The notes under the pieces were generated by a model. It worked only from the letters and a program-made list of their open reading frames with translations. It did no database searches and had not been told where the DNA came from. 64,000 nt of DNA. It comes from Streptomyces sp. NBC_01262 (GTDB lineage: Bacteria; Actinomycetota; Actinomycetes; Streptomycetales; Streptomycetaceae). Shown here piece by piece: positions 1 through 64,000 of this stretch. How positions within the stretch are numbered: position 1 is the stretch's first letter; each line of letters begins with the position of its first letter. Position numbers and translations under genes: made by a program. Location: contig NZ_CP108462.1 of NCBI RefSeq assembly GCF_036226365.1, positions 7,720,501 to 7,784,500 on the forward strand, written 5' to 3'.

Positions 1-2
1 TC

Positions 3-659
3 GACCGCGCCGAGATCCGGCCCACCGACCCCGACGCCTGGTTCGCCGCCTACACCCGCTTCATCACCCACTACGCCCGCCTCGCCCAGCGACTCGGCGT
101 CCAGCAGCTCGCCGTCGGCACCGAACTCGCCGGCACCTCCCGCGACCGCGCCCACTGGCGGTCCGTCATCGCCGCCGTCCGCGCCGACTACCGGGGCCCG
201 CTCACCTACGCCGCCAACTACGACGAATACCGTCACATCCCCTTCTGGGACTCCCTCGACCTCATCGGCATCGACGCCTACTGGCCACTGGCCGACCACC
301 CCACGAGCGACGTGCAACGGCTCCGCCGCGCCTGGCGGCCCATCGCCCGCGAACTCGCCGCCTACTCCGCCCGCCACCACCGCCGGATCCTGTTCACCGA
401 GGCCGGCTACGTCAGCCAGCGCGGCGCCACCACGGCCCCGTACTCCTGGACCATCAGCGGGCACGGCGGCGCCGCCGAACAGGCCGCCGCCTACGAGGCG
501 TTGCTCGCCGCCTTCGACGGCGAGCGCTGGTGGGCCGGCGTCAACTGGTGGATGTGGGACGACTGGCCGGACAGCGGCGAGACCCCCGCCCGCCTCGCCT
601 ACACCCCGCACGGCAAACCGGCCGAGGGGGTGCTGCGCAAGTGGTGGACCCGCAATTAG
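3..659 (+). CDS. GH113-like glycoside hydrolase, 5' end missing
   Basis: The reading frame is already open at the window edge, so only the last 218 residues are present. The protein has alternating hydrophobic strands typical of a TIM barrel. Two glutamates fit the retaining glycosidase pair: one in LAVGTELAG (likely acid/base) and one in LFTEAGYVS (likely nucleophile), with LIGIDAYWPL between them. This pattern resembles family GH113 (beta-mannanases) and the broader GH53/GH113-like proteins common in Streptomyces. The C-terminus WWTRN is complete. Whether a signal peptide exists cannot be seen. The substrate is not established; mannan or a related beta-glycan is an inference from the family. 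The epoxide-hydrolase-like gene follows 10 bases downstream on the same strand. Confidence 0.7.
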   Translation, partial: DRAEIRPTDPDAWFAAYTRFITHYARLAQRLGVQQLAVGTELAGTSRDRAHWRSVIAAVRADYRGPLTYAANYDEYRHIPFWDSLDLIGIDAYWPLADHPTSDVQRLRRAWRPIARELAAYSARHHRRILFTEAGYVSQRGATTAPYSWTISGHGGAAEQAAAYEALLAAFDGERWWAGVNWWMWDDWPDSGETPARLAYTPHGKPAEGVLRKWWTRN

Positions 660-669
660 CCTGACCGCC

Positions 670-1629
670 ATGGTCAACCACCGCACCGTCGACGCGAACG
701 GCACCCTCCTGCACATCGCGGAGGAGGGTGAGGGCCCGCTGGTCGTGCTGCTGCACGGCTTCCCCGAGCTCTGGTACTCCTGGCGGCACCAGTTCGCCCC
801 ACTGGCCGCCGCCGGGTACCACGTGGTCGCCCCCGACCAGCGCGGCTACGGGCGCAGCGACCGGCCCGAAGGCGTCGAGCCGTACAACCTGCTCAGCCTG
901 GTCGGCGACGTCATCGGGCTCGTCCACGCGCTGGGGGAGCGGCAGGCCGTCGTCGTCGGCCACGACTGGGGCGCCCCGGTCGCCTGGCACACGGCGCTGC
1001 TGCGCCCCGATGTCGTACGCGGGGTGGCCGGGCTGAGCGTGCCGCCCCCGTTCCGGGGGGACCGGGCGCCGCTGGAGGCGTTCCGCGAGCTGTACGAGGG
1101 CCGCTTCTACTGGAACTACATCGAGACACCGGGCGTGGCCGACGCGGAGTTCGGCGCCGACGTACGGGCGGGCCTGCGCCGCTGCCTCCACGGCCTGTCC
1201 GGCGACAACCCGGCGAATGAATCTCCCGCCGTCCCCCTCATTCCACCCGGCACCGGCTTCCTCGACCTCTACCCGGAGCCCAAGGAACTCCCCGCCTGGC
1301 TCACCGAGGCCGATCTCGACGTCTACGCCGCCGAGTTCACCGCCTCCGGCTTCACCGGCCCCCTCAACTGGTACCGCAACGCCGACCGCAACTGGATCCT
1401 GACCGCTCCGTGGGCGGGCGCCGCCCTCCAGGTCCCGGGGCTCTACGTGGCCGGGGACCGGGACGTGGTCACCGCCTTCCCGGGGATGCGGGAGCTGATC
1501 CCGGTACTCCCGCAGCTCGTGCCGACGCTGCGCGAGCCGGTGATCCTTCCGGGGTGCGGTCACTGGACCCAGCAGGAGCAGCCGGACGAGGTCAACGAGG
1601 CGCTGCTGGACTTCCTCGGCTCGCTCTGA
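670..1629 (+). CDS. alpha/beta hydrolase, epoxide hydrolase-like
   Basis: A 319-residue alpha/beta hydrolase without a signal peptide, so cytoplasmic. The oxyanion-hole motif HGFPE is at 29-33, the nucleophile-elbow GHDWGA at 97-102 with Asp99 as predicted nucleophile, an acidic residue in AGDRDVV and the catalytic His298 in GCGHWTQQEQP. An Asp nucleophile, the HGFPE motif and PDQRGYGRSD near residue 55 are typical of soluble epoxide hydrolases, and also occur in haloalkane dehalogenases. Epoxide ring opening to a diol is therefore the most likely reaction; the substrate is unknown. The gene starts 10 bases after the glycosidase stop with no strong ribosome binding site, and converges with the peptidase gene downstream. 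Confidence 0.8.
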   Translation: MVNHRTVDANGTLLHIAEEGEGPLVVLLHGFPELWYSWRHQFAPLAAAGYHVVAPDQRGYGRSDRPEGVEPYNLLSLVGDVIGLVHALGERQAVVVGHDWGAPVAWHTALLRPDVVRGVAGLSVPPPFRGDRAPLEAFRELYEGRFYWNYIETPGVADAEFGADVRAGLRRCLHGLSGDNPANESPAVPLIPPGTGFLDLYPEPKELPAWLTEADLDVYAAEFTASGFTGPLNWYRNADRNWILTAPWAGAALQVPGLYVAGDRDVVTAFPGMRELIPVLPQLVPTLREPVILPGCGHWTQQEQPDEVNEALLDFLGSL

Positions 1630-1642
1630 GCTCCGGACCCGG

Positions 1643-2572
1643 CTACGTGTCGCACTCCAGCACCGTCCGGCACAGCCCGCACCGCGCCCTCACCCGGCCC
1701 CGCACCGGCACCCGGATCCGCTGATGGCAGGTCGGGCAGGGGAACGAGACCCGCAGCGGCCCGGACAGCCCCCGGCCCTCGAAGGCGTAACCGGCGGAGG
1801 GCAGGGCGGTGCCGGAGCGGCGGTCCTTCGCGTAACGTCGCCGCCCGGCCCAGCCGCAGGCGAGCATCGGCGCGCGGCGCAGGTCCTGCCGGGCGACCGC
1901 CAGCCCGGCCCGGTAGGCGTCGCGGGCCTGGGCACTGGTCAGCCAGGGCTCGATGTCGTCGCCGAAGGCCAGCGCCCGCTTGGCCAGGACGTAGCCGAAC
2001 TCCTCGGGCGTGAGATAGCCCAGCTTCGACGCGGACATCAGCACCCGCTCGCCGCGCCGCGCCGGCTCCTCGCGGTAGGAGTCCAGCAGGAGCCAGCCCG
2101 CGCCCAGGTAGGCGGTGGCGGTGTCGGTGAGGATCTCGTTGTCGCGCGTGCCGGGGAATTCCAGGTCGAGGCGGTGCAGGAAGACATGCATCACCTCATG
2201 GGCCAGGGCCGCGCCCACATCGCGGCGGTCCTCCTTGAAGCGCGCGTGCAGCTCGATGAAGTACTCCGGCCCGGCCGCCAGCTCCACATTGCCCGCGTGC
2301 ACCATGTCCCGGAAGCTCACCACCATCCGCGCCTCCGGCAGCCGGAAGTGCTGCACCATGACATGCGCGACGCGCTGAGCGCCCAGGTAGAGATCCTCCT
2401 CCGGCGGGAAGTCCACCGCCTCCGGGCGCACGCTCGCCGGGAAGCTGTCCACCATGTCGGACGACAGCCGTCTGTACAGCGCGGTCAGCGCGGCCCGGAT
2501 CGTGTCGAGGTGCGGGAAGCCGTGCACGATCGGGTTCGCTGCCGGGCTGCCCGGGTCTGGCTGCTGGGCCAC
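1643..2572 (-). CDS. HExxH zinc metallopeptidase with C-terminal zinc ribbon
   Basis: A 309-residue protein of no named family that I recognise. The motif HEVMH at 125-129 is followed by DNEILTD, which supplies a plausible third zinc ligand, so a gluzincin-like peptidase fold is likely. The C-terminus has CPTC and CGLC pairs (about 285-303) that form a zinc ribbon, perhaps for binding nucleic acid or protein. There is no signal peptide or membrane segment, so it is probably cytoplasmic. It lies 40 bases downstream of, and on the same strand as, the serpin-methyltransferase gene, so the two may be co-transcribed. The peptidase call rests on the metal motif; the substrate is unknown. Confidence 0.65.
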   Translation of the reverse strand: MAQQPDPGSPAANPIVHGFPHLDTIRAALTALYRRLSSDMVDSFPASVRPEAVDFPPEEDLYLGAQRVAHVMVQHFRLPEARMVVSFRDMVHAGNVELAAGPEYFIELHARFKEDRRDVGAALAHEVMHVFLHRLDLEFPGTRDNEILTDTATAYLGAGWLLLDSYREEPARRGERVLMSASKLGYLTPEEFGYVLAKRALAFGDDIEPWLTSAQARDAYRAGLAVARQDLRRAPMLACGWAGRRRYAKDRRSGTALPSAGYAFEGRGLSGPLRVSFPCPTCHQRIRVPVRGRVRARCGLCRTVLECDT

Positions 2573-2612
2573 CTGCGCCTCCCCCGGCGTCGGGCTCCGT
2601 CCGCCTTCGAGG

Positions 2613-4724
2613 TTACGCGTCGATCCAGGCCGTCGTCGCCGTTCCCGGAGGGCCGTCCCCCGTTGCCGCGCCGGTCGCCCAGATGCCCGCCTCCGCCATC
2701 CGCTCGGCGGCGGACACGTCCCCGCCCCCGGTGGGCTGGTAGACGCTCAGCAGCACCCGCCCGCCGGGCTCGGCCAGCCCCCGGACATGCCGTATGAGCT
2801 CGCCCAGCCGGGCCCGGGGCACGCAGTCGGCCAGCACATGGACGAACGTGAAGCGCCGCCCGTCCGCCGGGCGCCAGTCCAGCGCGTTCCCCTCCTCGAT
2901 CCGGTCCGCCCAGTGCGGCAGCCGCCGCCGGGCCAGAGCGACCAGGCCGGGGGCGAGGTCGATCCCGTACGGCTCCACCGACCGGCCCCGCTCGGCCGCC
3001 CACTCCCGTACGGACTCCATCAGCAGGCCGTTCGCGCAGCCGAGGTCCAGGAAGGTGCCGTCCCGGTGCAGCCCCTCGACGATCATCGAGCGGCGGGCCC
3101 GCCACTCCTGCGGCCCGCCGCCGAAGCCCGAGCCGCCCTCGGGGGTGCCGGCGCGCAGGTACGCGGGCTCCAGCAGCCGTACGTTGTCCGCGAAGTACGA
3201 GGCGTCGCTCTGCGCGCGGTAGGACCGGGCGGCGTCGAGCGCGGCGGTGAGGTCCGTGCCGGGCAGCAGGACCCCGGCCAGCGCCTCGGGGGGCTCGGCC
3301 ACCAGCGCGGCGTCCGCGTGCGGGCGCGGGCCGGTGTAGCGGTCGCCCTCCAGCCAGACGAAGAGGTGCTGCCGCTCGGCGTCGTACGCGAAGGGATGCA
3401 CCCGTTGCGGCCGGAATCCGGCGGTCTCCATCGGCACGCGCACAGAGGTGTCCAGCAGCCAGTGCTCGCCGGGGAGCACCTCGCCGGACGGCAGCACGAG
3501 ATCCCCGTCGTCGATCAGCGCACACCGCCCGTCCGGCAGGAACGGCACGAAGGTGATCCGCCGCACGGCATCCGGGTCGGGGTCGTGCTCGGTCAGCTCG
3601 TACGGCCCGGGCAGCGGATCGCGGGGGACGGCGGCCTGCCAGGCCGTGAACAGCGGCACCTCACCGGCCGCGTCCAGGACGACGATCCCGAAGGGCCGGT
3701 CGAAACGGATGCGCTCGACCCGCCGGACCGGCGCGGCACCACCCGGCGCCATCGCCACCAGGGTCGCGGCGGCCGCCTCGACGCCCTTCTCGGCGATCCG
3801 CAGCACCGCCTCCTGTGCCACCTCGCCGATCTTGAGCCGCTCCGGCGACATCACGGAGAAGTCCGCGGCGTCCGACGCGGACCGGGCGATGCCCAGCGCC
3901 GCGAGGTGGTCGGTCACCTCCAGCCGCGTGCGCAGGGACAGCCGGGGGAGTGAGATCTCGACCTCCTCCGCGTCCACCGGCCCGCGCAGGGCGGGCGCGG
4001 CCCAGGCATCGGCCAGTACGGCCCCCGCCTCCCGTCCCGGCTCGCCGAGCACGAAGCGCACCCGGGCCCCGGGCCTCCCGCCGTCCGCACGGCAGCGCAG
4101 TTCGACGACACGGGACGCGCCCACCGTCCAGGCATCCGCGAGCGGCACCCGCTTCCACATGGTCGGCACGGGCTCACGGACACCCGAGGCATCAGTGAAC
4201 GGCCGGTGATGCGTGGCATGCGGCTCGAACGGCTCGGCCCAGCGGGCCCTGAGCACGATCGCGTTGACCAGCAGCAGCAATGTCCCGGGGCCCGGCTCGG
4301 CGGGCAGCCGCTCGATCAGCCCGCCGGTCGCCTCGCGCACCCAGTCGTCGATCGCCGACAGGTCCGCCGGGTCGAGCTGCCCGAAACCGATGTCCGGCAG
4401 CGACTCGCGGTAGGACCGGTACACCGGCGTGCGCGCCCACACCCCGGTCGCCACCGCCACCGCGTCCGTCCCCGCCACCGCCCGGGCCGCCTCCGTCACC
4501 GCCCCCGCCGCCTCCGGCCCGGCCGTGCCCAGCAGCTTGCGCAGCTCCTCCGCCGTCTCGCCCCCGGCGCCCGCGGCCGCGGCCGCCAGCGCGAGCCACA
4601 GACCGGCCGGCGAGCACGCGAAGTCCCCGCCCCCCTCGCCGCTCCCGCCCGCCACGATCGGCAGCCAGCGGCAGGCCAGCTCCTGAATCGCCCCCGCATG
4701 CCCCGTCAGCGCGTCCTGTGCCAT
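2613..4724 (-). CDS. serpin / Nudix-like / SAM methyltransferase fusion
   Basis: One uninterrupted frame of 703 residues. The ATG at 4724 is chosen because GAGGGGG lies 7 bases upstream; the frame stays open further upstream but that part does not look coding. Residues 1-367 are a complete serpin: a reactive-loop hinge EKGVEAAAAT at 312-321 (position P14 is Val rather than Thr/Ser) and the serpin end motif FDRPFGIVVLD at 341-351. Residues about 388-475 resemble a Nudix-type fold without a recognisable Nudix box. Residues about 500-703 are a class I methyltransferase with motif I FLDLGCANG at 558-566. There is no signal peptide, so it should act in the cytoplasm. The serpin would trap a serine or cysteine protease; the methylated substrate is unknown. 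A GTG near residue 387 could start a separate methyltransferase product. Confidence 0.75.
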   Translation of the reverse strand: MAQDALTGHAGAIQELACRWLPIVAGGSGEGGGDFACSPAGLWLALAAAAAGAGGETAEELRKLLGTAGPEAAGAVTEAARAVAGTDAVAVATGVWARTPVYRSYRESLPDIGFGQLDPADLSAIDDWVREATGGLIERLPAEPGPGTLLLLVNAIVLRARWAEPFEPHATHHRPFTDASGVREPVPTMWKRVPLADAWTVGASRVVELRCRADGGRPGARVRFVLGEPGREAGAVLADAWAAPALRGPVDAEEVEISLPRLSLRTRLEVTDHLAALGIARSASDAADFSVMSPERLKIGEVAQEAVLRIAEKGVEAAAATLVAMAPGGAAPVRRVERIRFDRPFGIVVLDAAGEVPLFTAWQAAVPRDPLPGPYELTEHDPDPDAVRRITFVPFLPDGRCALIDDGDLVLPSGEVLPGEHWLLDTSVRVPMETAGFRPQRVHPFAYDAERQHLFVWLEGDRYTGPRPHADAALVAEPPEALAGVLLPGTDLTAALDAARSYRAQSDASYFADNVRLLEPAYLRAGTPEGGSGFGGGPQEWRARRSMIVEGLHRDGTFLDLGCANGLLMESVREWAAERGRSVEPYGIDLAPGLVALARRRLPHWADRIEEGNALDWRPADGRRFTFVHVLADCVPRARLGELIRHVRGLAEPGGRVLLSVYQPTGGGDVSAAERMAEAGIWATGAATGDGPPGTATTAWIDA

Positions 4725-4850
4725 GCCGTTCCCCCTCGGCCGAACCGCTGCCGGGCCCCCGTAGCCCGCCCAGCGTCCAGCTGATGGAAACCGTACAAGC
4801 CACCTCTGACATCTGGCTCCCGCCTTTGTCACGTGTGTGACGATCACTGG

Positions 4851-5591
4851 ATGGAAGAGCCACTGCCGGGCGGCAACGTGACCGAGGTCGTACGCATCGG
4901 GGACACGGTCCGGAGGCCGCCGGGGGAGCGGGCGGCGTACGTACGCGAGGTGCTCGGGCTGCTCGGGACGGCCGGATGGTCCGGCGCGCCGCGCCACCTC
5001 GGCACGGACGAGCGCGGCCGGGAGGTGCTGTCGTACATCGACGGGCACGTGGCGTGGAAGGCGCTGCAGCCCGCGTCGGTCATCGGCGAGGAGAGCCTGG
5101 CGGAGGCGGCCCGGCTGACGCGGCAGTTCCACGACCTGACGGCGGGTACGCCGCCGGCGGAGGGCGGCGAGGTGGTGTGCCACAACGACCTGTCCCCGAG
5201 GAACACGGTCTACCGGGACAAGGGGCGGGGGCTGCGGCCGGTCGCCTTCATCGACTGGGACCTCGCCTCACCCGGCCTGCGCGTGCACGACGTCGCGCAT
5301 GTCTGCTGGCAGTTCTGCGGGACGGGCTCGCCGGTGTTCTGGCCGGAGGAAATCGGCCTGCGCATGCGGCTGGTCGCCGAGTCGTACGGGCTCGCCGACC
5401 AGGACCGGGAGCGCCTGGTGGAGACGGTGATGTGGTGGCAGGACCGGTGCTGGCGCGGCATCGACCGGCTCGCGGACGCGGGTGACCCGGCCATGACGCG
5501 GCTGAGGGACGACGGCGCGGTCGCCTCCGTGCGGGCGGCGTACGACTGGACGGCCGCGCACCGCACGCTGCTCGATCGGCACGTGCGGTGA
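4851..5591 (+). CDS. aminoglycoside phosphotransferase (APH)-family kinase
   Basis: A 246-residue small-molecule kinase fold. The catalytic loop CHNDLSPRNTVY has the Brenner-type His111, Asn112 and Asp113, and FIDWDLASPG carries the metal-binding Asp135. The family phosphorylates hydroxyls of aminoglycosides, choline, homoserine and similar compounds; nothing here fixes the substrate, and resistance should not be assumed. A GTG at 4833 would add six residues; ATG 4851 is preferred because the match to family N-termini is better, though no clear ribosome binding site is seen for either. It is divergent from the serpin fusion gene. An imperfect dyad GTCACGTGTGTGAC at 4828-4841 sits just upstream. 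Confidence 0.75.
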   Translation: MEEPLPGGNVTEVVRIGDTVRRPPGERAAYVREVLGLLGTAGWSGAPRHLGTDERGREVLSYIDGHVAWKALQPASVIGEESLAEAARLTRQFHDLTAGTPPAEGGEVVCHNDLSPRNTVYRDKGRGLRPVAFIDWDLASPGLRVHDVAHVCWQFCGTGSPVFWPEEIGLRMRLVAESYGLADQDRERLVETVMWWQDRCWRGIDRLADAGDPAMTRLRDDGAVASVRAAYDWTAAHRTLLDRHVR

Positions 5592-5610
5592 CGGGGCTGA
5601 GGGGCGGGGC

Positions 5611-6210
5611 TCAGGCGTCCTCGAAGTAGGCGTCCAGGACCGCGTCGAGCTGGGCCGTCCACTCCTTGACGCGGCTCCTGGAAGGCGCCTCGACGTCGGC
5701 CTGGTACCAGCGGCGGCGGGGGCCGTGGATGTGGACGGTGATGGTGAACCAGCGCCCGAAGCGGGAGGTCTCGAACTCGACCGCCCCGACCTCGTCCCAG
5801 TCGAATTCCGCCTCCTGGTCGTCCAGAAGGAACCGGATGCCGTCGCGGTCGGCGGTGACCGACCCGCGGCGGTCGGCGGCCTCCAGGACGGGACCCTCGG
5901 CGTCGTCACCCTCGGGGGCGTCCTCCTCCTCGGCGTCCTCTGCGTCCTCGGCGTCCGCCTCGGCGACGGCGTCGTCGGCAGGCGTCTCCGAGTCCTCCGG
6001 GACCTCCGGGGCGTCGTCAGCCGCCGGCTCTGCCGATTCCGCGGCATCCGCGACTTCCGCCGCCTCCGCAGACTCGTCCGCCTCATCGGCGGGAGGAGGC
6101 GTGATGCCGGGGACGAACGCCGGGTCGGTCGCGGCGGCGTGCACGGGCTTGATGTTGGGACTTATGGGCTGCTCCACGGCACGAAGTATGGACGACGACC
6201 CTGTGTTCAC
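5611..6210 (-). CDS. acidic hypothetical protein with conserved C-terminal domain
   Basis: A protein of about 199 residues from the GTG at 6210, which has AGGGGCGG 6 bases upstream; a GTG at 6177 is also possible. The middle (roughly residues 40-120) is very rich in Ala, Glu and Asp and is probably disordered. The C-terminal 80 residues form a compact domain with alternating strands (DRDGIRFLLDD, WFTITVHIHG, WYQADVE) and a final helix, compatible with a PH-like fold. I do not recognise a named family. It converges with the kinase gene and is divergent from aminopeptidase N. Confidence 0.55.
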   Translation of the reverse strand: MNTGSSSILRAVEQPISPNIKPVHAAATDPAFVPGITPPPADEADESAEAAEVADAAESAEPAADDAPEVPEDSETPADDAVAEADAEDAEDAEEEDAPEGDDAEGPVLEAADRRGSVTADRDGIRFLLDDQEAEFDWDEVGAVEFETSRFGRWFTITVHIHGPRRRWYQADVEAPSRSRVKEWTAQLDAVLDAYFEDA

Positions 6211-6305
6211 GACAACCGCCCCTACGCAAGAGCGATGGCGGGCCGAAGGCCAGGGAGGGCAAACCCTTATGCGCCGGGCGTGGGGCATGAGGCAGCATGG
6301 GCGCC

Positions 6306-8828
6306 ATGCCTGCTCTCACACGTGCTGCCGCCGAGAACCGCGCCCAGCTCATCGACGTCCAGCACTACGCCGTCGACCTCGACCTGACCCGCGGCGATGA
6401 GGTGTTCGGCTCAAGCACGGTGATCCGGTTCACCGCCCTCGCCGATGGCGACACGTTCGTCGAGCTCAAGCCCGCGACCCTGCACCGGGCCGTGCTCGAC
6501 GGCCACGAGCTCGACCCGGCCGCGCTGGAGGACAACCGGCTGCCGCTCACCGGCCTCGCGGCCGGCCCGCACGAGCTGCGGGTCGAGGCGGACATGCGCT
6601 ACTCGCGCACCGGCGAGGGCATGCACCGCTTCACGGACCCGGCCGACGGCGAGACCTACGTCTACACGCAGCTCTTCCTGGACGACGTCCAGCGCGTGCT
6701 GGCCGCCTTCGACCAGCCGGACCTGAAAGCCGTCTTCGAGGTCACGGTCACCGCGCCGCCCGCCTGGACCGTCCTCGGCAACGGCATCGCCGAGCGCGTG
6801 GACGGAAACCGAGGACGGGAAGGCCGCTGGCGGATCGCGCCGACCCCGCCGATCAGCACCTACCTGCTCGCCGTCGCCGCCGGCCCCTGGCACTCCGTAC
6901 GCAGCGAGCACGCCGGCCTGCCCTTCGGCCTGCACTGCCGCCGCTCGCTGGCGCCCTACCTGGACGCCGACGAGGGCGAGCTGCTGGCCACCACCCGCCG
7001 CTGCTTCGACCGCTACCACGAGATCTTCCAGGAGCCGTATCCGTTCGACTCCTACGACCAGGCCTTCGTCCCCGAGTTCAACGCGGGCGCCATGGAGAAC
7101 CCCGGCCTGGTCACCTTCCGCGACGACTTCGTCTTCCGCTCCGCCGTCACCGACACCGAGCGCCAGACCCGCGGCATGGTCATCGCCCACGAGATGGCCC
7201 ACATGTGGTTCGGCGACCTCGTCACCCTCCAGTGGTGGGACGACATCTGGCTGAACGAGTCCTTCGCCGAGTACATGGGCTTCCAGGTCCTGTCCGAGGC
7301 CACCGCCTGGACCGACACCTGGACCGACTTCGCCGTCGCCCGCAAGGGCTGGGGCTACGACGCCGACCAGCGCCCCTCCACCCACCCCGTCGCCCCCGAC
7401 GCGGCCGCCGTCCCCGACACCGCCTCCGCGCTGCTCAACTTCGACGGCATCTCGTACGCCAAGGGCGCCTCCGCCCTGCGCCAGCTCGTCACCTGGCTCG
7501 GCGAGAAGGACTTCCTGGCCGGCATCAACGACCACTTCGCCCGCCACCGCTTCGGCAACGCCACCCTCGCCGACTTCATCGACTCCCTCGCCGGCGCCAC
7601 CGACCGCGACGTCCACGGCTGGGCGCGGGCCTGGCTGCGCACCACCGGCCCCGACACCCTCACCCCCGAGATCACCGCCACCGCGGACGGCTGGCGGCTC
7701 GCCGTAGGCCACGAAGGGTCCCGCCCGCACCGCATCGCCGTCGGCCTGTACGACGTGGCCCCCGCCGACCCGGCACGGCTCGTACGGCGCGAGCACTTCC
7801 ACACCGACGTACCGGCCGACGCCAGCGGCGAGCCGATCGACTTCACCGGCCCCCGCCCCGACCTGGTCCTGCTCAACGACGACGACCTCACCTACGCCAA
7901 GATCCGCTTCGACGAGCAGTCCTGGTCCACCGTGGCCGCCGCCCTGCGCGGCCTGCCCGCCGCGCTGTCCCGCGCCGTGGTCTGGAACGCCGCCCGCGAC
8001 CTGGTCCGCGACGGGGAACTGCCGCCCGCCGCCTACCTCGAAGCGGCCCGCGCCCACCTGCCGTACGAGACCGACATCGCGATCGTCGAGGGCGTCCTCG
8101 CCTTCGCCCGCGGCCAGATCGCCGACCGCTACCTCCCCGGCGAACAGCGCCCCGCCGCCCTGGCCACCCTCGACGCCCTCGCCCGCGAACTGCTGTCCCG
8201 CCACCCGCTGTCCGCCACCCGCGCCCTCATCGCGGTCGCCACCGACACCGCCGAACTGCGCGCCTGGCTCGACGCCGAAACCGTCACCGCCGGCGCCACG
8301 GCACAGGCCCTGGACCCCGAACTGCGCTGGCAGCTCCTGCTCCGCCTCACCGTCCTCGGCGCCGCCACCGCCGCCGACATCGACGCCGAACTCGCCCGCG
8401 ACCCCAGCGCCACCGGCCAGGAAGGCGCCGCCCGCTGCCGCGCCGCCCTCCCCGACCCGGCGAGCAAGCAGGCCGCCTGGGAAGCCCTGTTCGCCACCGG
8501 CGACATCGCCGGCCTGCCCGAACTGTCCAACTACCTCTTCATCGCCACCGCCCAGGGCTTCTGGCAGCCCGAACACCGCGACCTCGTCGCCGACTACGTC
8601 CCCCTCTTCTACCCCGCGGCCGTCGCCCTGGCCGCCCGCCGGGGCCCCGCCCTCGCCGAAGCCGCCGGCCGCTTTGCCTTCCCCCTCCCGTACGTCGACG
8701 CCGAAACCCTGCACCTAGGCGAGGCCTGCCTGACCGGCGACGACGTCACCCCCGCGCTGCGCCGCAAGCTCGCCGACCAGCTCGACGACCTGAGCAGGGC
8801 ACTGCGGGTGCGGGGCGGGCACAGCTGA
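6306..8828 (+). CDS. pepN: aminopeptidase N (M1 family)
   Basis: An 840-residue M1 metallo-aminopeptidase that removes N-terminal residues from peptides in the cytoplasm. The exopeptidase motif GAMEN is at 261-265, the zinc site HEMAH at 295-299 with Glu318 in NESFAEY, and the C-terminal half has the helical ERAP1-like domain. Length fits the roughly 850-residue Streptomyces PepN. The start MPALTRAAAENRAQLI at 6306 is preferred over the in-frame ATG at 6297 because it matches Streptomyces PepN N-termini; no strong ribosome binding site is visible. No signal peptide is present. Confidence 0.93.
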   Translation: MPALTRAAAENRAQLIDVQHYAVDLDLTRGDEVFGSSTVIRFTALADGDTFVELKPATLHRAVLDGHELDPAALEDNRLPLTGLAAGPHELRVEADMRYSRTGEGMHRFTDPADGETYVYTQLFLDDVQRVLAAFDQPDLKAVFEVTVTAPPAWTVLGNGIAERVDGNRGREGRWRIAPTPPISTYLLAVAAGPWHSVRSEHAGLPFGLHCRRSLAPYLDADEGELLATTRRCFDRYHEIFQEPYPFDSYDQAFVPEFNAGAMENPGLVTFRDDFVFRSAVTDTERQTRGMVIAHEMAHMWFGDLVTLQWWDDIWLNESFAEYMGFQVLSEATAWTDTWTDFAVARKGWGYDADQRPSTHPVAPDAAAVPDTASALLNFDGISYAKGASALRQLVTWLGEKDFLAGINDHFARHRFGNATLADFIDSLAGATDRDVHGWARAWLRTTGPDTLTPEITATADGWRLAVGHEGSRPHRIAVGLYDVAPADPARLVRREHFHTDVPADASGEPIDFTGPRPDLVLLNDDDLTYAKIRFDEQSWSTVAAALRGLPAALSRAVVWNAARDLVRDGELPPAAYLEAARAHLPYETDIAIVEGVLAFARGQIADRYLPGEQRPAALATLDALARELLSRHPLSATRALIAVATDTAELRAWLDAETVTAGATAQALDPELRWQLLLRLTVLGAATAADIDAELARDPSATGQEGAARCRAALPDPASKQAAWEALFATGDIAGLPELSNYLFIATAQGFWQPEHRDLVADYVPLFYPAAVALAARRGPALAEAAGRFAFPLPYVDAETLHLGEACLTGDDVTPALRRKLADQLDDLSRALRVRGGHS

Positions 8829-8846
8829 AAGACGACGCCCAAAGCT

Positions 8847-8956
8847 GACCGTATGACCAGGATTTGACCGGATTCCCACGTTCCGGTCCGGCCGGGCAAT
8901 ACCCCTGGCGGATGGCGGTCGTTGTGTTGACCGGGACGTACGAACGCCCCGGTCAA
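8847..8956 (+). promoter_or_regulatory. repeated TGACC sites and dyad upstream of lysine decarboxylase gene
   Basis: TGACC occurs at 8847-8851, 8855-8859, 8866-8870 and 8928-8932, and its complement GGTCA at 8951-8955. The last two form the dyad TTGACCGGG (8927-8935) and CCCGGTCAA (8948-8956) with 9-bp perfect arms and a 12-base gap. It is 29 bases before the start codon and could be an operator. No DmdR/IdeR-type iron box (TTAGGTTAGGCTAACC-like) was found. Confidence 0.4.
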
Positions 8957-8984
8957 ACCGCACGACCGCAAAGGACGCCACCCC

Positions 8985-10385
8985 ATGCCACCCCACCCGG
9001 ATCTCGCCGGAGGCGTCGAAGGGACCGGCCACCTGCGGCCGCTGCTGGAGACCGTGCTCGACGCGCTCGCCCAGGGCGCCACGGCCCGGGGCGGGCCCAT
9101 GCCGGCCGGCGGGCCGGAAGCGGTCACCCGGCGCGTGCAGGCGGCCTGCGGAGAGGCGATCCCGGACACCGGCGAGGGCGCACAGGCGGCGCTGCGCAGA
9201 TACGTACGCGCGCTGGCCGAGGGCGCCGCAGACCCGGCGGACCCGCTGTGCGCGGCGCACCTGCACGCGCCGCCGCTGGCGGCGGCCGTCGCGGCGGACC
9301 TGGCGGCGGCCGTCCTCAACCCGTCCCTCGACTCGTGGGACCAGGCGCCCGCGGCGGCCACCATCGAGGCGGAGACCACCGCCGCGCTGGCCGCCCTGGT
9401 CTTCCCCGACCGGCCCGCGCCCGACGTGCTGGTCACCACCGGCGGCACCGAGTCCAACCAGCTCGCCCTCCTGCTGGCCCGCGAGCGCCACCCCGCCGCG
9501 CCCCTCCAGGTGGTCTGCGGGGCCAACGCCCACCACAGCATCCACCGCGCCGCCTGGCTGCTCGGGCTGCCCGAGCCCTTCACCATCCTCACGCCCACCG
9601 GCGTACTGGACCCGGCGGCCGTCGGCCACGCCCTCGCCGACATCTACGACCCCGCGCTGGTCGTCGCCACCGCCGGCACCACCGACACCGGCGCCATCGA
9701 CCCGATCCCCGAGATCGCCCAGGCCGCCGCCACCCACGGCGCCGAACTCCACATCGACGCGGCCTACGGCGGCTCCCTGCTCTTCAGCGACCGTCACGCG
9801 CACAAGCTCGACGGCCTGTCCAAAGCCGCCTCCGTCTCCCTCGACCTGCACAAACTCGGCTGGCAGCCGGTGGCCGCAGGGCTGTTCGCGGTCCCCGACG
9901 CAGCCGACCTCGCGCCGCTGGCCTACCAGGCGGACTACCTCAACGCCACCGACGACACCGAAGCCGGCCTGCCCGACCTCCTCGGCCGCTCGCTGCGCAC
10001 CACCCGGCGCCCCGACATCCTCAAAATCGCCGTCACCCTCAAAGCCCTGGGCCGCGAAGGCCTCGGCGCCCTCATCGACGCCGTCTGCGACCGCGCCCAC
10101 ACCCTCGCCGACCTCGTCGAACGGCACCCCGGGCTCGAACTCCACGCCCGCCCCACCATCAGCACCGTCCTGTTCCGCCCCGCCGGCGCCACCGACGAAC
10201 AGGTCGCCGCCATCCGCCGCCGGCTGATGGACGAAGGCCGAGCCGTCCTCGGCCGCGCCGCCGCCGACGGCCGGCTCTGGCTCAAGGCCACCCTGCTCAA
10301 CCCCGGCACGCGCACCGAAGACCTGGCAACGCTCCTCAGGCTCACCACGGAACCCACGGCACCCACGGAAGGCCCGACCCGATGA
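8985..10385 (+). CDS. PLP-dependent lysine decarboxylase-like (DesA-like)
   Basis: A 466-residue group II pyridoxal-phosphate decarboxylase. The phosphate-binding TTGGTESN is at 151-158, the cofactor-contacting HIDAAYGG at 256-263, and the Schiff-base lysine is Lys290 in SLDLHKLGWQP. The start has AAAGGA 8 bases upstream. The family includes DesA (lysine to cadaverine) and diaminobutyrate decarboxylases. The overlapping downstream gene for a lysine/diamine N-hydroxylase makes a DesA-like role in hydroxamate siderophore precursor supply most likely. No desC or desD homologue follows, so the product must be completed elsewhere or differs from desferrioxamine. Confidence 0.82.
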   Translation: MPPHPDLAGGVEGTGHLRPLLETVLDALAQGATARGGPMPAGGPEAVTRRVQAACGEAIPDTGEGAQAALRRYVRALAEGAADPADPLCAAHLHAPPLAAAVAADLAAAVLNPSLDSWDQAPAAATIEAETTAALAALVFPDRPAPDVLVTTGGTESNQLALLLARERHPAAPLQVVCGANAHHSIHRAAWLLGLPEPFTILTPTGVLDPAAVGHALADIYDPALVVATAGTTDTGAIDPIPEIAQAAATHGAELHIDAAYGGSLLFSDRHAHKLDGLSKAASVSLDLHKLGWQPVAAGLFAVPDAADLAPLAYQADYLNATDDTEAGLPDLLGRSLRTTRRPDILKIAVTLKALGREGLGALIDAVCDRAHTLADLVERHPGLELHARPTISTVLFRPAGATDEQVAAIRRRLMDEGRAVLGRAAADGRLWLKATLLNPGTRTEDLATLLRLTTEPTAPTEGPTR

Positions 10386-11797
10386 CGACCGCCCCGGCAG
10401 CCCCGGCCGCGCAAGACCAGCCCCTCGACCTCCTCGGCATCGGCATCGGCCCCTTCAACCTCTCCCTCGCCGCCCTGGCGGACCGCCTCCCCGCCCTGCG
10501 CACCGCCTTCTACGACCAGCGCCCCGCCTTCCACTGGCACCCCGGCCTGCTCATCGACGGCACCACCCTCCAAGTCCCCTTCCTCGCCGACCTCGTCACC
10601 CTCGCCGACCCCGCCAGCCCCTGGACCTTCCTCAACTACCTCAAGTCCCGCGACCGGCTCTACCCCTTCTACGTCGCCGAGCGATTTCACATCCAACGGG
10701 CCGAATACGACGCCTACTGCCGCTGGGTCGCCCAATCCCTCCCCACCACCCGATTCGGCCACCAGGTCGACACCGTCCGCTGGAACCCCGGCCGGAGCCA
10801 GTTCGAGGTCGACCACACCCAGCTCGACACCAACGGCGAAGCCGAGGCCCTCGGCCGCACCCACGCCCGCAACCTCGTCATCGGCATCGGCACCACCCCC
10901 TACATCCCCGAACCGCTGCGACCCCTCGCCGAAGCCCCCACCGTCCCCGTCGTCCACTCCGCCGACTACCTCAGGCAGCGCGAACGCCTCCTGACCACCC
11001 CCCACGTCACCGTCGTCGGCTCCGGCCAGTCCGGCGCCGAGGTCTTCCTCGACCTCCTGCGGACCCGCCCCGCCGGCGCCGAGGGCCTGACCTGGATCGC
11101 CCGCACCCCCGCCTTCGCCCCCATGGAATACAGCAAGCTCGGCCTGGAACAGTTCACCCCCGACTACACCCGCTACTTCCACGACCTCGCCGAACCCGTA
11201 CGCGACCGGCTCGTCCCCCAGCAGTGGCAGCTCCACAAGGGCATCGACCACGACACCATCAACGCCATCCACGAAGAGCTCTACCGCCGCACCCTCGACG
11301 GCGGCTGGCCCGACGTCACCCTCACCCCCGGCGTCAGCGTCCGCACCGCCGGCCGCCTCGGCACCAACGCCATCGAGCTCCACCTCGAACACGAGCAGCA
11401 GGGCGTACGCACCCGGCTGACCACCAACGCCGCCGTCCTCGCCACCGGATACCGCGAACGCCCCCTCGACCAGCTCCTCGCCCCCCTGGAGCCGTACATC
11501 CGCCGCGACAGCGCCGGCCGCCCCCGCATCGGGCTCGACCACCGCCTCGACCTCGACCCCTCCATTCAGGGCGCCGGCATCTACGTACAGAACGCCGAAC
11601 GCCACACCCACGGCGTCGGCGCCCCCGACCTCGGCCTGGCCGCCTGGCGCTCCGCCGTCATCCTCAACGCCGTCACGGGCGCTCAGCCCTACCCGCTGCC
11701 GTCGCGAACCGCCTTCACCACCTTCGGGCTTCAGCCCGCGCCCGTCACCGTGCCCGCTACCGCTTCCGCACGGCACGCAGGTATTCACGGTTCATAG
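10382..11797 (+). CDS. lysine/diamine N6-hydroxylase (DesB/IucD-like)
   Basis: A 471-residue flavin N-hydroxylating monooxygenase. The FAD motif [12 protein letters not shown] is near residue 20, a second dinucleotide motif [11 protein letters not shown] binds NADPH, and ATGYRERP near the C-terminus is the family signature. It hydroxylates the terminal amine of lysine or cadaverine, the step before acylation to a hydroxamate. The ATG overlaps the stop of the decarboxylase gene (ATGA), so the two are translationally coupled. Its last 41 bases overlap the end of sdhB on the opposite strand, so the pair ends here. The C-terminus runs slightly past the conserved domain. Confidence 0.85.
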
Positions 11798-12512
11798 CCG
11801 CGATCGACGGCAGCGGAATCCCCTTCGGACACGCCGTCGCGCACTCGCCGGTGTTCGTACAGCCGCCGAAACCCTCGCCGTCCATCGCCGCCACCATCCC
11901 CAGCACCCGCGACTCCCGCTCCGGCCCGCCCTGCGGCAGCACATTCAGGTGATTGACCTTCGCCGATGTGAACAGCATCGCCGAGCCGTTCGGACACGCC
12001 GCCACACACGCCCCGCACCCGATGCACTCCGCATGCTCGAACGCGTAGTCGGCCGCCTCCTTCGGCACCGCCGTCGCATGCGCCTCCGGCGCGCTGCCGG
12101 TCGGCACCGAGATGTATCCGCCCGCCTGGATCACCCGGTCGAACGCCGACCGGTCCACGACCAGATCCCTCACCACCGGGAAAGCGGCCGCCCGCCACGG
12201 CTCGACGTCGATCGTGTCGCCGTCCTCGAAGGCCCGCATGTGCAGCTGGCAGGCCGTCGTCCGCTCCGGGCCGTGCGCCTGCCCGTTGATGACCATGCCG
12301 CAGGCGCCGCAGATGCCCTCACGGCAGTCGTGGTCGAAGGCGACCGGCTCCTCGCCGCCCAGGATCAGCCGCTCGTTGAGGACATCCAGCATCTCCAGGA
12401 AGGACATGTCCGGGCTGATCCCGGCGACCTCGTACGTCACCATCGAGCCCTCGGACCCGGCCGAACGCTGCCGCCAGATGCGCAAGGTGAGTTTCATCGT
12501 CGTCGCAGTCAC
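11757..12512 (-). CDS. sdhB: succinate dehydrogenase/fumarate reductase iron-sulfur subunit
   Basis: A 251-residue subunit carrying electrons from the flavoprotein to the membrane anchor. The [2Fe-2S] ligands are in [10 protein letters not shown] plus a later Cys in TTACQLH, the [4Fe-4S] site is [12 protein letters not shown] and the [3Fe-4S] site is [14 protein letters not shown]. The GTG at 12512 overlaps the sdhA stop (GTGA) and has GCGGAG upstream; an ATG at 12497 is the alternative. It is the last gene of sdhCAB. It overlaps the convergent N-hydroxylase gene by 41 bases, so a terminator between them cannot be intergenic. Confidence 0.93.
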
Positions 12513-14452
12513 GCGTAGCTCCGCTGAGTGGGGTGTACGTAGTCGAAGACCAGGTCTTCCTTGTGCAGCACCGGCGCGGCGCCCGATCCCGCGAACTCCC
12601 AGGCCGCCACATACGAGAAGCGCTCGTCGTCTCGCAGCGCCTCCCCGTCCGGCGTCCGGCTCTCCTCCCGGAAGTGGCCGCCGCACGACTCCGTCCGGTG
12701 CAGCGCGTCCAGACACATCAGCTCGGCCAGCTCCAGGAAATCCGCCACCCGGTTCGCCTTCTCCAGCGACTGGTTGAACTCCTCGCCACCGCCCGGCACC
12801 TTCACCCGCCGCCAGAACTCCTCCCGCAGTGCCGGAATCCGCAAAAGCGCCTTGCGCAGGCCGCTTTCCGTTCGCGCCATGCCGCACTCGTCCCACATCA
12901 GCTCGCCCAGCTCCCGGTGGAAGGAGTCCGGGGTGCGATCGCCGCCCACGCAGAGCAGCAGGCGCAACTGGTCCTCGACCTCCGCGACGGCCCCGGTGAC
13001 GGCCGGATGACCCGCGCTGACATGGGACAGCCCGCCACGCGCCAAGTAGTCGTTGATCGTCGCCGGAAGCACGAAATAGCCGTCGGCCAGCCCCTGCATC
13101 AGCGCGCTCGCGCCCAGCCGGTTCGCCCCGTGGTCGGAGAAGTTCGCCTCCCCGATCGCGAACAGCCCCGGAACGGTGGTCTGCAGGTCGTAGTCCACCC
13201 ACAGCCCGCCCATCGTGTAATGCACGGCCGGATAGATCCGCATGGGCCGGCCGTACGGATCCTCCGCCGTGATCCGCTCGTACATCTCGAAGAGATTCCC
13301 GTACTTCTCCTCGACCGGGCCCCGCCCCATCCGGGCGATCGCGTCCGCGAAATCCAGATACACCCCCTGCCCGCCGGGACCCACCCCGCGACCCTCGTCG
13401 CACACCGCCTTCGCCGCCCGCGACGCGATGTCACGGGGCACCAGATTGCCGAAGGACGGATACATCCGCTCCAGGTAGTAGTCCCGCTCCTCCTCCGGAA
13501 TCGCACCCGGGGGCCGGGTGTCCCCGGCGGCCTTCGGCACCCAGATCCGGCCGTCGTTGCGCAGCGACTCGCTCATCAGAGTGAGCTTCGACTGATGGTC
13601 CCCCGAGCGCGGAATGCACGTCGGATGGATCTGCGTGAAGCACGGATTGGCGAAGTACGCGCCCCGCCGGTGCGCCCGCCAGATCGCCGTGGCATTCGAC
13701 CCCTGGGCATTGGTCGACAGATGGAACACATTCCCGTAGCCGCCGGTCGCCAGCACCACCGCGTCCCCGAGATGCACCGACACCTCGCCCGACACCAGAT
13801 CCCGCGCCACGATCCCGCGCGCCCGCCCCTCCACCACGACCAGATCCAGCATCTCGGTGCGCGCGTGCAGCGTCACCTTCCCCGCGTCGATCTGCCGCGA
13901 GAGCGCCTGATACGCCCCCAGCAGCAACTGCTGCCCCGTCTGCCCGCGCGCGTAGAACGTCCGCGACACCTGCACCCCGCCGAAGGACCGGGTGTCCAGC
14001 AGCCCGCCGTACTCCCGGGCGAACGGCACACCCTGCGCCACGCACTGGTCGATGATCTGCACCGACACCTCCGCCAGCCGGTGCACATTCGACTCACGGG
14101 CCCGGAAATCGCCGCCCTTGACGGTGTCGTGGAACAGCCGGTGCACACTGTCGCCGTCATTGCGGTAGTTCTTCGCCGCGTTGATCCCGCCCTGCGCGGC
14201 GATGGAATGCGCCCGGCGCGGCGAGTCCTGATAGCAGAACTGCACCACGTCATAGCCCTGCTCGGCCAGCGTCGCCCCCGCCGCACCGCCCGCCAGCCCC
14301 GTCCCCACCACGATCACCGTGTGCTTGCGGCGGTTCGCCGGATTCACCAGCCGCGCCTCGAAACGACGGCGGTCCCAGCGCCCCTCCACCGGCCCGCCCG
14401 GCGCCTTGGTGTCGGCGATCGGCCCGCCCACGCGGTAGTCCAGAAAGTCCAT
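12509..14452 (-). CDS. sdhA: succinate dehydrogenase/fumarate reductase flavoprotein subunit
   Basis: A 647-residue catalytic flavoprotein that oxidises succinate to fumarate or the reverse. The FAD Rossmann motif VVGTGLAGG is at 48-56, [12 protein letters not shown] is the covalent-FAD region, and [12 protein letters not shown] and [14 protein letters not shown] are active-site and FAD-contact motifs. Length and sequence type fit the menaquinone-linked (type B) enzymes of Actinobacteria rather than the roughly 585-residue mitochondrial-like type. The ATG follows the sdhC stop by 2 bases. As Streptomyces usually has two Sdh sets, this may be the second one. Confidence 0.93.
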
Positions 14453-14454
14453 GG

Positions 14455-15144
14455 TCAGTCCACCAATCCGGTCATCACGGAAACGGGCACGATCAGGAAT
14501 CCCGCGGTCAGCGCCACCGCCACCACATTCGCCGCGGCCTTCAGCGCACGGTCCCGGCGCCGGTTCACCGCCCCCAGGGTCTGCGCCGCGCTCCAGAAGC
14601 CGTGCCGGATGTGCAGACCGAGCGCCAGCATCGCGGCGATATAGACCAGATCCACCCACCAGACCCGGAAATCGGCCACCACGTTCTCGTACGGATGGCC
14701 CGCCTCGCCGCGCGGATTCACGGTCAGGGTCGTCAGGTCGAGGATGTGCCACACGATGAACAGCCCCAGGATCACCCCGCCCCACCGCATCGTCCGCGTC
14801 GCGTACGAAGCCCGGCGCCGCTTGTGCGCGTACGCGACGGGCCGGGCGGCGAGATCCCGGCGGCTGAGCTGATACGCGGCCACACCGTGCAGGACGACGC
14901 AGGCCACGAGGCCGGTCCGCTGGATCCACAGGTACCAGTCGCCGTGCAGCACCGGCTCACCGATGGTGCGCAGCCAGGCCGCGTAGCCGTTGAAGCTCTC
15001 CGGCCCGAAGAAGATCTTCAGATTGCCGAGCATGTGCACGATCAGGAACAGCAGCATGAACCCGCCGGTGACGGCCATGACCGCCTTCTTGCCGATCGTC
15101 GAATCCCACAGCCCGATGTTCTTGGGCTTTGTCGCCAATGCCAT
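14455..15144 (-). CDS. sdhC: succinate dehydrogenase cytochrome b subunit
   Basis: A 229-residue integral membrane anchor with about five transmembrane segments. His37, His86 and His133 lie in membrane segments and are candidate haem ligands, as in single-subunit di-haem type B anchors. The start [13 protein letters not shown] at 15144 is preferred; an upstream in-frame start at 15171 would add nine residues that are not membrane-like. It is first in sdhCAB and is divergent from the LysR regulator, with a LysR-type dyad in the gap. Confidence 0.88.
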
Positions 15145-15202
15145 GCCGACGACGCTAGAACCCGCCCCCACGACAGATCCAAGACATGTTCCGGCTGGTT
15201 TC

Positions 15203-15219
15203 CATAGCCTGTGCCTATG
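15203..15219. promoter_or_regulatory. LysR-type T-N11-A dyad between sdhC and the regulator
   Basis: CATAGCCTGTGCCTATG is a perfect 5-bp dyad around a 7-base centre and contains the T-N11-A core used by LysR-family regulators. It lies 9 bases before the LysR start and about 59 bases before sdhC, so a bound regulator could repress itself and act on sdhCAB. Confidence 0.6.
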
Positions 15220-15227
15220 CTGGACGG

Positions 15228-16127
15228 GTGCAGCTCCAGCAGCTCGTCTACTTCCTCGCCGTGGCCGAAACCCGCCACTTCACCCGCGCCGCCGAACGCG
15301 TACACGTCGCCCAGCCATCCCTCTCCCAGCAGATCAAGGCCCTCGAACACGAACTCGGCGCCGAACTCTTCAGCCGCGCCCGTGGCAACATCGCCCTCAC
15401 CGACGCCGGCCAGGCACTTCTCCCCATCGCCACCCGCATCGTCGCCGACACCGAGACCGCCACCCTGGAAGTCCAGGAACTCGTCCAGCTCCGCCGAGGC
15501 CGCGTCCGCCTCGGCGCCACCCCCAGCCTGTGCACCGGACTCCTGCCGGACGTCCTCGCCGCCTACCACCGCCAGTACCCCGGCATCCAGCTCATCATCG
15601 AAGAAGGCGGCTCCCGCGACCTCGTACGCCAGCTCGCCACCGGCAGCCTCGACCTCGCCCTCATCGTGCTGCCCCTCCACAGCAACGACCCCGCCCTGGA
15701 CGCCACCCCGCTCCTCCACGAGGACCTCGTCGCCGTCACCACCGCCGACACACCCGCGCAACTGCGCATCGAGGACCTCCGCGACCGCCCCCTGGTGATG
15801 TTCCGGCGCGGCTACGACCTGCGCGAACTCACCGTCACCGCCTGCCGCGCCGCCGGCTTCGAACCCACCCTCGCCGTCGAAGGCGGCGAAATGGACGCAG
15901 TCCTCGGCTTCGTCGAAGCAGGCCTCGGCCTCGCCGTCGTCCCCCGCATGGTCGCCCGCCGCCGCCCCGCCCTGCGCGCCACCCCCTTCGCCCCGCCCGG
16001 CCTCACCCGCACCATCGCCCTGGCCCACCGCAAGGACGCCGAGCCCCCGCGCGCCGCCCGCGAACTGCGGCGCGTCCTGCTCGAACACGTACAGCGGGCC
16101 TCCGCCCTGCCAGAGTGGAACCCATGA
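15228..16127 (+). CDS. LysR-family transcriptional regulator
   Basis: A 299-residue regulator. The winged helix-turn-helix is at 1-60 (ETRHFTRAAERVHVAQPSLS) and a two-lobed periplasmic-binding-like effector domain covers about 85-295. The GTG at 15228 starts VQLQQLVYFLAVAE, the usual LysR N-terminus; a frame extension to 15186 adds 14 residues but would run through the dyad operator. It is divergent from sdhCAB, which is its likely target. The effector is unknown; the domain is nearer to CynR/CbbR-type members than OxyR, because the OxyR cysteine pair is not seen. Confidence 0.88.
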   Translation: MQLQQLVYFLAVAETRHFTRAAERVHVAQPSLSQQIKALEHELGAELFSRARGNIALTDAGQALLPIATRIVADTETATLEVQELVQLRRGRVRLGATPSLCTGLLPDVLAAYHRQYPGIQLIIEEGGSRDLVRQLATGSLDLALIVLPLHSNDPALDATPLLHEDLVAVTTADTPAQLRIEDLRDRPLVMFRRGYDLRELTVTACRAAGFEPTLAVEGGEMDAVLGFVEAGLGLAVVPRMVARRRPALRATPFAPPGLTRTIALAHRKDAEPPRAARELRRVLLEHVQRASALPEWNP

Positions 16128-16801
16128 CCACCACCGATCCGCGCCTCGGCGTACGCGGCGAAGCCACCCTCGAAGTCGAACCCGAGCTCGCCCGCATCGC
16201 CGTCACCGCCACCGCCCGCGGCACCGACCGCCGCGACACGCTCAAAGACATCACCCGCCGCAACAACCACATCCTCGACCTGATCAAGGAATACGGCGAC
16301 GCGGTGGACAAACTGGAGACCGGTGGCTTCGTCATCACCCCCGAGCTGCGCGAACGCGGCCGCGGCGAACGCATCCGCGCCTACCACGGCACCGTCCGCA
16401 TCAACGCCACCCTGACCGACTTCACCGCCCTCGGCGAACTCACCACCCGCCTCGCCGACCTCGACCTCACCCGCGTCGACGGCCCCTGGTGGTCCCTGCG
16501 CCACGACTCGCCCGCCTACCGCACCGCCCGGCAGCAGGCCGTCCAGGCCGCCGTCCAGCGCGCCCGCGAATACGCCGAAGCCCTCGGCTCCCGCCTCACC
16601 ACCCTCATTGAGCTCGCCGACGAAGGCGTCCAGCAATCCACCCCCTACCCCCGCGAACGCACCATGCGAGCCGCCTTCGCCGCCGCCCCCGGCTCCGCCG
16701 CCCAGGACACCGCCCCCGCCATCGACCTCGAACCCGAACGCCAGACCGTCTACGCCCAGGTCACGGCTCACTTCACCATGACCGCCCCGGACCTCGGCTG
16801 A
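16124..16801 (+). CDS. SIMPL (DUF541) domain protein
   Basis: A 225-residue SIMPL-domain protein: an early GEATLEVEPELARIAVT segment and a later AVQAAVQRAREYAEALGSRL helix are typical. No signal peptide is seen, unlike many family members, so this one is probably cytoplasmic. The function of the family is poorly known; some members are linked to oxidative stress or to immune signalling in hosts. The ATG overlaps the LysR stop (ATGA), so it is co-translated with the regulator. Confidence 0.75.
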   Translation: MTTTDPRLGVRGEATLEVEPELARIAVTATARGTDRRDTLKDITRRNNHILDLIKEYGDAVDKLETGGFVITPELRERGRGERIRAYHGTVRINATLTDFTALGELTTRLADLDLTRVDGPWWSLRHDSPAYRTARQQAVQAAVQRAREYAEALGSRLTTLIELADEGVQQSTPYPRERTMRAAFAAAPGSAAQDTAPAIDLEPERQTVYAQVTAHFTMTAPDLG

Positions 16802-16875
16802 ACGCGCCCGGTGTGCTCATCGGAGCGGCCCCATGCACATTCACCACTTGTCAACAACCGTTAATCCAGCCGACG

Positions 16876-16904
16876 TTGGACAGTCGCCGGCAACCGGCTA
16901 CCTA
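16876..16904 (+). promoter_or_regulatory. candidate sigma70-type promoter for pyk
   Basis: TTGGAC at 16876-16881 and TACCTA at 16899-16904 are 17 bases apart and 27 bases before the pyk start. The -10 is imperfect (final A instead of T), so this is a candidate only. Confidence 0.35.
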
Positions 16905-16931
16905 CCCGCCGGTAAGTCATAAGCTCGAAAC

Positions 16932-18365
16932 ATGCGCCGAGCGAAAATCGTCTGCACCCTGGGCCCCGCCACCGACACCTACGACCAGATCAAAGCCCTG
17001 GTCGAAGCCGGTATGGACGTAGCCCGCCTCAACATGAGCCACGGCTCCCACGTCGACCACGAAGACCGCTACCGGCGCGTCCGCAAAGCCTCCGACGAAA
17101 TCGGCCACAGCGTCGGCATCCTCGCCGACCTTCAAGGCCCGAAGATCCGCCTCGCCCGCTTCGCCGAAGGCCCCGTACTCCTTGAACGCGGCGACGAATT
17201 CACCATCACCACCGACGACGTCCCCGGCACCCGCGACATCTGCGGCACCACCTACAAAGGCCTCGCCGCCGACGTAAGCCGCGGCGAGCGCATCCTCGTC
17301 GACGACGGCCGCGTCACCCTCGAAGTCACCGACGTGGAAGGCCCCCGCGTCCACACCATGTGCATCGAGGGCGGCCTCATCTCCGACAACAAAGGCCTCA
17401 ACCTCCCCGGCGTCTCCGTCTCCGTCCCCGCCCTCTCGGAGAAGGACATCGACGACCTGCGCTGGGCCCTGCGCATCGGCGCCGACATCATCGCCCTGTC
17501 CTTCGTGCGCAGCGGACGCGACGCCGAGGACGTCCACCGCGTCATGGACCAAGAAGGCCGCCGCGTCCCCGTCATCGCCAAGATCGAGAAGCCGCAGGCC
17601 GTCGACAACCTCGAAGACATCGTCGACGCCTTCGACGGCATCATGGTCGCCCGCGGCGACCTCGGCGTCGAAATGCCCCTCGAAGCGGTGCCCCTCGTGC
17701 AGAAACGAGCCGTCAAACTCGCCAGGCGCAACGCCAAGCCCGTCATCGTCGCCACCCAGATGCTCGACTCCATGATCGACTCCTCCCGCCCCACCCGCGC
17801 CGAGGCCAGCGACGTCGCCAACGCCGTCATGGACGGCGCCGACGCCGTCATGCTCTCCGGCGAGACCAGCGTCGGCAAACACCCCATCGAAACCGTCAAG
17901 GTCATGTCCCGCATCGTCGAAGCGGCCGAGGAAGACATGCTCGCGCCCGGGCTCCCGCCCCTCACCGACCGCAACAAACCCCGCACCCAAGGCGGCGCCG
18001 TCGCCCGCGCCGCCGCCGAAATGGGCGACTTCCTCAACGCCCGGTTCCTCGTCGCCTTCACCCAGTCCGGCGACACCGCCCGCCGCCTCTCCCGCTACCG
18101 CTCACCCATCCCCGTCCTCGCCTTCACCCCCGAGCCCGCCACCCGCTCCCAGCTCAACCTCACCTGGGGCGTCGAGACCTTCCTCGGCCCCGTCGTCCAG
18201 ACCACCGACGCGATCGTCGACCACGTCGACGAGCAACTGCTGCGCATCGGCCGCTGCCAGAAGGGCGACGTCGTGATCATTACCGCGGGCTCTCCGCCGG
18301 GCGTCGCCGGCACGACGAACATGGTCCGGGTGCATCACGTCGGCGAGGACGACTCCCCGAAGTAG
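16932..18365 (+). CDS. pyk: pyruvate kinase
   Basis: A 477-residue glycolytic enzyme that transfers phosphate from phosphoenolpyruvate to ADP. The N-terminus RRAKIVCTLGPAT, the substrate and metal motif MVARGDLGVEMP, the catalytic-lysine signature VIAKIEKPQAVDN and the C-terminal domain starting near 345 are all present. Length is normal. Its own promoter is likely in the 130-base gap upstream. It is monocistronic: the next gene is on the opposite strand only 7 bases away. Confidence 0.97.
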   Translation: MRRAKIVCTLGPATDTYDQIKALVEAGMDVARLNMSHGSHVDHEDRYRRVRKASDEIGHSVGILADLQGPKIRLARFAEGPVLLERGDEFTITTDDVPGTRDICGTTYKGLAADVSRGERILVDDGRVTLEVTDVEGPRVHTMCIEGGLISDNKGLNLPGVSVSVPALSEKDIDDLRWALRIGADIIALSFVRSGRDAEDVHRVMDQEGRRVPVIAKIEKPQAVDNLEDIVDAFDGIMVARGDLGVEMPLEAVPLVQKRAVKLARRNAKPVIVATQMLDSMIDSSRPTRAEASDVANAVMDGADAVMLSGETSVGKHPIETVKVMSRIVEAAEEDMLAPGLPPLTDRNKPRTQGGAVARAAAEMGDFLNARFLVAFTQSGDTARRLSRYRSPIPVLAFTPEPATRSQLNLTWGVETFLGPVVQTTDAIVDHVDEQLLRIGRCQKGDVVIITAGSPPGVAGTTNMVRVHHVGEDDSPK

Positions 18366-18372
18366 CGGCTGG

Positions 18373-19161
18373 TCAGTATTTCGGGCCCACGTGCCGGTCC
18401 ATGAGGGCGACGGACTCCCGGCGGGCGACGGAGACGTTGTACGGGTCCTTGCCCCGGCGGGTGATCCTCCACTCGACGCCGACTTTGTCGAGGGTGTCCG
18501 AGTAGAGCTTGAGGATGTCCTCGGACTTGTTGGTGAAGAAGTACCTCGGGTATTCGTACCGCTTGCGCTCGCCGGCGACCATGCGCGTCGTCCAGTTGGT
18601 GATCCGGCAACCGTCGGAGTGGATCAGCCCCCGGATGAATTCCCATGGGTACGCGTCCACGATTGCCTGCTGCCATGGCTCCAGGGCGATCAGGCGTTCG
18701 TGTTTCCTGCCGCGCCCGTGCTGCGGGAACATGCACCACAGGTGCTTCGAGTAGACCTTCACGTTGTGAGCACCCGTCTTGCGCGCGCGGCAGGTGCTGT
18801 TGTCGGGGAAGACGGTCTGCATGGCCTGCTCGCAGGCGTCCATCAGTCCGGGCCAGGCATCGCCGCAGGTGATCATGAGGCTCGGAACCCGGTGTTCGGA
18901 GTACTGGATGATGTGTCCATCGCCCAGATAGAGGCCGAGCAGGTACGAATATGCGGGCTGGTCCAGCTCACGGCCGTCGCAGCGGGGGCACAGCGGGTTG
19001 GGTCGGCCCGGCAGGGTTCCGTGCTTGGCATTGTCCAGGTGTAGCCAGTAACCGATGGTGCCGGGCGGTATGCCGAATCGGCGGCCCACGTCAGCGTTTC
19101 TCGCCCCGGAGCGGAGCAGACTGATTGCCTGGTGGCGCAGGTCGTTCCCATGTGCGGTCAC
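18373..19161 (-). CDS. free-standing LAGLIDADG protein with HTH and zinc knuckle
   Basis: A 262-residue protein. Residues 9-40 form a helix-turn-helix (RNADVGRRFGIPPGTIGYWL). CPRC at 58-61 is half of a zinc knuckle. Two LAGLIDADG motifs follow: YLLGLYLGDG at 73-82 and FIRGLIHSDG at 175-184, each with the acidic residue (Asp81, Asp183) that binds metal in active nucleases. No intein or intron surrounds it. It could be a mobile homing endonuclease or a domesticated DNA-binding protein in the way WhiA is. The GTG start at 19161 has no clear ribosome binding site. Its base composition is a little less GC-rich than its neighbours, which fits later arrival. It sits next to tRNA-Leu. Confidence 0.7.
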   Translation of the reverse strand: MTAHGNDLRHQAISLLRSGARNADVGRRFGIPPGTIGYWLHLDNAKHGTLPGRPNPLCPRCDGRELDQPAYSYLLGLYLGDGHIIQYSEHRVPSLMITCGDAWPGLMDACEQAMQTVFPDNSTCRARKTGAHNVKVYSKHLWCMFPQHGRGRKHERLIALEPWQQAIVDAYPWEFIRGLIHSDGCRITNWTTRMVAGERKRYEYPRYFFTNKSEDILKLYSDTLDKVGVEWRITRRGKDPYNVSVARRESVALMDRHVGPKY

Positions 19162-19247
19162 ACGACAACGGTGTGTGGCGGAAAGAGCCTTGCAGGTGAT
19201 AATGCCGAACGTTCACTCGAATGGGGGTCCTGATGGGAACCCATAGG

Positions 19248-19330
19248 TGCCGGGTGTGGGATTCGAACCCACAAGCCCTCTCAGGCAGAGGTGTTTGAGA
19301 CCTCCGTGTATACCCTTCCACCAACCCGGC
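19248..19330 (-). tRNA. tRNA-Leu (anticodon CAA)
   Basis: On the minus strand the acceptor arms GCCGGGT and ACCCGGC pair, the anticodon arm GAGGT-CTCAAAC-ACCTC gives CAA, there is a long class II variable arm, and the T arm is GTGGG-TTCGAAT-CCCAC. The discriminator is A. The CCA tail is not fully encoded (CC then T). It reads UUG and is not the UUA-reading BldA tRNA. Confidence 0.95.
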
Positions 19331-19419
19331 TGGTTGCGGATCACAGCGTACCGTGTAGGTGCTCAGGCTCGCAGCTAGGTAGGCTCATGGTGCAGTCCTG
19401 CCCAGCTATGAGGAGTCCC

Positions 19420-20040
19420 GTGAGCGCCCCCGAGCCCGCTGACGAGCAGCAGCATGTACCCCCGACGACGACGCGTGTCGTCATCGCCGAGGACGAGGCA
19501 CTGATCCGGCTCGACCTCAAAGAGATGCTGGAAGAAGAGGGCTACTCGGTCGTCGGTGAGGCCGGCGACGGTGAGACGGCCGTGAAGCTGGCGGAGGAGC
19601 ATCGCCCGGATCTGGTGATCCTGGATGTGAAGATGCCGATCCTGGACGGGATTTCGGCGGCCGAGCAGATCGCGAAGGAGCGGCTGGCGCCGGTTCTGAT
19701 GCTGACCGCGTTCTCGCAGCGGGAGCTGGTGGAGCGGGCGCGTGACGCGGGCGCGATGGCGTATCTGGTGAAGCCGTTCAGCAAGAGCGATGTGGTGCCG
19801 GCGATCGAGATGGCCGTATCGCGCTTCACGGAGATGCGGGCGCTGGACGCGGAGATCGCGGATCTGTCCCTGCGGCTGGAGACGCGGAAGCTGGTGGACC
19901 GGGCGAAGAGCGTGCTGCAGACGAAGTACGGCTTGACGGAGCCCGCGGCGTTCCGGTGGATCCAGAAGACGTCGATGGATCGTCGGATGACGATGCAGGC
20001 GGTGGCGCAGGCCGTGATCGACGAGGTCCCGGGCAAGTAG
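19420..20040 (+). CDS. pdtaR: response regulator with ANTAR domain (PdtaR-like)
   Basis: A 206-residue antitermination regulator. The receiver domain (about 18-130) has acidic EDE, phospho-acceptor Asp69 in LVILDVKMP and Lys118 in YLVKPF. The C-terminal ANTAR domain (about 145-200) binds paired RNA hairpins. Close to mycobacterial PdtaR, whose kinase PdtaS is encoded elsewhere. The GTG at 19420 is chosen because AGGAG lies 4 bases before it; the ATG at 19408 lacks a ribosome binding site. It is followed by a strong palindromic terminator. Confidence 0.9.
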   Translation: MSAPEPADEQQHVPPTTTRVVIAEDEALIRLDLKEMLEEEGYSVVGEAGDGETAVKLAEEHRPDLVILDVKMPILDGISAAEQIAKERLAPVLMLTAFSQRELVERARDAGAMAYLVKPFSKSDVVPAIEMAVSRFTEMRALDAEIADLSLRLETRKLVDRAKSVLQTKYGLTEPAAFRWIQKTSMDRRMTMQAVAQAVIDEVPGK

Positions 20041-20042
20041 CC

Positions 20043-20090
20043 GCAATGCGAAGGGGCCCGCACCGATCGGTGCGGGCCCCTTCGCATTGC
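20043..20090. terminator. perfect 48-bp palindromic terminator
   Basis: The stretch from GCAATGCGAAGGGG to its exact complement is a perfect palindrome with 24-bp arms, lying between the convergent response regulator and livF. There is no T-run, as is usual in Streptomyces; it should work in both directions. Confidence 0.9.
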
Positions 20091-20104
20091 GTACGGCAGT
20101 GAGG

Positions 20105-20817
20105 TCAGTCCTCGCCGAGGTAGGCCTTGCGTACGGATTCGTCGTGCAGCAGGTCCTGACCGGTCCCGCTGAGGACGATGTTGCCGATCTCCATGACGTG
20201 GCCCTGGTCGGCCAGCGAGAGCGCCGCCTGGGCGTTCTGCTCGACGAGCAGGATGGTCATGCCGGTGGACTTGAGCTCGACGATGGTGGACATGATCTTC
20301 TGCATCATGATGGGGGAGAGGCCCATGGAGGGCTCGTCCAGCATGAGCAGCTTGGGCTGGCACATCAGGGCGCGGCCCATGGCCAGCATCTGCTGCTCGC
20401 CTCCGGACAGCGTGCCGGCGGCCTGCTTCCTCCGCTCGCCCAGGATGGGGAAGAGGTCGTAGGCGCGCTGGATGTCCTTGGCGATGCCGTCGGAGTCCTT
20501 GCGCAGGTAGGCGCCGAGCTTGAGGTTCTCCTCGATGGTCAGGCGGGGGAAGATGTGCCGCCCTTCCGGGGAGTGGGCGAGCCCCAAGGCGACGATCTTG
20601 TGGGCCGGGACCTTTTCGATGGGCTGGCCGTCGAAGAGGACTCGGCCACCGGTCGGCCGCAGCAGGCCGCTCAGGGTGCGCAGGGTGGTGGTCTTGCCGG
20701 CGCCGTTGGTGCCGATGAGGGTGACGACCTGGCCGGCTTCTACGCTGAAGGAGATGCCTTTGACGGCTTCGATCTTGCCGTAGGAGACGCGCAGGTCTTC
20801 GACTTCGAGCAGGGCTG

Positions 20818-20821
<4 letters not shown>
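20105..20821 (-). CDS. livF: branched-chain amino acid ABC transporter ATP-binding protein
   Basis: A 238-residue ABC ATPase. Walker A GTNGAGKT at 37-44, the signature LSGGEQQMLAMGRAL, Walker B LLMLDEPSMGL and a switch His region (LLVEQNAQ, with Gln/Asn in place of the usual His as in LivF). It pairs with LivG to energise uptake of leucine, isoleucine and valine or related solutes. Start overlaps the livG stop (ATGA). It is the last gene of the operon, ending at the palindromic terminator. Confidence 0.92.
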
Positions 20822-21704
<883 letters not shown>

Positions 21705-21708
<4 letters not shown>

Positions 21709-23507
21709 ACCCCAGCCGTGGCGGGCGCTGCGGGAGCGGCGGGTTCGGTTGGTTCCTCGGCCTCGTGGAATTCGAGTTGGCGTCGCCGGTTGGCGATGAC
21801 GCCTTCGGGACGGAAGCGCATGAGGATGATGAGGGCGATACCGAAGGCGAAGAGCTGGTATTCCTGGAGGAATTCGAGCTTTTCGGGGATCAGGTACAGC
21901 AGTGCGGCGCCGAGGAGGGGGCCGCTGACGGTGCCCATGCCGCCGAGGACGACCGCGGCCAGGAGGAACGCGGAGTTGGGGGCGACGGGCCCGGCGAAGA
22001 CGTACGGGTCGGGCACGACGTTGTTGGTGACGTGGGCGCTGACGGTGCCGGCGAGGCCGGCCAGCGAGGCGCCGAGGGCGAAGGCGATGAGCTTGACGCG
22101 GAAGCCGTTGATGCCCATGGCGGTGGCGGCGGTCTCGTCCTCGCGGATGGCGACCCAGGCGCGGCCGATGCGTGAGTCGGAGGCCCGGTTGAAGATGAGC
22201 ACGACGATCACGGTGACGATGAGCATCAGCAGGTAGTAGTTGGCGAAGCGGCCGAGGGTGAACCCGGCGATGTTGTGGGCTTCGCCGAAGTTGAAGCCGC
22301 CGATGCTGAGGTCGGGGATGGCCGCGATGCCGTTGGGGCCGTTGGTGACGTCAGGGCCGGAGGTGCCGTCCAGGTTGCGGACGGTGATGCGGAAGATCTC
22401 ACCGAAGCCGAGGGTGACGATGGCGAGGTAGTCGCCGCGCAGCCGCAGGGTGGGGGCGCCGATGAGGACGCCGAAGATCAGTGAGGCCGCGGCGCCGGTG
22501 AGGGCGGCCGCCCAGAACGGGAACGTGGTTCCCGAGATGGTGGAGTAGGCGGAGCCGGAGACCAGGGCCGCGGCGTAGGCGCCGACGCCGAGGAAGGCGA
22601 CGTAGCCGAGGTCGAGGAGGCCGGTGAGGCCGACGACGATGTTGAGGCCCAGGGCGACCGTGCCGAAGATCAGGATGTTGACGCCGACGTTGGCGTCGTG
22701 GTCGTTGTTCTGGGTGAAGGGGAAGAGCGCGGCGGCCACGAAGGCGAGCGTCATGGCGTAGCTGCGGTGCTCGGCGCTGATCGCGGAGAAGCGGTCGAGC
22801 AGGCCCGCGCTGTGCAGGGCCCAGGCGCCGAGCAGGGTGATGATGAGGAAGCCGCTGAAGAGCTCGCCGCCCTCGGTGTCGATGCCGTAGGTGAAGACGG
22901 CGAGTCCGAGGCCGATGACGATGGCGATGATGCCGCGCTGCTGCCAGCCGGGGAGGACCGCAGGCTGCTTGGCGCGCTCGGGCTTGGCGACGTATGCGGC
23001 GAGGGTGGCCTTGAGGCCGCCCTTGGCGGTGTCGGTGGCCGGGCCGGGCTTGGGCAGTGCCAGCGCGCCGATGACCGGGACGATGGAGAAGAGGCCCGCG
23101 AGCACGCCGCCGACGACCCAGTTGGCCACGCCGCCGAGTTCGCTGGCGATCGAGATGAGCGAGAACCAGGTGACGCCAAGACAGGCGAAGGCGCTCAGGA
23201 CGATCGGGGCGGTGGCGTCGCCGGCCGGGGTGAGCCAGCGCAGGCCCTTGATGCCGTAGCCGGCGAGGCTGAACAGCACGGTGAGCAGGCCTGCGATGAA
23301 GGCGAGCCACTGCAGGCCGGCGGGGGAGCCGTAGTAGGTGAGGTCGCCGGGGAATTCGCTGGTCCAGGTCCAGGCGAGGAAGGCGCCCACGCAGGTGAGG
23401 AGACCGCCGGTGACGGTGAGGGCGCGGGCGGCGCTCTCCGGGAGGGGGATCAGGCCGGTGGCGCTGCCGGTCGTGGCCGGGGTGATGTCCTTGATGGTGT
23501 CAGTCAT
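21705..23507 (-). CDS. livM: branched-chain amino acid ABC permease with N-terminal extension
   Basis: A 600-residue permease. The last 320 residues are a normal LivM, with NIVVGLTGLLDLGYVAFLG, the LRLRGDYLAIVTLGFGEI loop and RAWVAIREDETAA, the EAA-like loop that contacts the ATPases. The first 260-280 residues add several further membrane segments (about 35-55, 65-85, 100-120, 130-150, 190-240) and a charged cytoplasmic stretch with KPERAKQ, which ordinary LivM lacks. The ATG lies 4 bases after the livH stop. Confidence 0.9.
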
Positions 23508-23511
23508 GGTG

Positions 23512-24441
23512 TCACGCCCTGTCCGCGACGCGTTCGCCGAGTAGGCCTTGTGGCCTCAGCAGGAGTACGAGGATAAGGAGTACGAAGGCCCATACGGAGG
23601 CCCAGCCCTGGCCGCCGAACTGCTCCATGCCGGGGATGTCGGCGATGTAGGCGGTGGCGAGGGCTTCGGCGACGCCGAGGACGAGGCCACCGAGCATGGC
23701 GCCGTAGATGTTGCCGATGCCGCCGAGGACGGCCGCGGTGAAGGCCTTGAGGCCGGCCTGGAAGCCCATGTCGTACTTGACCTGGCCGTAGCGCAGTCCG
23801 TAGGCGACGGAGGCGACGGCGGCGAAGAGGCCGCCGATGGCGAAGGCGATCACGATGACACGGTTGGTGTCGATGCCCATGAGCTGGGCGGTGTCCGGGT
23901 CCTGGGCGGTGGCCTGCATGGCGCGGCCGGTGCGGGTGGAGCGGACGAAGCCGGCGAGGGCGCCCATGCACAGGGGGGCGGCGATGATGACGAAGATGTC
24001 GCCGCTGCTGATGCTGATGGAGCCGAGGTGCCAGGGGCCTGCGTCGATCTGGGGGAAGACGCGGGCGTTGGTGGCTTCGGGGTACCAGTTGCGGACGGCT
24101 TCCTGGAGGGCCAGGGAGAGTCCGATGGCGGTGATGAGTGGCGCCAGGCGTGGCGCGTTTCTCAGCGGCCGGTAGGCGAATCGTTCTGCCCCGGTTGCGA
24201 TGAGCACGGCGACGATGGCGCCGCCGACGAGCATCAGGGGTAGGGCGACCCACATGGAGGTGCCGGACGGTAGGGCGAGATAGACCGTGAGGGCGCCGAA
24301 GCCGCCGGTCATGAAGATCTCGCCGTGGGCGAAGTTGATGAGCTGGACGATGCCGTACACCATCGTGTAGCCGATGGCGATCAGCCCGTACATCGAGCCG
24401 AGGAACAGCCCGTTGGCCAGCTGTTGCGGCAGGGTGTTCAC
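23512..24441 (-). CDS. livH: branched-chain amino acid ABC permease
   Basis: A 309-residue membrane permease, normal LivH length, with about eight transmembrane segments. MVYGIVQLINFAHGEIFM near residue 28 and RAMQATAQDPDTAQLMGI in the cytoplasmic loop are LivH hallmarks. The GTG at 24441 has GGAGG 8 bases upstream. It partners LivM in the channel. A hairpin lies between it and livK. Confidence 0.93.
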   Translation of the reverse strand: MNTLPQQLANGLFLGSMYGLIAIGYTMVYGIVQLINFAHGEIFMTGGFGALTVYLALPSGTSMWVALPLMLVGGAIVAVLIATGAERFAYRPLRNAPRLAPLITAIGLSLALQEAVRNWYPEATNARVFPQIDAGPWHLGSISISSGDIFVIIAAPLCMGALAGFVRSTRTGRAMQATAQDPDTAQLMGIDTNRVIVIAFAIGGLFAAVASVAYGLRYGQVKYDMGFQAGLKAFTAAVLGGIGNIYGAMLGGLVLGVAEALATAYIADIPGMEQFGGQGWASVWAFVLLILVLLLRPQGLLGERVADRA

Positions 24442-24523
24442 CGCATGGCCTCCATGTCGCTGGGGAGCAGGGGAGATTTTCGGGGCGGGTTCCCGGTGGT
24501 ACCGGGTTCCCGGGTCATGGCAC

Positions 24524-24559
24524 GGGCCGCGCGGTGGTGGGTGGACCTCCGCGCGGCCC
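24524..24559 (-). terminator. intercistronic hairpin between livK and livH
   Basis: GGGCCGCGCGG and CCGCGCGGCCC form an 11-bp perfect stem with a 14-base loop in the 180-base livK-livH gap. Such hairpins often stop part of the transcripts or protect the 3' end of the upstream message, giving more binding protein than permease. The T-run (TTTT) follows on the plus strand, not the transcribed direction. Confidence 0.55.
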
Positions 24560-24621
24560 TTTTGTGGTGCTGTGGTGGTGCTGTGTGTCGTTACAGCGGT
24601 TCTACGCTGCTACCGCGGTGG

Positions 24622-25845
24622 TCAGCCGGTGTAGGTGCCGCTCTTGACGGCCGCCCACTTGCCGTCCTTGACCTCGTAGACGGTGAGCTGCTTGTTGGTG
24701 GTGTCACCGAACTCGTCGAAGGAGACGTGGCCGGCGATGCCGTCGAAGTCGGTCTTCTGGACGGCCGCGGTGATCTGGGCGCGGGCGTCGGAGGGGATCT
24801 TGCCGTCCTTCACGACCTCGCCGACGGCCTTGATGATGGCCGTGGTGGCGTCGTAGGAGTAGCCGCCGTAGGTCTGGTAGTCGCCCTTGAGGCCGGAGGC
24901 CTTGTAGTCGGCGATGAAGGTCTTGGCGGCCGGCAGGGTGGTGACGGGGACGCCGACGGAGGTGACGTAGTCGCCCGCGGTGGCCGCTCCGCCGTTGGTG
25001 ATGTAGGTGTCGGAGAACATGCCGTCACCGCCGAACAGCGGGATCTTGGAGCCGGCGGCCTTGAGCTGCTTGGTGATCAGCGAGGACTCGTCGTACTGGC
25101 CACCGTAGTAGAGCAGGTCGGCGCCGGAGTTCTTGATCTTGGTGACGAGGGTGGAGAAGTCGGTGTCGCCGGCGTTGACGTGGTCGGTGCCGACCGCCTT
25201 GCCGCCGAGGGCGACGAACTTGTCCTTGAAGATGGCGGCCAGGCCGGCGCCGTAGGTCTGCTTGTCGTCGACGACGAAGACCTTCTTCTTGCCGATCGTG
25301 TTGTAGGCGTAGTCCGCGGCGAACGCGCCCTGCAGGGCGTCCGTGGTGGCGGTGCGGAAGTACGTCTTGTACGGGCGGACCTTCTTACCCGTCGACCAGT
25401 TGGCGCCCTGGGTCAGCGCCGGGTTGGTGTTCGAGGGGGAGATCTCGACCAGGTTGGCGCTGTTGAAGACCTGCTGCATGGACTGGGCCACGCCGGAGTT
25501 CAGGGGGCCGACGACGCCGAGGACGTCCTCGTCGGCGACGAGCGTGGTGGCGTTCTGCTGGCCGGTGGCCGGCTGCGCCTTGTCGTCGAGTTCCTTGATC
25601 TTGAACGTGACGCCGGAGACGGTCTTGTTCTTGTTGGCATCGGCGACGGCAAGCTTGGCGCCACCGAGGATGCCCAGGCCGGTGGCCGAGTTCGCACCGG
25701 ACAGCGGGGCGTCGACCCCGATGACAACGGTGGTGGTCTTGCTGTCGCTGCTGCTGGAGTCGTCGCCGCGTGAACCGCAGGCGGTCAGCGTGAGCGCCCC
25801 GACGCTGAGCGCGGAGGTGAGAATCAGCAAGGAACGGTGTCGCAC
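24622..25845 (-). CDS. livK: branched-chain amino acid ABC substrate-binding lipoprotein
   Basis: A 407-residue extracellular binding protein anchored as a lipoprotein: signal MRHRSLLILTSALSVGALTL and lipobox LTAC with Cys23. A Ser-rich linker precedes the two-lobed periplasmic-binding fold of the LivJ/LivK type (VIGVDAPLSG, GVVGPLNSGVA, YGAGLAAIFKDKF). The GTG at 25845 has AAAGGA upstream. It leads the livKHMGF operon; the 229-base region before it should hold the promoter. Confidence 0.92.
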   Translation of the reverse strand: MRHRSLLILTSALSVGALTLTACGSRGDDSSSSDSKTTTVVIGVDAPLSGANSATGLGILGGAKLAVADANKNKTVSGVTFKIKELDDKAQPATGQQNATTLVADEDVLGVVGPLNSGVAQSMQQVFNSANLVEISPSNTNPALTQGANWSTGKKVRPYKTYFRTATTDALQGAFAADYAYNTIGKKKVFVVDDKQTYGAGLAAIFKDKFVALGGKAVGTDHVNAGDTDFSTLVTKIKNSGADLLYYGGQYDESSLITKQLKAAGSKIPLFGGDGMFSDTYITNGGAATAGDYVTSVGVPVTTLPAAKTFIADYKASGLKGDYQTYGGYSYDATTAIIKAVGEVVKDGKIPSDARAQITAAVQKTDFDGIAGHVSFDEFGDTTNKQLTVYEVKDGKWAAVKSGTYTG

Positions 25846-26074
25846 GATTGGTCCTTTCCCCTGGCGCGGCCCGCTCTGCTTGAGGGGCCGAGTCGTGCGC
25901 TGGTACCGAACTGAGCTGGAATCCGGCGGCGCGGTGACTGGGCGTGACTATAGGCGCGTCGGAGGGGCTCTGGGAGTGGGGTAGGACATGATGTGACGCT
26001 CTTGTTATGACATGAGCAAAGCTTGAGGTTCGGCTCGGTGACAAAACGGCATCATTTTTTCAAAACCGAAGATT
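25846..26074 (-). promoter_or_regulatory. livK upstream region, AT-rich in part
   Basis: No gene is seen here. Positions 25985-26090 are much richer in A/T than the rest of the window (for example CATTTTTTCAAAACC). A TATAGT on the minus strand at 25953-25948 is a candidate -10 for livK, without a convincing -35. The rest probably holds regulatory sites. Confidence 0.4.
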
Positions 26075-26743
26075 TCACATACTGAGAATCCCCAGTTCCG
26101 GTGCGTGTTTTTGCGCCACCTGTGAGGAGTTCTCACATGACGTGCGCAGTGCTGTGAACAGGTCCCCGGGGTAGTCACCGCCGATGATGTAGCTCTGCTG
26201 CTGTATTGCGCGGGTGTTACGAAGCGTTACGTCGAGGAAAGCCAGCACGACTTCCCTGGGCACGCCGCGGCAGTCGCGCACATGGAACCGCAGGACAATC
26301 CGCACCTCGCTGCCCGCCTCGACGGTGAACGGTGTGGCGGGCATCGCGACCGTCGTCACGCTTTCGGATGACAGCCGGATGTCCCGTACGGTGACCGGCG
26401 GCCCTGCCGTGACCGAGACGGTGAACCGGAAGGTGAAGGTCCGGGTGGCGCGATCCGGCGTGTCCCAGCCCGGTCCGTTGTACTCGAAGCTGGTGGCCTG
26501 GGCCGGCCAGGGCGGTGGCAGGGGCTCGGGCGGGGCCGGGCGGGTGGCGACGGCGTAGCCCGCGAGCGCGGCCAGGGCGGTGGCACCGGCCACCGAGACG
26601 ACTGCCCGGCGCCGCCCGCGGGGCAGCGCGGCCCAGCGGTCGGACAGGCGGGGCGCGCCGGTCGCCCGGCCGATCACGTCCACGTCCGCAGGGCCGCGCA
26701 TCGTCGTGCTCTCGCCGGGCTCGACCGGTCCGATGCCGCTCAT
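26075..26743 (-). CDS. membrane-anchored hypothetical protein, Tat-signal-like
   Basis: A 222-residue protein. An N-terminal cytoplasmic part of about 45 residues ends in RGRRRAVVSVAG, followed by one transmembrane segment (about 47-66) and a Pro-rich spacer. The outer domain (about 85-200) looks beta-rich (FTFRFTVSVTAGPPVTVRD, VRIVLRFHVRDC) with two cysteines that could pair. I do not recognise a named family; similar proteins occur near livK in Streptomyces. Function unknown. It ends in the AT-rich livK upstream region. Confidence 0.55.
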   Translation of the reverse strand: MSGIGPVEPGESTTMRGPADVDVIGRATGAPRLSDRWAALPRGRRRAVVSVAGATALAALAGYAVATRPAPPEPLPPPWPAQATSFEYNGPGWDTPDRATRTFTFRFTVSVTAGPPVTVRDIRLSSESVTTVAMPATPFTVEAGSEVRIVLRFHVRDCRGVPREVVLAFLDVTLRNTRAIQQQSYIIGGDYPGDLFTALRTSCENSSQVAQKHAPELGILSM

Positions 26744-26797
26744 GACGAAACGTTAGGCCGCGCCGCCCCGCGCCACAACGGGGCCTCGTGCGGCCGG

Positions 26798-27271
26798 TCA
26801 GCCCGTGATGCCGTTCGGTGTCACCGGCCGCAGCGCGCACGTGAGCCGGGCGGAGCAGACCCGCCGGCCCTGCTCGTCGGTGATGGTGATCTCGTACGTG
26901 GCGGAGGAGCGGCCCCGGTGCAGGGGGGTGGCGGTGCCGGTGACGACGCCGTCGCGTACGCCGCGGTGGTGGGTGGCGTTGAGGTCGACGCCGACGGCGA
27001 TCTTGCCGGAGCCGGCGTGGAGCATCGCGCCGACGGAGCCGAGGGTCTCGGCCAGGACGGCGGAGGCACCGCCGTGCAGGAGACCGTAGGGCTGGGTGTT
27101 GCCCTTGACGGGCATGGTGCCGACGACGCGCTCGGCGGTGGCCTCGACGACCTCGATGCCCATGTGGTTGCCGAGATGGCCGGCGGAGAAGAGCGCGACG
27201 ATGTCGACGCCGAGGCCGGCGTACTCCTCCACTACTTCCGGGGGGAAGGGAGTGCGGCTCTGCTCGCCCAT
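26798..27271 (-). CDS. hotdog-fold thioesterase (PaaI-like)
   Basis: A 157-residue PaaI/YdiI-type acyl-CoA thioesterase. NTQPYGLLHGGASAVLAETLGS is the hotdog helix; within it HGG and the Glu in LAET are the usual catalytic elements. The ATG has GAGGAG upstream. It hydrolyses aryl- or acyl-CoA esters in the cytoplasm; the substrate is unknown. It lies 61 bases downstream of the molybdopterin oxidoreductase gene on the same strand and may be read with it. Confidence 0.85.
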   Translation of the reverse strand: MGEQSRTPFPPEVVEEYAGLGVDIVALFSAGHLGNHMGIEVVEATAERVVGTMPVKGNTQPYGLLHGGASAVLAETLGSVGAMLHAGSGKIAVGVDLNATHHRGVRDGVVTGTATPLHRGRSSATYEITITDEQGRRVCSARLTCALRPVTPNGITG

Positions 27272-27332
27272 ACCGGTCGGCTCCTCAGGTGTTGTGCCGT
27301 TCGACGGTCCGTTGTAGTTGTACTGACCAGCT

Positions 27333-29636
<2,304 letters not shown>

Positions 29637-29661
29637 GTATCAGATCCTGCCACGGCCGGGA

Positions 29662-29684
29662 TTGTCAGTGGAGCGTGGGAGGAT
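29662..29684 (+). promoter_or_regulatory. RecA-NDp (PafBC)-type promoter of polA
   Basis: TTGTCAGTGGA at 29662-29672, six bases, then GAGGAT at 29679-29684. The known actinobacterial damage-response promoter is TTGTCAGTGGC-N6-TAGggT; the upstream element matches 10 of 11 and the -10 four of six. A start about 7 bases downstream falls at the GTG 29692, so the mRNA may be leaderless. Confidence 0.6.
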
Positions 29685-29691
29685 CGGACGC

Positions 29692-32427
29692 GTGGCAGAG
29701 ACAGCATCGAAGACGAACGCAGAGACCACCCCGGCGACCGGCGGCCAGCGCCCCCGGCTGCTCCTGCTGGACGGGCACTCCCTTGCCTACCGGGCGTTCT
29801 ACGCGCTGCCGGTGGAGAACTTCAGCACCGCCACCGGGCAGCCGACGAACGCAATCTATGGTTTCACGTCCATGCTCGCGAACACGCTGCGTGACGAGAA
29901 GCCCACGCACCTCGCGGTCGCCTTCGATGTGTCCCGCAAGACCTGGCGCTTCGACGAGTTCCCCGAGTACAAGGCGACCCGCTCCAAGACCCCGGACGAG
30001 TTCCGCAGCCAGGTCGAGCTGATCGGCGAGCTGCTGGACTCGATGTCGGTCAAGCGCTTCGCCGTCGAGGGCTTCGAGGCCGACGACGTCATCGCGACGC
30101 TGGCCACGCAGGCCGAGGCGCTGGGGTACGAGGTGCTGATCGTCACCGGCGACCGTGACGCCTTCCAGCTGGTCAGCGACCATGTCACGGTGCTGTACCC
30201 GACCAAGGGCGTCTCCGAGCTGACCCGCTTCACGCCGGAGAAGGTCGTGGAGAAGTACGGCCTCACCCCGGCCCAGTACCCGGACTTCGCCGCGCTGCGC
30301 GGCGACCCGTCGGACAACCTGCCGGGCATCCCGGGCGTCGGCGAGAAGACCGCCGCCAAGTGGATCACCCAGTTCGGGTCCTTCGCCGATCTCGTGGAGC
30401 GGGTGGACGAGGTCAAGGGCAAGGCGGGCGAGAATCTGCGCGCCCACCTGGACGCCGTCAAGCTCAACCGCAGGCTCACCGAGATGGTGCGCGATGTCGC
30501 GCTGCCCTGCGGCCCCGAGGGGCTGGTCCGGGAGCCGTACGACCGGGCCGCCCTCACCGTGGTGCTGGAGGCGCTGGAGTTCCGCAACGCCAACTTCCGG
30601 GAGCGGGTGTTCGCCGCCGACCCCGGCGCGGTCGAGGAGGAGATCGAGATCGCCGGCGGTGTCGAGATCGACGGCACCGTGATCGGCTCCGGCGAGCTTC
30701 AGGGCTGGCTGGCCGAGCACGCCGCCGCCGGGCCGCTGGGCGTGGCCACGGTCGACGCGTGGGCCCTGGGCAGCGGCAGCGTCTCCGAGATCGCGCTGGC
30801 CGCCGCCGGGGGACCGGCCGCCTGGATCGACCCGACACAGCTGGCCGAGGCCGACGAGCAGGCCTTCGCGGCCTGGATCGCCGATCCGGCCCGCCCCAAG
30901 GTGCTGCACAACTCCAAGAACGTGATGCGGGTCTTCGCCGAGCACGGCTGGAGCGTGGCCGGCGTCGCCATGGACACCGCACTGGCCGCCTACCTGATCA
31001 AGCCGGGCCGCCGCTCCTTCGCCCTGGACGCCCTGTCCGTGGAGTACCTGGGCCGCGAGCTGGCCCCGGCCGGCGCCGAGAGCGGCCAGCTGGCCTTCGG
31101 CGAGGAGGAGGACGGCAAGGAGGCGGACGCCCTCATGGCCCAGGCCCGCACCGTCCTGGACCTCGGCGAGGTCTTCGTCGAGCGGCTGGACGAGGTCGGC
31201 GCGGCCGGTCTGCTGAGCGATGTCGAGCTGCCGACCTCGGTGCTGCTGGCCCGTATGGAGCGGGCCGGGATCGCCGCCGACCGCGAGCACCTGGAGCGGC
31301 TGGAGCAGCAGTTCGCCGGCCAGGTCCAGCTCGCGGTGAAGGAGGCGCACGCCGCCGTGGGCCACGAGTTCAACCTCGGCTCGCCCAAGCAGCTCCAGGA
31401 GGTGCTCTTCGGCGAGCTGGGCCTGCCCAAGACCAAGAAGACCAAGACCGGTTACACCACCGACGCCGACGCCCTGGCCTGGCTCGCCGCGCAGACCGAG
31501 CACGAGCTGCCGGTGATCATGCTGCGCCACCGGGAGCAGGCCAAGCTCCGCGTCACCGTCGAGGGCCTGGTCAAGTGCATCGCCCCCCAGGGCCGCATCC
31601 ACACCTCCTTCAGCCAGACCGTCGCCGCCACCGGCCGGCTGTCCTCCACCGACCCCAACCTGCAGAACGTGCCGGTCCGCACCGCCGAGGGCCGCGACAT
31701 CCGCCGCGGCTTCGTCGTCGGCGAGGGGTACGAGTCGCTGCTCACCGCCGACTACAGCCAGATCGAACTGCGCGTCATGGCCCACCTGTCCGAGGACGAG
31801 GAGCTGATGGCCGCCTTCGCCTCCGGCGAGGACCTGCACACCACCGTCGGCTCGTATGTCTTCTCCGTCCCGCCGGAGAACGTGGACGCCGACATGCGCC
31901 GCAAGATCAAGGCGATGTCGTACGGACTGGCCTACGGCCTCTCCGCGTTCGGTCTCTCCCAGCAGCTCGGCATCGAGGCCGGCGAGGCCCGGGGCCTGAT
32001 GGAGACGTACTTCGAGCGCTTCGGCGGCGTACGGGACTACCTGCAGCGCGTCGTCGAGGAAGCCAGGGTCACCGGATACACCGAGACGCTGCTGGGCCGC
32101 CGCCGCTATCTGCCGGACCTCAACAGCGACAACCGGCAGCGCCGCGAGATGGCCGAGCGGATGGCGCTCAACGCGCCCATCCAGGGCTCGGCCGCCGACA
32201 TCGTCAAGATCGCCATGCTGCGGGTCGACGAGGCGGTCACCAAGGAGGGGCTGGCCTCCCGCCTGCTGCTCCAGGTGCACGACGAAATCGTCATCGAGGT
32301 CGCCCCCGGCGAGCGGGCCGCGGTCGAGGAACTGGTCCGCCGCGAGATGGCCGGCGCCTACCCGTTGCGGGCCCCGCTCGATGTCTCGGTCGGCGTCGGC
32401 CCGGACTGGGAGTCCGCCGCCCACTGA
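29692..32427 (+). CDS. polA: DNA polymerase I
   Basis: A 911-residue polymerase for Okazaki fragment processing and repair. Residues about 15-310 are the 5'-3' exonuclease (LLLLDGHSLAYRAFYALP, VTGDRDAFQLVSD, GIPGVGEKTA). The middle domain (about 330-510) lacks the acidic proofreading residues, normal for actinobacteria. The polymerase domain has motif A DYSQIELRVMAHL (Asp687), RRKIKAMSYGLAYGLS and motif C QVHDEIVIE (Asp864). GTG 29692 is chosen because GGGAGGA lies 8 bases upstream and the promoter would start transcription there; upstream in-frame codons are not conserved in type. Its last 70 bases overlap the DUF4184 gene. Confidence 0.96.
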   Translation: MAETASKTNAETTPATGGQRPRLLLLDGHSLAYRAFYALPVENFSTATGQPTNAIYGFTSMLANTLRDEKPTHLAVAFDVSRKTWRFDEFPEYKATRSKTPDEFRSQVELIGELLDSMSVKRFAVEGFEADDVIATLATQAEALGYEVLIVTGDRDAFQLVSDHVTVLYPTKGVSELTRFTPEKVVEKYGLTPAQYPDFAALRGDPSDNLPGIPGVGEKTAAKWITQFGSFADLVERVDEVKGKAGENLRAHLDAVKLNRRLTEMVRDVALPCGPEGLVREPYDRAALTVVLEALEFRNANFRERVFAADPGAVEEEIEIAGGVEIDGTVIGSGELQGWLAEHAAAGPLGVATVDAWALGSGSVSEIALAAAGGPAAWIDPTQLAEADEQAFAAWIADPARPKVLHNSKNVMRVFAEHGWSVAGVAMDTALAAYLIKPGRRSFALDALSVEYLGRELAPAGAESGQLAFGEEEDGKEADALMAQARTVLDLGEVFVERLDEVGAAGLLSDVELPTSVLLARMERAGIAADREHLERLEQQFAGQVQLAVKEAHAAVGHEFNLGSPKQLQEVLFGELGLPKTKKTKTGYTTDADALAWLAAQTEHELPVIMLRHREQAKLRVTVEGLVKCIAPQGRIHTSFSQTVAATGRLSSTDPNLQNVPVRTAEGRDIRRGFVVGEGYESLLTADYSQIELRVMAHLSEDEELMAAFASGEDLHTTVGSYVFSVPPENVDADMRRKIKAMSYGLAYGLSAFGLSQQLGIEAGEARGLMETYFERFGGVRDYLQRVVEEARVTGYTETLLGRRRYLPDLNSDNRQRREMAERMALNAPIQGSAADIVKIAMLRVDEAVTKEGLASRLLLQVHDEIVIEVAPGERAAVEELVRREMAGAYPLRAPLDVSVGVGPDWESAAH

Positions 32428-33248
32428 TCACCCGGGCTCTGCCGGCCGGTCGTCGCGCGCACGAGCAGCGCGTACGCGAGGGCGGCCACCGGCAGACCCG
32501 CGCCCGCCCCGAACAGCGAGGTGGGCACCACGTCGGCCAGCGGCGCCCCCGGGTGCGTGTGCCACCACCATCGGCAGCGAAGCGCCGCGCCCGCCGCGGC
32601 CCCCGCGGCCAGGCCCGCCACAGCCGCCCGCCGGGCCCGCCGCGACAGCCGGGGGACGCGGCGCGGCGCCGGCGCCTCGCGCGGCACGGCGCGCACGGCC
32701 CGTACGGCGCAGACGCCCAGCACCGCCAGGCCGACCGCCGAACTGCCGTACTGCGCCCACTTGTGCAGCGGCCAGCCGTGCACGTCCTGGTCCAGGAAAG
32801 GCAGCAGCCGTACACCCCAGCGCCCGTGGTGCGTGAAGGCGTCCCACCCCACATGCGTGGCCGCGCCCGCCGTCGCCGAGGCCCAGAACCAGGCGGCGGT
32901 ACGGGCCGTGGGACGTACCGGGCCGTCGCAGCCCAGCACCGTGCCCACCGGCCCCTGCCAGCGGTGCGGCAGCAACGCCGTCAGCGGGCCGCGCATCACG
33001 AACCAGCCACCCACGAGACCGGCCGCGATCAGCGGATCGGCCAGCACGACCCCGAGCGCGCCGTGGGTGGTCTCGCCGTGGCGGAAGACACCGTGCACCA
33101 GCGAGTCCGCGAAATACGGCGCGTCCGGCGCGAAAGAGCCCGCGACCAGCGCCGACGCGATCAGCGGACCCCTGCCGCGCACCATGCCGTCACGGCCTTG
33201 CCGCAGGCCCGGAAGCACGGCTATCGCGTGGCTCAAAGTGAACGGCAT
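32358..33248 (-). CDS. DUF4184 membrane protein
   Basis: A 296-residue integral membrane protein. The N-terminus MPFTLSHAIAVLP, the SFAPDAPYF segment and HVGWDAFTHHGRWGVRLLP are typical of DUF4184, a His/Asp-rich family distantly like YdjM-type membrane hydrolases. There are about five to six transmembrane segments. The ATG at 33248 has GGAAGAGG upstream; the frame is open further upstream but that part is not family-like. Function unknown. It converges on and overlaps polA by 70 bases. Confidence 0.8.
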   Translation of the reverse strand: MPFTLSHAIAVLPGLRQGRDGMVRGRGPLIASALVAGSFAPDAPYFADSLVHGVFRHGETTHGALGVVLADPLIAAGLVGGWFVMRGPLTALLPHRWQGPVGTVLGCDGPVRPTARTAAWFWASATAGAATHVGWDAFTHHGRWGVRLLPFLDQDVHGWPLHKWAQYGSSAVGLAVLGVCAVRAVRAVPREAPAPRRVPRLSRRARRAAVAGLAAGAAAGAALRCRWWWHTHPGAPLADVVPTSLFGAGAGLPVAALAYALLVRATTGRQSPGDQWAADSQSGPTPTETSSGARNG

Positions 33249-33384
33249 ACAACCTCTTCCTGAAGGTATCCGTCTGATCAGTATGCGAGGCACCTGTCGG
33301 TAGATGCGCGCGGGAAGTTGCCGTAGTGTCACCAGGGTTGTCGCGCGGGAGACGCACATCGGGTACAGCGGGAGGGTTTCGGGT

Positions 33385-34629
33385 ATGGCAGCGCGGTACG
33401 GCCGACGGATACGCAGGGGTGTCGCCGGCACGGCGGTCGCGACGGCTGCGATGGCGGCGCTGAGCGCCTCGCAGGGACCGGGATTCGCCTTCGCGAGCCA
33501 GAACAGCGACACGCTGAGAGCGGCGGTCACCGCGCCCCCCGGCCCGGCCATCGACGGCGGGTCGCAGCCGAACTACATGGATCTGCCGCCGCTCAACACC
33601 CCGACGCCCGGCGTGACCAGCAGCCCGACCGCGGGCACCGGAACCGGCTCCACCACCGACACCAGCGGCACCGGCCTGCCGGCCACCGTCCTGGCCGCGT
33701 ACCAGAAGGCCCAGACGGCGATCGCCCTCACCCGGCCGCAGTGCAACCTGCGCTGGGAGCTGCTCGCCGCGATAGGCCAGGTCGAGTCCAACCAGGCGCG
33801 CGGCGGCAACGTCGACTCCGAGGGCACCACCTTGAGCCCCATCCTCGGCCCGGTCCTCAACGGCGACGGCTTCGCGAACATCAGCGACACCGACAACGGC
33901 GAGTGGGACGGCGACAGCACCCACGACCGCGCGGTCGGCCCCATGCAGTTCATCCCCTCCACCTGGGCCACCTGGGGCGCCGATGGCAACGGCGACGGCG
34001 ACAAGGACCCGAACAACATCTACGACGCCGCGCTCGCCGCCGGCAACTACCTGTGCGCCGACGGCCGCGACCTGTCCGTCGAGGCCGAACTCGACCGCGC
34101 GATCCTCGGCTACAACCACTCCCAGGCGTATCTGACGACCGTGCTGTCCTGGTACGACCACTTCCGCAAGGGCGGGGCCGTCTCCGTCCCCGACAGCGGC
34201 AGCGGCTACACCACCAGCCCCGGTACGTCGACCGGCGCGACGCCCACCCCGACCGCGACCAAGTCCCCGTCGGCCTCCGCCTCGTCGTCCAAGTCGGCCA
34301 GCGCCTCGGCCTCCGCCTCCGCCACGGCGACGAAGTCGCCGACCGCGACCGCCAGCGGCTCCGGCAGCGCCTCGGCCTCCGCGTCCGCCTCGGCTTCCGC
34401 CAGCGCGTCCGCCTCGGAATCGGCCTCCGCGTCCGCGTCCGCCTCCGAGTCGGCCAGCCCCACCGCCACCACCTGCGCGACCGACTCCGCGACGGCCACC
34501 GAGAGCGCCTCGCCCACGGCCACCGCCACGGACGACCCGTGCGCCACGGCCTCCGCGAGCGCCAGCCCCAGCGCTTCGGAGTCGACCACCCCGGCGGTCG
34601 CCGAGTCCGCCTCCGGCAAGCTCAACTGA
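33385..34629 (+). CDS. secreted lytic transglycosylase with Ser/Ala-rich tail
   Basis: A 414-residue exported protein. A signal peptide (RYGRRIRRGVAGTAVATA) ends near FAFA, residue 38. Residues about 105-265 are an SLT/MltB-type transglycosylase: WELLAAIGQVESNQARGG carries the catalytic Glu, with RAVGPMQFIPSTWATWG and YDAALAAGNYLC. It should cleave cell-wall glycan to an anhydro sugar. From about 290 the protein is a low-complexity Ser/Ala/Thr tail of about 125 residues with two lone cysteines (TTCATDS, DDPCATA), perhaps a wall-spanning spacer. ATG 33385 has GGGAGGG upstream. A hairpin follows the stop. Confidence 0.85.
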   Translation: MAARYGRRIRRGVAGTAVATAAMAALSASQGPGFAFASQNSDTLRAAVTAPPGPAIDGGSQPNYMDLPPLNTPTPGVTSSPTAGTGTGSTTDTSGTGLPATVLAAYQKAQTAIALTRPQCNLRWELLAAIGQVESNQARGGNVDSEGTTLSPILGPVLNGDGFANISDTDNGEWDGDSTHDRAVGPMQFIPSTWATWGADGNGDGDKDPNNIYDAALAAGNYLCADGRDLSVEAELDRAILGYNHSQAYLTTVLSWYDHFRKGGAVSVPDSGSGYTTSPGTSTGATPTPTATKSPSASASSSKSASASASASATATKSPTATASGSGSASASASASASASASASESASASASASESASPTATTCATDSATATESASPTATATDDPCATASASASPSASESTTPAVAESASGKLN

Positions 34630-34647
34630 CGTAACACCTCAATCGCC

Positions 34648-34681
34648 TACGGCCGCACTCCCCAAAGGAGTTGCGGCCGTA
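34648..34681 (+). terminator. terminator after transglycosylase gene
   Basis: TACGGCCGCACTCC and GGAGTTGCGGCCGTA pair with one bulge around a 5-base loop, 18 bases after the stop codon. Confidence 0.8.
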
Positions 34682-34767
34682 CGTGTTCTCATCTCACGCC
34701 CCGGTTGCTACGGTGCCCCGGCTCGCCCCACCCCGTCCCGCACCCCGACCGACCGGGAGGCCTGGTC

Positions 34768-34902
34768 ATGCGCGCCCTGATCGCCTCGGCCATCGGACTG
34801 GCCGCCGCCCTGGCCCTCGTACTCACCCTCAGCGCGATCGGCTCGCCCAGCGGCAGCACCTCGCCCGAGCCGCTGCTCACCACCATCCCCTCGCACCCGT
34901 AG
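34768..34902 (+). CDS. small single-span membrane protein
   Basis: A 44-residue protein whose ATG has GGGAGG 7 bases upstream. Residues 2-25 are one hydrophobic segment (LIASAIGLAAALALVLTLSA), followed by a short outer tail rich in Ser and Pro. From memory it looks like the small Streptomyces family named SPW_0924. It lies 12 bases before the DUF3068 gene on the same strand, so they are probably one transcript. Function unknown. Confidence 0.7.
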   Translation: MRALIASAIGLAAALALVLTLSAIGSPSGSTSPEPLLTTIPSHP

Positions 34903-34914
34903 GAGGCGAGCGAC

Positions 34915-35904
34915 ATGCGCCGCAGGTCCAGCCTGGTGCTCCTCGCCCTCGCCGTCTTCTTCGCCGCGCTGTCGCCGCTGCTGCGCTGGTACGCCTTCCC
35001 CCGGCTGGCCAAGATCCCCGCCGGCCAGTACCAGTCCGTCGTCCTGGAGGCGAAGAACGCCACGCTCCTGGACTACGGCACCATGACCGCCAAGAAGGTC
35101 TCCAAGGTCAGCATCGTCCAGACCCTCAAGGGCAACGTCGAGGAAGCGAAGAAGGTCGACCAGGCCACCGGCCGCAGCGTCGTCGTCTGGGACAGCCTCG
35201 CCTACATCGTCGGCCCCGACGGGAAGATGGTCTCCGCGCTCCCCGAGCGCTACATCTTCGACGCCCACAGCCAGGACCCCGTGCACTACGCGGGCGAGAG
35301 CGTGGACGGCGACCCGGTCACCCGGCAGGGCATCGAGTACAAGTTCCCCTTCCTCACCGAGAAGCGCGACTACCTCTACTTCGACTCCCAGACCCGCACC
35401 TCCGCGCCCATCCACTACAAGGGCACCCAGAACTTCCGCGGCCTGGAGGTCTACTACTTCGAGCAGACCATCCCCTGGACCCGGGTCGTGCTCCCCAAGA
35501 AGCTGCCCGTCGCGGGCGTCACCCCCGCCTCCGTCGAGGCCATGGGCATGCAGCGCTGGTACACCACCAAGCGCATGTTCTGGGTCGACCCGACCACCGG
35601 CGCCCCCGTCAACGGCGAGGAGATCCACCAGGAGGAGATGCGCTACGCCGACGGCAAGACGCCGCCGGTCACCGCCTTCGCGGGCGACGTCAAAATGCGC
35701 GAGGACTACATCCGCCACACCGTCGCCCTCGTGAAGTCCCAGCGCCAGCTCGTCCTGCTGATGACCAGCTACCTGCCCTGGGGCTTCCTCTTCCTCGGCG
35801 CGGCCCTGCTGTCCCTGTCCCTCCTGCTGGAGGCGCGTAGCCGTCGCCGCAGGCCTCCGGCCGCCGCCCGGACGTACGACCCCGAACCGGTGCCGGTCGG
35901 CTAG
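34915..35904 (+). CDS. DUF3068 (PorA-like) membrane-anchored protein
   Basis: A 329-residue protein with a transmembrane segment at each end (about 6-25 and 283-308) and a large outer domain between. The beta-rich outer part (KIPAGQYQSVVLEAKNATLLDYG, RMFWVDPTTGAPVNGEE) is typical of DUF3068, an actinobacterial family grouped with corynebacterial PorA-like proteins. The C-terminal tail is Arg-rich and cytoplasmic. GGAGG lies 8 bases upstream of the start. Function unknown. It converges with hrpB, 4 bases away. Confidence 0.8.
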   Translation: MRRRSSLVLLALAVFFAALSPLLRWYAFPRLAKIPAGQYQSVVLEAKNATLLDYGTMTAKKVSKVSIVQTLKGNVEEAKKVDQATGRSVVVWDSLAYIVGPDGKMVSALPERYIFDAHSQDPVHYAGESVDGDPVTRQGIEYKFPFLTEKRDYLYFDSQTRTSAPIHYKGTQNFRGLEVYYFEQTIPWTRVVLPKKLPVAGVTPASVEAMGMQRWYTTKRMFWVDPTTGAPVNGEEIHQEEMRYADGKTPPVTAFAGDVKMREDYIRHTVALVKSQRQLVLLMTSYLPWGFLFLGAALLSLSLLLEARSRRRRPPAAARTYDPEPVPVG

Positions 35905-35908
35905 GGCC

Positions 35909-38410
35909 CTAGCGGCGCGCGTTCAGCCGGCGCGTCGGCTGGGCCGTCGAGGGGTCCTCCGGCCATGGGTGCCGGGGGTAGCGCCCCCGTAGCTCGGCCC
36001 GTACCGACCGGTAGCCGTCGCGCCAGAAGGACGCCAGGTCGGCGGTGACGGCGGCGGGGCGGCCGGCGGGGGAGAGCAGGTGGATGAGGAGGGGGACGCG
36101 GCCGCCCGCGATGCGCGGGGTCTCGGTCCAGCCGAACAGCTCCTGGAGCTTGGCCGCGAGCACCGGCTGCTCGCCCTCGTACGAGATCCGGACGCGCGAC
36201 CCGGAGGGCACCTCGACCCGCTCCGGGGCGAGCTCGCCGAACCGGGCGGCGTCGCCGGTGGCCCAGGGCAGCAGCCGGGAGAGGGCCTGCCCGGCCTCGA
36301 CGCGCTCCAGGTCGGCGCGGCGGCGGGCCCTGCCGAGCTCGGGGCCGAGCCAGTCCTCGACGCGGTCCGGGGCGAGCAGGGCCGCCTCCGAGACATCGGG
36401 CCAGGGCGCCCCCAGCTCGCGGTGGAGGAAGGCCAGCCGCTGCCGCAGGGCCTGCGCGTCCTGGGTCCAGCGCAGCAGGCCGGTGCCCTCGCTGCTCAGG
36501 CCGTCCAGCAGTGCCGCCCGCAGCAGCCCGGCCGCCGGGTTGCGCAGCGGCCGCGAGGCCAGCTCGACGGCGCCCAGGCGCTCGACGCCGCGGGCCACGA
36601 CATCGCCGTCGCTCCAGGCCACCTCCTCGTACGAGTGCAGCAGCGGCGCGGCGGCCCGGCGCGCCGTCTCCTCGTCGATCACCGCGGCCAGCCGCACCCG
36701 GGCCGACGCCGCGGTCGCGGGCCGGTCGGCCACGGCGACGGCCAGCCACTGCGAGGCGCTCAGCGCGGACCCGTCACCGAGCTGGGCGGCGGTGCCGGAC
36801 GCCATCAGATACGCCCCGCCCCGCCTGCGCGCGACGCGTTCGGGAAAGGCGAGGGCCGCGACGATCCCGGCGGCGGCATCGTCGCCGAGGTCCCCGGCGC
36901 CGGTGGTGGACGCGGCGGCCGAGGCCAGGCGCCTGGTCTCGGTGCGCCAGCGGGCCGCATAGCCGTCGCCGCCGCGGCGAGCGGTGCGCAGCGCGGCGGC
37001 CAGGTCGTCGCCGTACGAGCGCGGCGGCTCCTCGCTGAGCAGGGCGACGATCTCGGCGGCCCGGCGGGAGCCGACGAGGGGTGCGCCGTCCAGCAGCGCA
37101 CGCGCAAGACGCGGATGGACGCCGATACGCGTCATGCGCGTGCCGCGTCCGGTGGGGCGGCCGGAGGCGGGGTCGACGGCGCCGATGGCGGCGAGCACCT
37201 CGCGGGCCGCCGACATGGCGCCGGCGGGAGGCGCGTCCAGCAGGGCCAGGCCCGTGGCGCCGGGGTCGCCCCAGGCGGCGGTCTGGAGGGCGAACTGCGT
37301 GAGGTCGGCGACAGCGATCTCGGGGGAGGGGAAGCGCGGCCGGGAGCCGTCGTCGGCCTCGCTCCAGCAGCGGTAGACGGTGCCGGGGGCCTCGCGCCCG
37401 GCCCGGCCGAGCCGCTGGGTGGAGGTCGCCAGGGAGACCCGGAGGGTCGTCAGCGAGCCGAGGCCCCGGCCGTGGTCCATGCGCGGCTCGCGCGCCAGCC
37501 CGGAGTCGACCACGATCCGCACCCCGGGCACCGTCAGGCTCGACTCGGCCACCGAGGTCGACAGGATGACCCTGCGCCGGGATCCACCGCCCCCGAGCAC
37601 CGCGTCCTGCACCGCCGCCGGGGCCTGCCCGTGCAGCTGCAGCACGTCGGCGTCCAGGTCGGCCAGCTGCCCGGCCACCCGGGCGATCTCGCCGACCCCG
37701 GGCAGGAAGCACAGCACATCGCCCCCGGGCACCTCGGCCAGCGCCCGCCGCACCGTCGCCGCCACATGGCCGAGGAACGCCGGATCGACCCGCATCCCGT
37801 GCGGCGGCCGTATCCCGCGCGGAGGCGGGGCGTAGTGGACGGCCACCGAGTGCATCCGGCCCTCGGCGGCGACCACCGGGGCGTCGTCCAGCAGCGCCGA
37901 CCACGCCTGTACGTCGGTCGTCGCCGAAGCCGCCACCAGCCGCAGATCGGGCCGCAGGGTGGCCCGTACGTCCAGCAGGAAGGCCATCGCGGTGTCCGCG
38001 TCGAGATGCCGCTCATGGCACTCGTCGAGCAGGACGACATCCACCCCGGCCAGTTCCTGGTCCCGCTGCAACCGCTGCAGCAGCACGCCCGTGGTCACCA
38101 CCTCGACCACCGTGTCCCCGGAGACCCGGCGCTCACCGCGCACGGTGAATCCGACCCGCCCGCCGGGCTCCTCGCCCAGCAGCCACGCCATCCGCCGGGC
38201 CGCCGCCCGCGCCGCCATGCGCCGGGGCTCGGCGACCAGCACCCGCATCCCCGCCTCGGCGAGCGCCAGCGGCACCAGCGTCGTCTTGCCCGTTCCCGGC
38301 GGCGCGGTCAGCGCGGCGCAGCCGTGGGTCTCCAGCGCCCGCAGCAGGTCCGGGACGGCCGCGCGCACCGGCAGATCGGGCAGCTCGGGGGTGGTGCGGC
38401 CAGGGGTCAT
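35909..38410 (-). CDS. hrpB: ATP-dependent helicase HrpB
   Basis: An 833-residue DEAH-box helicase. Walker A APPGTGKTTL at 36-45, motif II DECHERH (DECH variant), motif III SATTD, motif VI QRLGRAGREAPG, then the HA2 domain and the C-terminal HrpB domain. The family is widespread but its cellular role, presumably RNA-related, is not settled. The ATG at 38410 overlaps the stop of the upstream methyltransferase gene (ATGA). The frame is open far upstream in the antisense-like shadow of that gene and was not extended. Confidence 0.93.
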   Translation of the reverse strand: MTPGRTTPELPDLPVRAAVPDLLRALETHGCAALTAPPGTGKTTLVPLALAEAGMRVLVAEPRRMAARAAARRMAWLLGEEPGGRVGFTVRGERRVSGDTVVEVVTTGVLLQRLQRDQELAGVDVVLLDECHERHLDADTAMAFLLDVRATLRPDLRLVAASATTDVQAWSALLDDAPVVAAEGRMHSVAVHYAPPPRGIRPPHGMRVDPAFLGHVAATVRRALAEVPGGDVLCFLPGVGEIARVAGQLADLDADVLQLHGQAPAAVQDAVLGGGGSRRRVILSTSVAESSLTVPGVRIVVDSGLAREPRMDHGRGLGSLTTLRVSLATSTQRLGRAGREAPGTVYRCWSEADDGSRPRFPSPEIAVADLTQFALQTAAWGDPGATGLALLDAPPAGAMSAAREVLAAIGAVDPASGRPTGRGTRMTRIGVHPRLARALLDGAPLVGSRRAAEIVALLSEEPPRSYGDDLAAALRTARRGGDGYAARWRTETRRLASAAASTTGAGDLGDDAAAGIVAALAFPERVARRRGGAYLMASGTAAQLGDGSALSASQWLAVAVADRPATAASARVRLAAVIDEETARRAAAPLLHSYEEVAWSDGDVVARGVERLGAVELASRPLRNPAAGLLRAALLDGLSSEGTGLLRWTQDAQALRQRLAFLHRELGAPWPDVSEAALLAPDRVEDWLGPELGRARRRADLERVEAGQALSRLLPWATGDAARFGELAPERVEVPSGSRVRISYEGEQPVLAAKLQELFGWTETPRIAGGRVPLLIHLLSPAGRPAAVTADLASFWRDGYRSVRAELRGRYPRHPWPEDPSTAQPTRRLNARR

Positions 38411-39243
38411 CCGGCGACGCAGACGAAGATCGCCGTCCCCGGCAGCAGCGCCCCGCGCAGCGGGGACCAGCCGCCCCACTCCTGGCGGTTCCAGTCGGGC
38501 CACTCCGGCTCGACGAGGTCCACGAGCCGGAAGCCGGCGGCGGCGATCTCCCGGATCCGGTCGCCCAGGGTGCGGTGGTGCTCGACGTACACCGCCCGCC
38601 CGGCCTCGTCCTGCTCGACGTACGGCGTGCGGTCGAAGTAGGAGGTCGCCGCCGTCAGCCCCTCCGGGCCCGGCTCGTCCGGGAACGCCCAGCGCACGGG
38701 GTGCGTGACGGAGAAGACCCACCGCCCGCCGGGCCGCAGGACACGACGCACCTCGCGCATGACCTTCGCGGTGTCGGCGATGAACGGCAGCGCGCCGTAC
38801 GCAGAGCACGCCAGGTCGAAGGAGGCGTCCGCGAACGGCAGCGCGCTCGCGTCGGCCTGGACGAGGGGGAAGTCGCCGCCGATGCGCCTGCCGTGCTGCA
38901 ACTGCCGGTAGGAGAGGTCGAGCGCGACCGGCCGCGCGCCGCGCGCGGCGAGCCAGCGCGAGCACTGGGCGGCGCCGGCGCCGATCTCCAGCACCGACAG
39001 ACCCTTGAGCCCGTCGGCCGGGCCCAGCAGCCGCGCGTCCTCCTCGTCCAGTCCCTCCGGTCCCCACACGAAGCGGTCGTCGCCGAGGAAGTCCCCGTGC
39101 TCGACCTGGTATTCGTCGGCGTTGCCGTCCCACCAGCCGCGATTGGCCCGGATGCTCTCCGTGTTGTCGGCGCTGCGCCGCGTCGCCTCCGGCTCTTCTT
39201 CTGTCTCTTCGGGCTCTTCCATGGGGCTGGGTGCTTGGATCAT
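38407..39243 (-). CDS. class I SAM-dependent methyltransferase
   Basis: A 278-residue methyltransferase. The N-terminal 25 residues are very acidic (MEEPEETEEEPEAT). Motif I VLEIGAGAAQCSRWL binds SAM, with the acidic VALDLS and ADASALPFADASFD following, typical of the UbiE-like Methyltransf_11 group. Substrate unknown. The ATG at 39243 has only a weak ribosome binding site; an ATG at 39222 is possible. It is translationally coupled to hrpB and divergent from rpsA. Confidence 0.82.
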   Translation of the reverse strand: MIQAPSPMEEPEETEEEPEATRRSADNTESIRANRGWWDGNADEYQVEHGDFLGDDRFVWGPEGLDEEDARLLGPADGLKGLSVLEIGAGAAQCSRWLAARGARPVALDLSYRQLQHGRRIGGDFPLVQADASALPFADASFDLACSAYGALPFIADTAKVMREVRRVLRPGGRWVFSVTHPVRWAFPDEPGPEGLTAATSYFDRTPYVEQDEAGRAVYVEHHRTLGDRIREIAAAGFRLVDLVEPEWPDWNRQEWGGWSPLRGALLPGTAIFVCVAG

Positions 39244-39332
39244 CACGCTTGTCGTCGTACCCTCTGTGTTGACCTGTGGCTGCGGGAAGTGCCCGGTATG
39301 GGGTGTTATGCCCCCGGTGTGCTCTTCGCGCA

Positions 39333-39361
39333 TTGACCGTGCCCGGCTGCCCCCGTATGCT
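39333..39361 (+). promoter_or_regulatory. sigma70-type promoter of rpsA
   Basis: TTGACC at 39333-39338 and TATGCT at 39356-39361 are 17 bases apart, an excellent HrdB-type promoter. It leaves a leader of about 155 bases before rpsA, in which no other gene is seen. Confidence 0.75.
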
Positions 39362-39525
39362 ACAAGTTGCGCTGCGAGCCTGCGCGCCTCGGACCGAGCA
39401 GGCTGCGCTCGAATCTGTTGTTAACCTCTCGGCCTTGCGGCTGTCCGGAATTCGGCAGGAGCGATCACGGGCTCACGGCGTAGCAGTACCTACGACTTAC
39501 TGTCCGTACCGGAGCCCTTCCTATA

Positions 39526-41028
39526 ATGACGAGCAGCACCGAGGCCCCTCGTACCACCCCGCAGGTGGCGGTCAACGACATCGGTAACGAGGAAGCCTTC
39601 CTCGCCGCGATCGACGAGACGATCAAGTACTTCAACGACGGCGACATCGTCGACGGCGTCATCGTGAAGGTCGACCGGGACGAGGTCCTGCTCGACATCG
39701 GTTACAAGACCGAAGGCGTCATCCCCTCCCGCGAGCTCTCCATCAAGCACGACGTCGACCCCAATGAGGTCGTCGCCGTGGGTGACGAGATCGAGGCCCT
39801 TGTTCTCCAGAAGGAGGACAAGGAAGGTCGTCTCATCCTGTCCAAGAAGCGTGCGCAGTACGAGCGCGCCTGGGGCACGATCGAGAAGATCAAGGAAGAG
39901 GACGGCATCGTCACCGGCACCGTCATCGAGGTGGTCAAGGGTGGTCTCATCCTCGACATCGGCCTCCGTGGCTTCCTGCCGGCCTCGCTCGTCGAGATGC
40001 GCCGCGTCCGCGACCTCCAGCCCTACGTGGGCAAGGAGCTCGAAGCCAAGATCATCGAGCTGGACAAGAACCGCAACAACGTGGTCCTGTCCCGCCGTGC
40101 CTGGCTCGAGCAGACCCAGTCCGAGGTCCGCCAGACGTTCCTCACGACCCTCCAGAAGGGTCAGGTGCGCTCCGGCGTCGTCTCCTCGATCGTCAACTTC
40201 GGTGCCTTCGTGGACCTGGGTGGCGTCGACGGTCTCGTGCACGTCTCCGAGCTGTCCTGGAAGCACATCGACCACCCCTCCGAGGTTGTCGAGGTCGGCC
40301 AGGAGGTCACCGTCGAGGTTCTCGACGTGGACATGGACCGCGAGCGTGTCTCCCTGTCGCTGAAGGCGACCCAGGAGGACCCGTGGCAGCAGTTCGCCCG
40401 GACGCACCAGATCGGGCAGGTCGTTCCCGGTAAGGTCACCAAGCTCGTTCCGTTCGGTGCGTTCGTGCGCGTCGACGAGGGCATCGAGGGTCTGGTCCAC
40501 ATCTCCGAGCTGGCCGAGCGCCACGTGGAGATCCCGGAGCAGGTCGTCCAGGTCAACGACGAGATCTTCGTCAAGGTCATCGACATCGACCTCGAGCGCC
40601 GCCGCATCAGCCTCTCGCTGAAGCAGGCCAACGAGTCCTTCGGTGCCGACCCGGCCTCGGTCGAGTTCGACCCGACCCTGTACGGCATGGCTGCCTCGTA
40701 CGACGACGCGGGCAACTACATCTACCCCGAGGGCTTCGACCCCGAGACCAACGACTGGCTCGAGGGCTTCGAGACCCAGCGTGAGGCTTGGGAGGGCCAG
40801 TACGCCGAGGCGCAGCAGCGCTTCGAGCAGCACCAGGCCCAGGTCATCAAGTCCCGCGAGGCCGACGAGCAGGCCGCTGCCGAGGGTACGGCGGCTCCCG
40901 CCGGTGCCGCCGGTGCCGGTCTTGGCGGCGGCTCGTACTCCTCGGAGTCCGATGACACCTCCGGTGCGCTGGCCTCGGACGAGGCGCTCGCCGCGCTTCG
41001 CGAGAAGCTGGCCGGCGGCCAGAGCTGA
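39526..41028 (+). CDS. rpsA: 30S ribosomal protein S1
   Basis: A 500-residue protein with four S1 RNA-binding domains at about 37-107, 124-190, 211-280 and 298-368 (for example FVDLGGVDGLVHVSELSW and FVRVDEGIEGLVHISELAE), one or two fewer than in E. coli, as normal for actinobacteria. The C-terminal 130 residues are acidic and Gly/Ala-rich. It binds mRNA on the 30S subunit. It has its own promoter and terminator. Codon use is strongly biased, in line with high expression. Confidence 0.96.
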   Translation: MTSSTEAPRTTPQVAVNDIGNEEAFLAAIDETIKYFNDGDIVDGVIVKVDRDEVLLDIGYKTEGVIPSRELSIKHDVDPNEVVAVGDEIEALVLQKEDKEGRLILSKKRAQYERAWGTIEKIKEEDGIVTGTVIEVVKGGLILDIGLRGFLPASLVEMRRVRDLQPYVGKELEAKIIELDKNRNNVVLSRRAWLEQTQSEVRQTFLTTLQKGQVRSGVVSSIVNFGAFVDLGGVDGLVHVSELSWKHIDHPSEVVEVGQEVTVEVLDVDMDRERVSLSLKATQEDPWQQFARTHQIGQVVPGKVTKLVPFGAFVRVDEGIEGLVHISELAERHVEIPEQVVQVNDEIFVKVIDIDLERRRISLSLKQANESFGADPASVEFDPTLYGMAASYDDAGNYIYPEGFDPETNDWLEGFETQREAWEGQYAEAQQRFEQHQAQVIKSREADEQAAAEGTAAPAGAAGAGLGGGSYSSESDDTSGALASDEALAALREKLAGGQS

Positions 41029-41063
41029 CGCTCACCGCCAGGCAGTAGGCAGGCAGTAGCCGA

Positions 41064-41099
41064 CGAGAGGCCCGCACCCACCAGGGTGCGGGCCTCTCG
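41064..41099 (+). terminator. rpsA terminator
   Basis: CGAGAGGCCCGCACCC and its exact complement form a 16-bp perfect stem with a 4-base loop (ACCA), 35 bases after the rpsA stop. Confidence 0.9.
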
Positions 41100-41201
41100 C
41101 ATGCGCCCGGAAAGAAACATGCGCGATACAGCCACCCCTGACGGCCCGTAACATCCCACTGCGAGAGTCCCCTGCGCCAGGAGCGAAAGGGGAGTTCACT
41201 G

Positions 41202-42806
41202 ATGTCTCAGATGTCTCGCATATCGCACTTCAACCGCCGCGATTTCCTCCGCACCGTCGGCGCCACCTCCGGCGCGGGCGCCATGTTCGCCACCATGGGC
41301 GCCCTCGGCCTCGCCCCCACCGCACAGGCCGCCACCCGCGACGCCAAGTACATCGCGCCCACCCAGGGCGACTTCACCCTCACCGGAAAGGCCGCCGCGA
41401 GCGTCGTCATCCTCGGCGGCGGCATCGCGGGCCTGACGGCCGCGTACGAACTGGGCAAGGCCGGCTACACCTGTACGGTCCTGGAGGCCAAGGACCGGGC
41501 GGGCGGGCGCAACTTCACCGTCCGGGGCGGGGACACCACCGTGGACCTGTACGGCCACCGCCAGACCGCGAAGTTCAGCGACGGCCACTACATGAACGCG
41601 GGCCCCGCCCGTATCCCGCAATGGATGGTCACCCTCGACTACTGCCGCGAACTGGGCGTGCCGATCGAGGTGTTCACCAACGTCAACGCGGACGCCTACA
41701 TCTACAACGAGTCGGCCGGCATGACCGCGCCGATGCGCTACCGCACCGCCAAGGCCGACATGTACGGCTACGTGTCGGAGCTGCTCGCCAAGGCGACCGA
41801 CAAGGGCGCCCTGGACAAGGAGCTGACCACCGACGACAAGGAGGCTCTCACCGAGTTCCTCAAGGACTTCGGCGACCTGGGCGAGACCCTCTCCTACACC
41901 GACAGCGAGCGCCGCGGCTACTCCGTCGTCCCGGCCGCCGCCGGCACCCCGGGCGTCCGCTACGGCGACGTGCCGACCGCCTCCCAGATCTTCGCGACCG
42001 GCGTCGGCCGCTACTTCTCCTTCGAGTTCGGCTACGACCAGGCCATGCTGATGTTCCAGCCGGTCGGCGGCATGGACCAGATCCCGAAGGCCCTGGTCAA
42101 GGCGATCGGCGGGCACAAGGTCCGGACGGGCTGCGCCGTCACCCAGGTCACCGACAAGGCGGACGGCGTCACCGTCACGTACACCCAGGGCGGGCGCACG
42201 AAGGCCATCAGCGCCGACTACTGCATCGGCGCGCTGCCGCCGAACCTCCTCGCGAGGATCCCGCACAACCTCGGCTCCGGCGTGCAGACCGCACTGGAGG
42301 CGATCACCCCGTCCTCGGCCGGCAAGATCGGCCTCGAATACCGTTCCCGCTGGTGGGAGCAGGATCACAACATCTACGGCGGCATCACGGAGACCGACCA
42401 GGACGTCGTCCACATCTGGCATCCGTCCTACGGCTTCCACGGCGAGCGCGGCATCATGATCGGCTACTACAACTACGACGACGACGCGGACGCGTACGCC
42501 AAGCTCACCCCCAAGGAGCGCGAGACCCGCGCGGTCGCGGCCGGTGTGAAGATCTACGGCGACAAGTACCGCACCGAGCTGGCCTCCTCCTTCTCACAGC
42601 ACTGGCGGCAGTTCCCCTACCAGGAGGCGGCCTGGCACGACACGCCCGGCGGCCCCGACGACCCCCGCTACAAGCCGCTCAACCAGCCCTCCGGACGGGT
42701 GTACTTCGCCGGCGACTGGCTCAGCTACACCGACGCCTGGCAGCATGGCGCCTTCACGTCGGCACGGGTGGCGGTGACCGCGCTGCACAAGCGGGTTCTG
42801 GCCTGA
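41202..42806 (+). CDS. Tat-exported flavin monoamine/L-amino acid oxidase
   Basis: A 534-residue flavoprotein. A twin-arginine signal NRRDFL at 11-16 and a hydrophobic stretch ending in AQAA near 44 direct folded export. FAD motif VVILGGGIAGLTAAYEL is at 68-84 with GRN following, and the C-terminal FAD motif VYFAGDWLSYTDAWQHGA. The fold is that of monoamine and L-amino acid oxidases, which make H2O2, ammonia and a keto product outside the cell; the substrate is not clear. The ATG has AAAGGGGAG upstream. It follows the rpsA terminator and stands alone. Confidence 0.88.
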   Translation: MSQMSRISHFNRRDFLRTVGATSGAGAMFATMGALGLAPTAQAATRDAKYIAPTQGDFTLTGKAAASVVILGGGIAGLTAAYELGKAGYTCTVLEAKDRAGGRNFTVRGGDTTVDLYGHRQTAKFSDGHYMNAGPARIPQWMVTLDYCRELGVPIEVFTNVNADAYIYNESAGMTAPMRYRTAKADMYGYVSELLAKATDKGALDKELTTDDKEALTEFLKDFGDLGETLSYTDSERRGYSVVPAAAGTPGVRYGDVPTASQIFATGVGRYFSFEFGYDQAMLMFQPVGGMDQIPKALVKAIGGHKVRTGCAVTQVTDKADGVTVTYTQGGRTKAISADYCIGALPPNLLARIPHNLGSGVQTALEAITPSSAGKIGLEYRSRWWEQDHNIYGGITETDQDVVHIWHPSYGFHGERGIMIGYYNYDDDADAYAKLTPKERETRAVAAGVKIYGDKYRTELASSFSQHWRQFPYQEAAWHDTPGGPDDPRYKPLNQPSGRVYFAGDWLSYTDAWQHGAFTSARVAVTALHKRVLA

Positions 42807-42910
42807 TGGCTTGATCCCTCGGGAATGCGCGGGCCCCGCCGATCGTTACTCACTGTCGAGCGAGGGTCCGCGCACGATCGCGGTGGGCCTGGAAAAAGAG
42901 AGGGTGTGCG

Positions 42911-43846
42911 GTGCTGGATCCGCAAGGGCTGTACGAGTTCGTGCCAGGCGGGGCCGAGGCTGTGGATGAGGCCTTCGGCGACGCCGGACCCGTGCTGCTG
43001 TATCACCTGGAGGGCTACATCGACGCCGGTGAGACCGGCTCCCAGGTGACCGAGCAGCTGCTCGACCGCCTGGAGCACGAGATCGTCGCCCGGTTCGACG
43101 CCGACCGGCTGGTCGACTACCGCGCCCGCCGCCCCCTGATGACCTTCGAGCGCGACCACTGGAGCGCGTACGAGACCCCGGACATCACGCTGTACCTCGT
43201 CCAGGACAGCACCGACGCACCGTTCCTGCTGCTCACCGGCCATGAGCCGGACGTCGAGTGGGAGCGGTTCGCGGCGGCCGTACGCCAGATCATCGAGCGC
43301 CTCGGCGTCCGCCTCGCCATCAACTTCCACGGCATCCCCATGGGCGTCCCCCACACCCGCCCCGTCGGCCTCACCCCGCACGGCAACCGGCTCGACCTCA
43401 TCCCCGGCCACCGCAGCTGGTTCGACGAGGCCCAGGTGCCCGGCAGCGCCGAGTCCCTCATCGAGCTGCGCCTCGCCGAGTCGGGCCGCGACGTCCTCGG
43501 CATCGCCGCCCACGTCCCGCACTACCTGGCGCGCTCCGCCTACCCCGACTCCGCCCTCGCGGTGCTGGAGGCGCTGACCGCCGCCACGGGCCTGGTCCTG
43601 CCGGAGGTCGCGCACGCGCTGCGCACCGAGGCGCACACCGTACGCCTGGAGATCGACCGCCAGGTCGAGGAGGGCGACGCCGAACTCGTCTCCGTCGTCC
43701 GGGGGCTGGAGAACCAGTACGACGCCCTGGCCGGTTCCGCCAGCCGCGAGAACCTCATCGCCGAGCCGGTGGACCTTCCGTCGGCGGACGACCTCGCCGC
43801 CGAGTTCGAGCGCTTCCTCGCCGACCGCGAGGAAGACGGCGCGTGA
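42911..43846 (+). CDS. PAC2-family protein
   Basis: A 311-residue protein of the PAC2 (proteasome assembly chaperone 2) fold, with [18 protein letters not shown] at the N-terminus and GVPHTRPVG and HVPHYLA segments. In actinobacteria such proteins co-occur with the proteasome, but a chaperone role has not been shown for most. The C-terminal 60 residues are a predicted coiled region. The GTG at 42911 has GAGAGGG upstream. The stop overlaps the coaE start (GTGA). Confidence 0.85.
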
Positions 43847-44433
43847 CCCGCGCGGGCCTCACCGGGGGCATCGGCTCCGGCAAGAGCACGGTCTCCGCAC
43901 TGCTGGTTTCCTACGGTGCCGTTCTCATCGACGCCGACCGCATCGCGCGCGAGGTCGTCGAGCCGGGCACGCCCGGACTGGCCGCCGTCGTCGCCGAGTT
44001 CGGCACCGGTGTCCTGCTGCCCGACGGCAGCCTGGACCGGCCCGGGCTCGGCTCCATCGTCTTCGCCGACCCGGACCGCCTGGCGGCGCTCAACGCCATC
44101 GTGCACCCCCTGGTGCGCGACCTTTCCTCCCGGCAGGAGGCTGCCGCCGGGCCCGGCTCGGTCGTCGTCCACGACGTGCCCCTGCTGGCCGAGAACGCAC
44201 TCGCCCCGCTCTACGACGCGGTCGTCGTCGTCGACGCCGCGCCTTCGACGCAGCTCGACCGGCTCGTACGGCTGCGGGGAATGACGCAGGAGGAGGCCCG
44301 CGCGCGCATGGCCGCGCAGGCCACCCGCGAGCAGCGGCTCGCCATCGCGGACTTCGTCATCGACAACGACGGCCCGCTGGAGGCGCTTGAGCCGCAGGTC
44401 CGCAAGGTCTGGGACGAGCTGAGGTCCCGCTAG
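43843..44433 (+). CDS. coaE: dephospho-CoA kinase
   Basis: A 196-residue kinase for the last step of coenzyme A synthesis, phosphorylating the ribose of dephospho-CoA. P-loop GGIGSGKST at 8-16, [13 protein letters not shown] and the lid region [19 protein letters not shown]. Actinobacterial CoaE often has an additional GrpB-like C-terminal domain; here that domain is absent. The GTG overlaps the PAC2 stop and is preceded by GAGGAAG. Confidence 0.95.
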
Positions 44434-44512
44434 GTCCACCGCGAGCGCCTCGGGAATGCGTATGGCGGTCCGGGATGTTGGGTAGTTCTGACCTCCCGGG
44501 AAGGAGATGGCC

Positions 44513-44878
44513 GTGCTTGAGCGCACCCCCGAGACCCATGTCATCGACTATCGCGCCGCAGAGCAGCTGCTGGCCGCCCGCGACCCCCGCGGAGCGGTGA
44601 AGCTGCTGGATTCGGTGGTCGCCGCGCACCCGGAGAACACGTCGGCGCGGCTGCTGCGGGCCAGGGCGTTCTTCCTGGCGGCGCAGCTGCGGCCGGCCGA
44701 GCTGGAGTTCCAGGTGGTGCTGGAGCGGGAGCCGGACAACGCGTTCGCGCACTTCGCGCTGGGGCGGACCCTGGAGCGCGCGGGGCGGCCGGACGAGGCG
44801 TTGCGGCACTTCAGGCTGGCGGCGGCGCTGGATCCGCAGCCGGACTATCTGCAGGCGGCGCGCTTCCGGATCACGTGA
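44513..44878 (+). CDS. small TPR-repeat protein
   Basis: A 121-residue protein made of about three tetratricopeptide repeats (AEQLLAARDPRGAVKLLDS, ARAFFLAAQLRPAELEFQ, GRTLERAGRPDEALRHFR). The GTG at 44513 is chosen over the ATG at 44507 because AGGAG (44502-44506) touches the ATG but is 6 bases from the GTG. TPR proteins act as protein-binding scaffolds; the partner is unknown. It follows coaE by 79 bases. Confidence 0.85.
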   Translation: MLERTPETHVIDYRAAEQLLAARDPRGAVKLLDSVVAAHPENTSARLLRARAFFLAAQLRPAELEFQVVLEREPDNAFAHFALGRTLERAGRPDEALRHFRLAAALDPQPDYLQAARFRIT

Positions 44879-44901
44879 GACAGGTCGCGTGACGCGTCAT
44901 G

Positions 44902-45705
44902 TCACGCGACGCTGCCGATGAGCCGCGCCAGCGCCCGTACGAGCCGGTCGAGGCCGTCCGCCGTCGAGGGGACGTCGCGGCGGATCTCGACCATCAGCGC
45001 CGACACCTCCCGCACCCTGCCGTAGTGCCGTAGGGGCACATACGCCCCGGCGAAGGGCGAGTCCAGCCCGACGGCGAGCCCGTAGTGGCCGAAGGCCTCC
45101 CGCGCGGCGTCGAGCAGCGGGGCCGGGGTGTGGAAGGAGTCGGTGCCCAGGCAGACGGCCGGGCGGGGGCCGTCGGCGTGGAGCTCGTAGGGCAGGGGGT
45201 CGCGGGGGTAGGAGTGCACGTCGATGACGACGGCCCGGCCGGTGGTGTCGAGGCGGTCCTGGACGCAGTCCGTCATCGCCTCGGCGTAGGGGACGAAGTA
45301 GGCGTCGAGCAGGGTCTGTTCATGGGCCCGGTGGGCCGGGTCGTCGGCCGCGCGCAGGGGGCGGCCGTCGGAGGTGCGGGTGTAGACGGCGCCCATGCCG
45401 ACCGCGCGCATCTCCTCGCGCTCGTCGGGGAAGCGCTCGGGGTCGATCACCAGCCGGGAGAGGGCATTGGTGAACCGCCAGGGGGTGATGGCCGCTTCGG
45501 CCGCCGCCCGTTCGGCGATCTGCCCGGTGTGGGAGTCCGTCATGCGGTCGAGTTCCGCGGTGAGGGCCTCGTCGTCGAGGAGGATCCGGGCGCGGACCGG
45601 ACCCGGAACGGTCCGTGAGCCGTGGGGGACGTGCAGGAGTACGGGGGAGTCGGGGGCGCCGGGGGCGACCTCGTAGCCCGTGCCGCTATGGGGTGGTTTG
45701 TCCAC
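44902..45705 (-). CDS. N-formylglutamate amidohydrolase-family protein
   Basis: A 267-residue zinc hydrolase of the HutG-like N-formylglutamate amidohydrolase family. LLHVPHGSRTVP near residue 23, an acidic DRMTDSHTG segment, VVIDVHSYPRDPL and VEIRRDV are the conserved blocks. No hut genes are near, so a role in histidine breakdown is unproven; some members act on other formylated or cell-wall substrates. It begins with GTG and is divergent from the cupin gene. Confidence 0.82.
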   Translation of the reverse strand: MDKPPHSGTGYEVAPGAPDSPVLLHVPHGSRTVPGPVRARILLDDEALTAELDRMTDSHTGQIAERAAAEAAITPWRFTNALSRLVIDPERFPDEREEMRAVGMGAVYTRTSDGRPLRAADDPAHRAHEQTLLDAYFVPYAEAMTDCVQDRLDTTGRAVVIDVHSYPRDPLPYELHADGPRPAVCLGTDSFHTPAPLLDAAREAFGHYGLAVGLDSPFAGAYVPLRHYGRVREVSALMVEIRRDVPSTADGLDRLVRALARLIGSVA

Positions 45706-45767
45706 TGCCGTGCCATCCTTGTCCCCCGGTAGCGTTGCGCCGCCATCGTAAAGGGGAGGGGCGAAAC

Positions 45768-46220
45768 ATGCGCATGGGGCGGATTCGCAGGGGGGCCTTG
45801 GTCGTGGCGGGCGTGGCGGCGTTAGCGGTCGTACCGTCGGCGGCGCTGGCCACGCCGGGCAGCGGGGTGAGCGCGACCATTCTGGCCAAGGGCACGTCCG
45901 AGGACGGGCTGAAGATCAAGACCAAGGGGCGTACGGATGTCGTGGTCCGTACGATCACCATAGAGCCCGGCGGCAGCACCGGCTGGCACTACCACCTGGG
46001 CAAACTCATCGCGGTTGTGCAGTCCGGCACGCTCACCCGCACCATGGCCGACTGCTCGGTGGAGGTCGCGACCGCGGGCCAGTCCTTCGTCGAGCCCGAT
46101 GGCGCGAACCACGTCCACATCGGCCGCAACCTGGGCACGGAACCGGTCGTCCTCTACGTCACCTACCTCCTCCCGGAAGGCGCCCCGCTCTCCGTGGACG
46201 CGCCGGACCCCGGCTGCTAG
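45768..46220 (+). CDS. secreted cupin-domain protein with a TTA codon
   Basis: A 150-residue exported protein. The signal peptide (RIRRGALVVAGVAALAVV) ends near ALA, about residue 29. The rest is a single small cupin: GSTGWHYHLGKLIAVVQSGT holds the histidine ligands, and PDGANHVHIGRN the later ones. Enzyme activity is unknown. Codon 19 is TTA (45822-45824), so translation should depend on the BldA tRNA and the gene would be expressed late. AAGGGGAGGGG lies 7 bases before the ATG. Confidence 0.8.
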   Translation: MRMGRIRRGALVVAGVAALAVVPSAALATPGSGVSATILAKGTSEDGLKIKTKGRTDVVVRTITIEPGGSTGWHYHLGKLIAVVQSGTLTRTMADCSVEVATAGQSFVEPDGANHVHIGRNLGTEPVVLYVTYLLPEGAPLSVDAPDPGC

Positions 46221-46256
46221 GCCTGGGCCCGCCGCCTTCGCCCGGACAGGGCCTAG
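46217..46256. terminator. candidate bidirectional terminator between cupin and ogt genes
   Basis: CTAGGCCTG and CAGGGCCTAG pair with one bulge. The arms include the two convergent stop codons. Confidence 0.45.
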
Positions 46257-46807
46257 AACAGCGGCTCGGGCAGCACGCCCTCCAGCGCCAGCAGTTGCCG
46301 CTTCATCTCCAGCCCGCCGCCGAAGCCGCCGATGCCGCCGCCGCTTTCGACGACCCGGTGGCACGGGACGACGATGGGCAGCGGATTGGCGCCCATGGCC
46401 ATGCCGACGGCACGGGCGGCGCCGGGTTCGCCGACGCGGTTGGCGAGGTCCTGGTAGCCGACGACCGTGCCGTACGGCACGCCCGTGGCAAGCTCGCGCT
46501 GGACGCGGCGGTTGAAGCCGGTGGTCAGGGACCAGTCCAGGTCGAGGGTGAAGTCGCGCAGGCCGCCCGAGAAGTAGGCCCGGAGCTGGCGTATCGCCTC
46601 GGCGAGGTGAGGGGCGGCCGGATCCTCGCGCACGGTCGCGCCGAGGCGCCGCGCGAGGCGGTCGAGGGCGGCGGCAGCGGTGGGCTCGTCGGCGTGGAAG
46701 ACGACCTCGACCAGGCCCTGCTCCGACGCGGCCAGGAGCAGCGGCCCGATCGGTGAGTCCAGCACCGTCCAGGCCACAGTCACGGATTCAGTCTGCGGGC
46801 TCGTCAC
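46253..46807 (-). CDS. ogt: methylated-DNA-[protein]-cysteine S-methyltransferase
   Basis: A 184-residue suicide repair protein that takes methyl groups from O6-methylguanine. The acceptor Cys149 is in VVPCHRVV, with RAVGMAMGANPLP before it and an N-terminal domain of the Ogt type. It starts with GTG at 46807 and has no ribosome binding site, but a RecA-NDp promoter sits so that transcription would start at or next to the GTG. That supports a leaderless mRNA and this start. It converges with the cupin gene. Confidence 0.93.
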   Translation of the reverse strand: MTSPQTESVTVAWTVLDSPIGPLLLAASEQGLVEVVFHADEPTAAAALDRLARRLGATVREDPAAPHLAEAIRQLRAYFSGGLRDFTLDLDWSLTTGFNRRVQRELATGVPYGTVVGYQDLANRVGEPGAARAVGMAMGANPLPIVVPCHRVVESGGGIGGFGGGLEMKRQLLALEGVLPEPLF

Positions 46808-46813
46808 ATCAAA

Positions 46814-46836
46814 AGCCTATGCGCCGCCACTGACAA
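46814..46836 (-). promoter_or_regulatory. RecA-NDp (PafBC)-type promoter of ogt
   Basis: On the minus strand TTGTCAGTGGC is followed by GGCGCA and TAGGCT. It matches all 11 upstream bases and 5 of 6 of the -10 of the consensus TTGTCAGTGGC-N6-TAGggT. Six bases separate the -10 from the GTG start. Confidence 0.8.
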
Positions 46837-46930
46837 CGCGGCCCGCCCGGCCCCACTCGCCCGGGTGGCGGTTCTCGACAGCTCTGTCACAGCGGGTAGT
46901 CGAAGCGTCGCAGAGGGGGACGGGACCAGC

Positions 46931-47878
46931 ATGACGCGAAACGACTTCACGCCCGCCCTGCGCAGACTGGCCCGCGAACAGGACCGGGTGGCCACCATGG
47001 CCCAGCTCACGGCGATCGGGGTGCCGCAGTCCCTCGTACGGGAGCGGGTCAGGCCCGGCGGGCGGTGGCAGCGGCCGCTGCCACGGGTGATCGTGCTGCA
47101 CGCGGGGCCGCTGAGCGTCGGCCAGCGCTGCCGGGCGGCGCTGGGCTTCGCGGGGCACCCGGAGGCGGCGGCGATGGTGACGGGCACGGCGGCGCTGGCG
47201 CTGCACGGCATCGAGGCGGCCCGGCTGCCGTCGGGGGTGCCCGTGGTGGACGTGCTGGTGCCCGCCGAGCGCCGGATCCGCACGCACACCTGGGTGCGGG
47301 TGCATCACGCGCCCGGTCTGCCCGCCCCGGAGCCGGCCGGCGGGGTGCCGCTGGCCCCGCTGGCCCGGGCGGCCGCCGACGGGGTGCGCGAATCGTGCGA
47401 CGCGGAGTGGGCCGGGGACGTGATCCGGGAGCTGGTGACGTACGCCGGGGTGCGGCCGGACGCCGTCGCCGCCGCGCTGGGCGACGCGCTGCTGGCCCGC
47501 AGGCCGGCCGTCGGGGCGCTGCTGACCGAGCTGGACGCCGGGATCCGGGCGGCACTGGGCCTGGCCCGGGCGCTGGTCTTACGGGCCGGCCTGCGCCAGC
47601 CGCTGTGGCGGCCGGTGCTGCGCATGAACGGCTCGTATTTGGCCTCGCCGGACGCCTACTGGGCGCGCGACGGGGTGGCCCTGGACCTCGGTCCGGCGAC
47701 CGGCCGGGGGCGGCTGGAGGCGCTGGGGGTACGGGTGCTGCGGATCGCGCCCGCCGCCCTGGCCCGGCATCCCGGCGAGGTGGCCGGGGCGGTGCGCGAG
47801 GCGCTGGCGGCGGGCCCGCACGGCCCGTTGGAGCGGATCGCCGTGCTACCGGGACATGAACTTCCCTCAAGTTCCTGA
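46931..47878 (+). CDS. AbiEi-like winged-helix/DUF559-type protein with a TTA codon
   Basis: A 315-residue protein. Residues about 10-50 (REQDRVATMAQLTAIGVPQSLV) are an AbiEi-type winged helix, and the C-terminal part resembles a degenerate DUF559/Vsr-type nuclease domain. Such proteins are common in actinobacteria; a defence or toxin-antitoxin role is suggested by name but unproven, and no toxin gene is adjacent. Codon 217 is TTA (47579-47581), which points to BldA dependence. ATG 46931 follows GAGGGGGAC. It is divergent from ogt. Confidence 0.7.
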   Translation: MTRNDFTPALRRLAREQDRVATMAQLTAIGVPQSLVRERVRPGGRWQRPLPRVIVLHAGPLSVGQRCRAALGFAGHPEAAAMVTGTAALALHGIEAARLPSGVPVVDVLVPAERRIRTHTWVRVHHAPGLPAPEPAGGVPLAPLARAAADGVRESCDAEWAGDVIRELVTYAGVRPDAVAAALGDALLARRPAVGALLTELDAGIRAALGLARALVLRAGLRQPLWRPVLRMNGSYLASPDAYWARDGVALDLGPATGRGRLEALGVRVLRIAPAALARHPGEVAGAVREALAAGPHGPLERIAVLPGHELPSSS

Positions 47879-47958
47879 GACGGATCTTCGTTGCGCTCTA
47901 CGGTGTGCGCGGGTGGGACATATGAATTCGATGAATTCAGGGTGGGGGCGCGTGAATC

Positions 47959-48834
47959 ATGTACGGGACGACAGATGACTTCACCTACGGCTGGGTCACA
48001 CCGTTAGCGGCGTATCTGATGGCCTGTCTGGGCGCGGCCCTGGGGCTGCGCTGCACGGTACGGGCACTGACCATGGAGCGCTCGCGGCGGGCCGGGTGGC
48101 TCGCGCTCGGCGCGACCGCCATCGGCTCCGGCATCTGGACCATGCACTTCATCGCGATGATGGGCTTCACGGTCCAGGAAGCGCGGATCAACTACGACAA
48201 GCCCGTCACCTTCGCCAGCCTCCTGGTGGCGATCGTGGTCGTCGGCGGCGGCGTCTTCATCGTCGGCTTCCGGGGGCGTACGATCCCCGCGCTGCTGGCC
48301 GGCGGCACCGTCATGGGCCTCGGCGTCGCGGCCATGCACTACCTGGGCATGGCGGCCATGCGGCTGCACGGGGAGCTGCGCTACGACCTGCTGACCGTGG
48401 GCGAGTCGATCGGCATCGCCGTCCTGGCGGCCACGGCCGCGCTCTGGTGCGCGGTGTCGGTCAAGGGGGCGTACATGGGCTTCGGCGCCAGCCTCATCAT
48501 GGGGGTCGCGGTCAGCGCCATGCACTACACGGGGATGGCCGCGCTGAGCGTCGAGATCCAGTCCCATGTCCCGGAGGGGTCGGTGGGCGGGTCGGCTCCG
48601 GCGGCCATACTGGCGCCGGTCCTGATCGGCCCGGTGGTCTTCCTGTTCCTGGCCGGGGTGGTGGTGGCGCTCGACCCGCCGTCGGCGGCGGGCGGCGGGG
48701 ACTCCGAGCCCGAGCAGTTCAGCGACACGTTCCGGCCGATGGGTCCGGTCGGCCCCGTCGATCCGGTCGGTCCGGTCGCGCCTGCCGGGTTGTCAGGAGT
48801 CTCCCGCCATCGCTCTCGTAAACCCGAGCGATGA
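47959..48834 (+). CDS. MHYT-domain membrane sensor with a TTA codon
   Basis: A 291-residue membrane protein with about seven transmembrane segments in the first 240 residues. Three MHYT motifs are present: WTMHFIAM, AAMHYLGM and SAMHYTGM; in the family they are thought to bind copper and sense gases. No GGDEF, EAL or kinase domain is attached; the tail is a Pro-rich PVGPVDPVGPV repeat. Codon 16 is TTA (48004-48006), so expression should need the BldA tRNA. It overlaps the end of the convergent GH18 gene by 42 bases. Confidence 0.85.
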   Translation: MYGTTDDFTYGWVTPLAAYLMACLGAALGLRCTVRALTMERSRRAGWLALGATAIGSGIWTMHFIAMMGFTVQEARINYDKPVTFASLLVAIVVVGGGVFIVGFRGRTIPALLAGGTVMGLGVAAMHYLGMAAMRLHGELRYDLLTVGESIGIAVLAATAALWCAVSVKGAYMGFGASLIMGVAVSAMHYTGMAALSVEIQSHVPEGSVGGSAPAAILAPVLIGPVVFLFLAGVVVALDPPSAAGGGDSEPEQFSDTFRPMGPVGPVDPVGPVAPAGLSGVSRHRSRKPER

Positions 48835-49767
48835 CGTGTCCCGGCCGGCTGACCACATGGACAGCCGGCCGAGGCCCTTCCGGGCGGCGAACGCGGCCAG
48901 TTGCTCGGCGTCGGAGACCCTGAAGACCTCGGTGGTGATGTCGTTGACGCCGATCATCGGGGTCACGGCGAGGGTCTGCCACGCGGCGGTGTCCGACAGG
49001 CCGAGGACGCTCTTGAGCTGCGCCTGCGCGGCGGTGGCCGCCTGGATCGCGTAGCCGCCCATGTCGCCGGTGTACGCGGATCCGTAGTCCATCGCCATGA
49101 TGTTGACCGTCGAGATGTCAACGCCGTTGGCCTCGGCGTTCTTCAGGAACGCGACGGCGTCGGCGGTCAGGCCGTCCGGCATGGCGGGCAGGGTGAAGGA
49201 GATGTCGGGGGTGCGGCCCTCGGCCGTGGCCTCCTTCTGGAGCTGGGCGATGGCCTTGGCGCGGCGGGTGTTGGCTGCGGTGTCGGTCAGCGCGCCGCCC
49301 TCGATGTCGAAGTCCACTTCGGTGAGGTCGTAGCGGTCGATGACGGTCGCGTAGGCGGCGGCCAGTTCGCCGGTGCTGTCGCAGGCGAGGGCGAGTTCGC
49401 TGCCGTCCTGGCCGCCGAAGGACACGCCGATGTCGCCGCCGGCCGACCGCAGCGCCGAGACGCGCTTGTCCAGGTTCGGGTTGGCGAGGGTGTCGGTGCC
49501 GTCCCACTTGGCGGCGCAGCCGCCGTCGGAGACGACGAAGCCGAGGGTGAAGCGGTCGGCGCCGGTGGCCTCGGCCGTCGCGGCCATGTCGTAGTTCCCG
49601 GACGAGGACACGGCGACATATGGGGCGAAGGTCACACTGTGCGCGGTGGCGCTGGAACTCCCCGACAGTGTCGACGGCGTCGATGACGACGTGGTCGATG
49701 AAGACGTCGTACAGGAAGTGCCGCCCCATATCAGCAAGGCGACAATGGCGCCGATCCGCTTTTTCAT
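48793..49767 (-). CDS. GH18 chitinase-like secreted protein
   Basis: A 324-residue exported protein. The N-terminus MKKRIGAIVALLIWGGTSC resembles a lipoprotein signal, but the lipobox GTSC is weak. A Ser/Thr linker (20-42) precedes a TIM barrel of family GH18. The catalytic motif reads TEVDFDIEG: Asp152, Asp154 and Glu156 are kept, but the first Asp of DxxDxDxE is Thr149. NIMAMDYGSAYTG is the substrate-binding strand. Chitin or related glycan breakdown is likely. It is divergent from the exopolysaccharide operon, with an AT-rich region between. Confidence 0.82.
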   Translation of the reverse strand: MKKRIGAIVALLIWGGTSCTTSSSTTSSSTPSTLSGSSSATAHSVTFAPYVAVSSSGNYDMAATAEATGADRFTLGFVVSDGGCAAKWDGTDTLANPNLDKRVSALRSAGGDIGVSFGGQDGSELALACDSTGELAAAYATVIDRYDLTEVDFDIEGGALTDTAANTRRAKAIAQLQKEATAEGRTPDISFTLPAMPDGLTADAVAFLKNAEANGVDISTVNIMAMDYGSAYTGDMGGYAIQAATAAQAQLKSVLGLSDTAAWQTLAVTPMIGVNDITTEVFRVSDAEQLAAFAARKGLGRLSMWSAGRDTSSLGFTRAMAGDS

Positions 49768-49889
49768 ACCGGCGACACTACCAACACCCGCTATGAGGAT
49801 CCTTCATGATAGCTCAGGAATTCCTCATTAAAATCCTCATGAAAGAATTTGAGATTTTATGAAGCAATTATCCTGCTAGCATTCCCGCC
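49768..49889. promoter_or_regulatory. AT-rich divergent regulatory island
   Basis: The 122-base gap between the GH18 gene and the exopolysaccharide operon has a strikingly AT-rich core (49795-49875). It contains three related repeats, ATCCTTCATGA, TTCCTCATTAA and ATCCTCATGAA, each about 16-17 bases apart. These could be operator sites, and the AT content could attract the silencer Lsr2. Confidence 0.5.
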
Positions 49890-50489
49890 ATGAATTCCAA
49901 CTCTGGGCGTGCTGCCACTCGTAGGCGGCGGCGATCAACCGAAGAAGGGCCTGTCTTCGTGGACTCATCCGGGCGCCGGGCCCGGATAATCAAGCGGGCC
50001 GGTGTGGTGTCCGGCATCGCCTGCATCGGTTACGCGGCGGTGCTCGGCGTGGCCTTCGCGGGCGGTACGCCATTCGCTCCGGACACCCTCATTCCGGGCA
50101 CGAGGTCCAACTCCTTGGCCAAAGCGGAGAAAGTCGAGAATTCCGCGTCCCCGAAGGCGAGTTCGTCGGCGACCGCCACCAAGGCCGCCCGGCCGCACAC
50201 GGCGACACCGACCGCGTCCGCGACTGAGTCGGCCGGAACCGTCCAGGCCGCCGACACGTCCGCCAAGGCCACCGGCACGGCCACCGCGTCCGCGTCGGCG
50301 AGTGCGTCGGCGACGGAGTCCGGGGCCACCGCGAGCGCTTCGGCCTCCGCGAGCGCCTCCGCGACCGCCACCCAGAGTGCTTCGGCCACCCACAGTGCTT
50401 CGGCGACTTCCCGTGGCGGCAACGGCGACGAGGACAGCGGCGGCGACTCCGGCGGCCGTGACGGCGACAGCACCAACGGCGGCGGCTGA
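49890..50489 (+). CDS. single-span membrane protein with Ser/Ala-rich outer tail
   Basis: A 199-residue protein. The first 37 residues are cytoplasmic and Arg-rich (TRRRRRSTEEG, RRARIIKRAG), followed by a transmembrane segment at about 38-57. The rest is a low-complexity Ser/Ala/Thr tail ending in Gly/Asp/Ser. No family is recognised. It lies 6 bases before the deacetylase-glycosyltransferase gene and is probably part of that operon, perhaps as a wall-spanning accessory. The ATG has no strong ribosome binding site. Confidence 0.6.
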   Translation: MNSNSGRAATRRRRRSTEEGPVFVDSSGRRARIIKRAGVVSGIACIGYAAVLGVAFAGGTPFAPDTLIPGTRSNSLAKAEKVENSASPKASSSATATKAARPHTATPTASATESAGTVQAADTSAKATGTATASASASASATESGATASASASASASATATQSASATHSASATSRGGNGDEDSGGDSGGRDGDSTNGGG

Positions 50490-50495
50490 CCCGCG

Positions 50496-52679
50496 ATGTC
50501 GATGACGAGGAGCGCGAACAGAAGGCACGCCGCGCCGGGAACGATCACCAAGGTGGCGTCGGCCGGCCGGCAGGCGGTGCCGAAGCCCAGGGTGGTCATG
50601 GCCCTGGTGGCGCTGTTCGCGCTGGTGTGCGTGATGCTCCTGGACGGCTATCTCCACTCGGAGATCGGCAACGACAGCCGGGTGCACGAGTCCGGCAGCG
50701 CCAGCAAGGTCCCGGACCGCGTGATCGACGGCGGCCCGCTCATCAGCTTCGACGCCAAGGGCACCCCCACCGCCCATGCCATCCCGAAGAAGACCATCGC
50801 GCTCACCTTCGACGACGGCCCGAACCCCACCTACACCTCCCAGGTACTGAAGGTGCTGCGCGAGAACGACGTCCCCGGCACCTTCTTCGTCGTCGGCCAG
50901 ATGGCGGCCCGCTACCCCGCGCTGGTCCGCGAGATGGTCAGCTCCGGCAGCGAGATCGGCGTCCACACCTTCTCCCACGTCGACCTCTCCTACCAGAGCC
51001 GGGCCCGCATCGACCGCGAGCTGTCGCAGACCCAGCTCGCTCTGGCCGGCGCAGCCGGGATCACCACCTCGCTCTTCCGGGCCCCGTACTCCTCCGAGAC
51101 GGACTCGATCGACAACTTCAACTGGCCCGTGTACCGGTACATCGGCTCCAAGGGCTATATCAGCGCCTTCGTCGACACCGACAGCGAGGACTGGAAGAAG
51201 CCCGGCGTCGCGAAGATCATCAGCAACGCCACCCCCGAGAACGGCAAGGGCGCCGCAGTCCTCTTCCACGACGCGGGCGGCGACCGCTCCCAGACCGTGG
51301 CCGCTCTGGGCACGTACATCAAGCAGATGAAGGCCAAGGGCTACACCTTCACCACCCTCACCAAGAGCCTCGGCGGCACATCCACCAACCAGAAGGCCAC
51401 CGGCGCCCAGCTCTGGCAGGGCCGGGCCTTCGTCTGGGCGGTCGCCCTCGCCGAGGGCGCGATGCCGGTCCTGTCCTGGCTGCTGGTCGTCGTCGGGGTC
51501 GCCGTCATGGGCCGCTTCGGGATGATGCTGATCCTCGCCCGGCGGCACTACCGGATCCGCAACAAGCGGCGCTTCTCCTGGGGGCATACGGTCACCGAAC
51601 CGGTGAGCGTGATCGTGCCCGCGTACAACGAGAAGGAGTGCATCGCCAACACGGTGAACTCGCTCGCCGCCAGCACGCATCCGATCGAGATCATCGTCGT
51701 GGACGACGGATCCACCGACGGCACCGCCGACATCGTCGAGGCGATGGGCCTGCCCAATGTGCGCGTCGTGCGCCAGGAGAACGCGGGCAAACCGGCCGCC
51801 CTGAACAACGGCGTGCGCAACGCGCGTTACGACATCATCGTCATGATGGACGGCGACACCGTCTTCGAGCCCGACACCGTGCGCCACCTCGTCCAGCCCT
51901 TCGCCGACCCGTCGGTGGGCGCGGTCGCGGGCAATGCCAAGGTCGGCAACCGCAACACCGTCATCGGCGCCTGGCAGCACATCGAGTACGTGATGGGCTT
52001 CAACCTCGACCGGCGCATGTACGACCTGCTCAACTGCATGCCGACCATCCCCGGCGCCGTGGGCGGCTTCCGCCGCGAGGCGCTGCTGCGGGCGGGCGGC
52101 ATGAGCGAGGACACCCTCGCCGAGGACACCGACATCACCATCGCCCTGCACCGCGCCGGCTGGCGCGTGGTCTACCAGGAGCACGCCCGCGCCTGGACCG
52201 AGGCCCCGGCCAGCATCGGCCAGCTGTGGCGGCAGCGCTACCGCTGGAGCTACGGCACCATGCAGGCCCTGTGGAAGCACCGCAAGTCCGTCACCGACCG
52301 GGGCCCTTCCGGCCGCTTCGGACGCGTCGGCATGCCGCTCGTCGTCCTCTTCCAGATCGTCACGCCGCTCTTCGCACCGCTGATCGACCTCTTCACGATC
52401 TACGGAATGATCTTCGTGGACCCGGTGAAGTCACTGCTCGCCTGGGCCGCCGTACTGGCCGTCCAACTGGTCTGCGCGGCCTACGCGTTCCGCCTGGACC
52501 GCGAGAAGTACCGCTACCTGTGGATGATGCCGCTCCAGCAGATCGCCTACCGGCAGCTCATGTACCTCGTGCTGATCCACTCCTCCATCACCGCCCTCAC
52601 CGGCGGCCGCCTTCGCTGGCAGAAGCTCAAGCGCACCGGCGAGGTCGGCACTCCACAGACTCCGGCAGGTGTCTCATGA
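50496..52679 (+). CDS. polysaccharide deacetylase-glycosyltransferase 2 fusion
   Basis: A 727-residue membrane enzyme. A transmembrane segment at about 33-52 is followed by a NodB-type deacetylase domain (about 95-285): TFDDGP at 104-109, HTFSHVD and FRAPYSSE. After another membrane segment (about 310-350) comes a GT2 processive synthase domain (about 365-610): VPAYNEKE, VDDGSTDG with Asp403, MDGDT, EDTDI and QRYRWSYG. More membrane segments follow. The order resembles Streptomyces MatB, linked to a poly-N-acetylglucosamine-type glycan, so it likely builds and partly deacetylates an extracellular polymer. The stop overlaps the acyltransferase start. Confidence 0.88.
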   Translation: MSMTRSANRRHAAPGTITKVASAGRQAVPKPRVVMALVALFALVCVMLLDGYLHSEIGNDSRVHESGSASKVPDRVIDGGPLISFDAKGTPTAHAIPKKTIALTFDDGPNPTYTSQVLKVLRENDVPGTFFVVGQMAARYPALVREMVSSGSEIGVHTFSHVDLSYQSRARIDRELSQTQLALAGAAGITTSLFRAPYSSETDSIDNFNWPVYRYIGSKGYISAFVDTDSEDWKKPGVAKIISNATPENGKGAAVLFHDAGGDRSQTVAALGTYIKQMKAKGYTFTTLTKSLGGTSTNQKATGAQLWQGRAFVWAVALAEGAMPVLSWLLVVVGVAVMGRFGMMLILARRHYRIRNKRRFSWGHTVTEPVSVIVPAYNEKECIANTVNSLAASTHPIEIIVVDDGSTDGTADIVEAMGLPNVRVVRQENAGKPAALNNGVRNARYDIIVMMDGDTVFEPDTVRHLVQPFADPSVGAVAGNAKVGNRNTVIGAWQHIEYVMGFNLDRRMYDLLNCMPTIPGAVGGFRREALLRAGGMSEDTLAEDTDITIALHRAGWRVVYQEHARAWTEAPASIGQLWRQRYRWSYGTMQALWKHRKSVTDRGPSGRFGRVGMPLVVLFQIVTPLFAPLIDLFTIYGMIFVDPVKSLLAWAAVLAVQLVCAAYAFRLDREKYRYLWMMPLQQIAYRQLMYLVLIHSSITALTGGRLRWQKLKRTGEVGTPQTPAGVS

Positions 52680-53839
52680 CCGTCACCACCTCAGCCCCCA
52701 CGGCCGCGGGCGCGCCCACGGACGCGTCCACGGACCCCGTGGCCCTGACGACCAGGGCGTCCCGCCGCCGCGCGCGCACCGCGCCCGGGGCGGCGGCCGG
52801 CGGTCGCGACCGCTATCTCGACGTCCTGCGCATGTTCGCCATGATCCGCGTCGTCACCTATCACACCTTCGGATGGGCCTGGCTGAGCCTGGTCTTCCCC
52901 TCCATGGGTGTGATGTTCGCCCTCGCCGGCTCGCTGATGGCCCGCTCCCTGGCCCGCCCCGCCCTGGGCGTCATCCGGGGCCGCATGCGCAGGCTGCTTC
53001 CGCCGCTGTGGGCCTTCGGTATCGTCGTCGTCCTCGCGATGATGGTCCACGGCTGGGCGCCGCCCGAGCACCACATCGGCCACTGGTGGCGGCGCATGCT
53101 GCTGTGGGTGGTCCCGATCGGCGATCCGCCCGGCAACGAGTGGGGTGCGCAGGCCACGGACATTCTGTGGTATCTGCGTACGTATTTGTGGCTCGTGCTG
53201 CTCTCGCCGCTGCTCCTGAAGGCCTTCCGGCTCTCCCGGGGGCTGATGCTGGTCCTGTCGCTGGTCCCGATCGTCGTCATGTCTACGGTCTGGAGCCCGC
53301 CGGACGGCCAGATCGGCTCCATCCTCTTCGACCTCGCCACCTACGTCACCTGCTGGCTGCTCGGCTTCGCCCACCGCGACGGCCTCGTCGACCGGCTGCA
53401 CCCCGCCGTCGTGCTGCTTCTGGCCGCCGCCACGATGGCCTTCGGCGGCTGGTACGGCTTCACCCACCAGTCCGACGGCTCGTACGACCTCAACGAGATC
53501 CCGCTCGCCCAGGCCTTCTGGTCGGTCGGCTTCGTCCTGCTGCTGCTCCGCTTCCGGCCGGACATGGACTGGGTGCGCCGGATCAAGCCGCTGGACCGCA
53601 CCGTCACGATCTTCAACTCGCGGGCCGTCACGATCTACCTCTGGCACGAGATCGCGCTCATCGTCAGCGTCCCCCTGATCGACCTCATGTGGCAGGTGCG
53701 GGCCTTCGAGCTGTCACTGCCGCTGGACAGCATGTGGTTCCAGTTCGGGGTCGCCTGGGTGCTGATCGCCGTCGCGGTGCTCGGGGTCGGCTGGATCGAG
53801 GATGTCGCGGCCAAGCAGCGGCCGAGACTGCTGCCGTAG
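52676..53839 (+). CDS. acyltransferase 3 family membrane protein
   Basis: A 387-residue integral membrane protein of the OafA-like acyltransferase 3 family, with about ten transmembrane segments. RDRYLDVLRMFAMIRVVTYH near residue 42 has the characteristic His in the first segment, and RRLLPPLWAF the Arg motif. It is expected to acylate (often O-acetylate) the polymer made by the preceding gene. The ATG overlaps that gene's stop (ATGA), so coupling is strong. Confidence 0.85.
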   Translation: MTVTTSAPTAAGAPTDASTDPVALTTRASRRRARTAPGAAAGGRDRYLDVLRMFAMIRVVTYHTFGWAWLSLVFPSMGVMFALAGSLMARSLARPALGVIRGRMRRLLPPLWAFGIVVVLAMMVHGWAPPEHHIGHWWRRMLLWVVPIGDPPGNEWGAQATDILWYLRTYLWLVLLSPLLLKAFRLSRGLMLVLSLVPIVVMSTVWSPPDGQIGSILFDLATYVTCWLLGFAHRDGLVDRLHPAVVLLLAAATMAFGGWYGFTHQSDGSYDLNEIPLAQAFWSVGFVLLLLRFRPDMDWVRRIKPLDRTVTIFNSRAVTIYLWHEIALIVSVPLIDLMWQVRAFELSLPLDSMWFQFGVAWVLIAVAVLGVGWIEDVAAKQRPRLLP

Positions 53840-53866
53840 GGCATGGCCGTGGGCGCCCGGACCCGA

Positions 53867-53889
53867 TTGTCAGTGGGGGGCCGTACCGT
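53867..53889 (+). promoter_or_regulatory. RecA-NDp (PafBC)-type promoter of uvrB
   Basis: TTGTCAGTGGG at 53867-53877, six bases, then TACCGT at 53884-53889. It matches 10 of 11 bases of the upstream consensus and keeps TA---T in the -10. Seven bases separate it from the ATG, so the mRNA is probably leaderless. Confidence 0.75.
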
Positions 53890-53896
53890 GGGTTCC

Positions 53897-55993
53897 ATGC
53901 GGCCCGTATCAGACATCGAACGCACCGTGGCGCCCTTCGAGGTCGTCAGCCCCTTCAAGCCCAGCGGTGACCAGCCCACCGCCATCGACGACCTGGAGCG
54001 GCGCATCCGTGCCGGTGAACAGGATGTCGTCCTGCTGGGGGCGACCGGCACCGGAAAGTCGGCGACGACGGCGTGGATGGTCGAGCGGCTGCAGCGCCCG
54101 ACGCTGGTGATGGCTCCGAACAAGACACTCGCCGCCCAGCTCGCCAACGAGTTCCGCGAGCTGCTTCCGAACAACGCGGTCGAGTACTTCGTCTCGTACT
54201 ACGACTACTACCAGCCCGAGGCGTACGTCCCGCAGACGGACACCTACATCGAGAAGGACTCCTCGATCAACGAGGAGGTCGAGCGCCTCCGCCACTCGGC
54301 GACGAATTCCCTGCTCACCCGGCGCGATGTGATCGTCGTCGCGTCCGTGTCCTGCATCTACGGCCTCGGCACGCCGCAGGAATACATCGACCGTATGGTG
54401 CGCCTCAAGGTCGGCGACGAGATCGACCGCGACCGGCTGCTGCGCAAGTTCGTCGACATCCAGTACGCCCGCAATGACGTGGCGTTCTCCCGCGGCACAT
54501 TCCGCGTGCGCGGCGACACCATCGAGATCTTCCCGGTCTACGAGGAGCTCGCCGTCCGCATCGAGATGTTCGGCGACGAGATCGAGGCGCTGTCCACCCT
54601 CCACCCGCTCACCGGCGAGGTCATCACCGACGACCAGCAGCTCTACGTGTTCCCGGCCAGCCACTACGTGGCCGGTCCGGAGCGCATGGAGCGGGCCATC
54701 GCGGGGATCGAGAAGGAGCTCGAAGGACAGCTCGCGCTCATGGAGAAGCAGGGCAAGCTCCTGGAGGCGCAGCGGCTGCGCATGCGCACGACGTACGACA
54801 TCGAGATGATGCGGCAGATCGGCACCTGCTCCGGCATCGAGAACTACTCCCGCCACATCGACGGCCGCGAGGGCGGCACCGCGCCGGACACCCTCATCGA
54901 CTACTTCCCGGAGGACTTCCTCCTGGTCATCGACGAGTCGCATGTCACCGTGCCGCAGATCGGCGCGATGTACGAGGGCGACGCCTCCCGCAAGCGCACG
55001 CTGGTCGACCACGGCTTCCGGCTGCCGTCCGCGCTGGACAACCGGCCGCTGAAGTGGGAGGAGTTCCTCGGGCGGGTCGGCCAGACCGTGTATCTGTCGG
55101 CGACCCCGGGCCCGTACGAGCTGTCGCGCGGCGACGGGGTCGTCGAGCAGATCATCCGGCCGACCGGTCTGATCGACCCCGAGGTGGTCGTCAAGCCGAC
55201 CCAGGGACAGATCGACGACCTGGTGCACGAGATCCGCATCCGCGCCGAGAAGAACGAACGCGTACTGGTCACCACCCTCACCAAGAAGATGTCCGAGGAC
55301 CTCACCGACTACATGCTCGAACTGGGCATCCAGGTGCGGTATCTGCACAGCGACATCGACACCCTGCGCCGGGTCGAGCTGCTGCGCGAGCTGCGCGCGG
55401 GCGAGTACGACGTGCTGGTGGGCATCAACCTGCTGCGCGAGGGCCTCGACCTGCCCGAGGTGTCGCTGGTGGCGATCCTGGACGCCGACAAGGAGGGCTT
55501 CCTGCGCTCGGGTACGTCCCTGATCCAGACCATCGGCCGCGCGGCGCGCAACGTGTCGGGCCAGGTCCACATGTACGCGGACCGGATCACGCCGTCGATG
55601 GCCAAGGCCATCGACGAGACCAACCGGCGGCGCGAGAAGCAGATCGCGTACAACACGGAACGCGGCATCGACCCGCAGCCGCTGCGGAAGAAGATCGCCG
55701 GGATCATGGACTCCTTCGCCCGCGAGGACGCCGACACCGAGGAACTGCTCGGCAGCGGCCGGCAGCGCTCGCGGGGCAAGGCGCCGGTGCCGGGCCTGTC
55801 GGCGAAGGCGGGCGGCAAGCGGGCGGGCAAGAGCCTGCCGGCGGAGGAGCTGGCGGATCTCATCGGCGAGCTGACCGAGCAGATGCACGCGGCGGCGGCC
55901 GAGCTGCAGTTCGAGGTGGCGGCTCGGCTGCGTGACGAACTGGGGGAGCTCAAGAAGGAGCTGCGCCAGATGAGGGAGGCCGGAATGGCCTGA
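53897..55993 (+). CDS. uvrB: excinuclease ABC subunit B
   Basis: A 698-residue nucleotide-excision-repair helicase-like protein that loads onto damage with UvrA and then recruits UvrC. Walker A GATGTGKS at 48-55, the beta-hairpin [18 protein letters not shown] (motif II), QTIGRAARN (motif VI) and the C-terminal UVR domain ([17 protein letters not shown]). ATG 53897 is chosen because the promoter above would start transcription there; an in-frame ATG at 53843 is upstream of that promoter. Confidence 0.97.
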
Positions 55994-56087
55994 GCCTGAA
56001 CCACCGTGCGGTGCTTTCGCGTCTACCCGTAGGGTGCGGGACAACAGCAAACCGCACAGGGCATTTTGGGCGAGAGGGGACAGCGCC

Positions 56088-56666
56088 GTGACGGTCAACA
56101 TGACCAAGGGCCAGCAGATCAGCCTGCAGAAGTCCGACGGGGGGACTCTGACAGCGGTGCGGATGGGGCTGGGCTGGCAGGCCGCCCCGCGCCGCGGGCT
56201 CTTCGGCAAGCGCACCCAGGAGATCGACCTGGACGCGTCGGCGGTGCTGTTCGCCGACAAGGAGCCGACGGACGTGGTGTTCTTCCAGCACCTCGTCAGC
56301 AACGACGGGTCCGTCCGGCACACCGGTGACAACCGGGTCGGCGGGGCGGGCCAGGGCGGCGACGACGAGTCGATCCTGGTCGACCTGCAGCGGGTGCCGG
56401 TGCACGTCAACCAGATCGTCTTCACCGTCAACTCCTTCACCGGCCAGACCTTCGGCGAGGTCCAGAACGCGTTCTGCCGACTGGTCGACGAGACCAACGG
56501 CCAGGAGCTGGCCCGCTACACCCTCACCGGCGGTGGCCCGCACACCGCGCAGATCATGGCGAAGGTGGAGCGCTCCGGCGCCGGCTGGTCGATGACCGCG
56601 ATCGGCACCCCGGCCAACGGGCGAACCTTCCAGGACCTGCTGCCGGCCATCGCATCGGCGCTGTAG
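56088..56666 (+). CDS. TerD-family stress protein
   Basis: A 192-residue TerD-domain protein. MTKGQQISLQK, GLGWQ, IDLDASAVLF and the calcium-binding-type DDESILVDLQRVP region are typical. The family is linked to tellurite, oxidative and cell-envelope stress and binds calcium. GTG 56088 has GAGAGGGGA 7 bases before it, which decides the start; upstream in-frame codons were not used. It is 12 bases before a second TerD-related gene and near terC, so this is a small ter-type locus. Confidence 0.9.
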   Translation: MTVNMTKGQQISLQKSDGGTLTAVRMGLGWQAAPRRGLFGKRTQEIDLDASAVLFADKEPTDVVFFQHLVSNDGSVRHTGDNRVGGAGQGGDDESILVDLQRVPVHVNQIVFTVNSFTGQTFGEVQNAFCRLVDETNGQELARYTLTGGGPHTAQIMAKVERSGAGWSMTAIGTPANGRTFQDLLPAIASAL

Positions 56667-56678
56667 GGACGGCCAGCC

Positions 56679-58253
56679 ATGACCGCCGAGCTGGTACGGG
56701 GACAGAACCACCCGCTGCGCGAGACCCGGCTGGAGATCACGGTGTCGGCGGCCACGCCGGTGCTGTCGGGCAGCACGGCGGGGGAGACCCTGCGGCTCTA
56801 CTCGCAGGACGCCTGCGTCCACCGCTTCCCCGTCGAGCTGGACGCGGTGCCCGCCTCCGAGGAGCGGGTCAGCGTGGTGCTCGCGCTGCCCCCGGGCGTC
56901 CGCTTCGGGGCGGTGGCCGCTCCGTACGTGGCCGTCCTGGGCGCGGGCAGCGGCGCGGAGCTGGCGAGCTTCACCATCGACGGGCTCGGCGACGAGTCCG
57001 CGCTGGTCGCCCTTGAGTTCTACCGCAGGCAGGGCGCCTGGAAGGTACGCGCGGTCGGGCAGGGCTACGCGGGCGGCCTCCCCGAGCTGCTGCGGGACCT
57101 GGGCCTGAAGCAGCCCGAGCCCGAGCCCGAGCCCAAGCCGGATCCGGCCCCATCCGCTGCCCAGCCCGTCGCCGGGGAGGCCAGCGGCTGGAGCATGGAG
57201 GAGCGGCTCTACAACCAGGTCTGGGGGATGTTCGAGGACCTGGCCCGCACCATCGCCGGGTACCGCAGCGCCGTCGGCTTCGCCGAGTCCCGGCTCGACC
57301 AGGAGCTGGACCGGGCCCTGTCCGATCCGCGCACCCGGGTCGGCGCGGCCGCCGAGGCCGCCCGCGACCAGGCCATGGCCCGCCACACCGACCTGGTCGA
57401 CCAGGCCCGTGCCGCCCTGGACCGGGACCTGGCGCAGCTCACCGCCGAGGCCGAGGTGGTCGAGCCCGCGCTGCCGCCCGCCTACGCGGGCTGGGACAGC
57501 CCGGTCTGGCACGGCTACGCGGTGCCGGACGAGCCCTCGATGGCCGTCCGCGTCGGTGAGCTCCATCTGCCCGAGCAACCGGCGCTGCGGATCCCCATGC
57601 TCGTACGGCTGCCGCTGGAGCGCGGCCTGTGGGTCGACAGCGCCCAGGACCGGCGACGCGCCCAGGATGTCGCCGTCGCCCTCGCCGCCCGGCTGATGGC
57701 CTCCTACCCGGTCGGCGGCTACGCCCTCCAGGTCATCGACCCCTCCGGCTCGGCGGCGTCCGCCCTCGCCCCGCTCGTCGGCTCCGGCGTCCTGCGCGAG
57801 CCGCCGGCCACGGGAGCCGCCGGGGTGACCACGGTGCTCAGCCGCCTCACCGAACGCGTCGACCTCGTCCATATGGCCCTTCGGGCCGGCGCCCCCGACG
57901 CGCTCCCGCCCGACCTCGACCCCGCCGAACAGCTGCTGATCGTCAACGACTTCCCGTACGGCTTCGACGACCGGGCCATCACCCAGCTCCGCTACCTCGC
58001 CGACGAGGGCCCCTCCGCCGGCGTCCACCTCCTCCTGATCGCCGACCGCGAGGACGCCCACGAATACGGCCCCGTCCTCGACCCCCTCTGGCGCTCCCTG
58101 CTCCGCCTCACCGCCGTCCCGGACGACCACATGGCCGATCCCTGGGTCGGCCACGCCTGGACGTACGAGCCGCTGCTGCCGCCGCATGGCAGCCAGGTGC
58201 TCCCGCTCGTACTGCGGCAGATAGCCGCCGCCCGGCAGGCCTATGGCAGCTGA
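56679..58253 (+). CDS. TerD-like domain fused to a P-loop-less ATPase-like domain
   Basis: A 524-residue protein. Residues 1-140 are a divergent TerD-like domain (LVALEFYRRQGAWKVRAVGQ is the usual late strand). A Pro/Glu linker (EPEPEPKPDP) follows, then a helical region (about 170-260) with likely coiled coil. The last 260 residues look like a degenerate FtsK/HerA-type ATPase core: a Walker B-like LLIVNDFPYGFDD is present but no GxxxxGK[ST] P-loop. This domain call is an inference. The protein probably works with the preceding TerD gene as part of a Ter-type membrane-linked stress complex. Confidence 0.65.
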   Translation: MTAELVRGQNHPLRETRLEITVSAATPVLSGSTAGETLRLYSQDACVHRFPVELDAVPASEERVSVVLALPPGVRFGAVAAPYVAVLGAGSGAELASFTIDGLGDESALVALEFYRRQGAWKVRAVGQGYAGGLPELLRDLGLKQPEPEPEPKPDPAPSAAQPVAGEASGWSMEERLYNQVWGMFEDLARTIAGYRSAVGFAESRLDQELDRALSDPRTRVGAAAEAARDQAMARHTDLVDQARAALDRDLAQLTAEAEVVEPALPPAYAGWDSPVWHGYAVPDEPSMAVRVGELHLPEQPALRIPMLVRLPLERGLWVDSAQDRRRAQDVAVALAARLMASYPVGGYALQVIDPSGSAASALAPLVGSGVLREPPATGAAGVTTVLSRLTERVDLVHMALRAGAPDALPPDLDPAEQLLIVNDFPYGFDDRAITQLRYLADEGPSAGVHLLLIADREDAHEYGPVLDPLWRSLLRLTAVPDDHMADPWVGHAWTYEPLLPPHGSQVLPLVLRQIAAARQAYGS

Positions 58254-58285
58254 CCCCGCCCTCATACCCTCTGCTTGACCATCGC

Positions 58286-58315
58286 TTTACCTTTCCTTGG
58301 TCTTTCGTGTACTGT
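58286..58315 (+). promoter_or_regulatory. candidate promoter of terC
   Basis: TTTACC at 58286-58291 and TACTGT at 58310-58315, 18 bases apart, place the transcript start about where the structured leader begins. Confidence 0.45.
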
Positions 58316-58321
58316 TCTTTA

Positions 58322-58427
58322 CGCGGAGGGGAGTATTCCCGTACCTGCGGTGATCCCGTCATCACGGGCCGAAACGGCCCCGGGGCACCGGCCCGGCCAC
58401 TGCGCCAGGGTGGAAGAGACCTCCGGC
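58322..58427 (+). promoter_or_regulatory. yybP-ykoY-type (Mn2+) riboswitch leader of terC
   Basis: The leader starts with CGGAGGGGAGTA and ends with GAAGAGACCTCCG. These two ends pair (GGAGG with CCTCC) and match the family hallmarks GGGGAGUA and GAGACCU. A central ATCCCGTCATCACGGG and a GC-rich arm fit the inner helices. This family senses manganese and is known upstream of TerC-type genes. Ribosome binding and start codon are about 40 bases downstream. Confidence 0.8.
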
Positions 58428-58473
58428 AGCGACAACGCTGACAGTTGCCGAACCAACCTGCCGGAGGCAAAGC

Positions 58474-59460
58474 GTGGATGTTTCCCTGGGCCTGTGGGCC
58501 GTGACCATCGCCGGTCTGTGCGCCCTCATCGCCATCGACTTCCTCATCGGGCGCAAACCGCACGACGTATCGGTCAAGGAAGCGGGCATCTGGACGGTCG
58601 TCTGGATCGCCCTGGCCGCCCTCTTCGGCATCGGCCTGCTGATATTCGGCGGCGGAGCGCCGGCCGGTGAGTTCTTCGCGGGCTTCATCACCGAGAAGTC
58701 GCTCAGCGTCGACAACCTCTTCGTCTTCGTCCTCATCATGGGCAAGTTCGCGGTCCCCAGCCAGTACCAGCAGCGCGTGCTGCTCGTCGGCGTGCTCATC
58801 GCACTGGTCCTGCGCGCGGTCTTCATCGCCGCCGGTGCCACGATCATCACGTCGTTCGCCTGGGTCTTCTACATCTTCGGCGCCTTCCTCATCTACACCG
58901 CCTGGAAGCTCATCAAGGAAGCCCGCGCCGACGACGGCGACGAGGAGTTCGAGGAGAACAAGCTCCTCAAGGCGGCCGAGCGCCGCCTCGGCGTCGCCGA
59001 CCGCTACCACGGAACGAAGCTCTTCGTTGAGCAGCACGGCAAGCGCGTCATGACGCCGATGCTCGTCGTCATGCTCGCCATCGGCACCACCGACGTGCTG
59101 TTCGCGCTGGACTCCATCCCCGCGATCTTCGGCCTCACCCAGGACCCGTACATCGTCTTCACCGCCAACGCCTTCGCGCTGATGGGCCTGCGCCAGCTCT
59201 ACTTCCTCATCGGCGGCCTGCTCAAGAAGCTGGTCCACCTCTCCTACGGCCTGTCGGTCATCCTCGGCTTCATCGGCGTCAAACTCGTGCTGCACGCCCT
59301 GCACGAATCCGGCGTCCACGTCCCCGAGATCAGCATCCCCTTCTCCCTCGCCTTCATCGTCCTGGTCCTCGCCGTCACCACGGTGACCAGCCTGCTGGCC
59401 TCGAAGAAGCAGGCGGAACGGGAGCTCGCCGAGGGGCGCGTGGAGCACGCCGACGTCTGA
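58474..59460 (+). CDS. terC: TerC-family membrane protein, likely metal exporter
   Basis: A 328-residue integral membrane protein with about eight transmembrane segments. EKSLSVDNLFVFVLI and GTTDVLFALDSIPA hold the paired acidic residues typical of TerC. In bacteria this family exports Mn2+ and helps load metals onto exported proteins; it also contributes to tellurite resistance in ter loci. GTG 58474 has GGAGG 6 bases upstream. The leader riboswitch suggests manganese induction. A strong terminator follows. Confidence 0.92.
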   Translation: MDVSLGLWAVTIAGLCALIAIDFLIGRKPHDVSVKEAGIWTVVWIALAALFGIGLLIFGGGAPAGEFFAGFITEKSLSVDNLFVFVLIMGKFAVPSQYQQRVLLVGVLIALVLRAVFIAAGATIITSFAWVFYIFGAFLIYTAWKLIKEARADDGDEEFEENKLLKAAERRLGVADRYHGTKLFVEQHGKRVMTPMLVVMLAIGTTDVLFALDSIPAIFGLTQDPYIVFTANAFALMGLRQLYFLIGGLLKKLVHLSYGLSVILGFIGVKLVLHALHESGVHVPEISIPFSLAFIVLVLAVTTVTSLLASKKQAERELAEGRVEHADV

Positions 59461-59477
59461 CGAATGCCTCTTCGCCC

Positions 59478-59520
59478 CCGGGCGGTCCGGGCGGCGCGCA
59501 TTGCCGCCCGGACCGCCCGG
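59478..59520 (+). terminator. terC terminator
   Basis: CCGGGCGGTCCGGGCGGC and its exact complement form an 18-bp perfect stem with a 7-base loop, then TGTTTGTCTG. Confidence 0.9.
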
Positions 59521-59563
59521 TGTTTGTCTGTACGGGGGCGGTGCTAGCACCGCTACGCGCGGC

Positions 59564-59640
59564 ATGGTGCTGCGGGACCGTGACAACCCCGATCGCTACT
59601 ACGCCGTCATCGAAGACGTCATCGACGTCAAGGAGACGTA
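59564..59640 (+). pseudogene. possible remnant of an antibiotic-biosynthesis-monooxygenase-like gene
   Basis: A 25-codon reading frame (MVLRDRDNPDRYYAVIED and seven more residues) has coding-like third bases and resembles the RDRDNPNRYY-type segment of ABM/EthD-family proteins. No N-terminal part is found upstream because the terC terminator lies there. It overlaps the end of the transporter gene. It may be a decayed fragment or chance. Confidence 0.25.
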
Positions 59641-60950
59641 GACGCAGCGACCGCCGGCGCCGCGCCGGCCACCTCCCTCCCCGGGTCGGGCAGCGCGGCG
59701 AAGCAGGCGACGCTCACCAGGGCGATCGCCGCCACGTACAGCGCCACCGGCCACGGCCCGCCGCCGCCCTCCGCGAGCCGCGTCGCGACGATCGGCGTCA
59801 GCGCCCCGCCGAGGATCCCGCCCAGGTTGTAGCCCAGCGCCGCGCCCGTGCACCGCACCCGGGGCTCGTACAGCTCCGGCAGATACGCCCCGAGCACCGC
59901 GAAGGCCGTGATGAAGGCCAGCAGCTCCGCCGTCGAGCCCAGGGCCATCGCGACGGGCGAGCCCGTGGCGAGCAGCCCGGCGTACGGGAAGATCACCACC
60001 GCCATCGCCCCGGTGCCGGCCAGCGCGAGCCGCCGCCGCCCGAAGCGGTCGCCCAGCATCCCCACCAGCGGCGTGACGGCGCCCTTGACCAGGACGGCTG
60101 CGAGCACGGCGGCCAGGGCGGTCGTACGCGGCATGCCGAGCGTTCCGGTCGCGTACGACAGCGACCACGTGGTGACCGTGTAGAACACGGCGTAGCCGCC
60201 CGCCATGGCCCCGGCCGTCAGCAGCACCAGCCGCCAGTGCCCGGTGAACAGCTCACCGAGCGGCACCCGCGCCAGCTCCCCGCGTTCGGCCACCCGGGTG
60301 AATTCCGGGGTCTCCGGAAGCGCCGCCCGCAGCGCCAGCCCGCCCACCGCCAGCACCCCGGCCGCCCAGAACGGCACCCGCCAGCCCCAGTCCCGGAACG
60401 CCGCGTCGCTCAGCCCCGCCGACAGCGCCAGCAGCACCCCGTTGGCCAGTACGAAGCCCGTCGCCGGTCCCGTCTGCGGAAGGCTCGCCCACAGCCCCCG
60501 CCGCCCCGGCGGCGCGTGCTCCGCCGCCAGCAGCACCGCGCCGCCCCACTCCCCGCCGAGGCCGAGCCCCTGCAGAAAGCGCAGCGTCACCAGGATCACC
60601 GGCGCGGCCGCGCCGATCGTCGCGTACGACGGCACCAGCCCGACGGCGGTCGTCGCCAGCCCCGTCAGCAGCAGCGAGCCGACGAGCACCGGCCGCCGCC
60701 CGTACCGGTCCCCGACATGCCCGAACACCACCGCCCCGAGGGGCCGGGCCACAAAGCCGACCCCGAAGGTCGCGAACGCCGCCAGCGTCCCGGCCAGCGC
60801 CGAGAAGCCGGGGAAGAACAGCGGCCCCAGGACCAGTGCGGCCGCCGTGCCGTAGGCGAAGAAGTCGTAGAACTCGATCGCGGTCCCGGCCGCCGAGGCC
60901 GCCGCGATCCGTCCCATCGGAATACCGGAAGTGGGGGTGTCATCACGCAC
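59628..60950 (-). CDS. MFS transporter, metabolite:H+ symporter-like
   Basis: A 440-residue major-facilitator transporter with 12 predicted membrane segments. AAASAAGTAIEFYDFFAYG at the start, GDRYGRRPVL and RFLQGLGLGGEWGGAVLL are typical of the MHS group (citrate, ketoglutarate, proline/betaine, shikimate carriers). The substrate cannot be read from the sequence. The GTG at 60950 has no good ribosome binding site; the frame is open to 61028. Confidence 0.85.
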   Translation of the reverse strand: MRDDTPTSGIPMGRIAAASAAGTAIEFYDFFAYGTAAALVLGPLFFPGFSALAGTLAAFATFGVGFVARPLGAVVFGHVGDRYGRRPVLVGSLLLTGLATTAVGLVPSYATIGAAAPVILVTLRFLQGLGLGGEWGGAVLLAAEHAPPGRRGLWASLPQTGPATGFVLANGVLLALSAGLSDAAFRDWGWRVPFWAAGVLAVGGLALRAALPETPEFTRVAERGELARVPLGELFTGHWRLVLLTAGAMAGGYAVFYTVTTWSLSYATGTLGMPRTTALAAVLAAVLVKGAVTPLVGMLGDRFGRRRLALAGTGAMAVVIFPYAGLLATGSPVAMALGSTAELLAFITAFAVLGAYLPELYEPRVRCTGAALGYNLGGILGGALTPIVATRLAEGGGGPWPVALYVAAIALVSVACFAALPDPGREVAGAAPAVAASTSP

Positions 60951-61045
60951 ATGTGCCCAACGACCGATCCGCCCACCGGTTGCCAGCAGCGCCCCACGGG
61001 TGTCACCTGATGAACAGGGCACACGCACACAGAGGAGCTCTCCCC

Positions 61046-61432
61046 ATGAACGCTCACGCCGCCCCCTCCACCCGCCCCCAGCTGCAGCTTCACACCTCCG
61101 CCTGGGCGATCCCCCTCACCCTCGGCGTCGTCTTCGGCGGCTACGCGGCCTTCATCGCCGACAACAACGGCGCCTCCACCACCCGCACCACCCTCATCGC
61201 CGTCATCGGCTGCGTCGCCCTCACCGCCGTCTGCTACGCCGTCGGCGCCGCGCGCACCTCGCTCGCCCGCGAACCCCGCTCAGCCGCCTTCGGCGTCGTC
61301 TTCGGCTGCGCCATGGGCTACCTGCTCAGCCTCAGCGGCTACTCCGTACTCAAGGCCGGTCTGGTGGGCGCCACGCTCGGCCTCGCCATGACCGCCACCA
61401 GCTACTACTGGTTCTACCAGCACGAGGCCTGA
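61046..61432 (+). CDS. small membrane protein of unknown function
   Basis: A 128-residue protein with about four transmembrane segments (about 20-38, 49-67, 79-97, 99-118). AGAGGAG lies 8 bases before the ATG. I recognise no family. It is divergent from the transporter and converges with the PASTA lipoprotein gene, 11 bases away. A role in the envelope is an inference from topology only. Confidence 0.7.
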   Translation: MNAHAAPSTRPQLQLHTSAWAIPLTLGVVFGGYAAFIADNNGASTTRTTLIAVIGCVALTAVCYAVGAARTSLAREPRSAAFGVVFGCAMGYLLSLSGYSVLKAGLVGATLGLAMTATSYYWFYQHEA

Positions 61433-61443
61433 CGCCACGGGCC

Positions 61444-62055
61444 CTATGGGCAGCTCTCCCCGAACTTCACGGCCTTGAACGTCACCGGCTGCCCGAACAG
61501 CTTCGTACCCGCCGCCGGACTCTGTGAGCACACCTGCCAGTTGCTCTCCACCACGATGAACCGGTCCTTCCCCGACGCGTCGTCCACCGTGAGGCTCGTC
61601 GACGAATCCAGCGCCGCCCGCGCCGCCTTCACCGACTTCCCCCTGAAGTCCGGCATGCTCCCGCCCGCCTTCACCGCCCCGCTCGCGTCCTTCGCCGGAC
61701 ACGTCTCCTTCAGCTTCACCGTCCCGAAGTCGATCCTCGTATCCGTCCCCACCCGCTTCCCCGCCGCCGGACTCTGGAAGCACACCCGCCAGTCCCGGTC
61801 CCACAGCTGATTGCGGCCCCGCCCCAGCGAGTCATGCGAGTCCAGACCGTGGAACCCCAGCTCCTGCGCCTTGTCCTGCGCCGACTGCAACCCCATCCCC
61901 ACGAAGTCGGGCACGCTCGCGCTGGCCGCAGTGCTCTTCGCCGAACTCGTCGAACTCGTCGGTGAGCTGCCGCTCTTGCTGTCACTGACCGGCCCGCACG
62001 CGCTCACGGCGGCGAGCAGTACGGCGATACCGGCCACGGATCGGCTGATGTGCAT
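61444..62055 (-). CDS. PASTA-domain lipoprotein
   Basis: A 203-residue exported lipoprotein. Signal ISRSVAGIAVLLAAVSAC with the lipidated Cys20, then a Ser/Thr linker (21-50). Two PASTA-like domains follow: SVPDFVGMGLQSAQDKAQEL (about 66) and SMPDFRGKSVKAARAALD (about 147), each ending with a CFQSPAAG or CSQSPAAG motif and a nearby Cys. PASTA domains bind muropeptides or beta-lactams in Ser/Thr kinases; here no kinase is attached. Confidence 0.82.
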   Translation of the reverse strand: MHISRSVAGIAVLLAAVSACGPVSDSKSGSSPTSSTSSAKSTAASASVPDFVGMGLQSAQDKAQELGFHGLDSHDSLGRGRNQLWDRDWRVCFQSPAAGKRVGTDTRIDFGTVKLKETCPAKDASGAVKAGGSMPDFRGKSVKAARAALDSSTSLTVDDASGKDRFIVVESNWQVCSQSPAAGTKLFGQPVTFKAVKFGESCP

Positions 62056-62141
62056 CCGGCCCCCTATTCGGTGCGTTCCCTCATCGTGTGCCCGGACAGG
62101 CTCCGGGCACACCGAAGTGAGGCCCCACTCGGATCAGCGGG

Positions 62142-62798
62142 TCACCAGCCGCGCTCTCGCCACTCGTCCAGGTGCGGGCGCTCGGCGCCGAGGGAGGTGT
62201 CGGAGCCGTGGCCCGGGTAGACCCAGGTCTCGTCGGGGAGTTCGTCGAAGAGCTTGGCCTTGACGTCGCGGTAGAGCGAGGCGAAGCGGTCGGCGTCGCC
62301 CTGGGTGTTGCCGACGCCGCCGGGGAAGAGGCAGTCGCCGGTGAAGAGGTGGGGGTGGCCGTGGGGGTCGTCGTAGACGAGGACGATGGAGCCGGGGGTG
62401 TGGCCGACGATGTGCCGGGCGGTGAGGGTGACGCGGCCGACGGTGATGGTGTCGCCGTCGTCGACGAGGACATCGGTGGGGACGGGGATACCGGAGGCGT
62501 CGTGGCGGCCGGCGTAGGTGCGGGCGCCGGTGGTGGTGACGACGGTGGCGAGGGCCTGCCAGTGGTCGCCGTGCTGGTGGGTGGTGACGACGGAGGTGAG
62601 GCCGTCGGTGCCGATGACCTCGGCGAGGGTGTGCGGCTCGTTGGCGGCGTCGATGAGCAGCTGCTCGTCGGTGGCGCGGCAGCGCAGCACGTAGGCGTTG
62701 TTGTTCATGGGGCCGACGGCGGCCTTGGTGATGATCAGGTCCTTGAGTTCGTGCACGTCGGGCGTGCCGCCGACCTCGACCTCTCCCGTGTAAGGCAT
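62142..62798 (-). CDS. MBL-fold metallohydrolase
   Basis: A 218-residue metallo-beta-lactamase-fold enzyme of the glyoxalase II-like group. VVTTHQHGDHWQAL carries the HxHxDH zinc motif, ARHIVGHTPGSIVLV the next His, LFTGDCLFPG the bridging Asp and YPGHGSDT the last His. It should hydrolyse a thioester such as a mycothiol conjugate, an inference from its neighbour. It lies 5 bases downstream of the mycothiol-dependent-type gene and is probably in one operon with it. Confidence 0.88.
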   Translation of the reverse strand: MPYTGEVEVGGTPDVHELKDLIITKAAVGPMNNNAYVLRCRATDEQLLIDAANEPHTLAEVIGTDGLTSVVTTHQHGDHWQALATVVTTTGARTYAGRHDASGIPVPTDVLVDDGDTITVGRVTLTARHIVGHTPGSIVLVYDDPHGHPHLFTGDCLFPGGVGNTQGDADRFASLYRDVKAKLFDELPDETWVYPGHGSDTSLGAERPHLDEWRERGW

Positions 62799-62803
62799 GG
62801 CGG

Positions 62804-63535
62804 TCAGCCTAGTGGCGGGAGGACGGGCAGGGGCAGGGCGGGCACGGGGGTGAGGCCTTCGCCCTTGCTGCGGCCGGTGACCCAGGCGAGGAGGTCGGTG
62901 CGGGGGCCGCTGACGGTGAGGTCGGGCTCGTTGGCGGCGCCGATGGTCCACTTCTCGCCGCTGTCGGTGTCGTGGAGGCGTACGGCGGCGACGCCCTCGT
63001 GGCCGGAGAGGCCGTCGATGACGTTGGCGAGCACGCGTACGGCGAAGTCGGCGGGCAGGTCGGCGCAGGTGTAGCCGATGCCGAGGTCGACGTGGTGCAG
63101 CAGGACCTCGATGAGGCGGCGGTACGGGATCTCGGCGGCGGCGATGACGCGGCCGGAGCGCATGACGACCTGGGCCGCCCAGGCCTGCGGCGGGGTCTGC
63201 TCGACGGCGTAGGCAAGCCGGTCGGCGGAGATCCGCAGCTCGTCGAGGTGCTCGCCCAGCGGGCGCCCGGCGCCGTCCTCGATGTCCTTGTCGCGGGACT
63301 CCTGGTCGGCGTACTGCGGGGTCTCCTCGCCGGTACGCGCCCAGGTGAGCAGGTTGACGTAGGAGTCGGCGTTGCGGGCGAGGTGGGCCAGGAGGTGGCC
63401 GCGGGTCCAGCCGGGCAGCTGCGAGGGCTCGGCGACGGCGGAGGGGGTGAGGGTCGCCACTGATTCGAGCAGCTGTTCGGTGGCTTCCCGTACGGCGGCC
63501 GCATCGCGCGCGGGGTCGGGTCGTTGGACAGACAC
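62804..63535 (-). CDS. maleylpyruvate isomerase-like (mycothiol-dependent, DinB-fold) protein
   Basis: A 243-residue protein of the MDMPI/DinB-like family. The N-terminal four-helix bundle has LPGWTRGHLLAHLARNAD and RRLIEVLLHHVDLGIG with the metal-binding histidines and Glu. The C-terminal part (about 160-240) is the MDMPI C-terminal domain. Members use mycothiol as cofactor in isomerase or transferase reactions. The GTG at 63535 has GGGAGG 6 bases upstream; the frame is open to 63604 but that is not conserved in type. Confidence 0.85.
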   Translation of the reverse strand: MSVQRPDPARDAAAVREATEQLLESVATLTPSAVAEPSQLPGWTRGHLLAHLARNADSYVNLLTWARTGEETPQYADQESRDKDIEDGAGRPLGEHLDELRISADRLAYAVEQTPPQAWAAQVVMRSGRVIAAAEIPYRRLIEVLLHHVDLGIGYTCADLPADFAVRVLANVIDGLSGHEGVAAVRLHDTDSGEKWTIGAANEPDLTVSGPRTDLLAWVTGRSKGEGLTPVPALPLPVLPPLG

Positions 63536-63601
63536 AGGGGGCCTCCCAGGTCGGGCCGGGTCGGACGGGATCGACGCCTTGTCAACGACGCTATCGCGCT
63601 C

Positions 63602-63615
63602 CACTCGATCGAGTG
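63602..63615. promoter_or_regulatory. 14-bp palindrome upstream of the mycothiol-type operon
   Basis: CACTCGATCGAGTG is a perfect palindrome 67 bases before the MDMPI-like start and 168 bases before uvrA. It could be an operator. Confidence 0.35.
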
Positions 63616-63627
63616 AAGATGGCAGGC

Positions 63628-63659
63628 TTGGACGGTAAATCGAATGTACGTGCTATAGC
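63628..63659 (+). promoter_or_regulatory. weak candidate promoter region of uvrA
   Basis: TTGGAC at 63628-63633 and the AT-rich GTGCTATAGCC region about 17-20 bases later may be a promoter. The TTGTCAGTGG element seen at the other repair genes is absent here. Confidence 0.3.
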
Positions 63660-63782
63660 CTGGGCGTGGCGCAGTCGGAGGCCCGAAGACGCGGTCATCC
63701 GGAAGAAAGCGCGAAGGTGCCCCGTTACGCTGTCTGGGGGTGCTGCTCCCCGTCCCCCGCTCTATGAAAGGTGCGCACTGGC

Positions 63783-64000
63783 GTGGCCGATCGACTCACC
63801 GTCCGTGGCGCTCGCGAGCACAACCTCAAGAACGTCTCGCTCGACCTCCCACGGGACTCGCTCATCGTCTTCACCGGGCTGTCCGGGTCGGGCAAGTCGT
63901 CCCTCGCGTTCGACACGATCTTCGCCGAGGGGCAGCGCCGCTACGTCGAGTCGCTCTCCTCCTACGCCCGGCAGTTCCTGGGCCAGATGGACAAGCCCGA
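63783..64000 (+). CDS. uvrA: excinuclease ABC subunit A, 3' end missing
   Basis: Only the first 72 residues lie in the window. [17 protein letters not shown] and the Walker [12 protein letters not shown], then [19 protein letters not shown], identify the damage-recognition ATPase of nucleotide excision repair, partner of UvrB encoded 8 kb upstream. GTG 63783 has GAAAGG about 13 bases before it. Confidence 0.95.

Follow-up and report, generated by a model that had tools for sequence, protein, structure and literature searches.

Is a bacterial serpin that shares one open frame with a methyltransferase a real protein, and, if so, does one part of the chain govern the other? On the minus strand of the window (the whole stretch of 64,000 nucleotides analysed here), a stop-free open frame of 703 residues runs from an ATG at 4724 to a stop at 2613–2615. 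A preliminary description had read it as a serpin followed by a Nudix-like segment and a methyltransferase, and both the frame and the Pfam matches agree with that reading; the landmarks it had placed, EKGVEAAAAT at residues 312–321, FDRPF at 341–345 within an end motif at 341–351, and FLDLGCANG at 558–566, are likewise correct. The features of the gene and of its downstream neighbor are as follows.

2613..4724, minus strand: fused gene, 703 aa, serpin, Nudix-like segment and putative class I methyltransferase (open frame; Pfam; counterpart in A. rubida)
3624..4724, minus strand: serpin domain, residues 1–367 (Pfam Serpin; thermopin 1SNG; Foldseek)
3762..3791, minus strand: serpin hinge EKGVEAAAAT, residues 312–321 (mean majority frequency 0.90 in 21 serpins)
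3711..3761, minus strand: reactive centre loop, residues 322–338 (low pLDDT; hypervariability)
3672..3704, minus strand: serpin C-terminal motif FDRPFGIVVLD, residues 341–351 (sequence; R343–G346 invariant in 21 serpins)
3603..3626, minus strand: junction, residues 367–374, end of the serpin and start of the Nudix-methyltransferase without its start codon (stand-alone relatives)
3255..3605, minus strand: Nudix-fold segment without catalytic Nudix box, residues 374–490 (AlphaFold2; Foldseek; box residues)
2616..3212, minus strand: putative class I SAM-dependent methyltransferase, residues 505–703 (Pfam Methyltransf_25; motif I conservation)
3027..3053, minus strand: SAM motif I FLDLGCANG, residues 558–566 (sequence; conservation)
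1643–2572, minus strand: M78/IrrE-like gene (HEVMH metalloprotease motif; zinc-ribbon-like C-terminal end)

The serpin–methyltransferase fusion in Actinacidiphila is genuine and old. A search for other chains carrying both domains, as the preliminary description had proposed, recovered a second one among 35 genomes of the genus: A. rubida (G013, L003/L100) encodes the whole fusion in an open frame, at about 61% identity. The two junctions match in length and place (AVPRDPLPG-PYELTEHDPDPDAVRR beside SAPAGPEPP-AYALDEEEPPEVRR), and the gene order pepN, fused gene, M78-like gene is common to both, with two additional genes between pepN and the fusion in the window. A sequencing or assembly artefact, in which a missed stop or frameshift had joined adjacent genes, is therefore rejected as next to impossible, given that the separately sequenced A. 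rubida has the same fused frame with a matching junction. The preliminary description had also allowed that all close homologs might be two separate genes; the A. rubida homolog is fused.

Both parents of the fusion exist as separate genes, and they define its junction: stand-alone serpins terminate at or near the equivalent of residues 367–372, and stand-alone Nudix-methyltransferases mostly start with M(P/T)YRL, equivalent to residues 373–375. Many Streptomycetaceae carry the serpin as a gene of its own, in one case, from another genus (G040), also situated between pepN and the M78-like gene. The fused copy is the sole serpin found in the window genome. The stand-alone Streptomycetaceae serpins (L060, L061–L065) are about 54–62% identical to the fused one over the domain and carry the same hinge and the same G41/Q304, but end where the serpin fold ends, at about 360–405 aa, without a methyltransferase; no other serpin frame from the examined loci exceeds 453 residues. 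Outside the genus, actinobacteria carry the Nudix-methyltransferase as a separate gene of about 330 residues, found in Micromonospora, Actinoplanes, Actinocatenispora, Thermoactinospora, Microlunatus and others, with no serpin in the flanks examined (up to 6 kb a side). Its representatives in Micromonospora mirobrigensis (L099) and Actinoplanes (L101) are collinear with residues 374–703, at up to about 61% identity, and, unlike the fused part, have their own start codon. Some Nudix-methyltransferases (L114, L115, L116 and also L111), from Propionibacteriaceae-type hosts and one Acidimicrobiales, bear an extra N-terminal stretch (LDQARRRAKELL...GFxSWxxLVR), which is another fusion of the same enzyme.

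What kind of serpin is this? Pfam Serpin (PF00079) matches residues 33–360 with an E-value of 6.7e-43 and a score of 147.8 bits (cut-off 27), thermopin (1SNG) is the nearest solved structure by sequence (E 5.5e-24), and Foldseek matches the domain to relaxed serpins at E about 1e-26. No signal peptide is evident on residues 1–367. The hinge follows the inhibitory consensus from P17 to P8, with small residues at P12–P9, and E312, G314, E316 and A317 are invariant in 21 serpins. Behind it, the nominal P1–P1' pair is G328–G329, as placed by canonical spacing, and the reactive loop is variable (mean majority frequency 0.55 over residues 322–337 in the 21 serpins, against 0.73 for the whole serpin); in the AlphaFold2 model, residues 327–338 are disordered, with pLDDT below 50. 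A variable reactive loop behind a canonical hinge is what would be expected if the loops follow different proteases, and counts for inhibition. In the same model residues 314–325 form a strand, and cleaved or latent serpins make up most of the best Foldseek matches; the model thus shows the loop-inserted form.

The shutter points the other way. In antitrypsin numbering, mapped by alignment in this analysis, S53, N186 and W194 are kept as S38, N154 and W162, but S56 is replaced by G41 and H334 by Q304 in 21 of 21 serpins, so that the serpin may not inhibit proteases and is possibly non-inhibitory altogether. Within Group U, Spence et al. (2021) described a Streptomyces clade whose breach and shutter are off the consensus; its members, many of which retain the hinge, may be non-inhibitory (PMC8233489). 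The characterized Group U serpin thermopin from Thermobifida fusca (PDB 1SNG/1MTP) aligns along the whole serpin domain, with hinge, N186 and W194 kept; the fused serpin differs from it in having G and Q for S56 and H334, and in that an enzyme of 330 residues follows its C terminus in place of thermopin's short tail. By this similarity to thermopin it is a candidate member of Group U.

Pfam gave no substantial match for the middle segment. Modeled alone, the segment reached an AlphaFold2 pLDDT of 94.6, and all of its 50 best PDB matches in Foldseek are Nudix hydrolases, with E-values from 4.5e-5 to 5.8e-4. The segment thus shares its fold with Nudix hydrolases, but it departs from their box, GX5EX7REUXEEXGU: E420 is invariant and R429 is conserved at 0.9, while the glutamates of RE and EE correspond to V430, E433 (0.45) and T434. 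The preliminary description, which had seen a Nudix-like region lacking the Nudix box, is borne out on both counts, the box RE and the metal-binding glutamates being unconserved. Because the segment is present in the stand-alone family too, it belongs to the methyltransferase and is not a linker made by the fusion.

Judged by motif I and a Rossmann-like predicted fold, the C-terminal part is a class I SAM-dependent methyltransferase. Pfam Methyltransf_25 matches residues 559–655 with 27.7 bits, barely above the cut-off of 27; motif I is invariant in 17 relatives, except for V or L at position 561; and AlphaFold2 models this part confidently as alternating helices and strands. A search for its substrate in Pfam and NCBIfam gave weak, unspecific matches and no substrate-defined family over its cut-off, and when the methyltransferase alignment was searched against PDB sequences, the best match was 7pd7 (E 6e-4), pointing to no function.

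How did the two parts come together? The history of the locus can be followed through a short element upstream of the fused gene.

4786..4799, minus strand: conserved element CTTGTACGGTTTCC upstream of the fused gene (shared by six Actinacidiphila genomes)

In the form CTTGTACGGT, the element precedes an intact locus gene in all six genomes, but the gene behind it differs: the fused gene in the window genome and A. rubida (G000 and G013), the serpin alone in S. acidipaludis (G002), and the methyltransferase alone in G010, G026 and G008. In G026 and G008 the start context, ggccgaggggg(a)acggcATG, is that of the fused gene and leads directly into the Nudix part. The element is absent before all other serpins and Nudix-methyltransferases examined, including the relocated methyltransferase of S. 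acidipaludis, and survives as a lone relic in G029, G032 and G016 (L079 and L082 among these loci). With one mismatch allowed it is single-copy in the window genome, and a role as a general operator was rejected on the grounds of this single match.

The other end of the unit has left traces as well. Behind the serpin of S. acidipaludis, outside any gene, stands the end of the methyltransferase reading frame, GDGAPGTATTARCDA with the stop, and the same 3' relic precedes the M78-like gene in G003, G017, G022, G031 and G033; when relic scores were compared with 300 shuffles per genome, 0–1 shuffles reached the score of the relic. G014 holds the C-terminal part of the methyltransferase only. The methyltransferase of S. 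acidipaludis has been relocated and now has a tRNA-Gly gene at a distance of about 280 bp (L056:9244–9314, 9596–10612), as after integration or transfer. The shared upstream DNA and the 3' relics argue that serpin and methyltransferase were very probably already one transcription unit early in the genus, which then underwent piecemeal loss. The patterns indicate loss of the serpin part in three species and of the methyltransferase at the locus in one, with a fragment kept in another and scraps in others. A TAGGCT box, a possible M78 promoter, overlaps the stop codon of the methyltransferase, and this overlap may be why the 3' relic was retained.

Since the fused forms fall in different clades of both domain trees, one fusion event is the simplest reading, by parsimony and not as proof. 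A separate fusion in each of the two lineages, that of the window strain and that of A. rubida, would be compatible with any of the functional readings discussed below, and both domain trees group A. rubida with S. acidipaludis, a species that has the serpin and the methyltransferase apart. The 3' relic behind the S. acidipaludis serpin, however, implies that the methyltransferase was lost from the locus there, and the two fused genes have junctions alike in length and place as well as a common upstream element; we regard two events as quite improbable.

What, then, does the fusion do? Over the whole chain AlphaFold2 gave a mean pLDDT of 88.6 but a pTM of 0.58, so the prediction is good for each domain but not for how the domains are placed; no confident interface was found between them. 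A pTM of this size beside confident domains is what a flexible tether would be expected to give. Somewhat better than even, and the most likely of the readings, is that the genuine fusion consists of two loosely tethered modules under one promoter, on a predicted 75-kDa chain. We propose that a Nudix-fold methyltransferase gene landed at the pepN/M78 locus early in Actinacidiphila, behind a cytoplasmic serpin gene already resident there, and that the two would have been joined in frame with both parents kept whole and a short linker between them. The serpin would lure and trap a serine protease of the cytoplasm, the Nudix fold, devoid of the hydrolase residues, might be the ligand- or substrate-binding part of the methyltransferase, and the tether would provide co-expression and co-location rather than form a rigid allosteric machine. 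Against this reading, the fused form is retained in only 2 of the 35 genomes, which suggests that the joining of the modules is selected weakly or in particular lineages, and the shutter substitutions put the role of the serpin as a trap in doubt. The same rarity, together with the repeated loss of either half at the locus, would also fit an accidental, nearly neutral read-through fusion, with a shared promoter, a lost stop codon and a chain that works as two parts. We consider this rather unlikely, as a useless joint chain would hardly have kept its frame open and its motifs intact in two species at their level of divergence (about 61% identity).

Could the serpin instead operate the methyltransferase? 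A protease cutting the loop near residue 328 would drive the serpin from the stressed to the relaxed state and thereby turn the Nudix-methyltransferase on or off; such cleavage would break the covalent link from the serpin body to the methyltransferase piece, which would then be held by the C-terminal strands only. The canonical hinge, the variable loop and the loop-inserted form of the model are in keeping with this possibility, and the C-terminal tail of thermopin is packed against the breach, which tops sheet A (PMC8233489), so that a partner fused at the C terminus could lie close to the region that moves. Against it stand the lack of a confident domain interface, the substitution of both shutter residues in all 21 serpins, and the separate loss of the modules in relatives, where each half persists alone. 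A protease-operated switch is thus unlikely, and we are doubtful of the broader proposition that the shape change of the serpin on proteolysis sets the activity or location of the methyltransferase on the same chain, as a one-use relay from proteolysis to methylation in the bacterial cytoplasm. If true, the coupling of shape change to catalysis would be a new use of a serpin. The methyltransferase, as the serpin's partner, and its substrate may point to the process that the serpin serves, and the fused, serpin-only and methyltransferase-only relatives behind a common upstream element offer a natural comparison of the role of each half.

Multi-domain bacterial serpins are themselves known. Ruminococcus flavefaciens has cellulosomal dockerin–serpin proteins (PMC2930009), which are secreted and carry a non-catalytic docking module before the serpin; here, an enzyme follows the serpin and no signal peptide is evident. 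The preliminary description knew of no system of the present type, and our search of the open-access literature likewise returned no serpin joined to a methyltransferase. The combination is apparently a domain architecture new for serpins.

Among the neighboring genes, the M78-like gene occurs in all Actinacidiphila genomes tested and adjoins pepN in most, and its product matches no library family over its cut-off. We considered it as a dedicated protease partner of the fusion and rejected this because its presence is not specific: the gene occurs in 15 of 15 tested relatives without the Nudix-methyltransferase. The pepN–M78 interval seems to be a site where genes are gained and lost often. 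In G019 (L191) and G022 (L192) it holds about 5 kb of other genes, including a frame of about 1000 aa, and in G022 the methyltransferase 3' relic still stands before the M78-like gene. Divergent from the fused gene, at window positions 4869–5588 on the plus strand, lies an aminoglycoside-phosphotransferase-like kinase gene, and a gene of this kind also adjoins the methyltransferase in A. oryziradicis.
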